A stretch of DNA of 64,000 bases from Acidithiobacillus ferrooxidans ATCC 23270 (GTDB taxonomy: Bacteria > Pseudomonadota > Gammaproteobacteria > Acidithiobacillales > Acidithiobacillaceae). The notes under the pieces were generated by a model. It was given only the letters and a program-made list of their open reading frames with translations, was not told where the DNA came from and searched no databases. Each line of letters opens with the position of its first letter. Position 1 is the stretch's first letter. Positions 1 through 64,000 of this stretch are shown in pieces. The position numbers and the translations under genes were made by a program. Where the stretch lies: contig NC_011761.1 of assembly GCF_000021485.1 (NCBI RefSeq), positions 2,262,001 to 2,326,000 on the forward strand. The letters run 5' to 3'.

Positions 1-754
1 TGTGGTTATGGCCACCCATGTCTTTCATCTTCTGACAAACGGCGAGGATTTCCTGCTCGGTCTCGCCCATGCCGCAGATCAGATGCGCACCGAATTTTTC
101 GGGACCATAAATCTCTGCCGCCCATTCGATGGTCTGCCAGTACTTGTCCCAGGAATGGGGGCTCTGCACCGTCTTGCCACGGGTACGCTCGAAGATTTCC
201 GGCGTCACCGCATCCAGGGCGACGGTAAAGATATCCGCGCCCATCGCCTTGAGGTCGATGAGATCCTGTTTATCCATGGTGGTCGGGTTGGAGAGAATGG
301 AAGCGGGGATATGGGGCGCCACCTCCATCCAGCGCTTCAGCATGACTTGTGTATCATGGTCTGAATCGGGGTGGGTGATCATACTGATGCACATACGCTG
401 GAACTGACCCTTGTCGCTGTTCTTGGCGATACGTTCGAGCATTTCATCCACGCGCACCGTCGGCCAGTCCACCCGGATGAAGTTGCGGTCGGCGTAATCG
501 CGGCTCTCTTCCCGATGCCGGGCCAGACCGCAGTAGGTGCAGTTGGCACGACAGCCTTCCGGGTAGGTCATCAGTAGATTCAGACAATTCGTACAGGAGG
601 TGCGGTGCATCACCCCAGGCACCAGACCCAGCGTAATCGCCGCCGCGGTGCTGAGCTGCACATATTCAGGTGACCGCATCGTCGGCGTTTTGACGAAATA
701 ATCCGGGCGATAAAAGTTCAAGGGCTGAGAATTTTCTTGGGCTACCGCACTCAT
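1..754 (-). CDS. lipS2: Radical SAM lipoyl synthase component LipS2 (partial, 3' end outside window)
   Basis: About 251 codons are visible, and the reading frame stays open through the left window edge. The ATG at 754 has a strong AGGAGG site 7 bases upstream. The protein carries a radical SAM cluster motif CX3CX2C (Cys68, Cys72, Cys75) preceded by a second cysteine pair, Cys54 and Cys57. In the sLpl(AB)-LipS1-LipS2 pathway two radical SAM proteins together insert the two sulfur atoms into octanoyl-LbpA. The gene sits 24 bases downstream of lipT as the last visible gene of the sulfur-oxidation cluster. The number 2 rather than 1 is given by gene order and is less sure than the family. Confidence 0.8.
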   Translation of the reverse strand, partial: MSAVAQENSQPLNFYRPDYFVKTPTMRSPEYVQLSTAAAITLGLVPGVMHRTSCTNCLNLLMTYPEGCRANCTYCGLARHREESRDYADRNFIRVDWPTVRVDEMLERIAKNSDKGQFQRMCISMITHPDSDHDTQVMLKRWMEVAPHIPASILSNPTTMDKQDLIDLKAMGADIFTVALDAVTPEIFERTRGKTVQSPHSWDKYWQTIEWAAEIYGPEKFGAHLICGMGETEQEILAVCQKMKDMGGHNH

Positions 755-778
755 GGAAGTTCCTCCTGTCATTCCGCC

Positions 779-1840
779 TCAGGCGGCGTAGTATTCATCA
801 AAGGCGATCCAGCCGGATCGCATCACCCTGTCTTCCTGGGCCGCAGGCTGTCGCCACACGGCTTCCAAAGATTTTCTTCGCTGCACGGCCCGCGCCAAGG
901 CCGGACCAAACTGATCCTGCATATCTTCTGCGTAGCTCTCCAACGCGTCCCCGTCGCCCGCCAGATAACCAGCAGCGGCCAATCCTGCGCCTTCACCACT
1001 GATCACCGCAGCGGGGATACCCGCCCCCGTGATGGGATGGGTAAGCCCCGCCGCGTCTCCGACAAGCACCACGTTGCCACGCACCATCGGTCGAATGCCA
1101 CCCACGGGAATCGCGCCACCGGTACGCCCGAGGACGGCTTCGCCGATGATGCCACGCGCCACCATCTGCCGATGCAACTGCTCCAGCGGCAATTTAAGGT
1201 TGTTCTCAAAATGCCGATCCGCACCCAATCCGAGATTGGCCACCGGCCCACGGGGAAACAACCAACCATAGCCTCCCGGAAAAGCATCCGAAAGAAAAAT
1301 ATCCGTATCCGCATAGGGACGCAGCAATGGCACCGTATATTGACGGGTATAAACGACCTCTTGATGCGGCAAGCCCACGGCCTCCGCCACCAGACTGTGT
1401 GGCCCGTCGGCGCCGATCAGCAGGCGGGGGCGCACGGTGAATGCCTCTCCGGTGCCGCGCCGCAGGCGGGCCACTTCGCCATCCCAGGCGAGGAATTGGC
1501 AACGCGTTTCAAGCTGAGCACCGGCTGCCTGCGCCAGCTTTGCCAGTCCCTGGTCGAAACGTGCCCGGTCAATCATGATGCCAGGGAAAACGCTGTGATG
1601 CTGCAACCCGGAGGGCAGCACCGTCAACATCCCTGCCACGTCCTGCACCCGCGAATCCGTTTCATGCACCGTACGCAAGAGCGGCATGGGGACAAACTCG
1701 GCGCATTGCACCGGGACGCCGACCTCCGCACGACGATCCACGCAGATCACCGTAAGGCCTTTGCCCGCAGCGGCACGCGCTGCCGCCGCGCCGGCCGGAC
1801 CGGCGCCAATCACCAGTACATCTATGGCTAAAGGGTTCAC
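779..1840 (-). CDS. lipT: FAD-dependent oxidoreductase LipT, geranylgeranyl-reductase-like
   Basis: 353 residues. The N-terminal dinucleotide-binding motif GAGPAGAAAARAA (from about residue 13) and the later GDAAGLTHPITGAG segment (about residues 260-275) mark an FAD-binding oxidoreductase of the geranylgeranyl-reductase type. The GTG start at 1840 overlaps the TGA stop of the upstream ligase gene (GTGA), so the two are translationally coupled. LipT genes occur with sLpl(AB) and lipS1/lipS2 in sHdr clusters. A role in supplying electrons to the radical SAM lipoyl synthase is inferred from this linkage, not shown by the sequence. Confidence 0.8.
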   Translation of the reverse strand: MNPLAIDVLVIGAGPAGAAAARAAAGKGLTVICVDRRAEVGVPVQCAEFVPMPLLRTVHETDSRVQDVAGMLTVLPSGLQHHSVFPGIMIDRARFDQGLAKLAQAAGAQLETRCQFLAWDGEVARLRRGTGEAFTVRPRLLIGADGPHSLVAEAVGLPHQEVVYTRQYTVPLLRPYADTDIFLSDAFPGGYGWLFPRGPVANLGLGADRHFENNLKLPLEQLHRQMVARGIIGEAVLGRTGGAIPVGGIRPMVRGNVVLVGDAAGLTHPITGAGIPAAVISGEGAGLAAAGYLAGDGDALESYAEDMQDQFGPALARAVQRRKSLEAVWRQPAAQEDRVMRSGWIAFDEYYAA

Positions 1841-2907
1841 GCGTCTTTTGCCGCCATCCGCAATACCGTCGCGAAATGCTCCGGCTGTAAGCCGAAGCCA
1901 TCGACAGCCTGCTTCTCGAACAATCCCTCGATAACACCGTCCACGTCGTTCAGATGGACATTACGCAGCGCCGCCTCCAGATCGACGATAGCGCGCCGGG
2001 GCTGGACAAAATAATCACCGCTGAAGTGAACCTGCCGCACTCGGTTCCCATAACTATCCCAGAGCATTTCTGCTTGCAGCGTGCCACCGGGGGCGCGCAA
2101 GGTCGCTTTACGCAGCGGCATATCGTCGCGCGCGCGGCGGTTGATGCCAAGCCAGTCCGCGTCACGCACCTCCGCCAATGCCTCCGGCAACAGCGCGGCC
2201 ACGGCATCCGGCAGGTCGCCCCGGACGAAAGACAGCCCCAAATGCGCGCGGAAACCATCCAGTAAGGCCTTCTGTACCGCCGTCAACTCCGGCGCTTTAC
2301 CCAACAAGGCCTTCAAGCTGGTCACCCGTTCCGCCACCGAAGAGATGGCATGGGCATTCAGTTTCTCCAGCGGCACCCGCAGTACGCGCAACATCCGCGG
2401 AATATCCAGATCGACCAGCACCGTCCCCTGAAAGAGCAGCACATTGCCATCCATAATCCCGCCGGTACCCGAAATTTTCCGCCCTTCCACCTCGATGTCG
2501 TTGCGCGGGCGAAACCGTGCGCTCACCCCAAGAAGCGATAAGCCAGCCGCCGCCGCTTCACAGATTCTCTGCGACAGCGAGGCCATATCGCCCTGGGGTA
2601 GCGCGTCCCGCCGACAAACCAGTTCCCAGCCTATCTGGGTGGGATCAAAAATCAGTGCGCCGCCGCCGGTAAGACGACGCTGCACGGCGATCCCCTGCTC
2701 ACGACAGAACTCCAGGTTGAGTTCCTGCTCCGGTGATTGGTGATAACCGACCAGCGCGGATTCCTCAAAGCGCAGGAAACGGAAAATGCTGGGAATCTGT
2801 CCTTCGGACATTGCCAGGAGCAACGTCTTGTCCAAGGCCATATTTTCGTCGGCCGGGCGCACGCCCGTATCGACCACGAGCCAGTCCTTGGCGTTATACG
2901 TTGTCAT
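1837..2907 (-). CDS. slpl(AB): Lipoate:protein ligase sLpl(AB) dedicated to LbpA
   Basis: 356 residues with a biotin/lipoate ligase fold: RRLTGGGALIFDPTQIGWEL near residues 77-96 and an isolated Lys in the RKISGTGGIMDG segment near 148. The extra C-terminal accessory domain fits the bipartite AB form. In the recently described pathway this ligase attaches octanoate or lipoate to the apo lipoate-binding protein of the sHdr system. It lies 48 bases after lipS1 and overlaps lipT by four bases. It is distinct from LipB, which is encoded separately at 21973 in this window. The ribosome binding site is weak, but no better start is seen. Confidence 0.88.
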   Translation of the reverse strand: MTTYNAKDWLVVDTGVRPADENMALDKTLLLAMSEGQIPSIFRFLRFEESALVGYHQSPEQELNLEFCREQGIAVQRRLTGGGALIFDPTQIGWELVCRRDALPQGDMASLSQRICEAAAAGLSLLGVSARFRPRNDIEVEGRKISGTGGIMDGNVLLFQGTVLVDLDIPRMLRVLRVPLEKLNAHAISSVAERVTSLKALLGKAPELTAVQKALLDGFRAHLGLSFVRGDLPDAVAALLPEALAEVRDADWLGINRRARDDMPLRKATLRAPGGTLQAEMLWDSYGNRVRQVHFSGDYFVQPRRAIVDLEAALRNVHLNDVDGVIEGLFEKQAVDGFGLQPEHFATVLRMAAKDA

Positions 2908-2955
2908 AACGTAGGCAACCGGACGAACGTGAGTCCCAGAAGAAACAATGCAGTC

Positions 2956-4077
2956 TCAGGCCGTAAACACAATCGGGATATCCCGCAGTTGTGGGCGACG
3001 TTTCGGCGCGGCGGGGACATAATCCAGAGGCACAGTGGTCGTCTCGTCACCGAGCGCCAGGACTTCTTCACCGACAATCATGGAGCAGCAGGACGGTGTC
3101 ACAAAGACATCCCGTTCCAGGTGCTTGGCGAGGGCCAGCATGCCATCAGAGGGGAAGGCCACCCCGTTCAGTCCCGCCATGACCGCATAGGTATCGGTGA
3201 TGGAACGATGCACCCCGGAAGGCCGTGCGCAGCCCAGCAATACCGGTGTTTCCGGCAGCGCAGCCCGCGCATCCATAAAGAATTTACCAATTTCATCCGC
3301 CGCTGGCGTCGCGAAAGGCCGGCTCGAAGCGGCATACTGCGGCATGATCACCACCAGCACCAGGGCACTGGGCAGATGCCGCTGGATAATTTCAAGAGCG
3401 TTCCACTCACCGAGCAATTCACCGTAATGCAGCCCGATGACGATATGCGGCACCACTTTCATCCTGGTGGCCACCAATGCCTCCAGCGCCGCCTCAAAAT
3501 CATCCACCGAACGGCGCAAATGGTAGACCTGGTTGATGGTGTCCTGGGCACCGATCACATCCATCATGGCCACATCGACACCCGCATCCTCCATCCCACG
3601 CGCGAACTCCGGGGTGGCGATACCCGTATGCATGGCGATCTGTAAATTCGGATAGCGATCCTTGATCTTGCGCACCGTCGGGAAATAGGGTTCATAGTGG
3701 ACCACGTTCTGATGGTCCGAACCTCCTGAAAGCAGCAGCCCACGGCCCCCATCCAGGACGATCCGGTCCACCAGACGATCCAGTTCTTCCGGCGTGCGCA
3801 CCGGAATCATCGGCTCCAGAATCTTCGCCTTACAGTGGTCACACTGCAACTTGCAATCACCACCGGTGATGGATATGGCCGGAAAAGCATTCTTCCCGCA
3901 GGCGGAAACTTCGGACGTTTCATGGTGCTTGAAAGAAGGCGTATAGAAATTGATACGACCCACCTGACTACCGGACAGACCGGACCACCGTTCGCGCATA
4001 GAGTCCACCAGATCCGCATTGAGGACCAGATCCTCCAAAGCCTCTACTTGCGCAACAGCGTTCAACCATGGGTTCAT
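2956..4077 (-). CDS. lipS1: Radical SAM lipoyl synthase component LipS1
   Basis: 373 residues from the ATG at 4077. An in-frame ATG at 4089 directly abuts the AAAGG site and is less likely. The radical SAM motif is GGDCKLQCDHCKAKIL (Cys75, Cys79, Cys82), followed by a SAM-binding LLLSGGSD segment. The rest resembles the biotin-synthase/lipoyl-synthase superfamily. With LipS2 it forms the two-component lipoyl synthase serving LbpA. It follows the second lbpA gene by 84 bases and precedes the ligase. LipS1 versus LipS2 is assigned by gene order. Confidence 0.82.
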   Translation of the reverse strand: MNPWLNAVAQVEALEDLVLNADLVDSMRERWSGLSGSQVGRINFYTPSFKHHETSEVSACGKNAFPAISITGGDCKLQCDHCKAKILEPMIPVRTPEELDRLVDRIVLDGGRGLLLSGGSDHQNVVHYEPYFPTVRKIKDRYPNLQIAMHTGIATPEFARGMEDAGVDVAMMDVIGAQDTINQVYHLRRSVDDFEAALEALVATRMKVVPHIVIGLHYGELLGEWNALEIIQRHLPSALVLVVIMPQYAASSRPFATPAADEIGKFFMDARAALPETPVLLGCARPSGVHRSITDTYAVMAGLNGVAFPSDGMLALAKHLERDVFVTPSCCSMIVGEEVLALGDETTTVPLDYVPAAPKRRPQLRDIPIVFTA

Positions 4078-4161
4078 ATGAATTTCCATCCTTTATGCAG
4101 AGAGAAAGCCGGACGGCCGCGAAATGCGGCCGTCTTCCTGAATCATGACGGATTGCACCAA

Positions 4162-4599
4162 TCAGCAGCCGCCAAAACCATCAGCCGTCATCTTTGCTTC
4201 GAATGCCGCCAAAGCATCGGCGCCGGTCTTCAGTTCACCGGCATCGCCTGCAAAATCAGCGGGCGTCAGCTTGGCAATCCAGCCGCTTCCATAGGGATCC
4301 TTGTTGATGAGGCCCGGCTCCTTGGCCACATCGTCATTGCTCGACACCACCGTACCGCTGACGGGACTCTTCAACGGGCCAACCCACTTGCCGGACTCCA
4401 CCGTTGCTGCGGACTTGTCCTTCTTGATCTCCTTGCCAGCGCCCTTGGGTGTATAGGAAACGATCTGTCCAGCCAACGCACAGGCATAGGAGGTCATGCC
4501 GATGGTCACAGTGCCATCGTCTTCCTTGCGCAGCCACACGTTATTCTCGACGTTGTACAGCAGATCTTCGGGGATTTCACAGCCACGTACAGTTCCCAT
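4162..4599 (-). CDS. lbpA: Lipoate-binding protein LbpA (second copy in transcription order)
   Basis: 145 residues from the second of two adjacent ATG codons; the GGAG site lies 6 bases from it. The protein is GcvH-like, with the lipoylation lysine in TVESGKWVGP (Lys71) followed by the PVSGTVV hairpin. In sulfur oxidisers LbpA replaces GcvH as the sHdr-specific lipoyl carrier and is modified by sLpl(AB)/LipS1/LipS2. It differs clearly from the other LbpA at 5050-5496, so this is an old duplication. It ends in a C-terminal GGC tail. A glycine cleavage role is unlikely because no gcvT/P lies nearby. Confidence 0.92.
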   Translation of the reverse strand: MGTVRGCEIPEDLLYNVENNVWLRKEDDGTVTIGMTSYACALAGQIVSYTPKGAGKEIKKDKSAATVESGKWVGPLKSPVSGTVVSSNDDVAKEPGLINKDPYGSGWIAKLTPADFAGDAGELKTGADALAAFEAKMTADGFGGC

Positions 4600-4654
4600 C
4601 ATTCTCTCCTTTGGTTTGCATTTCCAGTAAACAGGTCCCGCTGCCAAGCAGGAT

Positions 4655-5053
4655 TTAAAAAAACAGCAGTCGGTCAACCGACAGAATCAGATCGGCCAGA
4701 TCACCGGCAGAAGCCACCGCATCCACTTCGTCGATCAGGTTGTCGGCCTCGATCTCATAGCCGGGAAGCGCCGGTCGACAGACCTGGATTTCCACTCCGG
4801 CATTTTTGGCGTCACGAATGAAGTCGATAATCCGCTTGCCGCCAGCCATCGCCGAAAGATTTTCCGCAACGCCCGTCTGCATCAGCCGGACCGCCTCCAT
4901 CGTGCAAAAAATCTTAACCTCCGCATCCATGGAAGACAACAGGGCACCCAGATAAAACGGCGTCGCACAGCGATGCGCGGTGCTCGGCCCGCTGGTCATG
5001 ACGATGACCACCGACTTTTCGCCCTGATCCTCCAGATAGTGGTAGTCGCTCAT
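4655..5053 (-). CDS. DsrE-family protein between two lbpA genes
   Basis: 132 residues with the DsrE/F-like fold signature: a hydrophobic first strand SVVIVMTSGPS, AEVKIFCTMEAVRLM, then GVEIQVCRPALPGYEI. Cysteines lie in the IFCT and QVCRPAL segments, and the latter is where DsrE-type sulfur carriers have their active cysteine. The start overlaps the stop of the upstream lbpA by four bases (ATGA), implying coupling. Its position between two lipoate-binding protein genes suggests a role in sulfane sulfur delivery to, or redox control of, the lipoyl protein. That role is inferred. Confidence 0.8.
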   Translation of the reverse strand: MSDYHYLEDQGEKSVVIVMTSGPSTAHRCATPFYLGALLSSMDAEVKIFCTMEAVRLMQTGVAENLSAMAGGKRIIDFIRDAKNAGVEIQVCRPALPGYEIEADNLIDEVDAVASAGDLADLILSVDRLLFF

Positions 5054-5496
5054 CGCATTCCTCGCTCACAATGAATGTCATCACGCAGACAGCGCTGCCG
5101 GTACAACTCAAAGGCGACGTCCCCAGTAGACAGCTTTTTGAGCGCAGCGTCCACCGAAGCCACCGGGCGTACCCGGGCGATCCAGGCTTCGTAGGGTTCG
5201 ATATTGAGCAGATTGGGATCTTCCAGGACATCTTCGTTGGCCGATTCGATCACGCAATCGAAGACATTCGGAACCGGACCTGCCCATTTTCCGCTCTCGA
5301 TAGTGGCAACCGGCTTACCCAGCGGACGACGTGTCCCTGGTCGGCGTACCCGGACATGCAGAATCTTTCCGGCGATCGACTGAGATATGTCGGTCATACC
5401 CACCGTAAGCGTGCCATCGCCTTCGCGTCGCACCCAGATCTGGCATTCCCGATCGTAATATAATTCGGCGCGGAATTCGCAACCGTTACATTCCAT
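5050..5496 (-). CDS. lbpA: Lipoate-binding protein LbpA (first copy in transcription order)
   Basis: 148 residues, GcvH-like, with the lipoylation lysine in ATIESGKWAGP (Lys70). The N-terminus MECNGC and a CLRDDIHC motif near the C-terminus add cysteines that GcvH normally lacks. The gene follows hdrB2 but is separated from it by a strong terminator-like hairpin, so its level may differ from that of the hdr subunits. It overlaps the downstream dsrE-like gene by four bases. Function as sHdr lipoyl carrier follows from family and context. Confidence 0.92.
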   Translation of the reverse strand: MECNGCEFRAELYYDRECQIWVRREGDGTLTVGMTDISQSIAGKILHVRVRRPGTRRPLGKPVATIESGKWAGPVPNVFDCVIESANEDVLEDPNLLNIEPYEAWIARVRPVASVDAALKKLSTGDVAFELYRQRCLRDDIHCERGMR

Positions 5497-5523
5497 GGCC
5501 TTCCCCTGGTGTCAGCGACGGGT

Positions 5524-5551
5524 AAAAAAAAGCGCCCCGCAAAGGGGCGCT
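5524..5551 (-). terminator. Rho-independent terminator between hdrB2 and lbpA
   Basis: On the minus strand an 8-bp perfect stem (5531-5538 with 5544-5551, loop of five) is followed by a run of seven T residues. It sits in the 68-bp gap between hdrB2 and the first lbpA. It should stop, or partly stop, transcription within the cluster. Confidence 0.88.
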
Positions 5552-5564
5552 TCCCCATACCATT

Positions 5565-6476
5565 TCAGATAATGCCCTTGGCGGCAAGAAGATCCATCGA
5601 GTCGCTGACATTGTCGGGAATGCCTACCTTGCGCGCAGACAGACCCATGGCCAAACCGAGCAACTGGGTGAAATAAATCACCTTGACGCTCGATTTGATG
5701 CCGAACTCCGTCTCCGCACGGATCTGATGCATTTCCAGACCGGAATGGCAGGTGGGACACTCGGTGGCGATCACCTCCGCACCGGCATCTTCCGCCGCCT
5801 GAAGGATATTCAGCACCAACTGGGTGGAAGTATCCGAATCCGACAACGTATGCGCCCCACCACAACATGCCGTCTTCAAGGGGAAATCCACGCTCACGGC
5901 ACCGGCTGCTGCGAGCAGGTCATCCATGAAATGCGGCGCATAGCTCGATTCCGAACCGGGACCCTGATCCTTTTCCGGGAAAATCTGCCGGGGACGGGTG
6001 TACATGCAACCATAGTAGTTGGCGATCTTCAGGCCGTTGAGACTCTTTTTGACCTTGCTTTTGATGCCATCGACACCCACTTCCTCCATGAACCATTCCA
6101 GCGCGTGCAGGCTGCGCACGTCGCCTTCATAAACAGGGTCACCCGACTTGTTGGCGAGTTCCTGCACCGTCTTCATGGTTTCTTCTGAAGTAGCACATTC
6201 ATATTCGGTCTGCTTCAAATTACGATAGCAGCCGTTACAAGGCGCCATCACCGTATCACAGCCCTGCAGCTTACTGGCGATGGCCAGATTCCGCGCCGAC
6301 ATATAGGTCTGCAACATGGGATGAATGTTCTTTACCTCCATCGCACCACAGCAGTTGTAGTCCTCGAGGTTTTCCATTTCCAGACCCAGTTCCTTCACCA
6401 GAACGCGGGTGGATTTGTCATAGGGTCCGCCGGAACCTTCCAGCGCACAGCCCGGATAATATGCAACCTTAGCCAT
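5565..6476 (-). CDS. hdrB2: sHdr complex subunit HdrB2 (heterodisulfide reductase B-like)
   Basis: 303 residues with two cysteine-rich CCG domains: NCCGAMEV near residue 42 with CNGC downstream, then ACCGGAHT and ECPTCHSG near 205-245. This is the pattern that binds noncubane [4Fe-4S] clusters in HdrB. It overlaps hdrC2 by 8 bases. HdrB2 is the second B-type subunit of the sulfur-oxidising sHdr complex in the cytoplasm, thought to act on sulfur bound to LbpA or TusA-type carriers. It is followed by a terminator. Confidence 0.92.
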   Translation of the reverse strand: MAKVAYYPGCALEGSGGPYDKSTRVLVKELGLEMENLEDYNCCGAMEVKNIHPMLQTYMSARNLAIASKLQGCDTVMAPCNGCYRNLKQTEYECATSEETMKTVQELANKSGDPVYEGDVRSLHALEWFMEEVGVDGIKSKVKKSLNGLKIANYYGCMYTRPRQIFPEKDQGPGSESSYAPHFMDDLLAAAGAVSVDFPLKTACCGGAHTLSDSDTSTQLVLNILQAAEDAGAEVIATECPTCHSGLEMHQIRAETEFGIKSSVKVIYFTQLLGLAMGLSARKVGIPDNVSDSMDLLAAKGII

Positions 6477-7188
6477 GATGCGCGGCCTCCTTCTGTGCCT
6501 TCACGTATTCAGCGAGGACTTCACCGGTTTTACCCCAGGATTTGGTCTTGGGACGGAACACCACATTCATGCCCATTTTGGTCAACTGACCCAAGGGCAT
6601 GTGCTTGGTCAGGCGTTTGCCAAACTCCACGATCCAGGCCTGGACCAAGGGTTGCCCGGCACGTTTGAAGAACCCCACCATGACTTCGGTATCCTCGATA
6701 CGCCCGAATTCGATGCACTGATGCGTAAATTCTTCATCAAAATGAGTGGAAAGGGTCTTGGGGGTCAGACCATTTTCTTCCATCCAGTGGGCGGTGGCTT
6801 TCATCACACCTTCGGGACGGACGTCCTTGGGGCAGATATTGGTGCACTTGTTACACGAAACACACTGCCAGATAATGTCTTTATCTTTCATCAACTCGGC
6901 CTTCAGGCCCAAGCGAATCAGATAAATCCAGTAACGCGGGTTAAAATCCACATTCTGCGCATACATGGTGCAGGAATTCGTGCAGGAGCCGCACTGCCAG
7001 CAACGGTGCACGTTCTCGCCACCGCTGTAACTCTGGATGATCTCTTCAAAATGCTCTTCGTAGTCCGTCAGCGTGCGGGGGGTAATCATGGTGTTCCAGG
7101 AACCTGAAACGTCCACCCCGTCTATTACCAGGTGATCGTGCTGCAAAATCCGATCGGGATCGATCAGTGTTTTTTCATGAATAGCCAT
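6469..7188 (-). CDS. hdrC2: sHdr complex subunit HdrC2 (two [4Fe-4S] ferredoxin-like)
   Basis: 239 residues with two CX2CX2CX3C cluster motifs: Cys63/66/69/73 (CWQCGSCTNSC) and Cys109/112/115/119 (CVSCNKCTNIC). A TAGGAG site precedes the ATG. HdrC subunits carry electrons between HdrA and HdrB. The second motif retains the CP end, whereas the first ends in CT, as expected for this subfamily. It lies 23 bases after the hypothetical hdr gene and overlaps hdrB2. Confidence 0.92.
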   Translation of the reverse strand: MAIHEKTLIDPDRILQHDHLVIDGVDVSGSWNTMITPRTLTDYEEHFEEIIQSYSGGENVHRCWQCGSCTNSCTMYAQNVDFNPRYWIYLIRLGLKAELMKDKDIIWQCVSCNKCTNICPKDVRPEGVMKATAHWMEENGLTPKTLSTHFDEEFTHQCIEFGRIEDTEVMVGFFKRAGQPLVQAWIVEFGKRLTKHMPLGQLTKMGMNVVFRPKTKSWGKTGEVLAEYVKAQKEAAHHG

Positions 7189-7211
7189 AGCCGCTCCTAT
7201 ACCCTAATTCA

Positions 7212-8063
7212 TCAATGAATGGCGTCTCTCTTGATGCGAGATCCACCCATCCGCCGGTGTACTTCTACGCCCAGCAATTTACGGATTTGTTCCGTAAAGT
7301 CTGTTTGGCCGCCAAAATCCGAACGCAAAAAGCCTTCTGCCATAGCGCGCACATATTGTGAATACTGGTAGGCCAGGATGATATCGACCATATATGGCAC
7401 ATCACGATACACCCCCAGTTCCAGCAGCGCTTCCCGCATCCACTGGCGCAGACCCTCGAACATTTCGGGACTTTCTCCAAAAGGGAAAGCCGTCAGGTAG
7501 TCGCCCCCGCGGATGAACTCCCGCACCGCGCCTGAGGTGGTACCCTGGTCCCAGACCCAGCGCGTCATCAACGGATAGCGTTCGGGATCACTGAAGTGCA
7601 GAACCTCAGCCCCCATGTCCCTGATAACGCGTTTCGTCTTTCCCGTAGCAGGCAAAGCCTCTTCAAAACGCGTCATACGCTGCGTCAGATCACCATGGCC
7701 CTCCAGCAAATCGCGCATCATTTCACCTACCCGCGCCGCGCCCTGCTCCTCTATGACGGGCCAGATCTTGCGTCTCGCGGTAAACATCTGCTCCACGAGA
7801 TGCGCCATCTGTGCTTCCGTCAAGGGTCGTTTGTCCTCCAGCAGGAGACGACGAAAACTCGCCGTCTTCTCTGTCAGGCTACCGACCAGGTCTGCAAGAC
7901 CCTGCTGTCCCTCGAACGCCTCTTCAAGCTCATAAAAGGATCTGTTGAGCAGCCCCTTATCGAGATCGATCGGCAGCGAGGCGGGAACGATGTGTTCGCC
8001 GTTCCCGCTGTGGTGGATATCAGCTGGCAATTTTCTGCTGTCCGTAGAGATCCGCCACAGCAC
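7212..8063 (-). CDS. Conserved hypothetical protein of the sHdr cluster (Hyp)
   Basis: Up to 283 residues. The start is uncertain: the GTG at 8063 would overlap hdrA by 44 bases, and a TTG at 8030 is an alternative; neither has a strong ribosome site. The protein is mostly helical and charged, with no cysteine and no membrane segment seen. An uncharacterised hyp gene is a constant member of bacterial sHdr clusters between hdrA and hdrC2, and this is its position here. Its biochemical role is unknown; a structural or assembly role is only a guess. Confidence 0.85.
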   Translation of the reverse strand: MLWRISTDSRKLPADIHHSGNGEHIVPASLPIDLDKGLLNRSFYELEEAFEGQQGLADLVGSLTEKTASFRRLLLEDKRPLTEAQMAHLVEQMFTARRKIWPVIEEQGAARVGEMMRDLLEGHGDLTQRMTRFEEALPATGKTKRVIRDMGAEVLHFSDPERYPLMTRWVWDQGTTSGAVREFIRGGDYLTAFPFGESPEMFEGLRQWMREALLELGVYRDVPYMVDIILAYQYSQYVRAMAEGFLRSDFGGQTDFTEQIRKLLGVEVHRRMGGSRIKRDAIH

Positions 8064-9075
8064 GCGCCCCAGCGGACTGGCCTTGCGCTACGGAAGAATC
8101 GATATCTTCCGGGCCGGTCGCCGCACCGCACACGTAAATCCCTTTACGCGTCGTACCCTGGCTGTTGGTATACTGTTCCGCGCGGTCGATAAATCCGTGT
8201 TTTTCCAGACCGATACCAAAAGTCCTGGCAATTTCCGGGTTCAATGCATTGGGATCCATACCGATGGCGTGAACGACGATATCCATGGGAATCACGATAG
8301 GACGCTTGACCAGGGTATCCTCACCCTTGACCAGCAAACGACCGTCAGGCGACTTGGTGACCTCGGCGATACGCGCCTTGACGAACTTGGTTTTGAACTC
8401 TTCCTGACTCTTCCAGTAGAATTTGTCTTCGTAAAGGCCGAAGGTACGAATATCCATGTAATAAATGAACACATCGGTACTCGGAGAAATTTCCTTGATC
8501 TCCATGGCGAGATTGGTGGAAACGGTGCAACAGATCTTGGAGCACCATTCACGACCAATCTGACGGTCACGTGAACCGACGCAAAGCAGGATGGCCACGC
8601 GCTCCGGAACCCGGCCGTCCGAAGGACAACGAATCTGGCCCGCTGTCACCATCTGCTCCATCTGCGTGGTGGTCAGGACGTCCTCGTAGGTACCGAAGCC
8701 CCATTCCGGCTTGTTGATGGAGTCGAAATGGGTGAATCCCGTACCCAGTATGATGGCACCCGCTTCCACCTTGTCGCCGTTGCTCAGGGTGGCGGTAAAG
8801 TTACCGGCCTCACCCTCTACCTGGGTGACCTTGGCAGACTTGTGGATGCTGATATTGCCGTCGCCTTCCACACGGCTGACCATGCGGCCGATGGCATCTT
8901 TGGCCCATTCGCCAGAAGGTACCAGCTTGGCGTAACCGGAGATGATGGGCGCCCCACCGAGAATATCTTCTTTCTCGACGATGACGGCCTTCTTCCCCAT
9001 GGAGGCTATGGTGGCGGCTGCCGACAAGCCTGCTGGACCTGCACCTACGACTAACACTGTATCTTGTGCACTCAC
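8020..9075 (-). CDS. hdrA: sHdr complex subunit HdrA (FAD/[4Fe-4S])
   Basis: 351 residues from a GTG start with AAGGAG 7 bases upstream. The N-terminal VVGAGPAGLSAA (residues 9-20) binds FAD. The HdrA-type cluster cysteines are Cys165, Cys178, Cys182 and Cys183 (CVGSRDRQIGREWCSKICC). The short length without the extra ferredoxin inserts of methanogen HdrA is typical of the sulfur-oxidiser sHdrA. It is the central flavoprotein of the complex. It lies 12 bases after hdrB1. Confidence 0.95.
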   Translation of the reverse strand: MSAQDTVLVVGAGPAGLSAAATIASMGKKAVIVEKEDILGGAPIISGYAKLVPSGEWAKDAIGRMVSRVEGDGNISIHKSAKVTQVEGEAGNFTATLSNGDKVEAGAIILGTGFTHFDSINKPEWGFGTYEDVLTTTQMEQMVTAGQIRCPSDGRVPERVAILLCVGSRDRQIGREWCSKICCTVSTNLAMEIKEISPSTDVFIYYMDIRTFGLYEDKFYWKSQEEFKTKFVKARIAEVTKSPDGRLLVKGEDTLVKRPIVIPMDIVVHAIGMDPNALNPEIARTFGIGLEKHGFIDRAEQYTNSQGTTRKGIYVCGAATGPEDIDSSVAQGQSAGARAVADLYGQQKIAS

Positions 9076-9087
9076 TGAACTTTCTCC

Positions 9088-10431
9088 TTAAGCGCCCGCT
9101 TTCATATTGATGTTTTGATTGGTGGCCAGTTCGGGGTTGTAGAGGTATTCCACATTGCCCTGTTCCACCTGCTTGAGATAATCCTGGAAATCGGCCTTGG
9201 CCTTGTCCCAGCTGATGCCCATCTTTTCCACCAGATCTTCACAGGGCGAAGCATGCCACTGCAACTGCACGATCTTGAAGGGATCGGCACCACAGGCCAG
9301 GGCCGCGAGCTGGACGTCGGCGACAATGGGAATGCTGTAGTTCATGTCGTGGGCCTTGCCGATCCACTGGTTCTTGTCCATGGTGGTGATGCAGCCGGTG
9401 TCGATGCCGACCATCACATCGGCGTTGGCTTCTTCCCGGGCGACCTTGATCTTGCGATTCATCGTAAAACTGCGGGTGAACTCGCGCTCCGAGATGATGT
9501 GCCGAAACCCGAAGCCACAGCAGTCATACCAGGTGGAGTAGTCGATGACCTGGGCACCCAGCGCCTGGGCGACGGAGGTGCCGACAGCGGTACGATTACC
9601 GCCCAGCACCGTGTTGTCGTAGACGGCGTCTTCCGCCACCATCTTGTAATAGTGACAGGCGGCGTGGTTGGTGACCCGGATGTTGCTCATGTCGATGGTC
9701 TGCAATTCGCTGGCGATACGGTTGCGCATGACGTGCAGCCATTCGCTGTAGTGGACCACTTCCTCGGGGATGACGATCTTGCCGTCCACCAGACGGCCCA
9801 GTTTGCCGAGGATCTTCTTGACCTTCTCCCGCAGTTCGGCGGACTCGATGAGGTATTTGCGGATCTCCTTGTAGTTGCCGAAGGAGGTGCCGCAGTGCAC
9901 CAGAGGGTAGAAGTGGCCGTTCTCGAAGCCGTGCTGCTTGCCGGAGACGTAGGCCTGATGGAAGTTGCGCAGGAAGACGGCGGCCAGGGACTCCACATTG
10001 CCGATGCCGGAGCCATGGTAGTTCCAGGCGGTGCAGGAAGTCTGGTCGGTCTCGTCCAGATAGTCCATGCCAAACTTGTTCATGAACCAGAGGATACTGG
10101 TGGGATAGCCGGGGATGTTGCCGCACTGCCCGCAACTCTTATGATGCCAGAACTGATTCGTAGGAATCCGCTTTTTCCAGCCATACAGAGTATCTACTTC
10201 AACGGGCTTGTGCTGGTCCGTAAGGCGGTGGACGATGATTTCGCCTTCCTTCTCCAACTGCCACATGTGATCACGGACGTCATCCATCCGCTCGCCCAGG
10301 TCCATCGTACGCCGGTCGACATGGCTGCGCACCCAGGCCGTTGCCGCTTCGGCTTCGTTCGCCGAAAGATTCGTGTCCTGAAAGAAGGCGCCGTGCCCCG
10401 CCACGCCTTGCTGTGTGCTGTTGTCGCTCAT
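9088..10431 (-). CDS. hdrB1: sHdr complex subunit HdrB1
   Basis: 447 residues from the ATG at 10431, preceded by a GGAG site. Cysteine-rich elements include CGQCGNIPGYP near residue 100, HAACHYYK, YDCCGFGF and GIDTGCITT. Only parts of the two CCG domains are canonical, as is usual in sHdrB1. It lies between hdrC1 (10 bases) and hdrA (12 bases). A second, nearly identical gene exists at 36112-37464 in opposite orientation. Confidence 0.94.
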   Translation of the reverse strand: MSDNSTQQGVAGHGAFFQDTNLSANEAEAATAWVRSHVDRRTMDLGERMDDVRDHMWQLEKEGEIIVHRLTDQHKPVEVDTLYGWKKRIPTNQFWHHKSCGQCGNIPGYPTSILWFMNKFGMDYLDETDQTSCTAWNYHGSGIGNVESLAAVFLRNFHQAYVSGKQHGFENGHFYPLVHCGTSFGNYKEIRKYLIESAELREKVKKILGKLGRLVDGKIVIPEEVVHYSEWLHVMRNRIASELQTIDMSNIRVTNHAACHYYKMVAEDAVYDNTVLGGNRTAVGTSVAQALGAQVIDYSTWYDCCGFGFRHIISEREFTRSFTMNRKIKVAREEANADVMVGIDTGCITTMDKNQWIGKAHDMNYSIPIVADVQLAALACGADPFKIVQLQWHASPCEDLVEKMGISWDKAKADFQDYLKQVEQGNVEYLYNPELATNQNINMKAGA

Positions 10432-10441
10432 GATGGTCTCC

Positions 10442-11128
10442 TCAGTCCTTGTCGTTCTGGCTCTCGAGCCAGTCTTCATAGTCTTCACGTTTCTCGTCAA
10501 TGAAGTCCTCAATGACGTCGAAAAGGTTTTCATCCATGGTTTCCAATGACTTCAGCACGCCCGTCATTTCCCAGATGGTGTACATCTCGACGGAGGTTTT
10601 TAGCGACACTTCCCACGCCGTTTCCACGGTTTGCAAGGTGCGCACCGGAATGGCTTTACGCAGTATGCGCAAGTCGCCTTCCACCTTCTGGATATTGGGG
10701 CCCCAGTCGGGGAAGTGATCGGGCTGGATCATGTCGGGGGACAACTGATTGCCCGTGGTGATCAGCTTGAGCATGACGCGCCCGAACGGTCGCAGCACAT
10801 CTTTAGCCGACTGCATGCCATGGCGGATGGACACTTCGCGCATGATCATGACAAGCCCACCGGGGGAATTCTTGAAAGGACAGCGTGCGGCACAGGTCAT
10901 ACACTGCGCACAGGCCCACATTTTCTCCTGCATCGCATCGTAGATCTGCTCGACATTTTCCGTCCACAACAACTGCACAATCTCGCGCGGGCTATAGTCA
11001 TAGAACTGCGCAGACGGGCAGGTGGCCGTGCAAATGCCACAATTCAAACATCCATTGAGTTCGTGGTCATAACGAAAATCCGCACGGATTTCGTCGAACA
11101 TCTCCCTCATTTCAGCGTAAGTCGCCAT
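10442..11128 (-). CDS. hdrC1: sHdr complex subunit HdrC1
   Basis: 228 residues with two CX2CX2CX3CP motifs, Cys27/30/33/37 and Cys73/76/79/83, giving two [4Fe-4S] clusters. It is the first hdr gene of the operon after dsrE and is followed by hdrB1 within 10 bases. It acts as electron-transfer subunit of the cytoplasmic sHdr complex that oxidises sulfane sulfur, probably to sulfite. Confidence 0.94.
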   Translation of the reverse strand: MATYAEMREMFDEIRADFRYDHELNGCLNCGICTATCPSAQFYDYSPREIVQLLWTENVEQIYDAMQEKMWACAQCMTCAARCPFKNSPGGLVMIMREVSIRHGMQSAKDVLRPFGRVMLKLITTGNQLSPDMIQPDHFPDWGPNIQKVEGDLRILRKAIPVRTLQTVETAWEVSLKTSVEMYTIWEMTGVLKSLETMDENLFDVIEDFIDEKREDYEDWLESQNDKD

Positions 11129-11191
11129 TCACTCGCTCCTCGCTAACAATAATTACGTCGTACCTGTTGACCCGCAGTGCAGCCCGTCAGT

Positions 11192-11662
11192 TCACATGAA
11201 GAGCGTAATATCTGACTCTCCGGCGAACTCAAAGAACGAGGCAGCACCACCGAGTTCAATGCCGTCAATGAAATCCGCGGTGTCAAACTCGAAAAGATCA
11301 ACGGTCATCTGGCAGGCGATCATCCGTACTTCTGCTTCGACACAGAGCTCACGAAGTTCTTCCAGACTGGCTACACCCTTTGCCTTCATTTTGCTCTTCA
11401 TCATGGAGGTAGCCATCCCTTCCATGCCGGGGAGCACCATCATCAGTGTCGGCATCGGTATCGGCATGGGCATTGCGGGATTCCCGAGCGGACTCACGCG
11501 CAGATGGCTCAAATCCTTCTTCAACAACTGCAGGCCGTAGAAGGTGAAAAATATTTCAACCCCATAGCCGAGCGCCGCTGCGGTAGATGCCAGGATGAAG
11601 GGCGGATAACCCCAATCCAGGGTGCCCTTCGTAGCGATAATTGCCAACTTTTTCTCGTCCAT
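11192..11662 (-). CDS. dsrE: DsrE-family sulfur carrier (DsrE2/DsrE3 type) of the sHdr cluster
   Basis: 156 residues from the ATG at 11662; an upstream in-frame start at 11785 would run into tusA and is rejected. It begins with the DsrE strand KLAIIATKGTLDWGYPPF, has a Pro/Met-rich loop GNPAMPMPIPMP near residue 72, and a conserved cysteine in MIACQMTVDLF. In rhd-tusA-dsrE arrays these proteins exchange persulfide or thiosulfonate sulfur with TusA before oxidation by sHdr. It is distinct from the DsrE at 4655 and that at 45992. Confidence 0.9.
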   Translation of the reverse strand: MDEKKLAIIATKGTLDWGYPPFILASTAAALGYGVEIFFTFYGLQLLKKDLSHLRVSPLGNPAMPMPIPMPTLMMVLPGMEGMATSMMKSKMKAKGVASLEELRELCVEAEVRMIACQMTVDLFEFDTADFIDGIELGGAASFFEFAGESDITLFM

Positions 11663-11705
11663 TATTTGATACTCCCGGTCGGGCTCGCGGCCCGGCTGTG
11701 ATAAA

Positions 11706-11936
11706 TTAAGCCTTCTGGATGAAGAAGATGAACTCGCCAGCAGCTTCCGCCTGTTCCAACAGGGGATTCTTGGTCTGCTTGGCAAACGCTTCGAAATCCT
11801 TCACCGCGCCAGGGTCGGTGGCGACGACCTTCAGGACCTGACCAGAGGTCAACTCCCCAAGCGCCTTCTTGGTGCGGAGAATCGGCAGCGGGCAATTCAG
11901 TCCGCGCGCGTCGAGTACTTTGTCTTCTTGTACCAT
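11706..11936 (-). CDS. tusA: TusA sulfur carrier protein
   Basis: 76 residues. The signature is LDARGLNCPLPILRTKKAL with the active cysteine at residue 15 in CPLP. Length is exactly that of the family. TusA accepts sulfur as a persulfide and hands it on within the rhodanese-TusA-DsrE relay feeding sHdr. The ribosome site is GAGG a few bases upstream. Adjacent rhd and dsrE genes support a dissimilatory role rather than tRNA thiolation. Confidence 0.95.
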   Translation of the reverse strand: MVQEDKVLDARGLNCPLPILRTKKALGELTSGQVLKVVATDPGAVKDFEAFAKQTKNPLLEQAEAAGEFIFFIQKA

Positions 11937-12059
11937 GGGTTAACCTCCTCGGTTATGATGTCTGAAAAACTACCTGCAAGACTCTATCAGGAAAAGTATG
12001 AACAGCAAGGCAAATATTTTGATTTGATGATTAAGCACCCCTATTTTAGAGTATCCTTA

Positions 12060-12389
12060 TCAACTGGACAACTGGACCAAGGGGAACCCCCGGTTGACCC
12101 AGGCGGAGATTCCGCCACGCAAATTAAGCACTTGGCCGAAACCTTGGGACGCCGCGAAAGCCGCCGCCTGCGCCGAACGCCCGCCGCTCAGGCAGTAAAA
12201 AACGAGCGGTTGCGATTTATCCATCTGCTGCACGGACATGGGAAGCAGGTGCAGCGGCAGGTGTCTGGCACCATCGATGACGCCCCGCGCCACTTCGCCG
12301 GGCGAGCGCACGTCAATCAGCGTAAACGCCCCTCCCTGTTCCCGTAAGGCTTTGAGCTGATCCGCAGTGATTTCCTGAAATCCGTACAT
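12060..12389 (-). CDS. rhd: Rhodanese-like sulfurtransferase
   Basis: 109 residues forming a single rhodanese domain. It contains TLIDVRSPGEVARGVI and the active-site loop CLSGGRSAQAA with the catalytic cysteine near residue 67. It starts the rhd-tusA-dsrE relay of the sHdr cluster, 123 bases before tusA. It probably moves sulfane sulfur from thiosulfate or glutathione persulfide to TusA in the cytoplasm. Confidence 0.9.
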   Translation of the reverse strand: MYGFQEITADQLKALREQGGAFTLIDVRSPGEVARGVIDGARHLPLHLLPMSVQQMDKSQPLVFYCLSGGRSAQAAAFAASQGFGQVLNLRGGISAWVNRGFPLVQLSS

Positions 12390-12449
12390 GTGCCACTCGC
12401 TTGCATGAAAGAAAATTGACCGGGGATTCTACATGAAACGCCCGGCAGG

Positions 12450-13478
12450 CTAACCCCCAAGCCGCATCATGAACACTCTGGCGGAACGGTTGGGGTCATT
12501 TACAAAGTGATGGTGCTCCGGCTTGTCCCGCCAGATCCCTTGGGTAATGGCCTCCGCGATCTGTCCGTCACTGGCTGCTCCGCGTATGAGAGGCAAAAGT
12601 TCCAACCCCCCATCCTGCCCCAGACAATACACCAGACGCCCCGTTGCAGTGAGGCGTACACGGTTGCAGGTTGCGCAAAAATCGTCGCTGATGGGCGTAA
12701 TGAAGCCCACCTGGGAGCGCACCGCGGGGAGCTGATAGAGGCGCGCCGGACCATTGTCTGCGGGTCGGATCACGGGTTGCAACGGACCGAAGTGCTGCTC
12801 GATAACCTGCTGCGCCTCGGCAGCGCTCAAGAATTGCGTCTCCCGGGCATCCGCCCCCGCTTCACCGAGCGGCATGGCCTCGATGAAGCGGATATCGACA
12901 CCACGCTGTATCGCATATTCCAGCAGCGCTGGCAGGCTATCCCCATTATCCTGGCGCAGCAGAACGACGTTGAGTTTTATCCGGGGAATCTTTGCCCGTA
13001 TCGCCGCATCGATTCCTTCCAGGACGCGACGCACGTCGCCACCACGGGTCACCCGTGCGAAAACCTCAGGGTCCAGACTGTCGAGACTGACATTCAGGTT
13101 GTTGACGCCCAGCTGTTTCAGAGCGTCGGCGCGCCGCCCCAGCAGCACTCCATTAGTGCTGATGCTGATCTTGCCGACACCGTGACGTCGCGCGAAGCCG
13201 ACGAAAGACAGAATCCGTGGGTGAAGGAGCGGTTCGCCACCCGTAAAACGGATATGGCGGACGCCGAGCCCGCTGAAAATGCGAATCAGGCGGTCATATT
13301 CTTCCGCCTGTAGATGGTCTTTCCGCACGAAGAAGGGGGTCCCCTCCTCGGGAGAACAGTAGCTACACCGGAAATTGCAGTGCTCCGTCACCGAAATGCG
13401 CAGATAGGTAACGCGCCGACCGAACTGGTCCGCCAACGCAGCCCCCTGCGCCGGTTCTGCAACTAATCCCTGCGGCAT
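12450..13478 (-). CDS. moaA: GTP 3',8-cyclase MoaA (molybdenum cofactor biosynthesis)
   Basis: 342 residues. The N-terminal radical SAM motif is Cys34/38/41 in TEHCNFRCSYCSPEEG. The second cluster is CATCNRVRL plus a further cysteine in LVYCLGQ. The C-terminus ends RLGG, matching the conserved GG tail of MoaA. It catalyses the first step from GTP towards cyclic pyranopterin. It lies upstream of, and in line with, the sulfur cluster, separated from rhd by 60 bases. moaC is found 580 bases away on the same strand. Confidence 0.96.
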   Translation of the reverse strand: MPQGLVAEPAQGAALADQFGRRVTYLRISVTEHCNFRCSYCSPEEGTPFFVRKDHLQAEEYDRLIRIFSGLGVRHIRFTGGEPLLHPRILSFVGFARRHGVGKISISTNGVLLGRRADALKQLGVNNLNVSLDSLDPEVFARVTRGGDVRRVLEGIDAAIRAKIPRIKLNVVLLRQDNGDSLPALLEYAIQRGVDIRFIEAMPLGEAGADARETQFLSAAEAQQVIEQHFGPLQPVIRPADNGPARLYQLPAVRSQVGFITPISDDFCATCNRVRLTATGRLVYCLGQDGGLELLPLIRGAASDGQIAEAITQGIWRDKPEHHHFVNDPNRSARVFMMRLGG

Positions 13479-13748
13479 GCCGTCTGCTCCCTGGGAACCT
13501 TACCCTAAGAGGGTTATACTAGACCTCTTTTAAGACTATGTTCAACTCTGCCGACACCCATGACAGAGACAAATGATATGCTGCGCTGCGCCAACCCCCG
13601 GGACGGCCGTTACAGAACGGCTGGAAGGTATGCCCGGATTTTTGACAACGCAAGTCAACGTTTTTAATTTTACAATAAGTAGCGCTTATTTGCTTTGTGC
13701 CCGGCGCGGTGATTAGTTTAGAGGCACACAAACCAAGGAGATCCATAC
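13479..13748. other. Intergenic region upstream of moaA and the 101-residue gene
   Basis: 270 bases between divergent moaA and the small hypothetical gene. No credible coding sequence or hairpin terminator was found. It should contain both divergent promoters. The AT-rich stretch near 13660-13690 is the most likely promoter area for the plus-strand gene. Confidence 0.5.
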
Positions 13749-14054
13749 ATGATTCGCAATGATTTCAAGGAACATTCGCGCATTACCGTCACCTGGAAAG
13801 ACAAGGACGGCAAGCTGCGACCTGGCAACTTCTATGTCTATGCCCTTCTCAAGGACGCCATGATCGTACGCGCCACCGACAAGGACGGCCTGCTGCGCAA
13901 ACTCCCTTTCAGCGATGTACTGCGCGTGGTGAAGTTTCAGGACGTGGCACCACAGGACCGGTACATGATCCCCGAAGACATCCTGAAGGAAGCGAGCTGG
14001 AAGGACCGGGATGTGATGATGCGCTACAGCTCCTCGCCACACCGCGGCAAGTAG
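13749..14054 (+). CDS. Conserved hypothetical protein, 101 residues
   Basis: The start is well supported by AAGGAG 8 bases upstream of the ATG. The protein is small, soluble and charged, with alternating beta-strand-like segments (RITVTWKDKDGKLRPGNFYV, ALLKDAMIVRATD) and no cysteine or membrane segment. I do not recognise the family. It stands alone between moaA and moaC, ends 3 bases before the convergent moaC stop, and is preceded by a 270-bp gap that should hold its promoter. Confidence 0.75.
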   Translation: MIRNDFKEHSRITVTWKDKDGKLRPGNFYVYALLKDAMIVRATDKDGLLRKLPFSDVLRVVKFQDVAPQDRYMIPEDILKEASWKDRDVMMRYSSSPHRGK

Positions 14055-14057
14055 ATA

Positions 14058-14567
14058 TCAGCGGACTGGCGGGCAGGACGCAGGGATTCTCTCCCAGAGA
14101 CCCGTCTTGCCGCCCTCTTTCCGTAAGAGACCGATATTTTGCAGCAGCATCCCACGATCAATGGCCTTGCACATGTCATAAATAGTGAGCAATCCCACGG
14201 AAACAGCCGTGAGCGCCTCCATTTCGATGCCCGTCTGGCCGATACAACGCACTTCTGCGCGGCAGACAATCCGCGCAGGATCGGAAGCAGGGGTTAATTC
14301 GACTTCGACACCGGTGAGGAGCAAGGGGTGGGCCAGAGGAATCAACTCCCAGGTCCTTTTGGTGGCCTGTATGGCCGCGATGCGCGCCACCCCCAGGACG
14401 TCACCCTTTCCCATTCGTCCAGAAGCAATGCGTTCCAGGGTGGAATCCGCCATCAGAATTTCGCCTGCCGCCAGCGCAACCCTGGTCGTCACCGCCTTGG
14501 TACCGACATCGACCATGTGCGCATCGCCTTGCTCATTGAAATGATTGACGGCATCCGGATTTGACAT
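14058..14567 (-). CDS. moaC: Cyclic pyranopterin monophosphate synthase MoaC
   Basis: 169 residues from the ATG at 14567; an upstream in-frame start would add 39 residues unlike the family. Signature segments are [33 protein letters not shown] and [20 protein letters not shown]. It works after MoaA to make cPMP. It is convergent with the 101-residue gene and divergent from mreB. Confidence 0.96.
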
Positions 14568-14707
14568 GAATGGGGGACTCCTTTTCGTAAGGGACCGAAA
14601 AACACGCACCACGCAGGACCACCATCCATGAGCATTCCGCAATGGCCGTGAACGATTCTCCGTTCTTTTGGTATCCCCGCGCAAGCCGGACGTTTGGCAT
14701 CATGACT

Positions 14708-14736
14708 TTGGTCTCGGCCGTTCCTCATGATAGACT
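14708..14736 (+). promoter_or_regulatory. Candidate sigma-70 promoter of the mre operon
   Basis: TTGGTC (14708-14713) and TAGACT (14731-14736) are separated by 17 bases, about 90 bases upstream of mreB. Matches to the consensus are partial, so this is a weak prediction. Confidence 0.3.
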
Positions 14737-14770
14737 GCGCGATGCACACGGCTTGTTGCGGATGCAGTAA

Positions 14771-15868
<1,098 letters not shown>

Positions 15869-15891
15869 GCCTTCGGCTACCACGAGCTACC

Positions 15892-16731
15892 ATGCCTGCA
15901 TTGTTTTTCCCCCGCCGCTACCCGCCGCTCCTTCGCGTAGCGGTGCTGATGTTGTTGACTGTATTCGTCTCGGTATCCAGCGAAAAACACCCCAACATGG
16001 GAAACGTCTCTTTGACCATAGCTTATCCTGTGCAGTGGATCAGCATGCAGGGGGCACGTCTGTGGCGGCAGACCGACCATTACCTGCAAAGCCGTGCTGC
16101 GCTGGAATCCGAAAACGTCAGACTACGCGCCGAACTCGTCCATGCACAGCCCAAGCTGTTGGAAGCAGATATTCTGCGTGACGAAAACCGTCAACTTCTC
16201 GCATTGCTCGACAGCATCCCCCACCCGCCCGGAAAGGTGGCCGTAGCGCAGATTATCGCCCAAAACTTGGCACCAGGCAGCCAGTTATTGGTCGCCAACC
16301 TGGGTACGCGTGCGGGGGTCTTTGTCGGACAACCGGTCCTCGCTGCCGGCGGAGTGGCGGGACAGGTGGTTCGCGTTTCCCCGGAGAGCAGCGAAGTGGC
16401 GCTGCTCTCCGACCTGGACAGCAGCATCCCCGTAAAGCCCGCAGGCTCGGACACACCATTGCTGGTGGATGGCACGGGGAACCTGGACAGTCTTACGGTA
16501 CCCTTCCAACCGCGCAACACCCCCCTGAAAGTCGGCGACAAGCTCGTCACCTCGGGTCTGGGTGGGCGTTACCCGGCGGGGCTCAATGTCGGTACGATTT
16601 CCGCAGTCATCCACAATGGTGACCAACCCTTTGCACAGATTGCGGTACGACCGGCCGTTCACCTCGGGCGATTGGGCACCGTGCTCATGCTCTGGGTTAA
16701 CCCAGCCTCCCAGCCCGCAGCAGCGCCATGA
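15892..16731 (+). CDS. mreC: Rod shape-determining protein MreC
   Basis: 279 residues. One N-terminal membrane anchor (about residues 12-32) is followed by a coiled-coil segment (about 60-105) and the two-barrel periplasmic domain ending in GRLGTVLMLW. A Pro/Ala tail closes the protein. It links MreB to PBP2 on the periplasmic side. It follows mreB by 23 bases and overlaps mreD. Confidence 0.95.
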   Translation: MPALFFPRRYPPLLRVAVLMLLTVFVSVSSEKHPNMGNVSLTIAYPVQWISMQGARLWRQTDHYLQSRAALESENVRLRAELVHAQPKLLEADILRDENRQLLALLDSIPHPPGKVAVAQIIAQNLAPGSQLLVANLGTRAGVFVGQPVLAAGGVAGQVVRVSPESSEVALLSDLDSSIPVKPAGSDTPLLVDGTGNLDSLTVPFQPRNTPLKVGDKLVTSGLGGRYPAGLNVGTISAVIHNGDQPFAQIAVRPAVHLGRLGTVLMLWVNPASQPAAAP

Positions 16732-17204
16732 TCGCCGTCGTAGTCGTTCTCGGTTTTTTCTTCGCGCTCGTGGCGGAAGCCATTCCCTGCGGTCCGTTTT
16801 ACGCATCGCTCCACCCGGATTTTGTAGCCCTGCTACTGCTCTATTGGGCCATCAGCAGTGCTTCTGAACTGAGCTTTACCGTGGTCTGGCTGATCGGGCT
16901 ACTTCAGGATATGGTACTTGGCGATGTGCTGGGAGCCCAGGCTATCGCCGGGGTCGTCATGATTTATCTGCTCTACACCGGCATTGCCAGGGTTCGCAGT
17001 CTGGCGTCCTGGGAGCAACTCTTCTTCATATTCATGTTGCTGCTGGCCCACCGGTTGCTGGTCTGGTCGTGGCAGGCCTGGGCAGGCACCATCACATGGC
17101 ATTTTTCGCTGCTTTTAGGGCCACTGATCGGCGCCCTGTTGTGGCCGCTTTTTACGTTGACGCTCGATTATCTGCGTCACGCATTGCGCCTGAACCATAC
17201 ATGA
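16728..17204 (+). CDS. mreD: Rod shape-determining membrane protein MreD
   Basis: 158 residues, almost wholly hydrophobic, with about five membrane helices and the MreD-typical PDFVALLLLYWAIS and VVWLIGLLQDMVLGDVLGAQAI segments. It overlaps mreC by four bases (ATGA) and mrdA by four bases. It is part of the elongasome membrane core. Confidence 0.94.
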   Translation: MIAVVVVLGFFFALVAEAIPCGPFYASLHPDFVALLLLYWAISSASELSFTVVWLIGLLQDMVLGDVLGAQAIAGVVMIYLLYTGIARVRSLASWEQLFFIFMLLLAHRLLVWSWQAWAGTITWHFSLLLGPLIGALLWPLFTLTLDYLRHALRLNHT

Positions 17205-19009
17205 ATGCAGTACAGCCCGCCCGGGAACATCGACAATTCACCCGCCGACTGCTGGTCGCTGCGGGACTGATCACGGCGCTTACGGCGCTGCTGGCCATAC
17301 AGATATTCCGGCTGCAGGTCTGGGATCACGATCTCTATGCCACCCAATCCACCCATAACACCCTTGTGCTGTTGCCCATCGCCCCCCAGCGAGGTCTGAT
17401 TCTTGACCGGCATGGGCAGGTACTCGCCGATGATCAGACCGGCTTCGCCCTTACGATCACGCCGAACAAAGCCATGCACCCGGAGGAAACCATCCGGCGC
17501 CTACGGCGGATATTGCCCGTCAGTGCAGAGGACCAGCAACGCTTCAACCGTGATCTATCCCATGCACGTCCCTATCAGCCCATTCTTCTGCGTCGCAATC
17601 TGAGTCCCGGAGAGTTGGCCGCATTTGCCGTGCAGCGACATCAATTTCCGGGGGTAGCCATACAAACCAGGACCAAACGCCACTATCCCTATGGTTCACT
17701 GTTCGCCCATGCAGTGGGCTATGTGGGCCGCCTGACCCCTGCGGAAATCCGCGAGGAGCAGATGGCGGACTACGCGGGGCTGGACAGCATCGGCAAAAGC
17801 GGCCTTGAAGCACAGTATGAAACCCTGCTGAAAGGACAGCCGGGCGACCAAGAGGTAGAGGTCGATGCACGCGGGCATACCTTACACACACGCTTGCGCA
17901 ACCCGCCCCGGGAGGGCGTAACCATTCGGACGACTCTGGATCTTGCGGTGCAGCAGGCCGCTGCCAAGGCCATGATAGGCCAGCAGGGCGCCGTAGTGGC
18001 ACTGGATCCGCGCAATGGTGACGTACTCGCCGCTTATTCGGCCCCCGCATTCGATCCGAATGCTTTCGTAGATGGCCTGAGTACCGCTGTATGGAGCAGC
18101 CTGCGGGACGATCCTGGCACGCCCATGGCCAACCGCTTTCTGCGGGGCAGCTATCCTCCGGGCTCTACCATCAAACCTTTTGTGGCACTCAGCGCCCTGC
18201 GCGACAAGGCCATCGCCGCTGATCAGCGGCTCGCTGGCGGCGCTTACTACCAGATTCCCGGTACCAAACACAAATATTACGACTGGAAACCCGGTGGTCA
18301 TGGTGCGCAAAATCTGCGCGAAGCCATTCGCGATTCCAATGACGTATATTTTTACCAGATTGCCATGCGTCTTGGCGTAATCCAGCTCGGCAACGGTCTC
18401 GCGCATTTTGGCTTTGGTCAGCGCAGTGGAGTGGATTTACCCGGGGAAGCCGCCGGGGTGATCCCCTCCCCGGTCTGGCTACGTCGGCGCTATGGCCAGA
18501 CTTGGTATCAGGGACAAACCGTGATGATGGGAATAGGACAGGGTTATCTGCTGAGCACCCCGCTCCAGTTGGCGCGGGCCACAGCCAGCATCGCCAATGG
18601 TGGCAAACTGGTTATACCGCATATGAAACAATCACCCGACGGTGCGACGCAACCCCTGGATTTTTCGCCAGAGGACATCGCCGTCATTCAGGGTGCGATG
18701 CGTGATGCGGTGACTTCAGGTACCGGCAAATCACTGGCCAACGATCTCCATGCCATTGCCGGCAAAACCGGCACTGCCCAGGTGCATCATGCGCAGCGCA
18801 ATGATTCCGGTCGGGTGCTGCGCGATACGGTTCAACTTTGGCAGGATCACGCGCTCTTCATCGCCTACGCTCCGGCTGACCATCCGCGCATCGCCGTGGC
18901 GGTAGTGGTCGAACATGGCGGCCATGGAGGCAGCACTGCCGGGCCTGTCGCGAGAGCGGTTATCGACGCCTACCTCAATACATTGACGACAGCGGAGGTC
19001 AATTCATGA
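17201..19009 (+). CDS. mrdA: Peptidoglycan D,D-transpeptidase PBP2 (MrdA)
   Basis: 602 residues from the ATG overlapping the mreD stop; an upstream in-frame start at 17069 lies inside mreD and is rejected. There is a membrane anchor near residues 20-40 and a pedestal domain starting at PQRGLILDRHGQVLADD. The transpeptidase motifs are SYPPGSTIKPF (active serine), a SND triad in RDSNDVYF, and GKTGTAQ. It crosslinks new peptidoglycan in the lateral wall. The operon partner RodA follows with overlap. Confidence 0.97.
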   Translation: MNAVQPAREHRQFTRRLLVAAGLITALTALLAIQIFRLQVWDHDLYATQSTHNTLVLLPIAPQRGLILDRHGQVLADDQTGFALTITPNKAMHPEETIRRLRRILPVSAEDQQRFNRDLSHARPYQPILLRRNLSPGELAAFAVQRHQFPGVAIQTRTKRHYPYGSLFAHAVGYVGRLTPAEIREEQMADYAGLDSIGKSGLEAQYETLLKGQPGDQEVEVDARGHTLHTRLRNPPREGVTIRTTLDLAVQQAAAKAMIGQQGAVVALDPRNGDVLAAYSAPAFDPNAFVDGLSTAVWSSLRDDPGTPMANRFLRGSYPPGSTIKPFVALSALRDKAIAADQRLAGGAYYQIPGTKHKYYDWKPGGHGAQNLREAIRDSNDVYFYQIAMRLGVIQLGNGLAHFGFGQRSGVDLPGEAAGVIPSPVWLRRRYGQTWYQGQTVMMGIGQGYLLSTPLQLARATASIANGGKLVIPHMKQSPDGATQPLDFSPEDIAVIQGAMRDAVTSGTGKSLANDLHAIAGKTGTAQVHHAQRNDSGRVLRDTVQLWQDHALFIAYAPADHPRIAVAVVVEHGGHGGSTAGPVARAVIDAYLNTLTTAEVNS

Positions 19010-20217
19010 GTTGGCACACACGCCTGCTGAAGCCCCTGCAGAAACTGGACCCGGCAATCATGACGGGGGTGGTAATGCTCATGCTCATCAGCCTCGCGGT
19101 GATCTACAGTGGCAGCCAGGAAAGTATCCGCATCGTGCTTGCCCAACTTTTGCGATTCGCGATCGGCATCCTCGTCCTCATTCTCATTGCCAATACACCA
19201 CCGGAGCGTATTCGCGCCTGGGCACCCGCCTTGTACGCTACAGGCGTCCTCTTACTGGTGATCACACTCGTGGCGGGCAAAGCCAATCTCGGCGCACGCC
19301 GCTGGCTGGGCGTCGGCCCGCTGACCTTTCAGCCCTCGGAGCTCATGAAACTTGCCCTACCCCTGTTCCTCGCCTATTACTATTCGCAACGGGAAAATGT
19401 TCGCCACTGGCTTTCCGCCGTCACCGGATTTGTGCTGATTGCCATCCCCTTTCTGCTCATCGCCAAGGAGCCGGATCTGGGTACGGCGGCGCAAATTGGC
19501 GCTGCCGGGGTCTTCATGATGTGGCTGGCGGGTGTGCGCCGCCGATGGTTTATCGCGTTGATCATCCTAGCCGCCATCAGTGGGCCGGTACTCTGGCATT
19601 TTCTGCATGGATACCAAAAAGAACGCATACTGACCTTTCTCGATCCTCAACGCGACCCCCTGGGCGCCGGTTATCACATCATCCAGAGCATGATTGCCGT
19701 GGGTTCGGGAGGATTCTGGGGGAAGGGCTGGTTCAACGGTACCCAGGTCAACCTCGATTTCCTGCCGGAAGCCCAGACCGACTTCGTTTTTGCGGGATTT
19801 GCCGAGGAGTTTGGTCTGGTCGGCGTCCTGATCCTCATCTCTACTTATCTGCTCATCGTCCTGCGCGGGCTGGTCATTGCCTACGAAAGCCGTGACGCCT
19901 TCGGCCGTCTCATCGCCGGCACCCTGAGTCTGACGTTTTTTCTTTATATTTTCATAAATATGGGTATGACCACCGGAATTCTTCCGGTAGTCGGAGTGCC
20001 GCTGCCACTGGTAAGCTATGGTGGGACCGCCATGCTGACTTTCATGGTCGGACTGGGCATACTGATGTCGGTCCACGCCCATCCACGCATCCACGCATCC
20101 ACGAATGATGGGGTTTTTCCGCCCAAAGGCATGGGGTACCAGGTATTGCCCGCCGTCCCCAAGCATGATTTTCTCCGCAAGCGTCGCTATAATTCCAGAC
20201 TTGCCCAATCCCCCTGA
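19006..20217 (+). CDS. rodA: Peptidoglycan glycosyltransferase RodA (MrdB)
   Basis: 403 residues with about ten membrane helices of the SEDS family. Conserved elements are GARRWLGVGPLTFQPSELMK, KEPDLGTAAQ, AQTDFVFAGFAEEFG and GVPLPLVSYGGTAML. It polymerises glycan strands with PBP2. Its start overlaps the mrdA stop (ATGA). The C-terminal tail of about 40 residues after the last helix is long and hydrophilic. Confidence 0.97.
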   Translation: MSWHTRLLKPLQKLDPAIMTGVVMLMLISLAVIYSGSQESIRIVLAQLLRFAIGILVLILIANTPPERIRAWAPALYATGVLLLVITLVAGKANLGARRWLGVGPLTFQPSELMKLALPLFLAYYYSQRENVRHWLSAVTGFVLIAIPFLLIAKEPDLGTAAQIGAAGVFMMWLAGVRRRWFIALIILAAISGPVLWHFLHGYQKERILTFLDPQRDPLGAGYHIIQSMIAVGSGGFWGKGWFNGTQVNLDFLPEAQTDFVFAGFAEEFGLVGVLILISTYLLIVLRGLVIAYESRDAFGRLIAGTLSLTFFLYIFINMGMTTGILPVVGVPLPLVSYGGTAMLTFMVGLGILMSVHAHPRIHASTNDGVFPPKGMGYQVLPAVPKHDFLRKRRYNSRLAQSP

Positions 20218-20250
20218 ATTCCAATCAGCGTTTACCACTGAGGTCTCTTC

Positions 20251-21417
20251 ATGATTGCCCGTACTTCCCTGATCACCCGGATACTCTTCCTGTTGGCCGG
20301 CTTCTGTTTCACCCCCTGGGCATCCGCTGCCACCCCCACACCCATGTTGCCCACACCGCCAGCCCCGGCACTGCCTGCCATCGTCAGCTATACGCTGATG
20401 GACTACGATACGGGTCAGATCATCGCCGCCAAAAGTGAAAACCTGCGCCGCGCGCCGGCCAGTCTCACCAAACTCATGACAGCCTATCTGACCTATCAGG
20501 CCATTCAGGGCGGCACCCTGACCGCTCAGGAAAACATCCCCATCTCCAATACCGCTTGGAAAACGGGGGGTTCCAGCATGTTCGTCCAGCCCAATGTCCC
20601 GGCGAATGTCGACCAATTACTGCATGGATTACTGATTGATTCGGGGAACGATGCGGCGGTCGCCCTCGCCGAGGCGGTGGGCGGCAGCCAGTCTGGTTTC
20701 GTCACACTGATGAACGATTCGGCTCTGCGCCTCAATCTGCACAACACCCATTACAGCAATGTCGACGGTCTGCCGGACAACAATCTCTATACTACCGCGC
20801 TGGATGTCGCCAAGCTGTCGCGCGCATTCATCCGGCAGTTTCCGCAAGTGATCCAGATCACCAAGGAAAAGTCGTATACCTATAACGGCATTACCCAGCG
20901 GAGCTGGAACCCCGTGCTTTTCCGTGACCCTACGGTGGACGGTCTGAAAACCGGTCTGACCGATGCCTCCGGTTATTGTATCGATGCCACCGCCATACGA
21001 AATGGCCGCCGTCTCATCGCCGTCGTTCTTGGTGGGCCGAGTTGGGCCGGCAGCACCAATGCGGTTGAAGCCCTGCTGGATTACGGATACCGCTTTTTCG
21101 TCAACCATCCGGTTTATACCGCCGGAGAAAAGGTCAGCGAAATCAGCCGCAGCGATTTATCGCCGATGCATATCCCCGTGGGGGTCGAACAGAACGTAGA
21201 CATTACGGTTCCGAAAGGGCGGTTTTCCAGTCTTCAGCGCGTGGTCGAGATTGCACCCCATCTTCAGGTACCGATGAAGAAAGGTACGGTCGTCGGGCGA
21301 CTGGTCTTCCTGCTGAATGGCAAAATGCTGAAGTCTGTACCTGTAGTGACGCAGACTGCGGTAGAAAAGGCGGGCTGGATAACGCAAATGTTCCATAAGA
21401 TCAGAAGCGCGCTGTAG
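20251..21417 (+). CDS. dacA: D-alanyl-D-alanine carboxypeptidase DacA (PBP5/6 family)
   Basis: 388 residues. A signal peptide is cut after TPWASA (about residue 26). Active-site motifs are S71-LTK74, SGND near 131, and KTG in DGLKTGLTD. The C-terminal beta domain and an amphipathic end (GWITQMFHKIRSAL) fit membrane-bound PBP5. It trims pentapeptides. Its position after rodA mirrors the order of the enterobacterial mrdAB-rlpA-dacA region, but rlpA is absent here. Confidence 0.95.
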   Translation: MIARTSLITRILFLLAGFCFTPWASAATPTPMLPTPPAPALPAIVSYTLMDYDTGQIIAAKSENLRRAPASLTKLMTAYLTYQAIQGGTLTAQENIPISNTAWKTGGSSMFVQPNVPANVDQLLHGLLIDSGNDAAVALAEAVGGSQSGFVTLMNDSALRLNLHNTHYSNVDGLPDNNLYTTALDVAKLSRAFIRQFPQVIQITKEKSYTYNGITQRSWNPVLFRDPTVDGLKTGLTDASGYCIDATAIRNGRRLIAVVLGGPSWAGSTNAVEALLDYGYRFFVNHPVYTAGEKVSEISRSDLSPMHIPVGVEQNVDITVPKGRFSSLQRVVEIAPHLQVPMKKGTVVGRLVFLLNGKMLKSVPVVTQTAVEKAGWITQMFHKIRSAL

Positions 21418-21520
21418 GCGGGGCGCCGAAGCTGCGGCCACCATGCTGACAGTTTCCCGCAGGCTGTACGCACCTCCGGTTGGGGCTTCACCTCCGGCGG
21501 AGGAAGACTTACCATGGCCA

Positions 21521-21550
21521 ACAGGCCCCGCAAAGGCCTGTCACCATTTT
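21521..21550 (+). terminator. Probable terminator downstream of dacA
   Basis: A perfect 7-bp stem (21521-21527 with 21535-21541, seven-base loop) is followed after four bases by a short T tract. It lies in the 292-bp gap between dacA and ybeD. The T run is weak. The rest of this gap shows no convincing gene or RNA that I could recognise. Confidence 0.5.
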
Positions 21551-21709
21551 AATGGCATTTGTGGGCAATCCCGGCTGGTCTTCCGGCCCGCGCTTCGGCA
21601 GTGCGGTCCCAGGAACAACGGCCCATGTTCGGGGGAGCCTATCATGCTCACGGCAAGCCGGCATGGATGAGTCCTGTCCGACGATGACACGAGAGGGTTA
21701 CGAGACGCT

Positions 21710-21976
21710 ATGGAAACCGACACAAATCCGGCAAAAGACTTTCCGCACCTGCATCATGTCAAAGCCATCGGTCAGCACGACGATCTGCTCGCCGCGGTGC
21801 GTGCGGCAATTGCGCCTCATGCACCGGACTTGCCGGACACGGCGTTCTCCTGCCGGCCCAGCAGCCAGGGAAACTATCAGGCCGTCACGGTATCCATCGA
21901 AGCCAGAAGCCATGAACACCTGCTCGATATTTATACATCCGTCAGAGCGATTGACGGCGTGATTCTCTGCTTATGA
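21710..21976 (+). CDS. ybeD: YbeD/DUF493 family protein
   Basis: 88 residues, the usual family size, with the ACT-like core HVKAIGQHDDLLAAVRAA and YQAVTVSIEARSHEHLLDIY ending DGVILCL. A ybeD-lipB-lipA order is widespread. Its function is not established; a regulatory role in lipoate or amino-acid metabolism has been suggested from its fold. It overlaps lipB by four bases. Confidence 0.9.
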   Translation: METDTNPAKDFPHLHHVKAIGQHDDLLAAVRAAIAPHAPDLPDTAFSCRPSSQGNYQAVTVSIEARSHEHLLDIYTSVRAIDGVILCL

Positions 21977-22611
21977 ATGCGCCCATACTCGTTCGTTTCT
22001 GGCCGGGGCTGCTGCCTTACTTCACGGTACTGGATGCCATGCGCGAATTCACCAGCCAGAGGGACGCCGACACTCCCGACCAAATGTGGATTCTCCAGCA
22101 TCCTCCTGTCGTCACCCTCGGTCGCAACGCCGACGCGGCGGATGTCCTTGATCCGGGTCCCATTCCGGTGATTCGCAGTGATCGGGGTGGTAAAGTCACC
22201 TATCATGGACCGGGACAGTGGGTGGTCTATCTGCTTATCGACCTGCCGCGCATGGGTATCAACGTCCGTACTTTGACCACCGCCATGGAACAGTCCGTCA
22301 TTCGCCTGCTCCAGCGGCGCGGCATCGAAGCCCATGCGCGTCGCGATGCCCCGGGCGTATACGTGGGTAATGCCAAAATTGCTTCCCTGGGCCTGCGTAT
22401 TCAGCGCGGTCGCAGTTACCACGGTCTCAGCCTCAACACGGAGATGGATCTGAGCCCGTTCCAGCGTATTCATCCCTGTGGCATGGCGAATCTCGCGGTC
22501 ACCCAGGTGCATGATCTCTGTCCGGACTGGCTGAGTCACGATGTTGCCGAAGCCCTGATGGCAGAACTGTCCGTCAGCCTGGACCGCCCCTTGAAAAAAG
22601 GAGGGGCATGA
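21973..22611 (+). CDS. lipB: Lipoyl(octanoyl) transferase LipB
   Basis: 212 residues with the [12 protein letters not shown] motif near residue 75, the catalytic lysine in [10 protein letters not shown] near 137, and the catalytic cysteine in HPCGMAN near 172. It moves octanoate from acyl carrier protein to lipoyl domains of the 2-oxoacid dehydrogenases and GcvH. It is coupled with ybeD and lipA by overlaps. This is the classical pathway, encoded in addition to the sLpl(AB) system. Confidence 0.97.
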
Positions 22612-22613
22612 GC

Positions 22614-23567
22614 ATGGACTCCCAACCCCAAAGCAAAAAAGCGGCTCGTGGTGCCGACAAAACCGCACGCAACCCCATACCCATCATTCCGGCACCTACA
22701 GAACGCCTCCCCAAACCACAGTGGTTGCGGGTACGATCGCCCTTATCCCCCGAAGTGGACCAACTCAAAAAGATCCTGCGTGATGCGGCTCTCCATACGG
22801 TCTGTGAAGAAGCCTCCTGCCCGAATCTGGGAGAATGCTTTGGCGGTGGAACGGCGACCTTCATGATCCTGGGAGATATCTGCACCCGCCGCTGCCCCTT
22901 CTGTGATGTGGCGCATGGCCGCCCAGAAGCACCCGATCCCCTGGAGTCCGTTCATCTTGCCCGGACCGTGGCCAGCATGAAATTACGTTTTGTCGTCATC
23001 ACCTCCGTCGATCGTGATGATCTGCGTGACGGAGGTGCCCGTCATTTTGCAGAAGTCATTTCGGCACTGCGCGAACATTGCCCGGAACTGCACGTGGAAA
23101 TTCTCGTACCGGATTTTCGCGGTCGGGTGGCAAATGCCCTGGCCGCATTTCGGGAGACCCCTCCCGATGTATTCAATCACAACCTGGAAACCGTGCCGCG
23201 CCTGTACCTACAGGCCAGGCCGGGTGCAGATTACCATCACTCGCTGCAACTGCTCGCCGCCTTCAAGGCACAGCATCCGCAGATCCCCACCAAATCCGGG
23301 CTGATGCTTGGTCTGGGCGAGGAAATCGATGAAATCCGCGGGGTGATGCGCGATCTGCGGCAGGCGGGATGTGAATTGCTGACCATCGGGCAGTATCTGG
23401 CACCATCCCGCCATCATCTGCCGGTGGCGCGCTTTGTTCCGCCAGAAGAATTCCAGCAGTTGCAGCGGGATGGCATGGCCATGGGATTCCGCCACGTCGC
23501 CAGCGGCCCGCTGGTGCGATCTTCCTATCATGCCGAGCGTAGTTTTCATGAAATAGGTGGCGACTGA
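22614..23567 (+). CDS. lipA: Lipoyl synthase LipA
   Basis: 317 residues from the ATG at 22614, which lies 9 bases from AAGGAGG; an ATG at 22608 overlapping the lipB stop is only 3 bases away. It carries both clusters: the auxiliary [12 protein letters not shown] and the radical [13 protein letters not shown]. The C-terminal RSSYHA serine ligand is present. It inserts two sulfurs into octanoyl groups made by LipB. Confidence 0.97.
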
Positions 23568-23581
23568 ACGGGGCCGGAGGG

Positions 23582-24382
23582 ATGCCGTTGCGCTATACCA
23601 CGTTGTTGACCCTGGTTTCGGCGCTTCTGCAACCGCCGGGTGTCCTGTTCGTTCTCGCCGCCCTGGGCTGGCTGGCGGAAATCGTGGGTTGGCGCTATCT
23701 GGGCCGGGTGCTCATGCTCCTCGCGCTGGGCACACTCTATTTTTTCTCGACTGCGATAGGCGCGCGGCTTCTCCTGCTGCCCCTGGAAGATCGCTACCCA
23801 CCCTTGACCAAGCCCCTGCACGGAGCCGACACTCCCCAGGCGATTATCGTGCTAGGGGGCGGAGAGGTCATGCAATCGCCGGGCTCCAATCAGGAAACGG
23901 CGAATGCACGCACCCTCGTGCGCCTGCTGGCGGCAGCGCAACTCGCCCGGCAAACCGGACTTCCCATAATTCCCAGTGGGGGCGCCCCGCGTCTCGGCGC
24001 CCCGGCCGAGGCGCTCACCATGGAGTTCATCCTGCGCCAGGATCTGGGCGTACAAAGCACCATCTGGCCGGAAACCCAGTCCTACAATACGGCAGCCAAC
24101 GCGACAGACAGCGCGGCGATATTGGCCGAACACCATGGCCACCAGGCCTACTTGGTAACCTCCGCGCTGCATATGCCGCGGGCAGTCGCATGGTTTCGCC
24201 GCGCCGGTGTGAAAGTGGTCCCCGTGCCCACCGACTATCGTCTGGACCGGGTGAACGGACTCCGGCTGGAGAGTTGGCTGCCGCGCGCGATTTATCTCGA
24301 AATCAGCAGCGAGGCGAGTCACGAGTACCTCGGACTTCTTTGGCTCTGGATTCAGGAGCAGGGAGTCGGGGGTGGCCACTAG
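23582..24382 (+). CDS. YdcF/SanA-family DUF218 membrane protein
   Basis: 266 residues. Two N-terminal membrane helices (about residues 10-60) precede a DUF218 domain with AIIVLGGGEV near 97, PIIPSGGAPR, ETQSYNTAANA and YLVTSALHMPRAVAWFRRAG. ElyC/SanA-type members affect envelope integrity; the enzymatic activity is unknown. It lies 14 bases after lipA and is convergent with the L,D-transpeptidase gene. The ATG is very close to GGAGG, so a TTG two codons later could be used. Confidence 0.88.
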   Translation: MPLRYTTLLTLVSALLQPPGVLFVLAALGWLAEIVGWRYLGRVLMLLALGTLYFFSTAIGARLLLLPLEDRYPPLTKPLHGADTPQAIIVLGGGEVMQSPGSNQETANARTLVRLLAAAQLARQTGLPIIPSGGAPRLGAPAEALTMEFILRQDLGVQSTIWPETQSYNTAANATDSAAILAEHHGHQAYLVTSALHMPRAVAWFRRAGVKVVPVPTDYRLDRVNGLRLESWLPRAIYLEISSEASHEYLGLLWLWIQEQGVGGGH

Positions 24383-24412
24383 TTCCAAAGCCCCCGAGGA
24401 GAGAACGGGATT

Positions 24413-25498
24413 CTATGGCTTCTGATCGGGGAAAGTCACCTGAACATGCAGATGTTCCTGATCCGCGGCACTAGCCAGAGGTAAAGGCGGCGGCACCGCG
24501 GCGCCATTCGCCGATGGGCCGTAAGGAGCATACGCGTAGGGTGTTGCGGGAAGCGCGGCAGATAGCGTTGCATAGCTCGGCGCGCCGACCCCGATGGGGA
24601 GTGCCACGGTGTTATGCTCGGTCACAATACGCCGGACCATGCCCCAGTCGATACGCTCTTCGATCCGGTTCCGCTCCATGAAAGACTTGATCGTCACCAC
24701 GGCCCGCTGCAACTCCGGAATACCCTTTTTGTGGTAGGCATGCATCGGTTTATATGACTGCAGATAGACCTGCCCGTCGCGCACACCCACCAGGTTGGGC
24801 TGATCGATGATTCGTACCGGGGTGCCCACCGGAACCATCGGGAAGAGTTGTGCGACGTTTTCCGGGAACATCTGAAAACACCCCTGGCTGGCCCGCATGC
24901 CAACTCCCCAGGGGTGGTAGGTACCGTGGATGAAAATACCGGAGAGTCCGGTCTCCATCGCCAGTTCACCCATGGGGTTTTCAGGGCCGGGTGGCCAATA
25001 CCAGGGGATATCCATGTGAAATTTCTTCTCGAACCACGCGTGGATATTTTTGGGCACATTCCACGCAGGCATTTTAAATTTGGCGATAATCCGCGTATCC
25101 GTCAACGCCTCCTTCCAGCCTGGCAGAAAGACACCGACGGGATAGGTGTATACCACTCGGTCATTCACCGGAAAATAGTAGATCCGTCGCGCCGGAATAT
25201 CCACGATGATCCCGGTCCAGGGCTTTGGCGGTAAAATATACTCGGCGGGGATGACCACCTTGCTGGCCTGGCCAGGAAGCCAGGGATTGACACCCGGGTT
25301 GGCCGCTGTTACCTGATTATAACCGAGGTCGTAGAAACGCCCGATGTCGAGAAGGGTATCGTCTCTGTGGGTGGTTACCGCCTCGAGCGCCCCGACAATA
25401 TTACCCCGGACGGGCAAGGCATAGACACTGGCATTGGCTACCGTCACACCACATCCCATGAAGGCTGCCAGAAACCAGGCACCTAACTGTTTTTGCAT
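24413..25498 (-). CDS. Periplasmic L,D-transpeptidase (YkuD domain)
   Basis: 361 residues with an N-terminal signal peptide ending near VANASVYA. A LysM-like segment (about residues 50-85, GYNQVTAANPGVNPWLPGQ) precedes the YkuD catalytic domain. The catalytic motif is IHGTYHPWGVGMRASQGCFQ, with His and Cys of the HX-SXGC signature. A Pro/Ala-rich C-terminal tail follows. Such ErfK/YbiS-type enzymes anchor Braun lipoprotein or make 3-3 crosslinks. It is a single-gene unit, divergent from the 143-residue gene. Confidence 0.93.
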   Translation of the reverse strand: MQKQLGAWFLAAFMGCGVTVANASVYALPVRGNIVGALEAVTTHRDDTLLDIGRFYDLGYNQVTAANPGVNPWLPGQASKVVIPAEYILPPKPWTGIIVDIPARRIYYFPVNDRVVYTYPVGVFLPGWKEALTDTRIIAKFKMPAWNVPKNIHAWFEKKFHMDIPWYWPPGPENPMGELAMETGLSGIFIHGTYHPWGVGMRASQGCFQMFPENVAQLFPMVPVGTPVRIIDQPNLVGVRDGQVYLQSYKPMHAYHKKGIPELQRAVVTIKSFMERNRIEERIDWGMVRRIVTEHNTVALPIGVGAPSYATLSAALPATPYAYAPYGPSANGAAVPPPLPLASAADQEHLHVQVTFPDQKP

Positions 25499-25611
25499 GA
25501 CTTATTTTCCTGTTCGCGGCTCTCTGAAAAAGCATGAACGCCATCCGCCACGCACGCGCGTTGGCAGCGTCCTGTATTATCGCCATAATCATAAAGTAAA
25601 AGGAGGTCTGT

Positions 25612-26043
25612 ATGGAATCGCCACACCTGATTTTTCTGAGAAACGCAGTGAGCGGCCAGCCCGTTGCGGTCGTGCCGTTACGCGATGCACTGCACCGTCT
25701 CGATCATATGCTCACCGGTTTGGCTGGCGATCTGCATATCCCTTATGCAGGCCCTTACGTCGGTCTGGGACAAATGACCCGGCAACACCAGTTGTGTATT
25801 GCCGAGCATCAGTGGTCGACGCAGGAGCGCGGCTGGGGTGTCGCCATCTGTGTCAGCCACCCCGTTCACGGCTGGCGCGCAGAATGGCGGCTGGCCACAG
25901 TAAGCCGCGAACGTCTCCCCATCATCGTACAGGCTTTGCCTGCGCTGTTCGCCGGCTACGCGGCGGCTGCGGACGCCTCCCCGGCGGCGCAGCGTCCCAG
26001 CACGAAGCGCATCCATGAAATTGCCGGGATCTTCGCGCATTGA
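25612..26043 (+). CDS. Hypothetical protein, 143 residues
   Basis: An AGGAGG-type site lies just upstream of the ATG, supporting expression. The sequence is soluble, without signal or membrane segments. It has a central region rich in Trp and His (HQWSTQERGWGVAICVSHPVHGW). I do not recognise the family. It precedes the FimV-like cassette by 82 bases on the same strand and could be part of it. Confidence 0.7.
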   Translation: MESPHLIFLRNAVSGQPVAVVPLRDALHRLDHMLTGLAGDLHIPYAGPYVGLGQMTRQHQLCIAEHQWSTQERGWGVAICVSHPVHGWRAEWRLATVSRERLPIIVQALPALFAGYAAAADASPAAQRPSTKRIHEIAGIFAH

Positions 26044-26125
26044 CAGTGCCGTTAAAACGCCTATCTACCAATCAGAATAGCGGCAAAGAAGCAACACCAC
26101 GTTTACCCTGAAGCGAGAGTCCTGC

Positions 26126-27598
26126 ATGGAATTACCCACCGGCAGCCTGATTATTATAGCCTTTCTTGTATCCCTGGTGGTGCTGACCGGGGTATGGAAG
26201 GCGTCGCGCGGACGGCAACCTCTCAGAGCCCCAGGTTTGCAGCGCGAGGGCAGCGGAAGTCCGGCACCGGCCGCATCCCCCGTCAAAAGCAGCCTGGCCG
26301 ACACCGTAACAGCGGCATCCCCTGTGCAGGTCGATGAAATCAGCATTCTGGACGAGGTGGACATTTATCTTTCCTATGGCCACCTGGAACAGGCTGCCAC
26401 ATCCCTCAGCTGGTACGTGGATCACAACCCCGACAATACCCAGCAGAGGCGCAGGCTCCTCGCGATCTATCGTGAAATACCGGATATCGATCACTTTGCT
26501 GAACTGTTGGAACAGCTCATCGAGTCGCACACCATTCCCGATGCGGAAGCCAGGGATCTCGTTTTGCAAGGGCTGAAACTGGATCCACAGAACCTACAAC
26601 TACGGGTAACTGCAGAGAATTTGGGGATGGGCGGCGCGCAAATTGCGGCTGTCCTCGCGCATGCCACCCTTGCGCCACAACCGGCGGAGTCTTCCGCGCT
26701 CGCCGGTGCGCAGAGAGAGTTGCAGCAAGCCATCGTCAACCCGGAACCACTGGATCTGTCCGGATTCATGCCTAGACCGGAGATGCGATCGGCCGGGGTA
26801 TCCCAAAACGGTTCTACAGGGGAGGGCCTCATACTGCTCACCGGGCCCGATGATATCCTGCCGCTGGACGAGGAGGAATATGAGGTAGTAGCCAGCCTGG
26901 TTTCGCCGCTCCTTGCCGCGCGCCATCTGCTGGCGTGTCGCCAATATCCCGAGGCCGAGCGATTGTTACGTCGCCAACTCATTCTCGATCCCCGCAAGCT
27001 CATTCTCCATGTCACCCTGCTGGAACTGCTGTACGACCAGCAGCGCTGTGCCGCCTATGCCGAATCCCTCCTGCAGCTCTATATCACCCTGTGGGGCGCT
27101 GGTAGCGATCTGCGAACGCGATTGCTGCAACAAGGCCTGCGACTGGGTGAACACGACCTCTGGGTAGCCCTTGCCGAAAGTGACGGAAAGGAGCAGCTTC
27201 TCGCCGGGCTGGCCGAGAAATACGGGCTGTATCTGCCGATCACCGCCATACCACTGAGCAGCCCCCCACTGGTGACAGAAGAAATTCACCGTGATCACCG
27301 GCTTACCGGGAACGACGGTGAGGATGGCATTATTGAAGAGTTCAACATGCTTCTGGACTATGGGCAGGTGAACGAGGCGGTGGATCTTCTGGAGAAGGCC
27401 ATATTGGCGCAACCTCGGCATGACGTTTACTACGGACCGCTTCTCGAAATGTACGAACGGATGGACGCCCGCGAGCGATTTTCCCATTTCGTCAAATCCA
27501 TTCTCACGACGGACATGCAGCCCAGTGAAGATATCATGCGCCAGATGTTCAGCCTGGCTGAACGCCTCCAGCGTTACCCGCAACGACAGATCATTTAG
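26126..27598 (+). CDS. TPR/FimV-like inner-membrane protein
   Basis: 490 residues. One N-terminal membrane helix (about residues 8-25) is followed by a Pro/Ser-rich linker and helical repeats. The segment EVDIYLSYGHLEQAATSLSW resembles the FimV/TPR units that follow acidic DE-DxxYL motifs, and a similar acidic repeat starts at EEFNMLLDYGQVNEAVDLLE near residue 408. FimV proteins organise type IV pili at cell poles. It heads a cassette with a receiver-like protein, a GTPase and roadblock proteins. Family placement is by motif and context only. Confidence 0.65.
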   Translation: MELPTGSLIIIAFLVSLVVLTGVWKASRGRQPLRAPGLQREGSGSPAPAASPVKSSLADTVTAASPVQVDEISILDEVDIYLSYGHLEQAATSLSWYVDHNPDNTQQRRRLLAIYREIPDIDHFAELLEQLIESHTIPDAEARDLVLQGLKLDPQNLQLRVTAENLGMGGAQIAAVLAHATLAPQPAESSALAGAQRELQQAIVNPEPLDLSGFMPRPEMRSAGVSQNGSTGEGLILLTGPDDILPLDEEEYEVVASLVSPLLAARHLLACRQYPEAERLLRRQLILDPRKLILHVTLLELLYDQQRCAAYAESLLQLYITLWGAGSDLRTRLLQQGLRLGEHDLWVALAESDGKEQLLAGLAEKYGLYLPITAIPLSSPPLVTEEIHRDHRLTGNDGEDGIIEEFNMLLDYGQVNEAVDLLEKAILAQPRHDVYYGPLLEMYERMDARERFSHFVKSILTTDMQPSEDIMRQMFSLAERLQRYPQRQII

Positions 27599-27607
27599 GA
27601 TTTGATC

Positions 27608-28777
27608 ATGACGACAAACCCCTCCAACAGCGGTAATGTCTTCGTCCGCAGCATCGGGATGGATGCACGCAAAGAAGCCGTCTTCCGCATGGCTTTCAAG
27701 ATGTTTACCCGGCGGCATTATCAGTTGCTGGACGCCGGTGACGCGCAAACGCCCGCAGTGGTCATTATCGATGTGGATGGTATGGACGGTATGGCCATCG
27801 CGCGGCGGTTGCATGAGGAGCAGCCGGAACAGCGTATCCTGCTGACCAGCGTTTCCGCGCACCCTGGCAGTATTTTCCCGGTACTGCAGAAACCCATACG
27901 GATGGAAACCCTGTTCCCCGCACTGGAGCTTCTGCTGAATGATAGCCCCGCTCCGGCTAAGCCAGCAGGAAGGAGCAGCGCAACCGTCATGCCCATCCGG
28001 CCCGACGTCGCGATCTCTTCGCCATTCGCGTCCGTTGCGGCACCACCTGCGGCCAACCCAGCGTCGGCCCCTGCTCCCAAACCTGTCGCACCGCCAGCCG
28101 CCGCACCACGCCCGACACCCCAGCTACGCGCTGAAGACGTACGTCATTTCAACCCTCAGGCTGGACTGCTGGGACTTTTGCAGATCGTCCGCCGCGACCA
28201 GTCGCCCGCCATCATCGTGGACGATCGGCAGCAGGTTATTCTGCGCTTGGACCCGGTGACAGATCAGGCCATTCTGCTGACGGACGACGCAACCCTCAGG
28301 TCCATGGCACAGGAGGAGCACCCACGGCTGCAAATGCGCGCCCCCGCCGACACGGATATCCCTGCCCATGCATCTGTACGGCATCTCACCCTTCCATCCC
28401 TGCTCTGGCAAGTGGCTGCGTGGACTGCTGACGGGCGCCTCATTCAGCAACTGCAGATCAACGCCCCAGTCCAACTGAAGCAATGGCCCAACCTCACGCG
28501 CCTGACCATGTTGCCTGACGCCCTGCGTCTGGCGGCGTTTCTGGCCCGTTCTCCGGCGTCTCCGGCATTGACGGTGAAGATGTTGCGCGTCGCGCCCTCC
28601 GACCTCTTCAACTTTCTTGCGGCCGCAGATAGCCTGGGGTTGTTGCGCTATAACACGGCGGAAAACCCTGACAACCGCATCCGGCCTGCGTCCGCGAATG
28701 CGCCGGAGGCTGCTGAAATACCTGCAGCAAAACGGAGCTTTCTGGGCCGTCTCCTTGCCCGTATTGCAGGGCTGTAA
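27608..28777 (+). CDS. Receiver-like protein with C-terminal unknown domain
   Basis: 389 residues from the ATG at 27608, just 9 bases after the preceding stop. The N-terminal 110 residues look like a degenerate response-regulator receiver: VVIIDVDGMDGMAIARRL holds the expected aspartate strand and LLTSVSAH the switch serine/threonine, but the acidic pair is not obvious. A Pro/Ala-rich linker (about 115-175) leads to a C-terminal domain of about 200 residues that I do not recognise, ending KRSFLGRLLARIAGL. No DNA-binding motif is seen. It may act as a protein-interaction regulator for the downstream GTPase. Confidence 0.6.
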   Translation: MTTNPSNSGNVFVRSIGMDARKEAVFRMAFKMFTRRHYQLLDAGDAQTPAVVIIDVDGMDGMAIARRLHEEQPEQRILLTSVSAHPGSIFPVLQKPIRMETLFPALELLLNDSPAPAKPAGRSSATVMPIRPDVAISSPFASVAAPPAANPASAPAPKPVAPPAAAPRPTPQLRAEDVRHFNPQAGLLGLLQIVRRDQSPAIIVDDRQQVILRLDPVTDQAILLTDDATLRSMAQEEHPRLQMRAPADTDIPAHASVRHLTLPSLLWQVAAWTADGRLIQQLQINAPVQLKQWPNLTRLTMLPDALRLAAFLARSPASPALTVKMLRVAPSDLFNFLAAADSLGLLRYNTAENPDNRIRPASANAPEAAEIPAAKRSFLGRLLARIAGL

Positions 28778-28836
28778 GACACGACCGGGATTTTTCCCCG
28801 GTAAAGATCAAAAGATCATCTGTAAGGAGCCGTGTG

Positions 28837-29403
28837 GTGAGAGAAGACAATAAAATCATTTTTACCGGTCCTGTTGGCGTAGGCAAAACAACGGCCATTG
28901 CGGCATTGTCGGATATTCCGATCATCTCCACCGATGCCCAGGCCTCGGATATGACACTGAATCGCAAGGGCCACACCACCGTCGCGATGGATTACGGCGT
29001 GTTGAAGCTGGATGAGGGTGCCAAAATTCACCTGTACGGCACTCCGGGCCAGGAACGTTTCGACTTCATGTGGGATATCCTCACCACCGGCGGCCTGGGC
29101 CTCATTCTGATGCTCGACAACACCCGCCCCAACCCCAGAAAAGACCTGCATTTTTTTCTTCATGCCTTCAAGGACTTCATTGTCGATGTCCCGGTCGTCA
29201 TCGGGGTTTCGAAAACGGATATCCAGACGCAGCCCCAGATAGCCGACTACGTCGACATGCTCCCGGAGGCGACTGCGGACCTGCGGATGCTCAATCCCAT
29301 TCCTCCAATTTTTGAAGTGGATGGCCGCAACAAGGACGACGTAAAGAATCTGGTCATGGCGCTGCTGTACTCCATTGATCCGGGCATCGGGGATCCGTTA
29401 TGA
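28837..29403 (+). CDS. Ras/MglA-like small GTPase
   Basis: 188 residues from the GTG at 28837, seven bases from AAGGAG; a GTG one codon earlier is possible. The P-loop is GPVGVGKTT (residues 11-19). Switch region and Walker B are KIHLYGTPGQERFDFMW, and the G4 motif is SKTD in place of NKxD. This matches the bacterial small GTPases encoded with roadblock proteins, related to MglA and Rab/Arf. It overlaps the next gene by four bases. By analogy it may control polarity or motility. Confidence 0.82.
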   Translation: MREDNKIIFTGPVGVGKTTAIAALSDIPIISTDAQASDMTLNRKGHTTVAMDYGVLKLDEGAKIHLYGTPGQERFDFMWDILTTGGLGLILMLDNTRPNPRKDLHFFLHAFKDFIVDVPVVIGVSKTDIQTQPQIADYVDMLPEATADLRMLNPIPPIFEVDGRNKDDVKNLVMALLYSIDPGIGDPL

Positions 29404-30038
29404 GTATCGAACTGGTCGCCACGAACACGGATATTTACGGTGAGGTGACACCCGCCGGGGCTTTTTATGCCACATCCAGTCCGCGTCAGGACGAAAACCG
29501 GACCATCCTCCTCCACGTTTTACGGCAAGGACACCGGGCGCCCTTCAGCGCCAGCACCGCACAGCACTGGACTCAGGCGGCGAGCGAAGAGGCAGCCCTG
29601 CGCAGCATCTTCCGCCTGCAGCGACTGGGTATGTTGCGGGGCACGGCACGTCCGCGCCAACGGGAGGATCAGCGGCTGGAAGACGCCTTACCGCCTCTCC
29701 TCGCGCAACTTTCGGATATACAGAAAACCCTCCTCGCCGATGAAAATGGCTTTTATCTCGCGGCATCGGGCTACACCCATGAAGCCGCAGAAGAACTCGC
29801 CGGGCTTTCGGCCGATCTGCTGTCCCTGCAGTCCAGACACGACCGTCTGCTGAAAAACAACCTCCGCGTCAACACGGAAACCTGGGGGTTGATCGATCCG
29901 GCGGGGCGCTCCGAGCTGGGATTCTGGCCGCTATTTATCGGTCAGCAACATTTCATGCTCGTCATCAGCGGTACCCCTCGCCTGCAGGATCAATCCTTCG
30001 TTACACTGGTGCAGGACCTGGACACACGTTACCGCTAA
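29400..30038 (+). CDS. Roadblock/LC7-like hypothetical protein
   Basis: 212 residues. The start overlaps the GTPase stop (ATGA), so the pair is coupled. A C-terminal segment (IQKTLLADENGFYLAASGYT followed by a helix and PLFIGQQHFMLVIS) has the layout of a divergent roadblock/LC7 domain. The N-terminal part (about 1-90) is unrecognised, with a helical HWTQAASEEAALRSIFRLQ region. As a coupled partner it could be a GAP or scaffold for the GTPase; this is inferred. Confidence 0.6.
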   Translation: MSIELVATNTDIYGEVTPAGAFYATSSPRQDENRTILLHVLRQGHRAPFSASTAQHWTQAASEEAALRSIFRLQRLGMLRGTARPRQREDQRLEDALPPLLAQLSDIQKTLLADENGFYLAASGYTHEAAEELAGLSADLLSLQSRHDRLLKNNLRVNTETWGLIDPAGRSELGFWPLFIGQQHFMLVISGTPRLQDQSFVTLVQDLDTRYR

Positions 30039-30083
30039 AACAACATCTTTTTCACAGACCCCGATGTAATTCAGGAGAACAAA

Positions 30084-30446
30084 ATGCGTGAAGAAATGCT
30101 CAAATCCATCCTCAGTGACCTGAACGGGTCTTCTGCGGACATCGAGGCCTCAGCCGTGATTTCCACCGACGGCCTCACCATCGCCTCACTGCTTTCTTCG
30201 ACCATGGACGAAGACCGGGTAGGGGCCATGGCGGCGGCGATGCTTTCCCTGGGCGACCGCACCGCCGCAGAGCTGGCGCGGGGTGAACTGGAGCAGGTCA
30301 TGATCAAGGGCGATAACGGCTACGTTCTGCTCATTCATGCCGGCCCCGATGCAGTCCTCACGGTCATAGCCCGAAAAGAAGCGAAGCTTGGGCTGGTCTT
30401 TCTCGACGCCAAGCGGGGAGCTGCGGGGATCGCCGAGCTGCTTTGA
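30084..30446 (+). CDS. Roadblock/LC7 domain protein (MglB-like)
   Basis: 120 residues, one complete roadblock domain: IEASAVISTDGLTIASLL, a central helix DEDRVGAMAAAMLSLGDRTA, then GYVLLIHAGPDAVLTVIA and an end helix. Roadblock proteins such as MglB act as GTPase-activating partners of MglA. It is the last gene of the FimV-like/GTPase cassette, 45 bases after the preceding gene, with an AGGAG site. Confidence 0.85.
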   Translation: MREEMLKSILSDLNGSSADIEASAVISTDGLTIASLLSSTMDEDRVGAMAAAMLSLGDRTAAELARGELEQVMIKGDNGYVLLIHAGPDAVLTVIARKEAKLGLVFLDAKRGAAGIAELL

Positions 30447-30535
30447 GGCCGTCGGGGCTACGCAGACTTGCAGGCGCCCTTCACAGGGCTGGCCGCGTTG
30501 GGCCATAATGCGCAAAATATCTGCCCGAGACCCCT

Positions 30536-31420
30536 ATGACTTTTCAGGAAATCATCCAGCGGCTGCAAGGCTTCTGGGCCGATCAAGGCTGTGTTCTGCT
30601 CCAGCCCATGGATATGCCGGTAGGTGCCGGAACCTTCCACCCCGCCACCTTTTTGCGGGCCATCGGCCCAGAACCATGGCGGGCTGCTTACGTACAGCCC
30701 TCCAGGCGTCCCACGGACGGCCGTTATGGGGACAATCCCAATCGTCTCCAGCACTACTACCAGTTTCAGGCGGTGCTCAAACCAAACCCGGTGAACCTGC
30801 AGGAACTCTACCTCGAATCGCTGGCGGCCCTCGGTATTGATTCCGGGGTCCAGGATATCCGTTTCGTCGAAGACGACTGGGAGTCCCCAACCCTGGGGGC
30901 CTGGGGGCTGGGCTGGGAGGTCTGGCTGAATGGCATGGAAGTCACCCAGTTCACTTATTTCCAGCAGGTGGGCGGTCTGGATTGCCATCCCGTGATGGGC
31001 GAGGTCACCTATGGTCTGGAACGACTGGCCATGTACCTGCAGGGCGTCGAAAGCGTCTATGACCTTGTGTGGACCCCGAACGTACTCTACGGGGACGTAT
31101 TCCATCAGAACGAAGTGGAACAATCGCGCTATAATTTTGAACTGGCGCCCGTGGAAGACCTCTTTCAGCGCTTCGACCAGGCGGAAAAAGACTGTCACGC
31201 ATTGCTGGCAGCCGAACTCCCTTTACCCGCCTACGAACGGGTGCTGGACTGCTCCCATACCTTTAACCTGCTGGACGCACGCCATGCCATCGGCGTCAAC
31301 GAGCGCGCTCGATTCATCGGCCGCGTCCGTACGCTTGCGCGAGGTGTGGCCGAGCACTACGCCGACGCCCGTGCCGCCCTCGGCCACCCCCTGCTGAGGA
31401 GCCAAGATGTCAGCGCCTGA
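30536..31420 (+). CDS. glyQ: Glycine--tRNA ligase alpha subunit
   Basis: 294 residues of the bacterial alpha2beta2 type, with the [20 protein letters not shown] start, [25 protein letters not shown] and [20 protein letters not shown] motifs. It overlaps glyS by 14 bases. It begins the glyQ-glyS-gmhB-plsC operon. Confidence 0.97.
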
Positions 31421-33491
31421 AGATCTCCTGCTGGAACTGGGTTGTGAAGAGTTGCCCGCGCGGGAACAAATGCCCCTCCAGGACGCCGCGACCGGGATCA
31501 TAGGCCAACTGCTCGATGCGGCAGGATTGCAGTTTGGGAGCATTCATGGCTATGTCACGCCGCGACGGCTCGCTCTCTGGATCAAAGACGTCTCCCGGCA
31601 GAGCCTGCCGCAGGAGACCCTACGCCGCGGCCCCCTCGTGGCGCGCGCCCGTGATGCCCAGGGCAAGCCCACGGCGGCGGCGGAGGGCTTTGCCCGTTCG
31701 TGTGGGGTCAGCCTGGACGACCTGCTCACCCTGGAGACCGAAAAAGGCCCCGTCCTGGCCTGGCGAGAGGTCGGCACGGCGCAGGACAGCCATGCGCTGT
31801 TACCCGAGATCGCCAGCAGACTGGTCACCAGTCTGCCCCTGCGCAAACGCATGCGCTGGGGAGCTGGTTCTGACAGTTTCCTGCGTCCGGTACGTTGGCT
31901 TTTGCTGCGTCAGGGCGGTCAGGTGCTGGACTGGAAGATGTTCGGTCTGGATGCCGGCGGCGAGAGCTTCGGACATCGCGTCCATCATCCCCAGGCGGTG
32001 CGGATCAGCACGCCTGCCGGTTACGCCGGATCCCTGCTGCAGGCAAAGGTGATGGTGGATTTCGCCGAGCGCCGCGCGCACATTTCCGGTAAAATGGCCG
32101 CCCTGGCAGACGAAATGGCCGTCACTCCGATCCTGCCGGAGGCCTTGCTGGACGAGATCACCGGACTCAACGAATGGCCGGTCGTTCTCGCTGGCAGCTT
32201 CGCCGCGGACTATCTGCGGGTGCCCGAGGAAGCGCTGATTACGGTCATGATGCAGCACCAGCGTTATGTCCCCCTGCGCGGTCGGAATGAGCGCCTGGTC
32301 CCCCATTATCTGTTCGCGGCCAACCTCCACAGCCGGGATACGCAGGTCGTCATCGATGGAAATAACCGGGTACTGCGTGCCCGCCTCGCGGATGCTGCCT
32401 TCTTTTGGGATCAGGATCGCCAGATCTCCCTGCAGACACGACGGGCCGCACTCGCCGGGGTGCTGTTTCAGGACGGCCTCGGCAGCATTTTGGATAAGAC
32501 CGTGCGTCTGCAGGAGCTTGCCGCAGCCCTCTCACCGCAGTTCGCGGTGGATGCGGGTGACATGAACCGCGCCGCGGCACTCTGCAAAAGTGATCTGCTC
32601 AGCGGTTTGGTGGGCGAGTTTCCGGAACTGCAAGGCATCATGGGCGGCCACTACGCCCGGCATGACGGGGAAAACAACCGTGTTGCCACAGCCATCGCCC
32701 AGCATTACCTGCCCAGTGGGCGCGATGACGAAATCCCGGCGGATGCGCACGGTCAGTGCTTGGCCATCGCCGACAAGCTGGATACCCTCTGCGGTTTTTT
32801 TGCCATCGGCAAAGTACCTACCGGGGACCGCGATCCCTTTGCCCTGCGCCGCGCGGCGCTGGGGGTGCTGCGGATCGTGCTGGATGCCGGAGTGCCCCTG
32901 AACCTGGATGAAGCGGTAACCCGCACGCTGGCCGCTTATGGTGGTGCCTTCGCCAGGAATCGGACGGAGATTCGGAGCGCGATACTCGACTTTTTTCAGG
33001 ATCGGATGCGGGTCTATTTCAGGGAGGAGGGCTTCCGCGCCGACCAGATCGCCGCCGTGCTCAGCCGCCAGCCCCACGAGCCACTGGACGCACGCCAGCG
33101 TCTCGAAGCCCTCGCCCTTTTCCAGGCGGAGCATGCGGCGGCAGATGCCCTCGCAGCGCTGATCAAACGGATCAACAATCTGTTACGCAAAGAAGTGATC
33201 TCCGGCGACTGGCCCATAGATCCCCAATACTTTATGGACCCGGTAGAGAACACACTCTGGGACTACTGGCAGGCCCTGGAGCAGCCCCTCCATGCGCAGC
33301 TTGCGGAACGTCGCTATACCGCGGCCCTCGGGCTGCTCGCAGGCCTGCGCCCCGCTGTCGACCAATTTTTTGATGGGGTCATGGTCCTGGCCGAAGATCC
33401 GGTGCTGCGCCAGAACCGCCTGGCGCTGCTGGCCAGGCTTCAGGAAGCGTTCCTGCGCATTGCCGACTTCTCGCAGTTGCAGGGGGCCTGA
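31407..33491 (+). CDS. glyS: Glycine--tRNA ligase beta subunit
   Basis: 694 residues, normal for the family. It begins [13 protein letters not shown] and contains [21 protein letters not shown] and [18 protein letters not shown]. The stop overlaps the gmhB start by one base (TGATG). It works with GlyQ; the beta chain carries the tRNA-binding parts. Confidence 0.97.
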
Positions 33492-34030
33492 TGGGGCAGA
33501 TCGTCATTCTGGATCGTGACGGCGTGATTAACGAGGACAGTAACGCTTATATCAAATCGCCCGCAGAGTGGCGCCCCATCCCCGGCAGTCTGGAGGCCAT
33601 AGCGCGACTGAACCGTGCCGGTTACCAGGTAGTGGTGGCCACCAACCAGTCCGGTGTGGGACGGGGGCTTTTTGATATCCGCACCCTGACCGCTATCCAC
33701 CAGCGCATGCGTCAGGAACTCGCCGCCGCAGGCGGCCGGATCGATGCCATTTTTTTCTGCCCCCATGCTCCGGAGGCAGCATGCGCCTGCCGTAAACCGG
33801 CGCCGGGTCTGTTTCAGGAAATACAGGAGCGGCTGCAAATCTCGCTGGATCAGGTTCCCGCCATTGGTGACAGTATGCGCGATCTGCTCCCGGCGCAGGA
33901 AGCGGGCGCACGACCCATGCTGGTACTGACGGGGAAAGGTCAAGACGCGCGCCTCGAAGCACGGGCCGCAGGCTTTCCCATCTTCGCTGACCTTACCGCG
34001 GCGGTACACGCCATTCTCGGCTTTCCATGA
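33491..34030 (+). CDS. gmhB: D-glycero-beta-D-manno-heptose-1,7-bisphosphate 7-phosphatase
   Basis: 179 residues, HAD superfamily. The nucleophile motif is ILDRDGVINEDS (residues 5-16). The zinc-binding loop is CPHAPEAACACRKP, and the last motif is AIGDSMRDL. It makes ADP-heptose precursors for lipopolysaccharide core. The order glyS-gmhB-plsC is common in beta/gammaproteobacteria and Acidithiobacillia. Coupled at both ends by overlaps. Confidence 0.95.
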   Translation: MGQIVILDRDGVINEDSNAYIKSPAEWRPIPGSLEAIARLNRAGYQVVVATNQSGVGRGLFDIRTLTAIHQRMRQELAAAGGRIDAIFFCPHAPEAACACRKPAPGLFQEIQERLQISLDQVPAIGDSMRDLLPAQEAGARPMLVLTGKGQDARLEARAAGFPIFADLTAAVHAILGFP

Positions 34031-34755
34031 TACGCAGCATCCGCAGCGCATTGTTCTATGGGGGCTTTACGATCTGGACGCTGATCTGGGCGATTTTCAG
34101 TCTAGCCGTAGCACCATTGCCGCTGTCGGCGCGGGTCTGGGCCAGTCGTTTATGGGCGCGCGCTGGCGTCGGCTGGCTCCATTGGAGTTGCGGCCTGCGT
34201 TATCGGGTTTCCGGTCTCGCCAATATTCCCGCCACACCTTGCGTCATCGTCGCCAATCATCAGTCGGCGCTGGAAACCCTGCTCTTTTGGTGCATCTTCC
34301 CGCAACTCTCCTTTGTACTGAAAAAGGAACTCTTCCGCATCCCGGTGATCGGCTGGGGCCTGCGTCTGGCCTGGCCCATCGGGATCGACCGCAACGGGGG
34401 CAGAGAAGCCCTGCTGCAGGTGATTGAACAGGGAAAACTCCGGCTGGCTGCGGGCTTTCATGTGGTCATTTTCCCGGAAGGCACCCGCCACCCCTGCGGC
34501 ACCGTCGGCCCCTTCAGCAGCACCGCTGCCGGGCTCGCCATCCGTGCTCAGGCCCCCCTTCTGCCGATCGCTGTGAATAGCGGGTGTTTCTGGCCGCGTA
34601 CAGACTGGCGAAAATGGCCGGGGGTCGTCGAGGTGCGTATCGGCCCCGCGCTACCCCCCGCAGGTAAGGCGGGGTCCCTCAACCAGCAGGCGCACGACTG
34701 GATTACGGCTGCAATTGCGGAGATGGGGACGAGGCCTGCCGCAAAAGCGCTTTGA
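34027..34755 (+). CDS. plsC: 1-acyl-sn-glycerol-3-phosphate acyltransferase
   Basis: 242 residues. An N-terminal membrane segment (about 12-32) precedes the acyltransferase motifs NHQSALETLLFW (HX4D variant with E) and FPEGTRHPCG. It makes phosphatidic acid. It overlaps gmhB by four bases, and its last 53 bases overlap the convergent ATP-grasp gene. Confidence 0.93.
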   Translation: MIRSIRSALFYGGFTIWTLIWAIFSLAVAPLPLSARVWASRLWARAGVGWLHWSCGLRYRVSGLANIPATPCVIVANHQSALETLLFWCIFPQLSFVLKKELFRIPVIGWGLRLAWPIGIDRNGGREALLQVIEQGKLRLAAGFHVVIFPEGTRHPCGTVGPFSSTAAGLAIRAQAPLLPIAVNSGCFWPRTDWRKWPGVVEVRIGPALPPAGKAGSLNQQAHDWITAAIAEMGTRPAAKAL

Positions 34756-35611
34756 CCAGCGTACCCGCGATATCCTGCCCCGTAACCGCTTCGATGCCTT
34801 CCAGGCTGGGGACGGGGTTCACCTCCAGCACCAGAGGCCGCTGATCTTCGGCCAGCATGATATCTACTCCGGCGAAGCCCAGGCCCAGGGCAGCCGCCGA
34901 CCGGCGGGCAATGATGGCGAAATCTTCGGGCAGATCGGGCAATGCCGACGCCCGCCCCCCGCAATGCAAATTGCTGCGAAAATCCTCGGCAGATGCCTCC
35001 CTGCGCATGGCCGCAATGACCCTGCCGAACAGTACGATCACGCGGATATCCTGGCGCCCGCTGAGAAAGCGCTGCGCCATCGCCTCGTGCTGCAGATGGA
35101 GGACGGTATCCAGCATGCCCCGCGCAGCGGCAGGTGTATCTGCCAGACTGACACCCACCCCCTGCGAGCCGCTGAGTAATTTATGGACCAGCGGCATTCC
35201 CAAGAAGGAAACCGCCAGATCGCGCTGCCCCGCCTGGGTGAAGTAGGCGGTTTGCGGTACGGCAACGCCCGCCGCCGCCAGGACCTGAAGGGAGGCAAAT
35301 TTATCCCGGGAAAGCTCTAACGCCTCTGCACTATTGAGGCAGCAACTTCCCTCCCCGGCAAAATAACGCAGCAGACGTGCTCCCAGGCGCGTGATTGGAG
35401 TGCCCACCCGCGGAACCACCGCCGCACAGGGTGCCAGAGGAGAGGATCCATAATAAAGCGCGGCCTGCGTGTCATGGAGCATCAGCAAACACTGTTCAGG
35501 CTGAAGCAGGACCGGTTCGGCGCCCGCAGCGACAACCGCAGCCAGCAAGCGGCGGGTCGAATAGAGCTCCGCATGGCGCGAAAGAATGGCTACGCGGGGC
35601 ACCGCAACCAT
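34703..35611 (-). CDS. RimK-like ATP-grasp ligase
   Basis: 302 residues. The N-terminal pre-ATP-grasp domain (VAILSRHAELYSTRRLLAA) is followed by the ATP-binding segment HKLLSGSQGVGVSLAD, a metal-binding end LVLEVNPVPSLEGIEAVTG and FAGVDIML. This is the RimK/alpha-L-glutamate ligase family; the substrate (ribosomal S6, a cofactor or a peptide) cannot be read. It follows the 106-residue gene by two bases, so these are one operon. The 3' end runs 53 bases into plsC on the other strand. Confidence 0.88.
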   Translation of the reverse strand: MVAVPRVAILSRHAELYSTRRLLAAVVAAGAEPVLLQPEQCLLMLHDTQAALYYGSSPLAPCAAVVPRVGTPITRLGARLLRYFAGEGSCCLNSAEALELSRDKFASLQVLAAAGVAVPQTAYFTQAGQRDLAVSFLGMPLVHKLLSGSQGVGVSLADTPAAARGMLDTVLHLQHEAMAQRFLSGRQDIRVIVLFGRVIAAMRREASAEDFRSNLHCGGRASALPDLPEDFAIIARRSAAALGLGFAGVDIMLAEDQRPLVLEVNPVPSLEGIEAVTGQDIAGTLVKALLRQASSPSPQLQP

Positions 35612-35613
35612 GC

Positions 35614-35934
35614 CTAGGCTACATCCTCATGGAAACTGAGCAGGGGCAACTCGCCGTGCCCGATGGATCGCTCGATGAAACCTGCCCGTCCCGGCGACCG
35701 CTGCTCCAGCGCCGTCCTTGCCAGGGCCGGCGCACCGCTGATCGCGGCAAAGAGTACCTCCAGTTCCCAGGGATCGACCCGCAGCGTCCCAAAGGGGTTA
35801 TCCCGCGTGGCCGGACGCCAGAAGAGATTCGGCAACCATCCTTTGTTGCGCACTGCGGGGGCCAGATAAAACGCCCGACAACGTGCGGCTACCTCCGCTG
35901 GCGCGGGAATCGGGATCACATCCAGGTTTTCCAT
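35614..35934 (-). CDS. Small hypothetical protein, paralogous to the gene at 37648
   Basis: 106 residues from the ATG at 35934, which has an AAAGGGG site four bases away; an in-frame ATG at 35988 lacks one. Its C-terminal half (DPWELEVLFAAISGAPALA, then RSPGRAGFIERSI and LPLL) aligns with the small protein at 37648-37944 (KVDTCELEVMLSAAALTDS, then REPGRAAFIQRQV and RPLL). The two flank the orphan hdrB copy. No known domain is recognised. It probably forms an operon with the ATP-grasp ligase. Confidence 0.72.
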   Translation of the reverse strand: MENLDVIPIPAPAEVAARCRAFYLAPAVRNKGWLPNLFWRPATRDNPFGTLRVDPWELEVLFAAISGAPALARTALEQRSPGRAGFIERSIGHGELPLLSFHEDVA

Positions 35935-35949
35935 AATACCCCTTTCAAG

Positions 35950-35984
35950 TCGTTGCCGATGCGGGTCGCCACCCACGGCAACGA
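35950..35984. repeat. Inverted repeat in the divergent region before orphan hdrB
   Basis: Nine-base arms (35950-35958 and 35976-35984, TCGTTGCCG and its complement) enclose 17 bases that themselves contain a GGGT/ACCC pair. It lies 16 bases before the minus-strand 106-residue gene, so it could be an operator or a leader hairpin. Confidence 0.6.
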
Positions 35985-36000
35985 TCATAAAGCCATTTGC

Positions 36001-36029
36001 TTGGCAACGGAATCATTGTGGAGCATAGT
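36001..36029 (+). promoter_or_regulatory. Candidate sigma-70 promoter of orphan hdrB
   Basis: TTGGCA (36001-36006) and CATAGT (36024-36029) are spaced by 17 bases, 83 bases before the hdrB copy. The -35 matches five of six consensus bases and the -10 four of six. Confidence 0.45.
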
Positions 36030-36111
36030 GGTCAACTATTCACATGGGGGGTACAGTTTGTTCCACGGTGTGTATTCCAGTTCAGGGGCTTGATGCCCAA
36101 GGAGTCAATCT

Positions 36112-37464
36112 ATGAAGGACGACAACAACAGCACGCAACAGGGCGTGGCAGGTCACGGCGCCTTTTTTCAGGACACGAATCTTTCGGCGAATGAGGCGGA
36201 AACGGCTACGGCCTGGGTGCGCAGCCATGTGGACCGCCGCAGCGTCGATCTGGGCGAGCGCATGGACGATATCCGCGACCATATGTGGGAACTGGAGAAG
36301 GAAGGCGAGATCATCGTCCATCGCATCAATCCCGAACATCGTGCGGAAACGGTGCAGACCCTCTATGGTTGGGATAAAAAGATCCCCACCAACAACCTTT
36401 GGCACCACAAGAGCTGCGGACAGTGCGGCAACATCCCCGGCTATCCCACCAGCCTCATGTGGTTCATGAACAAGCTGGGCATCGACTACCTCGACGAGAC
36501 CGACCAGACCTCCTGCACCGCCTGGAACTACCATGGCTCCGGCATCGGCAATGTGGAGTCCCTGGCCGCCGTCTTCCTGCGCAACTTCCATCAGGCCTAC
36601 GTCTCCGGCAAGCAGCACGGCTTCGAGAACGGCCACTTCTTCCCCTTGGTGCACTGCGGCACCTCCTTCGGCAACTACAAGGAGATCCGCAAATACCTCA
36701 TCGAGTCCGCCGAACTGCGGGAGAAGGTCAAGAAGATCCTCGGCAAACTGGGCCGTCTGGTGGACGGCAAGATCGTCATCCCCGAGGAAGTGGTCCACTA
36801 CAGCGAATGGCTGCACGTCATGCGCAACCGCATCGCCAGCGAATTGCAGACCATCGACATGAGCAACGTCCGGGTCACCGTCCATGCCGCCTGCCACTAT
36901 TACAAGATGGTGCAGGAAGACGCCGTCTACGACAACACGGTGCTGGGCGGTAATCGTACCGCTGTCGGCACCTCTGTCGCCCAGGCGCTGGGTGCCCAGG
37001 TCATCGACTACTCCACCTGGTATGACTGCTGTGGCTTCGGGTTTCGGCACATCATCTCGGAGCGCGAGTTCACCCGCAGCTTCTCCATGAACCGCAAGAT
37101 CAAGGTGGCGCGGGAGGAAGCCAGGGCCGACGTCATGATCGGCATCGACACCGGCTGCATCACCACCCTGGACAAGAACCAGTGGATCGGCAAGGCCCAC
37201 GACATGAACTACAGTGTTCCCATCATTGCCGACGTCCAGCTCGCGGCCCTGGCCTGTGGCGCCGATCCCTTCAAGATCGTGCAGTTGCAGTGGCATGCTT
37301 CGCCCTGTGAAGATCTGGTGGAAAAGATGGGCATCAGTTGGGACAAGGCCAAGGCCGATTTCCAGGATTATCTCAAGCAGGTGGAACAGGGCAATGTGGA
37401 ATACCTCTACAACCCTGAATTGGCCATCAACCAGAACATCAATATGAAGATGGCTTCCGCCTGA
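36112..37464 (+). CDS. hdrB: Orphan HdrB paralogue (second copy of HdrB1)
   Basis: 450 residues, nearly identical to HdrB1 at 9088-10431. The same cysteine elements are kept (CGQCGNIPGYP, HAACHYYK, YDCCGFGF, GIDTGCITT). Differences cluster in the first 110 residues and near the C-terminus; the middle 140 residues differ by only one or two. It has a good AAGGAG site and its own terminator, and no hdrA or hdrC beside it. It may replace HdrB1 in the complex under other conditions or be a fresh duplicate. It is flanked by two related small proteins. Confidence 0.92.
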   Translation: MKDDNNSTQQGVAGHGAFFQDTNLSANEAETATAWVRSHVDRRSVDLGERMDDIRDHMWELEKEGEIIVHRINPEHRAETVQTLYGWDKKIPTNNLWHHKSCGQCGNIPGYPTSLMWFMNKLGIDYLDETDQTSCTAWNYHGSGIGNVESLAAVFLRNFHQAYVSGKQHGFENGHFFPLVHCGTSFGNYKEIRKYLIESAELREKVKKILGKLGRLVDGKIVIPEEVVHYSEWLHVMRNRIASELQTIDMSNVRVTVHAACHYYKMVQEDAVYDNTVLGGNRTAVGTSVAQALGAQVIDYSTWYDCCGFGFRHIISEREFTRSFSMNRKIKVAREEARADVMIGIDTGCITTLDKNQWIGKAHDMNYSVPIIADVQLAALACGADPFKIVQLQWHASPCEDLVEKMGISWDKAKADFQDYLKQVEQGNVEYLYNPELAINQNINMKMASA

Positions 37465-37486
37465 TTCGGTTTGATGCGCAAAATGA

Positions 37487-37510
37487 CCCCGCCTTTGCGC
37501 GGGGTTTTTT
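37487..37510 (+). terminator. Rho-independent terminator after orphan hdrB
   Basis: A six-base GC stem (37487-37492 with 37499-37504) with a six-base loop is followed directly by six T residues, 22 bases after the hdrB copy stop. Confidence 0.88.
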
Positions 37511-37647
37511 GTTTTTACACGGAATCTATCCGGGCATGGAATACTTCAATCGACAAAAACCTCCCCTCCGGACATATTTTTCGGGTATGCTTAGGCACGC
37601 CCGCCACGACAGGCGATGGCTTTGCCCGTTTAAACAGGAGGATGACA

Positions 37648-37944
37648 GTGGACCCGAAGGCCCTCAATACCCGTTGTGTAGAACTTTTTCAGAGCCCGGA
37701 TGTGCGCCTGCGTATGTGGAATGCGCGGATGTTCTGGCAGGTTGGCGATCAGATGAATGTCGCGCCAACCGCACTCACCGATCCCAAGGTGGATACCTGC
37801 GAACTCGAAGTCATGCTCAGCGCCGCCGCACTGACCGATTCCCAGTGTGCCGCCGAACTGGACAAACGGGAGCCTGGCCGCGCCGCCTTCATTCAGCGCC
37901 AGGTCCGGGAAGGCATGCGACCGCTTCTGCGTCCTGCACAATAG
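37648..37944 (+). CDS. Small hypothetical protein, paralogous to the gene at 35614
   Basis: 98 residues from the GTG at 37648, six bases from AGGAGG; an in-frame ATG at 37642 directly abuts that site. The segment DTCELEVMLSAAALTDSQCAAEL then REPGRAAFIQRQV is shared with the protein encoded at 35614-35934. It has three cysteines and no membrane segment. It follows the hdrB terminator by about 140 bases, so it probably has its own promoter; a TATGCTTAGG element (37587-37596) is a candidate -10 region. Function unknown. Confidence 0.7.
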   Translation: MDPKALNTRCVELFQSPDVRLRMWNARMFWQVGDQMNVAPTALTDPKVDTCELEVMLSAAALTDSQCAAELDKREPGRAAFIQRQVREGMRPLLRPAQ

Positions 37945-38181
37945 CCAAGGTCGCAGGCATTGCGTAGTTGCGGGCCCCAGCAACATGGGTGGTCGCCAGC
38001 ATAGCGGCCCCCCTGTGCGGCGTACGTTGACCAGCAACGTACAGTCGGCGAGATGTCCCGGATCGGGGTGCGTGCCGTACCCAGCGTAAATCACGCCCCA
38101 TTGTCGTCCGCCCTTTGGCAAGATCGGTACGGGGCGCTATTCTCGCGCCATCAATGCCGCCATTCGTCAGGGAAGTGTTCC

Positions 38182-38883
38182 ATGTCCAAAAAGCCCGCCA
38201 CGCCTCTGCAAACCCCCGATGGCAGCCGACATATCCTGCTGCACTCCTGCTGCGCCCCCTGCGCCGGACCCATCATGGACGATATCCGTGCTGCCAGCAT
38301 CGACTTCACCGTCCTGTTCTACAATCCCAACATCCACCCCATGGCGGAATACGAACTGCGCAAGGAAGAGAATATCCGTTACGCGGAAAAGCTCGGCGTA
38401 CCCTTCGTGGACCTGGACTACGACAAGGACCGCTGGTTTGAACGGGTCAAGGGCCTGGAATGGGAACCGGAACGGGGTGCGCGTTGCACCGCCTGTTTCG
38501 ACATGCGTTTCGAGCGCTCCGCCCTCTATGCCAGAGAACACGGCTTCACGGTCTTTACCAGCACCCTGGGCATCTCCCGCTGGAAGGACATGGCCCAGAT
38601 CAACGCCTGCGGCGAACGGGCCGCCGCCCGCCATGGGGGCCTGCAGTACTGGACCTACAACTGGCGCAAGGGCGGCGGCAGTCAGCGCATGATCGAGATT
38701 GCCAAAGAAGAAAGCTTCTACCAGCAGGAATATTGCGGCTGCGTCTATTCCCTGCGCGATTCCAACCGCCACCGCATCGCCCAGGGCCGCTCCAAGATCG
38801 TCCGCGGCGTCAAGTTTTACGGACGGGACGAAACGGCCGGCGCGGTACCCCCAGAGGCCGCCACCGACATCAGCAAGCGGTAA
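38182..38883 (+). CDS. queH: Epoxyqueuosine reductase QueH
   Basis: 233 residues, DUF208 family. It has the N-terminal SCCAPC motif (Cys23, Cys24, Cys27), YNPNIHP, the CTACFDMR motif and the later EYCGCVYS pair. It catalyses the last step of queuosine formation in tRNA using an iron-sulfur cluster; it is the non-orthologous alternative to QueG. The start at 38182 is chosen over an upstream in-frame ATG at 38053 that adds 43 residues without family similarity. The 3' end overlaps the convergent gene by 67 bases. Confidence 0.93.
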
Positions 38884-39407
38884 CGGTCCCCGGGGCCGAT
38901 GATCTCCAGCAAGGGATAGCGCGCCGGCAGCCCCCGTGCCTTCAGCCACGCCTTGAGGGCGGAGTACGCCTTGAGGGAGGCCACCGCGTGGTAGGCATTC
39001 ACCTCGACGCTCACCGCCGTCTGCCGCGGCCACACCCCTTGCTGCAAGCCCACAGGCACCGGGCTGCCGGGGTTCACCAGAACTCCCACCCGCGCCGTCA
39101 CGGCGGCGGATCGGCCCCCTTGCTCATGCTCGATGAGGGTCATGGCCGCAGCCGGCGTCAACCCCGCCGACAGCAAGCGCTTTTTCAGCGCATCCCGGGC
39201 CTTCACCATATCCGGATAACGGCCAGCGAATGGTTCATAAACATAGCGATAGGGACCCATTGGCGCTCTATCCACCGTTGCCTGACGGAAGACCCCCAGC
39301 CACAGCAAGGTAAACAGGAGCATGGCCAGGAAGGCCACGAAGGGCCATAACCAGCCCTTGCGCCAGTCGCGCCGCGGCGCCTTTCGCGCTATCGCCTCAT
39401 CGGTCAT
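38817..39407 (-). CDS. Membrane-anchored hypothetical protein, GyrI-like periplasmic domain
   Basis: 196 residues. A basic N-terminus ([12 protein letters not shown]) and one membrane helix (about residues 20-40) precede a domain of about 150 residues. Its layout ([28 protein letters not shown], then [24 protein letters not shown]) weakly recalls GyrI-like small-molecule binding domains. It overlaps ampD by 11 bases upstream and queH by 67 bases on the opposite strand. Function unknown. Confidence 0.7.
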
Positions 39408-39951
39408 CCGCCCACTCCTCCCAAAGGGTTTGCCAGGAAAAACAAGGGCCCGGATCCCATTTTCGCCCGGGGGCGATATCCGCGTGCCCCACCACGCGCT
39501 CCCGCGACAGAGCCGGAAACAGCGCTTGCAAATCCCGCCCCAAATGCCCCAGGGCCCGGTATTGCTCCGGTGTAAAAGGCCGCGTCGCCGTCCCTTCCAA
39601 TTCTACCCCGATACTATAATCATTGCAGGCCGGACGCCCCGCCCATTGGGATTGACCGGCGTGCCAGGCGCGCTGAAAAACGCCGACATGCTGCCATAAT
39701 GCTCCATCGCGGGGAATGAAAAAATGGGCCGAGACCCGCAGGTGGCGGATCCGGTCATAATAGGGGTGGCGGTCGAAATCCAGCTCGCCCAGGAAAAAGC
39801 GCTGCACGTCCCCGCTGCCGAAGGTGTCCGGCGGCAGGCTGATGGCATGAACGACCAGCAGATCCACGGCAGTGGGCGGGCGTTCGTCAAAAAACGGCGA
39901 TGGCGCCCGCCGGGCCGCCCCATGCCAGCCCTGGGCGTCGAAAACGCTCAC
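39397..39951 (-). CDS. ampD: 1,6-anhydro-N-acetylmuramyl-L-alanine amidase AmpD
   Basis: 184 residues, cytoplasmic amidase_2 fold. Zinc ligands and catalytic residues lie in LVVHAISLPP, the SIGVELEGT segment and GHADIAPGRKWDPGP. FHxP-type and HVGVFQRAWHAGQS segments match AmpD. It recycles cell-wall muropeptides. Coupled by four bases to the thioredoxin-like gene upstream. Confidence 0.95.
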   Translation of the reverse strand: MSVFDAQGWHGAARRAPSPFFDERPPTAVDLLVVHAISLPPDTFGSGDVQRFFLGELDFDRHPYYDRIRHLRVSAHFFIPRDGALWQHVGVFQRAWHAGQSQWAGRPACNDYSIGVELEGTATRPFTPEQYRALGHLGRDLQALFPALSRERVVGHADIAPGRKWDPGPCFSWQTLWEEWADDR

Positions 39952-40283
39952 GGCTGCTCCTCGCCTGGCAGATCTTTCACCGACTCCACCAGGCGATGCA
40001 GGGCCTGGGGCCGCGCCTCCACCTGCAAGGGCCTCAGGTAGCGGCCGTCCTTGAAGAGAAAGAGCGCCGGCAGGTGATAAACCTCAAACTCCTGGGTCAG
40101 CCCCATGTCGATACCGGCATCCACCTCCCAGACGCGCAGATCCTCGCGGGTCATCTCATACTCCCGCAGCAAACCCCGCCAGATGCGGCAGGAATGGCAG
40201 CCCGCCGAGCTGAAAAAGAGGATAATCAAGCCCCGCTCCGCCGCCATCCGCTGCCAGAACCCCAATTCGGATATTTTTTCCAT
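39948..40283 (-). CDS. Thioredoxin-like protein with CHSC active site
   Basis: 111 residues from the ATG at 40283 with a GAAGG-type site. The motif is FFSSAGCHSCRIW (Cys29, Cys32), followed by the cis-proline loop YHLPALFLFKDG. No signal peptide is seen, so it acts in the cytoplasm. The CHSC active site differs from CGPC of standard thioredoxins. It starts the trx-ampD-hypothetical operon. Confidence 0.85.
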   Translation of the reverse strand: MEKISELGFWQRMAAERGLIILFFSSAGCHSCRIWRGLLREYEMTREDLRVWEVDAGIDMGLTQEFEVYHLPALFLFKDGRYLRPLQVEARPQALHRLVESVKDLPGEEQP

Positions 40284-40543
40284 TGCCTTCTCCCCCTCCC
40301 TCGCTCCATCACGCCGGATCATGGCCGATGATCGCCAAGGCCCATCGCCAATAGTATGGCGCAAACGCCATGCCCTGAAGCGTTACCGACATCCAAGCCC
40401 CTCGATCCGGCTTGGATGCGGTCTACTTCTTGCGTGCGTGAACATGCAGATCTTCCTCATCCTACCATATGTACTGGCGGAATTCGGATCTGCGCCAGCC
40501 TGGAGGGAAAACCCGTCGCGCCGTCTGGTCCTGCCGTCAGGGC

Positions 40544-40768
40544 CTATCCATTGGCTCCGCCGCGGCGCGGGTTTTCCAGGTCCACCAGGCTGCAGCTTGT
40601 TTTCCTGCTGGCCAGACAGTCGGCGTCGCCCGGGACATAATCAAAGGAACAGGATTTCTTTTGCAGATCCAGCCAGTCCTCCGGAGGGTATTTCCCCTCC
40701 GGGAGATTCGGCGGGAAATATACGCACATACCGCATAACACTTGTGCCTTGCTTGATTCGTCACTCAT
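40544..40768 (-). CDS. Small cysteine-rich protein, 74 residues
   Basis: The ATG at 40768 has an AGGAG site nine bases upstream. Five cysteines are arranged as CGMC near residue 12, then single cysteines in KKSCSF, DADCLAS and KTSCSLV, which suggests metal or iron-sulfur binding. No family is recognised. It lies 261 bases upstream of the thioredoxin-like gene on the same strand, with no gene in the intervening gap. Confidence 0.65.
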   Translation of the reverse strand: MSDESSKAQVLCGMCVYFPPNLPEGKYPPEDWLDLQKKSCSFDYVPGDADCLASRKTSCSLVDLENPRRGGANG

Positions 40769-40878
40769 GCAGGGTCGCTCCTCGCCCTATTGGGCAAAAA
40801 AATAGATATCCATTCATCCCATCGTTGCGTCCGCCGGAAGCGGCATCATGCCGGCCAGGGACCATCCGCAGTGCGCCG

Positions 40879-41298
40879 TCATCGTCGTTCCTGGGGATAG
40901 GAAAAATCTCCTGTCCAGCCACTCTTCCGATAATCCAGCGTTACGGCGCGGGGAATGAACGGCGTCACGCGGCGGATGGGGAAGGTCAGCAGATCCGGCA
41001 CTTCGGCATCGCCGATGGCGCAGACCTTGGTGCATACCGGGTGGAAATACAGGGTCAGGCGCGGATCCGTTCCGGGTACCGGAATGGCGTCGGCATGGGG
41101 GGCGGCGGGAAAGCGCACGCGCTTGCGGATCAGGCAGCTAAAAAGCAATTCCAGTTCCACGAGCAGCGGCGTGGGATGCATCGCCAAGGCGCGCTCCGCG
41201 CCGGCCGTCAGCCGCACCTGAATGGGGTGGCGCCGGGCGCCGTGCCCTCCCCCGGACTGATTTGCCGCGCCCTTCGTGTCCTCAAGGGCTGAGATCAT
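40879..41298 (-). CDS. Hypothetical protein, 139 residues
   Basis: The ATG at 41298 is chosen over one at 41349 because GGAGG lies eight bases upstream. The protein is soluble, with a hydrophobic core LLVELELLFSCLIRKRVRF and a HPVCTKVC pair of cysteines near residue 90. It lies 57 bases after gst and 110 bases before the Cys-rich gene. I do not recognise it. Confidence 0.68.
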   Translation of the reverse strand: MISALEDTKGAANQSGGGHGARRHPIQVRLTAGAERALAMHPTPLLVELELLFSCLIRKRVRFPAAPHADAIPVPGTDPRLTLYFHPVCTKVCAIGDAEVPDLLTFPIRRVTPFIPRAVTLDYRKSGWTGDFSYPQERR

Positions 41299-41355
41299 GT
41301 TGTTTCCTCCGGGCGTTGGGAAGCTCTGGGAAAAGCGTATAGATACCATCCGATC

Positions 41356-41970
41356 TCAGGTATCCTGGAGCAGACCTTCCGCCTTCAGGGCCGATTGCAC
41401 CGCAGGCCGCGTGGATACCCGCCCCTGATACGCCTGGAGCACCGGCCATTGCTCCACGTCAATGCCCACATGCCGTCCCCAGCCCAATACCGTAAAGAGA
41501 TAGGCGTCGGCCACCGTGAAGCCCTCGCCCAGCAACCAATCCTTGCCCTCCAGCTGCCGGCTGACCGTGCTCAGGCGCCGCCCGAGTTGGGCAGCGACCA
41601 CCGTCTTCCATTCCTTGGGCGCCTGCGGATGGAATAAGGGAGAAAAACCCTTGTGCAGTTCCGTAGAGATGAAATTGAGCCACTGCATGAGCCGGTAGCG
41701 CTCCAGCGTGCCCAAGGGCGGGGCGAGCTTCTTTTCGGGCACGCGGTCGGCCAGGTACTGAATGATGGCCGGCCCCTCGGTGAGCACCTGCCCGTCGTCG
41801 AGCAGCAGGGCGGGCACGTAGCCGTCGGGGTTGATGGCGGCATAGTCGGCACCGGTTTCCGTTTTCTTGCTGGCGAGGTCCACCCTTTCCCTGTCGAAGC
41901 TGAACCCGCCTTCGTTGAGGATGATATGGGGAGAGAGGGAACACGCACCGGGGCTGTAATACAATTTCAT
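41356..41970 (-). CDS. gst: Glutathione S-transferase (beta-class like)
   Basis: 204 residues. The thioredoxin-like N-terminal domain begins MKLYYSPGACSLSPHIIL, with the beta-class cysteine at residue 10, and has the GYVPALLLDDGQVLTEGPAI motif binding the glutathione gamma-glutamyl group. An all-helical C-terminal domain follows. It is divergent from an hxlR-type regulator, which probably controls it. Confidence 0.92.
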   Translation of the reverse strand: MKLYYSPGACSLSPHIILNEGGFSFDRERVDLASKKTETGADYAAINPDGYVPALLLDDGQVLTEGPAIIQYLADRVPEKKLAPPLGTLERYRLMQWLNFISTELHKGFSPLFHPQAPKEWKTVVAAQLGRRLSTVSRQLEGKDWLLGEGFTVADAYLFTVLGWGRHVGIDVEQWPVLQAYQGRVSTRPAVQSALKAEGLLQDT

Positions 41971-42090
41971 GGCAATTCATCTCCTGACCGAGCGATTGAC
42001 GGCAAAAGTGCCGGGGTTGTTGTGCATGGCTTCAGACCAGCGCGGCTGGCGCTTGGATGAGATATTAATACCCCATACAGTTCGTCTTGT

Positions 42091-42153
42091 GAAGTATGCA
42101 CTTTCTTGTTATATATATTCGCACAAAATAGTAAGTATATTTTTGGTAAGTAT
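42091..42153. repeat. Direct repeats in the gst/hxlR divergent region
   Basis: GTAAGTAT occurs at 42131-42138 and again at 42146-42153, 15 bases apart, and a related GAAGTATG is at 42091-42098. The region is AT-rich compared with its surroundings. These are candidate HxlR operator sites. Confidence 0.5.
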
Positions 42154-42198
42154 GAATAAAAAGGGGAATCCCCAGTCTTGCTCATGGAGGGAAGAGAG

Positions 42199-42573
42199 AT
42201 GGCAGAAGAAGAGCCCTGCGCTGTGGATGTCACCCTCCGCGTCATTGGTGGAAGGTGGAAGGTGCTGATTCTTCAAGATTTATTCACGGGAACCCGGAGA
42301 TTCTCGGAAATCCACAGAGCCGTTCACGGCATCACCCAGAAGATGCTCGCCCAGCAATTGCGGGAGATGGAGAGGCACGGCATCGTGAACCGGCTGGTAT
42401 ACGCCGAGGTGCCGCCCAAGGTCGAATATTCCCTTACCCCGCTGGGGAAGAGTCTTTGGCCCGTCCTCATGTCGATGCACAGGTGGGGGCTGGAGCAATT
42501 GGCGGCGACGGGGAACTCAGCGCCAGCCACCCGGGAAAGCGGGTCGCAAGCGGCGGAGCTTCCCGGACGTTGA
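42199..42573 (+). CDS. HxlR-family transcriptional regulator
   Basis: 124 residues from the ATG at 42199, eight bases from GGAGG; earlier in-frame starts (42178, 42184) are less well placed. It has the family signature: PCAVDVTLRVIGGRWKVLIL with the N-terminal cysteine, a winged helix ITQKMLAQQLREMERHGIV and YSLTPLGKSLWPVL. HxlR proteins with this cysteine often sense electrophiles or redox stress. The divergent gst gene is the likely target. Confidence 0.92.
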   Translation: MAEEEPCAVDVTLRVIGGRWKVLILQDLFTGTRRFSEIHRAVHGITQKMLAQQLREMERHGIVNRLVYAEVPPKVEYSLTPLGKSLWPVLMSMHRWGLEQLAATGNSAPATRESGSQAAELPGR

Positions 42574-42657
42574 GGAAGGCGGGAGCCCGCTTCGAAAAAA
42601 AGGGGATCTCCTGAAGGAAAACGCCCTCAAGGGATCGGTGACGAAGGGCATGACCTC

Positions 42658-44199
42658 CTAGATCTGCGGATGCCGCCGCCCTTGGGGCTGTTGCAGGCGG
42701 TTCAAGGCCGAGAGATAGGCCTTGGCGCTGGCGAGGACGATGTCCGTATCCGCCCCCTGACCATTGACGATGCGGCCATCCTGCTGCAAGCGCACCGTGA
42801 CCTCCCCTTGGGCGTCGGTGCCGGTCGTGATGGCATTGACCGAATACAGCAATAACTGCACACCGCTTGCCACCACCGCTTCGATGGCCTTGAAGGCGGC
42901 ATCTACCGGCCCTCCGCCCACGGCCGCGGCGGTCTTGGCCACGCCTTCCACCAGGACTTCCACCCGGGCTTCGGGATGGGTGCCCATCTCCGAGCAGACA
43001 CGCAGGTAACCCAGGCGATAGCGTTCCGCCTGCTCCTCCTGCAGATCCTCGTTGACGAGGGCCTGCAGATCCTCATCGAAGATTTCCGCCTTGCGGTCGG
43101 CCAACTCCTTGAAGCGCGTGAAGACCGTGTCGAGGACATCCTTGTCCAGATGGATGCCCAAGGCCTCCAGGCGCGCCCGCACCGCCGCCCGGCCCGAGAG
43201 CTTGCCCAGGGTCATGCGGTTGGCCGCCCAGCCCACGTCCTCGGCGCGCATGATCTCGTAGGTTTCCCGGTGCTTGAGGACACCGTCCTGATGGATGCCC
43301 GACTCGTGGGCAAAGGCGTTGGCCCCGACAATGGCCTTGTTGGGCTGGATCGGGAAACCGGTGATGGTGGACACCAGCTTGCTGGTGGGCACGATCTGGG
43401 TGGCGTCGATGCGGGTGTCGCAGGAGAAGACATCGGCGCGGGTGCGCACCGCCATGACGATCTCCTCCAGGGCGGCATTGCCCGCCCGTTCGCCCAGACC
43501 GTTGATGGTGCACTCCACCTGGCGGGCGCCGTGGAGGACGGCCGACAAGGAGTTGGCCACGGCCAAGCCCAGATCGTTATGACAATGCACCGAAAAGATC
43601 GCCCGGTCAGCATTGGGCACGCGCCTGCGCAAATTGGCGACGAGCTGCCCAAAGCGGTCCGGAAGGTTGTAACCCACCGTGTCCGGGATATTGATGGTGC
43701 GCGCCCCGGCGTCGATCACCGCCTCGATGACCCGGCAGAGAAAATCCTCCTCCGACCGCCCGGCATCCTCCGGCGAAAACTCCACGTCGTCGCAATACTC
43801 CCGGGCGAGCTTCACGGCCGCCACCGCCCGTTCCAGGACCTCGTCGGGGGACATGCGCAATTTAGCCTGCATGTGTACCGGACTGGTGGCGATGAAGGTA
43901 TGGATGCGCCCCGCCGCCGCCCCGGCGATGGCCTCCCCGGCGCGGCGGATGTCCTCGTCCCGGGCCCGGGCCAGAGCGCAGATACGGCTGTCCTTCACCG
44001 CAGCAGCAATCGCTTGCACTGCAACAAAATCGCCGTTGCTGGCGGCGGGGAAGCCCGCCTCGATGACGTCCACGCGCAAGCGCTCCAGGGCCTTGGCGAT
44101 GCGCAGTTTCTCGTCGCGCGTCATGGCCGCGCCCGGCGATTGCTCGCCATCGCGCAAGGTGGTGTCGAAAATGATCAAATGTTCTTTAGCTGGACGCAT
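42658..44199 (-). CDS. leuA: 2-isopropylmalate synthase LeuA
   Basis: 513 residues, full length, with the N-terminal catalytic TIM barrel ([15 protein letters not shown] near residue 11; metal-binding [13 protein letters not shown]) and a C-terminal regulatory LeuA domain (about 370-500). It commits 2-oxoisovalerate to leucine synthesis and is feedback inhibited by leucine. It stands alone 74 bases from the sigma-54 activator gene on the same strand. No leader-peptide attenuator was evident. Confidence 0.96.
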
Positions 44200-44273
44200 G
44201 AATCACCCTTCCCGGATTGTCGGATGGATTGTACCGCGTCGGCGGGTTTTCACGAAGGGTACGCCGGCGTCCC

Positions 44274-45593
44274 TTATCCAGCGGTCTGGCGCTGCAACCA
44301 GCGGTACACCGTTCGCTCACAAACACCCAGCACATCTGCCACCTGGCGCCTGTTACCATGATAGCGACGCAACAATTCGTCGAGGTTGTCAGGGTGCAGT
44401 CCAGTCTTCCCCGGCCCAGGGAGCGACGGTCGCTCTGCTGTCGGCAGGGCTGCTTTGCGCGATACCGCCCAATCCAGATGCCGAGGCTGAATGACCGGGC
44501 CATCCGCCAGCGCCGCCGCCTTTTGCAGAATATTGCGCAACTCCCGCACGTTGCCCGGAAAATCGTAGGCACACAGACGAATCTCCGCCTCCTTGGACAA
44601 GCTCCAACCCCCGCCCCAGTTCCTGCCAATGCGATCCAGCAAAACTTTGGCGATACCCGCGATATCTTCGCGACGCTCACGCAACGGCGGCAAATCAATG
44701 GTAATGGCCGCCAAACGATAATAGAGATCTTCACGAAAGGCCCGCTGCGTCGCCATCTCCAGCAGGTTGCGATTGGTGGCGGCCACTACGCGCACGTCTG
44801 CATGCAGAGTTTCCGCTCCGCCCAGACGCCGAAAGCTACCCGTTTCCAGTACCCGCAGCAGCTTGGCCTGCATGGCAAGCGGTAGTTCACCGACCTCATC
44901 CAGAAACAGAGTGCCGCCATGGGCCATTTCATACAGCCCGCATTTGCGCCCGAGACAACCGGTGAAGGCTCCCCGCTCGTGGCCCAGTATCTCGCTTTCA
45001 AAAAGGGTCTCCGGCAAGGAAGCACAATCGACGGTGATGAAAGGACCACTCGCCCGCACCGAGAACTGATGCAGAGCGTTGGCGGCCAGCTCCTTACCCA
45101 CCCCGCTCTCACCGGACAGCAGGATACTGGCATCCGTCCGCCCTGCCATTTCTAGATGATGCAGACAGCGCATAAAGGCGGGTGAGCGTCCTACCATACG
45201 CAACTCACCGCAGGTGATTTCCTCCTCCTGGCGCGGGAGACGGATGATTTCCTCCCCCAGATACGCATTACCGTCCTGATCCTTGATGGCATGGCCGCGA
45301 ATCCGCACATGCTCGGCATGATTCTGGTGGTCATAATGAATGTGACGCACCTCATGCGCTTCTCCGGTGTTGAACACCGCCTGATGAGGACAATCTTCTC
45401 CACACATGTGACAAGGTACCGGGGAGTGATGGGAGATTTCATGGCAACACTTCCCGACCACCTCATCCGCACGCACGCCATAGGCATCCTGATAGGCGCG
45501 GTTGGCGGCTATAATCCGATAGTCCCGATTGATCAGCACCATGGGATTCTGCTGAATATTGAGGACACTGCCGACATCCAGCCCAATGGACAT
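44274..45593 (-). CDS. fisR: Sigma-54-dependent activator, FisR-like persulfide sensor
   Basis: 439 residues from the ATG at 45593; an ATG at 45656 would add 21. A PAS-like N-terminal domain with a Cys-rich end (CCHEISHHSPVPCHMCGEDCP) is followed by an AAA+ domain (GESGVGKE, GAFTGC, GGTLFLDEV) and a Fis-type HTH ending ERTVYRWLQR. Cys50, Cys61 and Cys68 have the 11- and 7-residue spacing of the three sensing cysteines known for FisR (53, 64, 71). It is divergent from a dsrE-tusA-sqr operon with a sigma-54 promoter. Control of that operon by sulfane sulfur is strongly inferred. Confidence 0.85.
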   Translation of the reverse strand: MSIGLDVGSVLNIQQNPMVLINRDYRIIAANRAYQDAYGVRADEVVGKCCHEISHHSPVPCHMCGEDCPHQAVFNTGEAHEVRHIHYDHQNHAEHVRIRGHAIKDQDGNAYLGEEIIRLPRQEEEITCGELRMVGRSPAFMRCLHHLEMAGRTDASILLSGESGVGKELAANALHQFSVRASGPFITVDCASLPETLFESEILGHERGAFTGCLGRKCGLYEMAHGGTLFLDEVGELPLAMQAKLLRVLETGSFRRLGGAETLHADVRVVAATNRNLLEMATQRAFREDLYYRLAAITIDLPPLRERREDIAGIAKVLLDRIGRNWGGGWSLSKEAEIRLCAYDFPGNVRELRNILQKAAALADGPVIQPRHLDWAVSRKAALPTAERPSLPGPGKTGLHPDNLDELLRRYHGNRRQVADVLGVCERTVYRWLQRQTAG

Positions 45594-45790
45594 GTCATTC
45601 CGCCTGGCCGTGCCTTCCGATTTCCCAGATATGGTTCTTTTCCTGTGTTTTATCATATCCAAACCCTTCGGTGTTTCAGCTACGACCGTTCTATGATACG
45701 AATTCTTCTGGCCACCGGATGCAAGAATATTCTTATCACCTCTAAATAATTACTTTTGACGACAAGTTAGAATGTTATGTTTGACTTATT
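45594..45790. other. AT-rich divergent region between activator and sulfur operon
   Basis: Non-coding part of the 398-bp divergent region. It should hold the promoter of the activator gene. No hairpin terminator or small gene was recognised. Confidence 0.5.
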
Positions 45791-45830
45791 TGTCATGACT
45801 GGATTGTCATGACCTGTCATGGCCATGACA
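45791..45830 (+). promoter_or_regulatory. Upstream activator sites with TGTCAT repeats
   Basis: TGTCATGAC occurs at 45791 and 45805, and a perfect 16-bp palindrome TGTCATGGCCATGACA at 45815-45830. They lie about 110-150 bases upstream of the sigma-54 promoter, the usual place for enhancer sites of this activator class. The same palindrome type recurs at 49622. Confidence 0.75.
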
Positions 45831-45941
45831 TGGCATATCAGCCGTCAAAACCATGCAAACTGCAGTACCATAATATTCAGGGAATGTTATTTACCAGAAA
45901 TAACAATGTGGTTAAATAACCTACCATACAATATCATGATC

Positions 45942-45957
45942 TGGCATGCTTTCTGCT
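45942..45957 (+). promoter_or_regulatory. Sigma-54 (RpoN) promoter of the dsrE-tusA-sqr operon
   Basis: TGGCATGCTTTCTGCT matches TGGCAC-N5-TTGC with the invariant GG and GC separated by exactly ten bases. It is 34 bases before the dsrE ATG and divergent from a sigma-54 activator. Confidence 0.82.
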
Positions 45958-45991
45958 TGCTGAGATTGTCCAGTCACAGAGTGAGGTTTTC

Positions 45992-46378
45992 ATGTCGGGG
46001 TTATATATCATCTGTTTGAGCGGGGTGAGAGAGAAGTTGCAGTTTGCGGCGATGGCGGCGTCGGTTGCGGCGGTTTCGGGGTCGGAGGTGCATGTTTTCC
46101 TGTCCATGAATGCCTTTCCCTATTTTGTGAAAGGACACGGCAAGGAGGCTCCGGCGGAAGGTGAGATGGGGCATTGGATGGCCGGACGCAAGGTGCCGCC
46201 ATTCTACCAGATCTTTGAGCAGGCCGTGGAGCTGGGCGATGCCAAAATCTGGGCCTGCTCCATGGCCATGGACGTGATGGGGATCAAGGCGGATGCGCTG
46301 GAAGACATCGTCGCCGGGCCTTTGGGCCTGACCAGGTTCCTCAGCGACGCCGAAGGCGCGCAGGTCCTGACTTTTTAA
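45992..46378 (+). CDS. dsrE: DsrE/DsrF-family sulfur protein
   Basis: 128 residues. It begins [20 protein letters not shown], has a [17 protein letters not shown] strand-loop and a cysteine in [13 protein letters not shown] at the position of the DsrE active cysteine. GAGG precedes the ATG by five bases. It is the first gene of the sigma-54-driven sulfur operon. It likely carries sulfur together with the TusA homologue that follows. Confidence 0.88.
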
Positions 46379-46381
46379 AAT

Positions 46382-46399
46382 CGCCGCGCCGGCGCGGCG
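46382..46399. repeat. 18-bp perfect GC palindrome between dsrE and tusA
   Basis: CGCCGCGCCGGCGCGGCG is its own reverse complement. It begins three bases after the dsrE stop and has no T tract. A role in mRNA stability or processing within the operon is possible. Confidence 0.7.
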
Positions 46400-46421
46400 C
46401 GCGCAAGCATAGGAGTGGTAG

Positions 46422-46652
46422 ATGAGTGAAAGAATCGTAGATGCCCGCGGCAGTTTTTGCCCCGGGCCGCTGATGGAGCTGATTTCCAGCATGAAGATGA
46501 TGAGTGTCGGCGACACCCTGGAACTGTTGTCCACCGACGCCGGTTCCGCTGCGGATGTACCGGAGTGGATCCAAAAGGTCGGTCACGAAATGCTGGATAC
46601 CCGACAGGATGATGCGGGCACCTGGCACATCCGGGTGCGCAAGACCAAGTAG
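46422..46652 (+). CDS. tusA: TusA-family sulfur carrier (CPGP variant)
   Basis: 76 residues with VDARGSFCPGPLMELISSMK; the active cysteine at residue 13 lies in CPGP rather than CPLP. This variant is typical of TusA homologues encoded with sqr-type flavoproteins. AGGAG lies upstream. It probably passes sulfane sulfur between the DsrE protein and the flavoprotein product. Confidence 0.92.
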   Translation: MSERIVDARGSFCPGPLMELISSMKMMSVGDTLELLSTDAGSAADVPEWIQKVGHEMLDTRQDDAGTWHIRVRKTK

Positions 46653-46694
46653 CACGACGTCCAACCAGTACACAGACCAACAAGGAGTGACACC

Positions 46695-47834
46695 ATGAGA
46701 ATTCTCGTCGTCGGTGGGGGTATGGGGGGCACCATTTTCGCCAATCATCTGGCCCGCCGTATCCACCATGAAATGAAAACCGGCAAGGCGCGCATCACCA
46801 TGCTCTCGGCCAGCCACGAACACGTCTATCAGCCCGGCTGGCTTTATGTGGCCATGGGCCGGACGACCCCGGATGAACTGGTCCGCGAACAGCAGGGCCT
46901 GCTGGAGCCCGGTATCGAGTTTCATGTCGATCCCGTGGAGGAGTTTCATCTGGCTGACAATCATGTCCAGTGCAAGAGCGGCAAGGTCCATGAGTATGAT
47001 GTCATCGTCATTTCCACCGGCTCCCGTCCCATGCCAGAAAACATCCCCGGCCTCAAGGAGAACTCCATCAACTGTTATACCGCGGAGAATGCGGTGGAGT
47101 TCTTCCGGCAACTCTCGGACTTCAAGGGGGGGCGCATCGTCGTCACCGTCGGTCTGCCGCACAAGTGTCCGATGATCCCGCTGGAAATCACCTTCGCCAT
47201 GCACGATTTCATTCAGGATCGTGGCCTGCTGGACAAGACCGAGTTCTACTACACCTATCCCATCGGTCGGGTGCACAGCCTGGAGAATGTGGCGAAGTGG
47301 GCGGCACCGGAATTCGACCGGATGGGCATCCAGTACGAGACCCTGTTCAACATGAAGGAAGTCGATGGCAAAAATGCCCAGGTTCTCAGTGAGGAGGGGG
47401 GTGCCGTCAAGTATGACCTGTTGGTGGCGGTGCCGCCGCACAAGGGTCAGGAAGTCATCGAGAAGAATGGCCTCGGGGAGAATGGCTGGATTCCTACCAA
47501 CCGCACGTCCCTGCACATGGAAGGGGAATACGGCAAGAATGTCATCATCCTGGGGGATACCACCAACCTGCCGATCAGCAAGGCCGGCTCCACCACGCAT
47601 TTCGAGGCAGAGGTTGCCGCCGAAAATGTCGCGGCGGTGATCAAGATCGGGCGGCCGGTACGCAGTTACGATGGCAAGGTCTTCTGCTTCATAGAAGCGG
47701 GCAAGGATCGCGCCACGTATGCCATGTTTGATTACCAGCATCCTCCGCAGCCCAAGGCCCCGACCGGTGCGGTCCATGCCTTCAAGATGGCCTACAACCA
47801 GCTCTATTGGGCCAGTGCCCGCGGCTTGCTCTAA
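46695..47834 (+). CDS. sqr: Sulfide:quinone oxidoreductase-like flavoprotein
   Basis: 379 residues. The FAD motif is LVVGGGMGGTIFANHLA; a second segment is YDVIVISTGSRP. Cys127, Cys158 (GLPHKCPMIP) and Cys331 (KVFCFIEAG) sit where the three SQR cysteines are expected, and the C-terminus is hydrophobic enough for membrane attachment. It should oxidise sulfide or persulfide to sulfane sulfur and reduce quinone at the inner membrane. It lies between tusA and DUF1641. Other FAD-dependent oxidoreductases of the family cannot be excluded. Confidence 0.87.
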   Translation: MRILVVGGGMGGTIFANHLARRIHHEMKTGKARITMLSASHEHVYQPGWLYVAMGRTTPDELVREQQGLLEPGIEFHVDPVEEFHLADNHVQCKSGKVHEYDVIVISTGSRPMPENIPGLKENSINCYTAENAVEFFRQLSDFKGGRIVVTVGLPHKCPMIPLEITFAMHDFIQDRGLLDKTEFYYTYPIGRVHSLENVAKWAAPEFDRMGIQYETLFNMKEVDGKNAQVLSEEGGAVKYDLLVAVPPHKGQEVIEKNGLGENGWIPTNRTSLHMEGEYGKNVIILGDTTNLPISKAGSTTHFEAEVAAENVAAVIKIGRPVRSYDGKVFCFIEAGKDRATYAMFDYQHPPQPKAPTGAVHAFKMAYNQLYWASARGLL

Positions 47835-47846
47835 GGGAGGTGATCT

Positions 47847-48473
47847 ATGACGGCTGTTATGGCGGAAACCTCCCACGAGGAGGAGCTGGCCAAGGCCCGG
47901 GAGGCCCTGGGGCATCTGGTGGAAAACGGGGATCTGGAGCGTATCGTGCATCTGGCGCGTCTGGTCGGTGCCGCGCAGGATTCCATGAGCGACGAAATGG
48001 TCGGACGGATGGCGGGTCTGGCCAGCGACGGCCTCGACCTGCTGGACCGGGTCCATCGCAGTCAGGTCGTCCATGCCCTGCCCGCCATCTCCGCGCTGGT
48101 GGAGAATGGGGATCTGGAGCGTATCGTGCACCTGGCGCGTCTGGTCGGTGCCGCGCAGGATTCCATGAGCGACGAAATCGTGACGCGCTTGGCGGGCATG
48201 GCCAGCAAGGCCCTGTGCCTGCTCGACCAGGCTACCCGCACCGGCGTCATGGAGCGGATGGTGACGGTGGCGGAAAAGATGGATCAGGAGCATATCCTGA
48301 CCGATTTCCTCCGCTGCCTGGCCGGGGCTACGGAAGAAGCGGCCCATGCCCCCCCTCCCAAAGGCGGCCTCACCGGACTCTGGGAACTGATAAAACAACC
48401 GGAAACCCAGCAAACCATCCAGTTCCTCATGCTCCTCGGCAAACACTTCCGATCCTGCCGACTCAAACACTGA
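47847..48473 (+). CDS. DUF1641 protein with internal duplication
   Basis: 208 residues, helical. DUF1641 proteins accompany sqr-type flavoproteins and some formate dehydrogenases. The segment GDLERIVHLARLVGAAQDSM is present twice, 60 residues apart (about residues 28 and 88), matching a DNA repeat. The second half holds TVAEKMDQEHILTDFL and a terminal GLWELIKQPETQQTIQFLM helix. It ends the sulfur operon, ahead of a terminator. Its function is unknown; a membrane-association or scaffold role for the flavoprotein is inferred. Confidence 0.82.
   Translation: MTAVMAETSHEEELAKAREALGHLVENGDLERIVHLARLVGAAQDSMSDEMVGRMAGLASDGLDLLDRVHRSQVVHALPAISALVENGDLERIVHLARLVGAAQDSMSDEIVTRLAGMASKALCLLDQATRTGVMERMVTVAEKMDQEHILTDFLRCLAGATEEAAHAPPPKGGLTGLWELIKQPETQQTIQFLMLLGKHFRSCRLKH
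47928..48178 (+). repeat. 71-bp direct repeat within the DUF1641 gene
   Basis: Positions 47928-47998 and 48108-48178 are identical except for one base (47951 t, 48131 c). The offset is exactly 180 bases, so 60 codons have been duplicated in frame. Confidence 0.95.
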
Positions 48474-48524
48474 GGCCCCACCGCAACCATTCATTTTTAA
48501 AAGTGTTCCACTCGCCCCGCTTGT

Positions 48525-48552
48525 AGCTCCCTGATCTTCCGGGAGCTTTTTT
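48525..48552 (+). terminator. Rho-independent terminator of the sulfur operon
   Basis: A seven-base stem (48525-48531 with 48541-48547) with a nine-base loop is followed by a T run to 48552. It lies 52 bases after the DUF1641 stop. Confidence 0.9.
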
Positions 48553-48952
48553 CTGTGGCCCCGTATGTCAGTAACTGTAAACCAGCCCCACCGTACCACG
48601 AATATCATTGATGGCCGCATTGCCGTTCAGATTGGGGCAAATCGGCGCTTTGGGCAGGATCGATCTTCTGGAGGAAGTCGAAAGCAGAAGGTATCCGCCA
48701 GCGCCACGGATTGTGCCAACGATAGTCAAGGCACGCGGGAGGCGAACGGTTGACGACCATGGACAATCAACGTTATAAGTTGGTTGTTCGTTCAAGAACT
48801 CGCCCAGCTTGAATCGCTCCATTTCTGACACGAACAACTTAATCACCAATCAAAATGCCAGGTTGTTGCATACGTTAATCATTAGCCGACAGCATGTTAT
48901 TGAGATTATGAGACGGACCCACATAAAGAGTCATGATTGATGAAAGCTAATA
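48553..48952. other. Gene-poor stretch with a possible outer-membrane protein remnant
   Basis: 400 bases without a convincing gene. On the minus strand 48568-48849 is open and ends INDIRGTVGLVYSY, the kind of aromatic C-terminus seen in outer-membrane beta-barrels. The first two thirds of that frame look random, and an adjacent frame looks more protein-like between 48620 and 48715, so a frameshifted remnant is possible. The right end should hold the promoter of the methyltransferase gene. Confidence 0.3.
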
Positions 48953-49564
48953 ATGAATAATATACATTGGGATAAGATTTACACCGAGAAAGCATCGACC
49001 ACGGTGAGTTGGTACTGTGACCATGATGAGACATCGTTACAACTGCTGGATGAGATGGATTTGAGGCCACAGGACGCGATTATCGATGTCGGTGGTGGCG
49101 CATCCACATGGGTCGATGACCTGATTGGGCGCGGATTTTCCAGAATCTCCATACTTGATCTCTCCGCTGCCGCACTGGCTGTGACCCAACAACGTCTTGG
49201 GAAGTATCCGGGCACCGTGAAGTGGATCGTCGGGGATGTGCTGGAAACGCCCCTGCCGCAGGCAAACTTCTCTTTATGGCATGACCGCGCCGTTTTTCAT
49301 TTTCTGACGGACAAAAAACAGCGCCAACGCTACGTTCAGGTATTGAGCGACGCCTTAAAGCCAGGTGGTCATGTCATCATATCCACCTTCGCAGAAGACG
49401 GTCCTACCCAATGCAGCGAACTTCCAGTGTGTCGTTATAGCCCTGAACAATTGCGTTCTGAGTTTGGGACATTATTTACGCTTATTTCCCATAATCACGT
49501 GATACACCGCACCCCGGCAGGGAAAAACCAGGCTTTTACGTATTGCCATTTTCAGATCATTTGA
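48953..49564 (+). CDS. Class I SAM-dependent methyltransferase
   Basis: 203 residues. It has the SAM-binding motif I AIIDVGGGASTWVDDL, the acidic ISILDLSAAAL, motif WIVGDVLETPLP and a post-motif LKPGGHVIIST. The N-terminus HWDKIYTEKASTTVSWY resembles thiopurine/tellurite-type small-molecule methyltransferases. The substrate is unknown. The ribosome site is weak. Lower GC and different style from neighbours hint at transfer. It precedes the small peptide gene by 147 bases. Confidence 0.85.
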   Translation: MNNIHWDKIYTEKASTTVSWYCDHDETSLQLLDEMDLRPQDAIIDVGGGASTWVDDLIGRGFSRISILDLSAAALAVTQQRLGKYPGTVKWIVGDVLETPLPQANFSLWHDRAVFHFLTDKKQRQRYVQVLSDALKPGGHVIISTFAEDGPTQCSELPVCRYSPEQLRSEFGTLFTLISHNHVIHRTPAGKNQAFTYCHFQII

Positions 49565-49621
49565 ACTACCTGACCATGCCGCTGACCTTTGCAAGGGGGT
49601 CCATACCTTTTGAATGCAAAT

Positions 49622-49637
49622 TGTCATATATATGACA
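49622..49637 (+). promoter_or_regulatory. TGTCAT-N4-ATGACA palindrome before the peptide gene
   Basis: TGTCATATATATGACA is a perfect 16-bp palindrome, 74 bases before the 51-residue gene. Its arms are the same as those of the palindrome at 45815-45830. No matching sigma-54 promoter was found between it and the gene. Confidence 0.65.
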
Positions 49638-49711
49638 TGCCACCTTCATCGTACTGTCACATTTCGTCTGTATGCTTAGGGATTGTTGAAAGCGAACGGC
49701 AAGGAGACGAC

Positions 49712-49867
49712 ATGGCTACATCACTTGGCTACGGCGGCTACCGGGAGCCACTGTGTGGTAACTGCCCAGAGAATGGTCAGCAACAGTTCAACCAGACGAT
49801 GACGGCCTTGGTACATAAAAATTATGCCCTGTGGACCGGGAATGCTGCCCGCATTTACAAGCAGTGA
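49712..49867 (+). CDS. Small peptide gene, 51 residues, upstream of ABC transporter
   Basis: An AAGGAG site six bases from the ATG supports it; a longer in-frame start at 49589 would cover the palindrome and is rejected. The product begins MATSLGYGGYREPLCGNCPE, with a Gly/Tyr-rich leader and a CGNC pair, and ends polar and basic (GNAARIYKQ). No signal peptide or membrane helix is seen. It is followed after 65 bases by an ABC ATPase and its permease. It could be an exported or modified peptide, or a small regulator or metal-binding partner. The family is not recognised. Confidence 0.7.
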   Translation: MATSLGYGGYREPLCGNCPENGQQQFNQTMTALVHKNYALWTGNAARIYKQ

Positions 49868-49932
49868 ACACAAGACGATGCGGCGTTCTGCAGCTGATTT
49901 ATGATATGGGTGCATAGTAAGAGGGAAAAACA

Positions 49933-50856
49933 ATGTCTGCTGGAATCCAGTCCAACATGGCAGTTAATGCTCAGGATCATCTCCTGTACTGCAATCACCT
50001 GGGCAAATGCTTTGCCAATAAAGAAGTGCTTCGTGATATTCAGTTAACGGCAGAACCGGGCGATATTGTGGCCCTATTGGGACCCAATGGCGCGGGTAAA
50101 TCAACATTGATGGGCTGCCTCATCGGTCTGCTGGAACCCAGCACAGGGCAGGCCCTGGTTTTTGGCAAACCCGCGACCGAACTTTCGGAAGAAGATCGAT
50201 CCAGAATGGGGTATGTCCCGCAGAGTTTTCAAGGATTTTCTTGGTTGCGGGTGCAAGAATTGATCGAGTATCTGGGACAATTCTATCCCAAGGCTAGGCG
50301 CGCTCTGTCACCCACATTGCACGCGTGGGCTGACCTGGATCCCAAGACGCGCATCAAAAATCTCTCTGGCGGCCAGCGACAACGCCTGTCTATCCTGCTT
50401 GCGCTGCGCCATCAGCCGGACCTCCTCATTCTGGATGAACCGGTCGCCAGCCTCGATCCCGTTGGACGGCGTGACTTTCTCCAATTGCTGCGCGACTACC
50501 TTCGCGATCGACAAGCCACAGCGTTGATTTCATCCCATATTCTTTCAGATCTGGAACCGGTCGCCACGCAGACGGTGATCATGCTCAATGGCGCGATGCA
50601 TGCGCAGCTGTCCATGGTTCAATTCCGGGAACAGACGCGCTGGATCCGGCGCGATGATGCTGAACCATGGTCTCGGCCGCTACCCGAGGGGCTGCAGGTA
50701 CTGGCTACCGGCGGGGATCAGTACGCCGTGTTAGTTGCCAATTGGAATAGCGCTTGGGCATCCCGTCTCGCCAACCAGGAGTCATCGGAAATTGTGGTTA
50801 CCGCTCCGGCAACCCTCGAATCTGCGTTCCTGGCTATGGTAGGTACCGCAGCATGA
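49933..50856 (+). CDS. ABC transporter ATP-binding protein
   Basis: 307 residues. Walker A is LLGPNGAGKST, the Q-loop is YVPQSFQGF, the signature is LSGGQRQRL and Walker B is LLILDEPVASLD, followed by the switch histidine in SSHILSD. The C-terminal 80 residues form the variable domain of ABC-2-type exporters (CcmA/NatA-like). GAGGG precedes the ATG. It overlaps the permease gene by four bases. Confidence 0.93.
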   Translation: MSAGIQSNMAVNAQDHLLYCNHLGKCFANKEVLRDIQLTAEPGDIVALLGPNGAGKSTLMGCLIGLLEPSTGQALVFGKPATELSEEDRSRMGYVPQSFQGFSWLRVQELIEYLGQFYPKARRALSPTLHAWADLDPKTRIKNLSGGQRQRLSILLALRHQPDLLILDEPVASLDPVGRRDFLQLLRDYLRDRQATALISSHILSDLEPVATQTVIMLNGAMHAQLSMVQFREQTRWIRRDDAEPWSRPLPEGLQVLATGGDQYAVLVANWNSAWASRLANQESSEIVVTAPATLESAFLAMVGTAA

Positions 50857-52289
50857 ATAAGAATCCGAGCCTGCGCAGCTATATCGGCATGCCTCTGTTT
50901 CGCGATAACCCTTTGGCTGCCATTAGCGCGCTATTTCTCATCCCATTTGGGGTGCTGCTGGCACTTCCTGCCCATACTATCGATCCCCACCATCCCCAAC
51001 ATGCCTGGGCCCAGCATGGTTTCCGTTTCGTCCTGATTATGTTCTGTGTGTATCTGTATGGCGGACTATTGCTCCACTACTGGCGCCAAGTCACGGAGCC
51101 TCTGGCCGTGACCGTACCGGGATTCATTCGCCTGCATCGCCAGACGGCACGATGGCTTATTTTGGGTGCGAGTACGTTGCTCTTCCTAGCACTGCTGAGC
51201 TTCCATGCACCGTGGCCGGGAGCCTTGGTTTTGACGGGTCTTTTTACGCTCCTCGGTACCGGATTTGGCGGACTTCGCGTCCCCTGGAAGAAGCGGCGGT
51301 GGTTGCAATACGTCCTACTCGGATTGTTGCTGCTTTTTTATATACCGCTGCTGATCAGCGGATCACTCTACTGGGATATTGGCACACTACCGCCGCTCTG
51401 GGCGTTACCCATAACGGTGATTCTTTGGTCGTCGATCATGGCTACCCTGTTCTTCCGGCCCGAGCGGTTACGCTCCTTGGCTGAAACGCAGGAGACACGA
51501 TTCGATGCGCAGACACACGATCAGCCTGCCAACACACGCTGGTCCGTCTCCCGGAATTGGCGGGCATTGGCCCGATGGACACCACAGACGTGGAGAAACC
51601 CGCTTGTTTTGTACCCCATGGGGGTTCCCAGCGTCCTTCTGATAGGGACGGCGGGGGTGCTGGTGACATTACTCACTTCGGTGATCGGCGAACAAATGAC
51701 GCATCCCAACCTCTCTGCCGTTTTTATGCATCATGCCGCTATTCTGAGTGTGGGTATGGGCGGGACATTAACCGTTTTGCTCGTCAGTATGGCGAACGGT
51801 CATTGGATTCAGCAGGACGCAGACTGGCGAACGGTTTTCCTGACCGGGCTATGGGGAAGCAAAACACGATTCTGCCAGCAAGCCATGCGCCATCATGCAC
51901 GTCAGAGCATTTTCCTGGCCGGAGTGCTTGCGCTGACGATACTCGTCCTATCGATTTCGCTTCTGTCGTTACAGATTCTACAGGGCATAGCGCTCATGGC
52001 ATTTCTATTTACGACGACACTCTGGTTGAGCTACGCCTTTTTCTTCGCCTATATGTTCGGCTTGCGCATTGCTGCTCAAAAAAAGATCATCCAATCGCTG
52101 GTATTCGGATCATCCTACTTTCTGGTAAACCTCGGCCTGCTAGCGCTGCTGCAGTCGTCAACCGGTTTCATGCTTTGGTTCCTGGGACTTTGCATGCCCT
52201 TGTTACTGGTTATCTGGGTGTTTTTCACCCATCGACAGGCAGCTCGCAAAATGGGGCGGGAAGACTGGAAGCTTGATGCCACCGCTTAA
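50853..52289 (+). CDS. ABC transporter permease, polytopic
   Basis: 478 residues from the ATG overlapping the ATPase stop. There are about eleven to twelve hydrophobic helices in two blocks, separated by a polar loop near residues 205-245 (rich in Arg, Thr and Gln). This layout fits an ABC-2-type export permease, in which one long protein serves as both halves or dimerises. The substrate cannot be read; the neighbouring peptide is one option. Confidence 0.85.
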   Translation: MNKNPSLRSYIGMPLFRDNPLAAISALFLIPFGVLLALPAHTIDPHHPQHAWAQHGFRFVLIMFCVYLYGGLLLHYWRQVTEPLAVTVPGFIRLHRQTARWLILGASTLLFLALLSFHAPWPGALVLTGLFTLLGTGFGGLRVPWKKRRWLQYVLLGLLLLFYIPLLISGSLYWDIGTLPPLWALPITVILWSSIMATLFFRPERLRSLAETQETRFDAQTHDQPANTRWSVSRNWRALARWTPQTWRNPLVLYPMGVPSVLLIGTAGVLVTLLTSVIGEQMTHPNLSAVFMHHAAILSVGMGGTLTVLLVSMANGHWIQQDADWRTVFLTGLWGSKTRFCQQAMRHHARQSIFLAGVLALTILVLSISLLSLQILQGIALMAFLFTTTLWLSYAFFFAYMFGLRIAAQKKIIQSLVFGSSYFLVNLGLLALLQSSTGFMLWFLGLCMPLLLVIWVFFTHRQAARKMGREDWKLDATA

Positions 52290-53090
<801 letters not shown>

Positions 53091-53127
53091 CAAGAGGTCG
53101 TAATGTACTGCGGAAACGCTGCTTGGG

Positions 53128-53580
53128 TCAATGCCTGCGACCGCATAAATCCAACAATTCCGATAACTCCTGGCGCAGGTAGTGCCAGCGTTTGCGGACC
53201 TCGATAACACTGATGGACGAGCCCACGACGTCCAGACTCAGTTGCAGCTGATTTTTATCCGGGGACTCGCGGTGCGGAAAGCGCGCCAGCCCCTGCAAAC
53301 GCTCCCGCGCTCCGTGGATGGTGTACCCTTCTCCATAGAGAAGGGTACGAATCTGTCTCGCCAACAACAGATCGTGGCGCTGGTAATAACGCCGGTTACC
53401 CTTTCTTTTGAGTGGACTAAGCTGAGGAAACTCCTGTTCCCAGTAACGCAGCACATGTGCCTTCACCCCGCAGAGCAGGGCGGCCTCGCTGATGGAGAAA
53501 TACCGTTTTTCCGGTATATCCGGGAGCGGAGCGAGGTCTTTGCTCGCCTTTTCCCTATGCGTTGTCTGGTTCGCTACCAT
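53128..53580 (-). CDS. MerR-family transcriptional regulator downstream of ihfA
   Basis: 150 residues. The N-terminal winged helix is [24 protein letters not shown], followed by the [17 protein letters not shown] segment. The C-terminal helix is short, and no metal-binding cysteines are present. It overlaps ihfA by 26 bases. This pheT-ihfA-merR-tRNA-Pro order is conserved in many gammaproteobacteria and relatives. Its effector is unknown. Confidence 0.92.
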
Positions 53581-53854
53581 TCACGTAGGCTTTGAGCTTC
53601 TGGCTCGGATGGAACGTCACCACACGCCGCGCCGTGATGGTAATCTCCACACCGGTCTTCGGGTTACGTCCGGGGCGGGGGTTCTTATCACGTAACGTAA
53701 AATTGCCAAATCCGGACAGCTTCACCTCTTCGCCTTTGGCCAGATTCTCACGGATACCGTCGAATAGGGCCTCAACGATACCTTTGGCTTCCCGCTTGTT
53801 CAGGCCCATACTCTCAAACAGCATGTCTACAATTTCAGCTTTGGTAACGGCCAC
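53555..53854 (-). CDS. ihfA: Integration host factor subunit alpha
   Basis: 99 residues of the HU/IHF family. It begins [22 protein letters not shown] and contains the DNA-bending arm [20 protein letters not shown]. With IhfB it bends DNA and helps sigma-54 promoters such as that at 45942. It lies nine bases after pheT. Confidence 0.97.
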
Positions 53855-53863
53855 ATTATTCTC

Positions 53864-56263
53864 CTATGCCCTGAGTTCGATGGAACCGAGTTGCCGCACG
53901 GCAACCAGCAACCGGTCCATTTCTGCTTGTACCTCTGTATCCGTCAGCGTCCGCCCCACGTCCTGAAGGAGCAGTGCAAAAGCCAGACTGTACGTTCCCG
54001 CCACCAGGGAAGAACCCTGATAGCGATCAAAAATGGTGATGCTCCGCACAATACCCGATGCAGCGGCCCGCATGGTATCAAGTACCGTTCCTGCCAGTAT
54101 GTCATTCGGGATAACCAACGCGATATCCCGCCGCAACGCCGGAAATGGCGACAGGGATGAAAACCTGGAAATGCTCGTCAGATTACCCAGCCACTCCACA
54201 TCCAAGTAGAAGAAAAACGGTGACTTGTCAAGGTCATACTCTGCGACCAGGGTTGGATGAAGCGCACCGAGCACGCCCACCCGCCGATCTTCCACACAAA
54301 TTTCTGCAGCCTGTCCCGGATGCAGGGCCGGGTAGGCGTCCAGCGGCCGGAAGCTAAAGTCCGTACCCGGCCAAAGCGCGAGCAAAGCACTCACGTCGCC
54401 TTTCAGATCATAGAAATCAACCGCGCGCAGGGGTTCCGCCCAGCTTTCCCGATCCGCTGTCCCGACTATACAGCCGCCCAGGACGAGGCGCTGTCCGTTG
54501 GCGGAAAATACGCGCCCCAGTTCAAAAATGCGTACTCGTTCCTGCTGCCGTTTCATGTTGAATTGAAGCACCTGCATCAAACCCGGCCAAAGACTGGCGC
54601 GCATGACAGCCAAATCTGCGGATAGTGGGTTGAGCAGCGCTGGCGCGTCGGCATCCGGCGTGAACAGATGTTGCGCCTGACGGGAGATAAAACTGTAGGT
54701 GATCACCTCATGATAATCACGCGCCTGCAAAACACTGCGTAAAGTGGCTGCCTGCGGTCCCCGCGTCATGGGCAGGGGTTGCAGGATGCCCTCAGGGCGG
54801 TGGGCGGGCAATCGCTCATAACCATAGATCCGTCCCACCTCTTCGATCAGATCCACCTCGATGCGCAGATCAAAGCGGTGACTCGGGGGAATCGCCTGCC
54901 AGCCATCGGGGACCCTGTTGACATGCAGCCCCAGACGAGTGAGCGCCGTTTCGACCACGTCATCCTCGTAATCCATTCCCAGGATGCGTGCCAGTCGGGC
55001 ACGGCGCAAGGGGATCGGCCGATGCTCCGGCAACTGACCCAGAACGGTGCAGGATCGTTCTGTTCGCAAACGCGCCGTACCTAACGTGACGAAAAGCTGC
55101 AAGGTACGGGTGGCCATCACCGGCCCCAAGGTGAAATCGACGCCGCGTTCAAAGCGCATGGCAGCATCCGTCTGCAGGCCCAGGCGGCGTGCGCGCCCCT
55201 GGATAGCCCCGGGCTGGAAGAAAGCGGACTCCAGGACAATGGAACGCGTCTGTGCTGTCACCGCAGTGCGCCGCCCACCAATAATACCCGCCAAAGCCAC
55301 CGGGCCCGCGTCGTCCGCAATCACCAACATATCGGATTCCAGCGGCAAGTCGCGGCCATCCAGAGCATCGAGAGTCTCCCCAATCTGCGCCCAGCGCACG
55401 GTGAGATTCCCTTGCAGAGCTTCTGCGTCAAAGGCATGTAGAGGCTGTCCCGTTTCGAGCATTTGCAGATTCAGTAGATCCACTACGGGATGGATACAAC
55501 GCTGCCCTGCCCGACGCAGACGCTCACGCAAATAGTCCGGCAACCGTTCCGGAACACCCTCTATCCATAGGACGGTGTAGGAACGACAGGCGTTTTGCGC
55601 GTCTGCGGCAATATGCGGGGCAAAGCCTCCATTACCGGGAACCACTTCGCCCGGGCGCACGATCGCCCATGCCGGTTCCGGGATAGCCGCCGTGGGGAGG
55701 GACAACGCTTCCGCCCCGAGGGCAAACAAGTCCCTGGCGACGCCAGCGACGGACAGCGCATCGCCACGATTCGGAGTAATCCCCAGGGTCAGTATCTGGT
55801 CATCCAGACCGAGGTAAGCGCGCAGGTCGGCTCCCACCGGCGCATCCGCATCCAGAACCAGCAAACCGCTGCTGCCGTCATCGATCCCCAGCTCCGCAGC
55901 CGCACAAAGCATTCCTTCCGAGGATACCCCGCGCAGCACAGATGTGGCGATGCAGTGTTCTCCAGGGAGCAATGCACCGGGGAGGGCCAGAGGCACCCGC
56001 TGACCTGCTGCCAGGTTGTCCGCCCCACAGACAATCGTGCGTAGCCGTCCGTCCCCCGCATCCACCTCTGCCACCCGCAGCTTATCGGCCTGCGGATGGG
56101 GTGCCACGGATCGCACGGCGGCGACGACCACTCCGCGAAAAGACGGCGCGGCATCCTCAATCGCCTCCACCTCGATACCGCCCATGGTCAGACGCCGGGC
56201 GGTCTCCTCCGTATCCCAGGAAATTTGGAGCAATTCACGAAGCCACTGAACACTGACACGCAT
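53864..56263 (-). CDS. pheT: Phenylalanine--tRNA ligase beta subunit
   Basis: 799 residues, full length. It has the N-terminal EMAP/B2 tRNA-binding domain (about 40-150), the B5 and B3/4 domains and the C-terminal anticodon-binding FDX domain (about 700-799). It lies nine bases after pheS and nine before ihfA. No leader peptide is visible in this operon. Confidence 0.97.
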   Translation of the reverse strand: MRVSVQWLRELLQISWDTEETARRLTMGGIEVEAIEDAAPSFRGVVVAAVRSVAPHPQADKLRVAEVDAGDGRLRTIVCGADNLAAGQRVPLALPGALLPGEHCIATSVLRGVSSEGMLCAAAELGIDDGSSGLLVLDADAPVGADLRAYLGLDDQILTLGITPNRGDALSVAGVARDLFALGAEALSLPTAAIPEPAWAIVRPGEVVPGNGGFAPHIAADAQNACRSYTVLWIEGVPERLPDYLRERLRRAGQRCIHPVVDLLNLQMLETGQPLHAFDAEALQGNLTVRWAQIGETLDALDGRDLPLESDMLVIADDAGPVALAGIIGGRRTAVTAQTRSIVLESAFFQPGAIQGRARRLGLQTDAAMRFERGVDFTLGPVMATRTLQLFVTLGTARLRTERSCTVLGQLPEHRPIPLRRARLARILGMDYEDDVVETALTRLGLHVNRVPDGWQAIPPSHRFDLRIEVDLIEEVGRIYGYERLPAHRPEGILQPLPMTRGPQAATLRSVLQARDYHEVITYSFISRQAQHLFTPDADAPALLNPLSADLAVMRASLWPGLMQVLQFNMKRQQERVRIFELGRVFSANGQRLVLGGCIVGTADRESWAEPLRAVDFYDLKGDVSALLALWPGTDFSFRPLDAYPALHPGQAAEICVEDRRVGVLGALHPTLVAEYDLDKSPFFFYLDVEWLGNLTSISRFSSLSPFPALRRDIALVIPNDILAGTVLDTMRAAASGIVRSITIFDRYQGSSLVAGTYSLAFALLLQDVGRTLTDTEVQAEMDRLLVAVRQLGSIELRA

Positions 56264-56272
56264 GGCGGGTCC

Positions 56273-57675
<1,403 letters not shown>

Positions 57676-57693
57676 GGTATTGTTCCTTTATCA

Positions 57694-57891
57694 TCAACCG
57701 TAGGGAAGCATGCGCCGCAATGCGGCCTGGTCGCTACCCGAAGTAACCAGCGTATGGCGCAGGTGGCGCTTCCGCTTGGTCGTTTTCTTGGTCAGGATGT
57801 GGTTCAAAAACGCCTGACGATGCTTGAATTTACCGGAACCGGTGCGCTTGAAACGCTTGGCCGCCCCACGATTGCTCTTCATTTTTGGCAC
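57694..57891 (-). CDS. rpmI: 50S ribosomal protein L35
   Basis: 65 residues from a GTG start preceded by AGGAGA. It has the typical [20 protein letters not shown] start and a basic composition. It lies between infC and rplT. Confidence 0.97.
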
Positions 57892-57900
57892 GATTGTCTC

Positions 57901-58419
57901 CTATTTTTTCCGCGGCGCGACAATCATCACCATTTGTCGCCCTTCCATGCGTGGCCGTTGTTCAACCACACCCACTTCCGTTAAATCCCTTTCTACCCGA
58001 TTGAGCAACTCCATACCCAATTCGGGATGCGACATTTCACGACCGCGAAAGCGCAACGTAATTTTCGCACGATCTCCATCTTCAATAAAACGCAAAATAT
58101 TGCGCAACTTGATCTGGTAGTCGGCGTCATCCGTACGCGGGCGGAATTTAATTTCCTTCACCTGTGTCTGTTTCTGCCGGCGTTTTGCATCATGCTGGCG
58201 CTTACTTTCCTGAAAACGAAACTTTCCGTAGTCCATGATCCGGCATACGGGAGGATCGGCTTGCGGAGCGATCTCGACGAGATCCAGTTCAGCCTCTTCT
58301 GCAGCCGCGATGGCTTCCATAAAGGATAACACACCTAACTGTTCTCCCTCGACACCTATCAACCGGACCCGCGCTGCGGTAATTTCCCGATTGATATTCA
58401 CTTCTTTCTCTGTCGCGAT
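57901..58419 (-). CDS. infC: Translation initiation factor IF-3 with ATC start codon
   Basis: 172 residues if translation begins at the ATC at 58419, which lies eight bases after a perfect AGGAGG. The first standard start, a GTG at 58401, is 26 bases away from that site and lacks its own. The protein reads [23 protein letters not shown], then the linker and the C-terminal domain [21 protein letters not shown] rare start codon is the known basis of IF-3 autoregulation, so this fits the family. Confidence 0.95.
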
Positions 58420-58435
58420 CGCCTTGTCCTCCTCG

Positions 58436-60370
58436 CTAGCCTTGCCACTCCAGGGTATTCACCCGCGCCTGGTCCATTTTCTGCAGGGTAGCGCCCACGG
58501 CGTCTATGGAAAGCGTGCCGAGATCCTGGCCATTTCGATCCCGCACCGCCACCGTACCCGCTTCTTTTTCCCGTTCCCCGACCACCAGCAGGTAGGGCAC
58601 CCTACGCAAAGTATGGGCGCGTATCTTATAACCTATCTTCTCGTTTCTCAAGTCCGTTTCTGCCCGAATGCCGCGTTTCACCAATACGTCACTTACCGAC
58701 TCGGCGTATTCCGAGTAATGCTCGCTGATAGGCAGCACCACGGCCTGTACCGGAGCGAGCCAGACTGGAAACTTGCCCTCATAGTGCTCGATGAGTACAC
58801 CGAAGAAGCGTTCGATGGAACCGAAGATGGCGCGATGCACCATGATGGGCACCTTGCGCGCACCGTCTTCCGCCACATATTCCATGGCGAAGCGCTCCGG
58901 CAGATTGAAGTCGAGCTGCACGGTGCTGCATTGCCACTTACGACCGATGGCGTCCTGAATCTTCAGATCGATTTTAGGTCCGTAGAACGCGCCACCACCT
59001 GCATCCACCTGATATTCCAGGCCCGCACGCTCCAGGGCATTGCGCAGGGCCTGGGTGGCGGCATCCCAGATCTCGTCACTGCCCACCGAATGCCCGGGAC
59101 GGGTGGACAGATTGATTTCATACTGGTCGAAGCCGAAGGTGCCGAGAATTTTTCGCACCAGTACCAGCACCGCACCGATTTCTGCCTCTATCTGGTCGGG
59201 TCGACAAAAGACGTGGGCATCATCCTGGGTAAAGCCCCGCACCCGCATCAGTCCGTGCAGGGCACCCGACATTTCGTGGCGGTAAACCGTACCCAGTTCC
59301 GCCCAGCGAATCGGCAGGTCCCGGTAGGAATGCAGCTTGTCCTTATAAATGAGAATATGGAATGGACAGTTCATGGGTTTGAGCTGGTAGGCCTGCCCCT
59401 CGTCCTGCATCGGGTCGAACATGGACTCACTGTAGAAATCCTTGTGCCCCGAGGTATACCACAGCTGCTCATGGGCAATATGCGGCGTATAGAGCAGATC
59501 GTAACCTGCCTCCACGTGGGCCTCCTTCCAAAAATCCTCGATGACGCGTCGCACGCGCGAGCCCATGGGATGCCAGAACACCAGGCCGCCACCGGCATCT
59601 TCCTGAATGGAGAAGAGCTCCAGTTCAGTGCCGATACGCCGGTGATCCCGCTTTTCGGCCTCCGCCAGTTGCTGGAGATAGGCGTCAAGGTCTTTCTGCT
59701 GCGCCCAGGCCGTGCCATAAATACGCTGCAACATGGGATTGCGGGAATCCCCGCGCCAATAGGCGCCCGCCACTCGCTGCAATTTGAATGCCCCGAGAAC
59801 GCCAGTCGATGGCACATGGGGACCGCGGCACAGGTCCACGAAATCCCCCTGCCGATACAGGCTCAGTGGTTCACCTCGGGGAATGGCGCGGATAATTTCG
59901 ACCTTGTAGTCTTCGCCCATCTTTTCAAACAGAGCGATGGCATCTTCGCGGGAGAGCATCTCGCGTTGCACCGGAAGATTTTCTTTGACCAGTGCGTGCA
60001 TCCGCGCTTCGATCGCTTCCAGATCTTCTGGCGTGAAGCCACGCGGAAAAGCAAAGTCATAGTAGAAACCGTTATCGATGACCGGCCCGATGGTGACCTG
60101 AGCCTCCGGATAGAGGGACTGCACCGCCTGCGCCAGCAAATGCGCGGTGGAATGGCGGATCACCTCCAGACCATCTGCGCTGTCGCGGGTGACAATCGCC
60201 ACTTCCGCATCCTGATCCAGCACCGCCGAAAGATCCTTGAGGATGCCGTCGACCCGCATGGCTACCGCCGCCCTAGCGAGGCCGCTGCCGATCGCTCGCG
60301 CCAGCGTCAGCCCGGTCACGGGCTCCGCAAACTGACGATGACTACCGTCCGGCAACTGGATATCTGGCAT
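58436..60370 (-). CDS. thrS: Threonine--tRNA ligase
   Basis: 644 residues, full length, with TGS, editing (HSTAHLLAQ near residue 72) and class II catalytic domains ([31 protein letters not shown]) and a C-terminal anticodon-binding domain. GGAGG precedes the ATG. It is followed by infC after 16 bases and preceded by tRNA-Val. Confidence 0.98.
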
Positions 60371-60422
60371 AGCCCCTCCAAAGAAAAAGCACCAGCGAGC
60401 ATTGCCCCTCTGGTGCGGGATT

Positions 60423-60497
60423 TGGTAGGCGCGGGCGGTTTCGAACCGCCGACCTCTACCGTGTCAAGGTAGCGCTCTCCCCCTGAGCTACGCGCCT
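60423..60497 (-). tRNA. tRNA-Val (anticodon GAC)
   Basis: A 75-base cloverleaf including encoded CCA. The acceptor AGGCGCG pairs with CGCGCCT, the anticodon stem is CTACC/GGTAG with loop TTGACAC, and the T-loop is TTCGAAA. It is 52 bases upstream of thrS. Confidence 0.97.
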
Positions 60498-60653
60498 GCA
60501 GCCCGAAATGTACCGGCTGGCGGGCTATACGTCAAGAACTGCGCGTCGGACCTGTACCAGGCCGGCGGCCGATCAAAGCGCGGGGCCGGAGGAAACAGAC
60601 CCGATCACGGCCATTGCGGTGCAAGGCCAGCGCCCCGCCCGCATAGGCCTCGG

Positions 60654-62099
60654 TCAGATTACCCCCCGCATGGCGTAGAAACAAAAAGCCATCAACGGCC
60701 CCGGCAGGATACCCAGCACCAGCAGCGCCAGACTGTTGATGCTTAATGCCATACTGGCCAGGTCATCGCGTACGATCAAACCCGCATCCGGCGCCGGCTT
60801 ATCAAAATACATCACCTTGACGACACGCAGATAATAAAATGCTCCAATCACCGCCAGCAGGACGCCGACCACGGCCAACCACACATATCCCGCCGCCACC
60901 ACCGCCTGAAACACCGCGAGCTTGGCATAAAAGCCCACCGTCGGCGGCACACCCGCCATGGAAAACATGACGATCATCATCAAAAAAGCATACCAGGGCT
61001 TGCGCTGCGCCAAGCCCTTGAAGTCATCGATACGCTCCGCCTCAAAACCCGCCCGGCTCACGAGCAGAATCATGCCAAAACCCGCCAGAGACATCAGCGT
61101 ATAGACTACGGTATAAAAAAATGCACTGGCCAGCCCGGCCTCCGTCCCCGCCACGATCCCCAACAACATAAATCCGACATGACCGATAGTGGAATACGCC
61201 AGCATCCGTTTGATGTTCTGCTGGGCAATGGCGATCACGTTACCCACCACCAGCGATACCACGGTCAGCGCGACAAAAATCTGCTGCCAAGATTCCTGCA
61301 TGCCGTAGCCACCATCCACCAGCAGGCGGATGATCAGGGCAAAGGCGCCGATTTTGGGCGCCGAAGCAAGAAAGGCGGTCACCACCGTAGGCGCGCCCTG
61401 ATATACGTCGGGTAACCACATATGAAAGGGCGCCGCGCCCAATTTGAAGGCAATACCCGCGGCAATAAATACGATGGCAAAGACCAGTACCAGATTGCCT
61501 GCGGTCATATTCACCAGATCAGCGGCAATATCCCGCACATCCAGGGTGCCCGTCAGCCCGTAAAGAAGCGACATCCCATAAAGCAGCAAACCCGAGGCCA
61601 GCGCTCCGAGAACGAAATATTTCAGCCCTGCTTCCGTCGCCATCACACTGTCGCGGTAAAAGGCAACCAGGGCATATTGGCTCAGCGCCAGCAGCTCCAG
61701 CCCGAGGTAGACACTCAGCAGACTGCCACCGGAAACCATGACCATGATTCCCAGCAGGGCGAAAAGCAACAGCACAAACACCTCGCCTCGGTAAATACCC
61801 CGGTCCACCAGATAGCGCCGGGAGTAGAGCACCACCATTAGCACGGCCAGATAGCTGAACAGCTCTGCAACGTTGGTGAAGCGGTCCAGCACGAAAAGGC
61901 CCGCAAAGGCGGTACCGCTCTGCCCCATCTCAAAAACGGTCAGCACGGCCGCACCGCTGAGGGTCAGCACGGTCAGCACCGCAGCAAGATCACGCAGGCC
62001 GTCGCCCCAGAACAAGTCTGCCAGCAAAACGACGCAGGCCATCGTCAGCACCCAAATTTCCGGGATGGCGTAAGTCCAGTGCATAAGGAATGAATTCAT
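60654..62099 (-). CDS. nuoN: NADH-quinone oxidoreductase subunit N
   Basis: 481 residues from the ATG at 62099, nine bases from AAAGGA. It has about 14 membrane helices, with the antiporter-like segment SGGSLLSVYLGLELLALSQYAL and conserved lysines in KLGAAPFHMWLPDVYQGAP and IAQQNIKRMLAYSTIGHVGF. It is a proton-pumping subunit of complex I and the last gene of the nuo operon. In iron and sulfur oxidisers complex I also runs uphill to make NADH. Confidence 0.96.
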   Translation of the reverse strand: MNSFLMHWTYAIPEIWVLTMACVVLLADLFWGDGLRDLAAVLTVLTLSGAAVLTVFEMGQSGTAFAGLFVLDRFTNVAELFSYLAVLMVVLYSRRYLVDRGIYRGEVFVLLLFALLGIMVMVSGGSLLSVYLGLELLALSQYALVAFYRDSVMATEAGLKYFVLGALASGLLLYGMSLLYGLTGTLDVRDIAADLVNMTAGNLVLVFAIVFIAAGIAFKLGAAPFHMWLPDVYQGAPTVVTAFLASAPKIGAFALIIRLLVDGGYGMQESWQQIFVALTVVSLVVGNVIAIAQQNIKRMLAYSTIGHVGFMLLGIVAGTEAGLASAFFYTVVYTLMSLAGFGMILLVSRAGFEAERIDDFKGLAQRKPWYAFLMMIVMFSMAGVPPTVGFYAKLAVFQAVVAAGYVWLAVVGVLLAVIGAFYYLRVVKVMYFDKPAPDAGLIVRDDLASMALSINSLALLVLGILPGPLMAFCFYAMRGVI

Positions 62100-62111
62100 A
62101 GGCAAGGTCCT

Positions 62112-63596
62112 TTACGCCGGAATCTTGGAGAGAGACACCTGGGTCACCAGGTGCTGTACCGAGCTGTGCACGATATCGAGGAAGGGCGCTGGCCAGAGGC
62201 CGAGCAGCAGGGTAAAGGCCGCCAGGGTACCGAGCACCAACACCTCCCGGCCATCGAGGTCTTTCAGTCTGGCCACTTCGGGCTGGACAACACTGCCGAA
62301 AATCACCCGCTTGAAAAGCCAGAGGGTATATCCAGCGCCGGTAATCAGGCTGGTGGCCGCCAGAATCGCCAACCAGGGGTTTACCTGATAGGTCCCGAGC
62401 ACCACCATGAATTCGCCGACAAAACCCGACGTCCCCGGTAGGCCGACATTACCCATGGCAAAGAGCATCATCAGCGCAGCAAAAACCGGCATGACATTGG
62501 CCACCCCTCCGTAAGCTTTGATACTGCGGGTATGCATCCGATCATAGAGTACGCCGACACAGAGGAACATGGCTGCACTGACAAAGCCGTGCGATAACAT
62601 TTGAATGATACCGCCCTCGATCGCCACGCTATTGAACACAAAAAATCCCAGCGTCACGAAACCCATATGAGCGATGGAGGAATAGGCGATCAGCTTTTTC
62701 ATATCCTCCTGCACGATCGCCACCAGCGCGACATAGATAATGGCGATGAGGGACAGGACAATCATCAGCCAGGCCAATTTGTGACTCGCGTCGGGCACAA
62801 TCGGCAGGCTCAGGCGCAGGAAGCCGTAGGCGCCCATCTTGAGCATTACCGCTGCCAGGATGACGGAGCCCCCAGTAGGAGCCTCGACATGGGCGTCCGG
62901 CAACCACGTATGCACCGGCCACATGGGAATTTTTACCGCGAAGGCAAAGAAAAAGGCCAAGAAGATAAGCGTCTGCGCGCTCATGCCCAAAGGGGTTTTC
63001 TGAAACTCCAACAAACTGAAACTATCCCCACTATGGAAGTACAGATAGAGCAGCGCTACCAGCATCAGTACCGATCCGAGAAAGGTATAGAGAAAGAACT
63101 TGATGGTCGCGTAGACCCGCCGCGGACCACCCCAGACCCCGATGATCAGGAACATGGGGATGAGCATGGCTTCCCAGAACACATAGAACAGAATGGCGTC
63201 CAGCGCACAGAAGACACCAATCATCAGACCCTCCATGATCAGGAAAGCCGCCATGAATTGTGCCACCCGCTCCTGCACGTTTTTCCAGGAACTGATGACC
63301 ACCAACACCGTCAGGAAACTGGTGAGCAGGATAAACCACAGGGAAATTCCGTCGATCCCGAGGTGATAAAAGATGTTCAGGGAGGGAATCCAGGCGACCC
63401 GTTCGCTGTACTGCATCGCCGCCGTATGGGTATCGAATCCGGTAAAGAGGGGAATGGTCACGGCGAAAGCAACCAGCGAGGCCACCAGTGCCAGCCAGCG
63501 CGCGGCCTCGGGACGGCGATCGCCCACCGCAAGGACCAGCAGACCACCGATGATCGGCACCCAGATGGCGTAACTGAGGAGAGGGGAGTGCGTCAT
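62112..63596 (-). CDS. nuoM: NADH-quinone oxidoreductase subunit M
   Basis: 494 residues with about 14 helices. Typical NuoM segments are GIDGISLWFILLTSFLTVL, FYVFWEAMLIPMFLIIGVWGG, WPVHTWLPDAHVEAPTGGSV and KKLIAYSSIAHMGF. It lies three bases after nuoL and 12 bases before nuoN. Confidence 0.97.
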   Translation of the reverse strand: MTHSPLLSYAIWVPIIGGLLVLAVGDRRPEAARWLALVASLVAFAVTIPLFTGFDTHTAAMQYSERVAWIPSLNIFYHLGIDGISLWFILLTSFLTVLVVISSWKNVQERVAQFMAAFLIMEGLMIGVFCALDAILFYVFWEAMLIPMFLIIGVWGGPRRVYATIKFFLYTFLGSVLMLVALLYLYFHSGDSFSLLEFQKTPLGMSAQTLIFLAFFFAFAVKIPMWPVHTWLPDAHVEAPTGGSVILAAVMLKMGAYGFLRLSLPIVPDASHKLAWLMIVLSLIAIIYVALVAIVQEDMKKLIAYSSIAHMGFVTLGFFVFNSVAIEGGIIQMLSHGFVSAAMFLCVGVLYDRMHTRSIKAYGGVANVMPVFAALMMLFAMGNVGLPGTSGFVGEFMVVLGTYQVNPWLAILAATSLITGAGYTLWLFKRVIFGSVVQPEVARLKDLDGREVLVLGTLAAFTLLLGLWPAPFLDIVHSSVQHLVTQVSLSKIPA

Positions 63597-63599
63597 GCC

Positions 63600-64000
63600 T
63601 TATCCTCTCCAGACCACAAAATAACTCATGAGCAGAATCAACCCGATAATCATTGCGAAAGCATAGTGGTAAATATAACCCGTCTGGACACGTCGCCAGG
63701 ATAATGCCGCCTTACCGATTTCACGGGCCGTACCGTTGACCATGATGCCGTCGATCAGGCGTTCGTCGCCCACGTGCCAGAACAAAGCGCCAAGCTGTAA
63801 GACGCCGCGTACCAGTACCGTCTGGTTGAAGGCATCAAACCCGTATTTGCGCTGCAGCGCCCAGACAATGGGACTGAGAAACCGGGTCAGCGCTTCAGGC
63901 AGGCCCGGCCGCAACCAGTAGAACCAGGCAGCGACGGCAATACCCAAGAGCGCCAACCAGAACGGTACGGTCTCCACACTGTGCAGCACGAACGCGCCCG
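63600..64000 (-). CDS. nuoL: NADH-quinone oxidoreductase subunit L (C-terminal part)
   Basis: About 132 C-terminal codons; the 5' end lies beyond the right window edge. The end reads ALSWRRVQTGYIYHYAFAMI and a final helix before the stop, as in NuoL, with the preceding RKYGFDAFNQTVLVRG segment near the lateral helix. It directly precedes nuoM. Confidence 0.94.
   Translation of the reverse strand, partial: GAFVLHSVETVPFWLALLGIAVAAWFYWLRPGLPEALTRFLSPIVWALQRKYGFDAFNQTVLVRGVLQLGALFWHVGDERLIDGIMVNGTAREIGKAALSWRRVQTGYIYHYAFAMIIGLILLMSYFVVWRG

Follow-up and report, generated by a model that had tools for sequence, protein, structure and literature searches.

Do two copies of the same palindrome, 3.8 kb apart, reveal one regulator that acts on two gene groups? 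In the window (the whole 64,000-nt stretch of Acidithiobacillus ferrooxidans ATCC 23270 DNA that was analysed), perfect 16-bp palindromes of the form TGTCAT-N4-ATGACA lie at 45815-45830 (site 1) and 49622-49637 (site 2), exactly where the first-pass annotation had placed them, and the extra TGTCATGAC copies that it had seen beside site 1 are found at 45791 and 45805. It had proposed that a single regulator, probably the adjacent FisR-like activator, controls both the sqr operon and a peptide/ABC locus, which would tie the latter to sulfane sulfur stress. The analysis described here points to another reading, to which we give a probability of about 0.88: the palindromes would be by-products of two unrelated cis-elements, the UAS of an activator at site 1 and a PHO box at site 2 (Table 1). 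Both elements are known kinds of gene switch, built from ordinary parts, and the value of the result lies in the correction and in a Pho-regulon prediction. The switch at site 1 probably serves sulfide handling and that at site 2 phosphate starvation; since the palindromes would then belong to two different switches, the two gene groups would not be tied together.

Table 1. Features around the two palindromes, with positions in the window
Feature	Position	Strand	Remarks
FisR-like sigma-54 activator	44274..45662	-	PAS, AAA+ with GAFTG loop, C-terminal HTH
Site 1, enhancer-like array	45791..45830	.	TGTCATGACT at 45791, TGTCATGACC at 45805; a third, degenerate unit runs into the N4 palindrome
Sigma-54 type -24/-12 motif	45943..45956	+	GGCATGCTTTCTGC; GGCA-N8-GC at 13/13 dsrE-adjacent loci
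Genes for dsrE-like protein, tusA, SQR-like flavoprotein, protein of unknown family (47847-48473)	45992..48473	+	Pfam
Site 2, candidate PHO box	49622..49665	+	four 11-bp units: TGTCATATATA TGACATGCCAC CTTCATCGTAC TGTCACATTTC
-10 hexamer TATGCT	49671..49676	+	5 nt past the box (GTCTG between), as at pstS
51-aa ORF ('peptide')	49712..49867	+	probably relic of a longer protein with signal-like start
ABC transporter ATPase	49933..50856	+	PF00005, E 8.5e-29
Putative ABC permease	50853..52289	+	478 aa; no Pfam or NCBIfam family

Occurrence of the palindrome

How often is such a palindrome expected? Shuffled versions of the window contain a mean of 0.00 copies. The whole genome (one contig of 2,982,397 bp) has three places and none of the reversed control pattern, against about 0.07 palindromes expected from composition alone at an assumed GC content of 0.587. 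The genomic excess of the motif is real. The third copy, at 1690386-1690401, lies upstream of pstS and within a PHO box; by element, the palindrome is thus found twice in a PHO box and once in an enhancer-like array. Because these copies belong to two kinds of TGTCAT-rich element, the resemblance between them does not argue for a single operator: unrelated elements with a common TGTCAT word can yield the same perfect palindrome. A PHO box gives rise to it when the last base of its first unit is A and its second unit starts with TGACA in place of TGTCA.

Among the 31 genomes of the order there are nine palindrome places. PHO-box scores are reached at five: pstS, site 2 of G000, G003, and G007, and a place in G020 that lacks a -10 hexamer where one usually stands. 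Of the remaining four, one belongs to the FisR array and three to neither element.

Site 1 and the FisR-like activator

What kind of regulator is encoded next to site 1? The divergent gene product has Pfam matches above cut-off to PF00158, PAS_4, and HTH_23, with HTH_8 below cut-off, and it combines the features of the FisR family: a sigma-54 interaction domain with a GAFTG loop, an HTH, and a sensor domain. Within its PAS domain, the translation reads a Cys-rich segment, CCHEISHHSPVPCHMCGEDCPH. A sigma-54 gene is present in the genome. FisR with sigma-54 reportedly controls sulfide oxidation genes in Cupriavidus pinatubonensis. Like that FisR, the protein encoded here is a PAS-AAA-HTH activator with sulfide-oxidation-type neighbours, a Cys-rich sensor segment, and a -24/-12 motif; unlike it, the target set consists of dsrE, tusA, an SQR-like gene, and a gene of unknown family. 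The name sqr is a family-level guess because the NCBIfam match to type III SQR is below cut-off, and NCBIfam holds no name for the last operon gene, the dsrE-like protein, or the ABC permease. Part of one report describes FisR as sensing RSS through three conserved Cys (PMC9774590).

Which features of site 1 are shared by related loci? The array of TGTCATGACA-like units lies ~130-150 bp upstream of the sigma-54 promoter motif. In the window, 10-mers that match TGTCATGACA at 9/10 or better occur twice, both at site 1, and the exact TGTCATGAC pair has a single occurrence in the genome. The comparison among relatives suggested earlier was made with 23 FisR homologues from 21 genomes (L002, a duplicate of L017, was dropped). 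All 13 homologues with dsrE adjacent have at least two TGTCATGACA-like units (>=9/10) together with GGCA-N8-GC, the units overlapping in one case (L020). The repeated palindromic units, the downstream GG-N10-GC, and the conservation that mark the UAS of a sigma-54 activator are found at 13/13 FisR/dsrE loci, that of site 1 among them. By contrast, the N4 palindrome is present only at the own locus, 1/13, and so lacks the conservation at FisR target promoters expected of a FisR operator; in G007, whose activator is 98% identical, TGTCATGACTTACCATGG stands in its place. Ten homologues have no dsrE found adjacent: two units are present at L023, which is at a contig end, and at L038, in G017; L035 has a single unit, and the remaining seven have none.

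The presence of array and motif at every dsrE-adjacent locus, and of the palindrome at one, suggests that site 1 is probably the enhancer of the FisR-like activator, with binding of the array attributed to FisR through guilt by association. For site 1, the guess of the first-pass annotation is plausible and has been strengthened, given the conserved array, the sigma-54 motif, the adjacent FisR-like gene, and the dsrE-tusA-sqr-like genes. The divergent activator would bind the UAS array of GTCATGAC units and contact sigma-54 polymerase at 45943, switching on the dsrE-tusA-sqr-like genes.

Are comparable elements on record? Parts of a study on A. caldus describe TspR, a sigma-54 activator with a 16-bp palindromic UAS that has an N4 centre, TGTCCCAAATGGGACA (PMC6335251). 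The TspR UAS, as described there, is a 16-bp palindromic enhancer through which a sigma-54 activator acts on sulfur genes, as site 1 would be; its arms are TGTCCC/GGGACA, as against the conserved unit TGTCATGACA in tandem at site 1. A term search of the main text of PMC7315123 returned no published FisR operator, and titles and abstract openings among the matches listed give neither a FisR operator nor a sigma-54 site for the Acidithiobacillus operon. The main text of PMC12194929 treats sigma-54 activators of the same class, and the terms sqr, PhoB, and 'Fis family' are absent from it.

Pairs of the TCATGAC word are found in 22 of the 31 genomes, and the reversed control pattern four times in three genomes; the own genome has a further pair at 2745912. 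Four pairs away from known FisR loci were inspected, two in G016 and one each in G017 and G008. At L154:9898, L155:4526, L156:5323, and L157:5691, TGTCATGACA-like arrays lie upstream of DUF3034-type genes, one of them named by Pfam (PF11231) and the other three from the likeness of their translations. GGC[ACG]-N8-GC follows the array at three of the four DUF3034-type loci inspected. It is possible that these genes are further targets of the FisR-like activator.

Site 2 and the PHO box of pstS

The PHO box consists of 11-nt direct repeats, of which CTGTCAT is the most conserved motif in E. coli, according to sections of PMC4415409. Site 2 has tandem 11-nt repeats in register, a (C)TGTCAT core, and a -10 hexamer close behind, at the spacing seen at the own pstS. 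It differs from a typical PHO box in its diverged units 2 and 3 (TGACAT, TTCATC) and in that units 1 and 2 coincidentally form a perfect palindrome, which is made up of unit 1 and the start of unit 2. The genome also encodes a PhoB homologue above cut-off (TIGR02154, 303.8 bits), and parts of PMC2621215 list PhoR/PhoB and pst genes for it.

The third palindrome offers a direct comparison. From translations read by eye, we take the gene downstream of it to be pstS, followed by pst-type permease genes. Upstream of pstS stand TGTCATAAAAA TGACATAAATC TTTCATCAAAG TGTCATACTGC, then TATGT and TAGATT; site 2 aligns with this box unit by unit and has the same spacing between box and -10. In 30 pstS upstream regions from 28 of the 31 genomes (L001 and L004, duplicates of L042, were dropped), a four-unit box scoring at least 33 of 43 is present in 20, a two-unit version in seven (L052-L057, L059), and two diverged units in L071; no unit is seen in L058 and L070. 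The N4 palindrome occurs in one of the 30, the own region. Unit 2 is TGTCAT or TGTCAC in most relatives, so that it is the direct repeat that is kept, not the palindrome. A TA...T hexamer occupies the -10 place in all 18 aligned pstS boxes of relatives, an alignment that omits the own box, L049 (its box equals that of L047), the seven two-unit boxes, L058, L070, and L071.

How well does site 2 score as a PHO box? A 55-base PHO consensus, composed when site 2 was already known, gives it 31 of 43, the top score over both strands of the window (runner-up 25; mean 9.9, sd 2.8). A position weight matrix (PWM) built from nine selected PHO boxes elsewhere in the genome, namely the own pstS box and 8 of the 16 other matches of the pstS model, with site 2 kept out of the training, gives it 39.2, rank 1 of ~128,000 window positions, with the next at 8.9. 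The nine training boxes score 29.7-51.3 when each is left out in turn, and the best score in five simulated 3-Mb single strands is 16.1, so that 0/5 reach 39.2. L103 (an indel) and L107-L113 (<=13.1 bits) were left out of the matrix, and the rows of L098 and L099, which have a poor first unit, were registered by hand. A pstS-only model, R1, trained on the 18 pstS boxes of relatives, gives site 2 11.9 bits with filters off. Site 2 is absent from the 17 own-genome matches of R1 at a first look, in which 150 of 484 candidates were scored, and scanning the window with default filters does not bring it up either; R1 sets too high a bar for site 2.

From its sequence, spacing, conservation, and profile scores, site 2 would be bound by PhoB~P on four head-to-tail 11-bp units that replace the -35 region, and PhoB~P would recruit sigma-70 polymerase to TATGCT at 49671. 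The predicted condition is phosphate starvation and the predicted direction of control is activation, with transcription of the ABC ATPase-permease pair as the outcome.

Could the FisR-like activator bind TGTCAT-N4-ATGACA at both sites all the same? The arms are identical, the genome holds only three copies, and the TspR element, as far as it is described in the parts of PMC6335251 cited above, lends the idea a precedent in its N4-centred 16-bp palindrome. G002, in which no FisR homologue is found at E 1e-120, has a broken palindrome (TGGCA), as a shared FisR operator predicts; the site 2 box is conserved there as in G003 and G007, so the broken palindrome is compatible with either reading and does not decide between them. 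Against a shared operator, site 2 lacks both a TGTCATGACA unit (>=9/10) and a sigma-54 promoter of the TGG[CT]A type, the third copy is part of the pstS PHO box, and the palindrome marks one FisR/dsrE locus where the TGTCATGACA-like units mark all 13. One shared regulator for both units was rejected on these grounds and is very improbable. With site 2 scoring as a PHO box and the third copy within that of pstS, the proposed tie of the ABC locus to sulfane sulfur falls away. The false regulatory link is replaced by two predictions open to test: that several Acidithiobacillaceae have an ABC transporter in their Pho regulon, and that the TGTCATGACA units are the enhancer used by the FisR-like activator.

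In a milder version, site 2 would serve as a PHO box and, in addition, be occupied by the FisR-like activator. The palindrome is intact in G000, G003, and G007, all of which have a FisR homologue, but these sequences are nearly identical, so that its conservation is expected anyway, and the missing TGG[CT]A-type promoter again speaks against it; we consider such dual control highly unlikely. There is equally little to expect from a composite operator, in which the first two units of the PHO box have been tuned into a palindrome bound by the sulfane-sulfur activator; if it existed, one ABC transporter would integrate phosphate starvation and sulfur stress. Control of both units by PhoB, suggested by the TGTCAT words common to both sites, is the least credible alternative and was rejected, as no PHO score in 45780-45850 exceeds -10.9, whereas the other boxes reach 29.7-51.3, and site 1 reaches 14 of 43 on the PHO consensus.

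As to the surroundings of site 2, homology among G000, G002, and G007 breaks less than ~20 nt before the PHO box. The methyltransferase gene upstream (window 48953-49621) adjoins the ABC locus in G007, not in G002.

The ABC locus and other PHO-box matches

Is the candidate PHO box a general feature of the ABC locus? An ATPase match at E <=1e-60 is found in 12 of the 31 genomes, own included, and at all six distant loci that were inspected, tblastn places a relative of the permease behind the ATPase (E 1.9e-5 to 2.1e-29). In nine of the 12, the top PWM score of the locus falls no more than 330 nt upstream of the ATPase. These nine include site 2 itself and, in G002 and G007, two copies nearly identical to it; at the other six, the ATPase is ~47-49% identical. 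The six fall into about three box-sequence groups (L011-L013, L015-L016, and L010) and thus count as fewer than six independent cases. The scores of L015 and L016 are low, at 11.4 and 13.1, but the pstS model detects a two-unit box with a -10 in both genomes (E 6.7e-6). No PHO match lies upstream of the ABC gene at L008, L009, and L014. The pstS-like alignment, the first rank with the matrix, and the PHO matches at 9/12 loci argue that the ABC locus is probably under PhoB control.

In G003, where no ATPase is found at E 1e-60, the site 2 PHO box is kept (L148, G003:C1:558432) with a permease remnant directly behind it.

The supposed unknown peptide looks like a decaying gene fragment and is probably a gene relic. 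It is similar to a stretch within the N-terminal half of longer proteins (50-59% over 27-36 residues), which measure 135-136 aa when counted from a chosen Met; the two that were run against Pfam have no family above cut-off. Between G000, G002, and G007, the ORF differs by a 1-nt insertion, the length of a T-run, and a 15-nt gap, and the frame differs; these indels make a conserved peptide unlikely. A functional 51-aa peptide was rejected because the relatives are longer, with signal-like starts, and the frame is broken among the three genomes.

Which other genes stand behind PHO-box matches? Pfam was run on the genes behind 10 of the 17 own-genome R1 matches, and the pstS match was read by eye. 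The products comprise a MotA/ExbB protein, an OprD porin, two TonB plug proteins, a GNAT protein (Acetyltransf_5), a phosphoesterase (with a Tat signal match below cut-off), three Trans_reg_C proteins, and a glycosyltransferase, which starts 443 nt past the box with a DUF2934 gene in between. Many of these kinds of gene are typical of Pho regulons. The Trans_reg_C proteins are encoded at 2022379-2023032 (L100), 2057455-2058099 (L106), and 2620176-2620856 (L105). They have no Pfam receiver-domain match and a sub-cut-off match to the PhoB profile over most of its length; perhaps they are auxiliary phosphate regulators.
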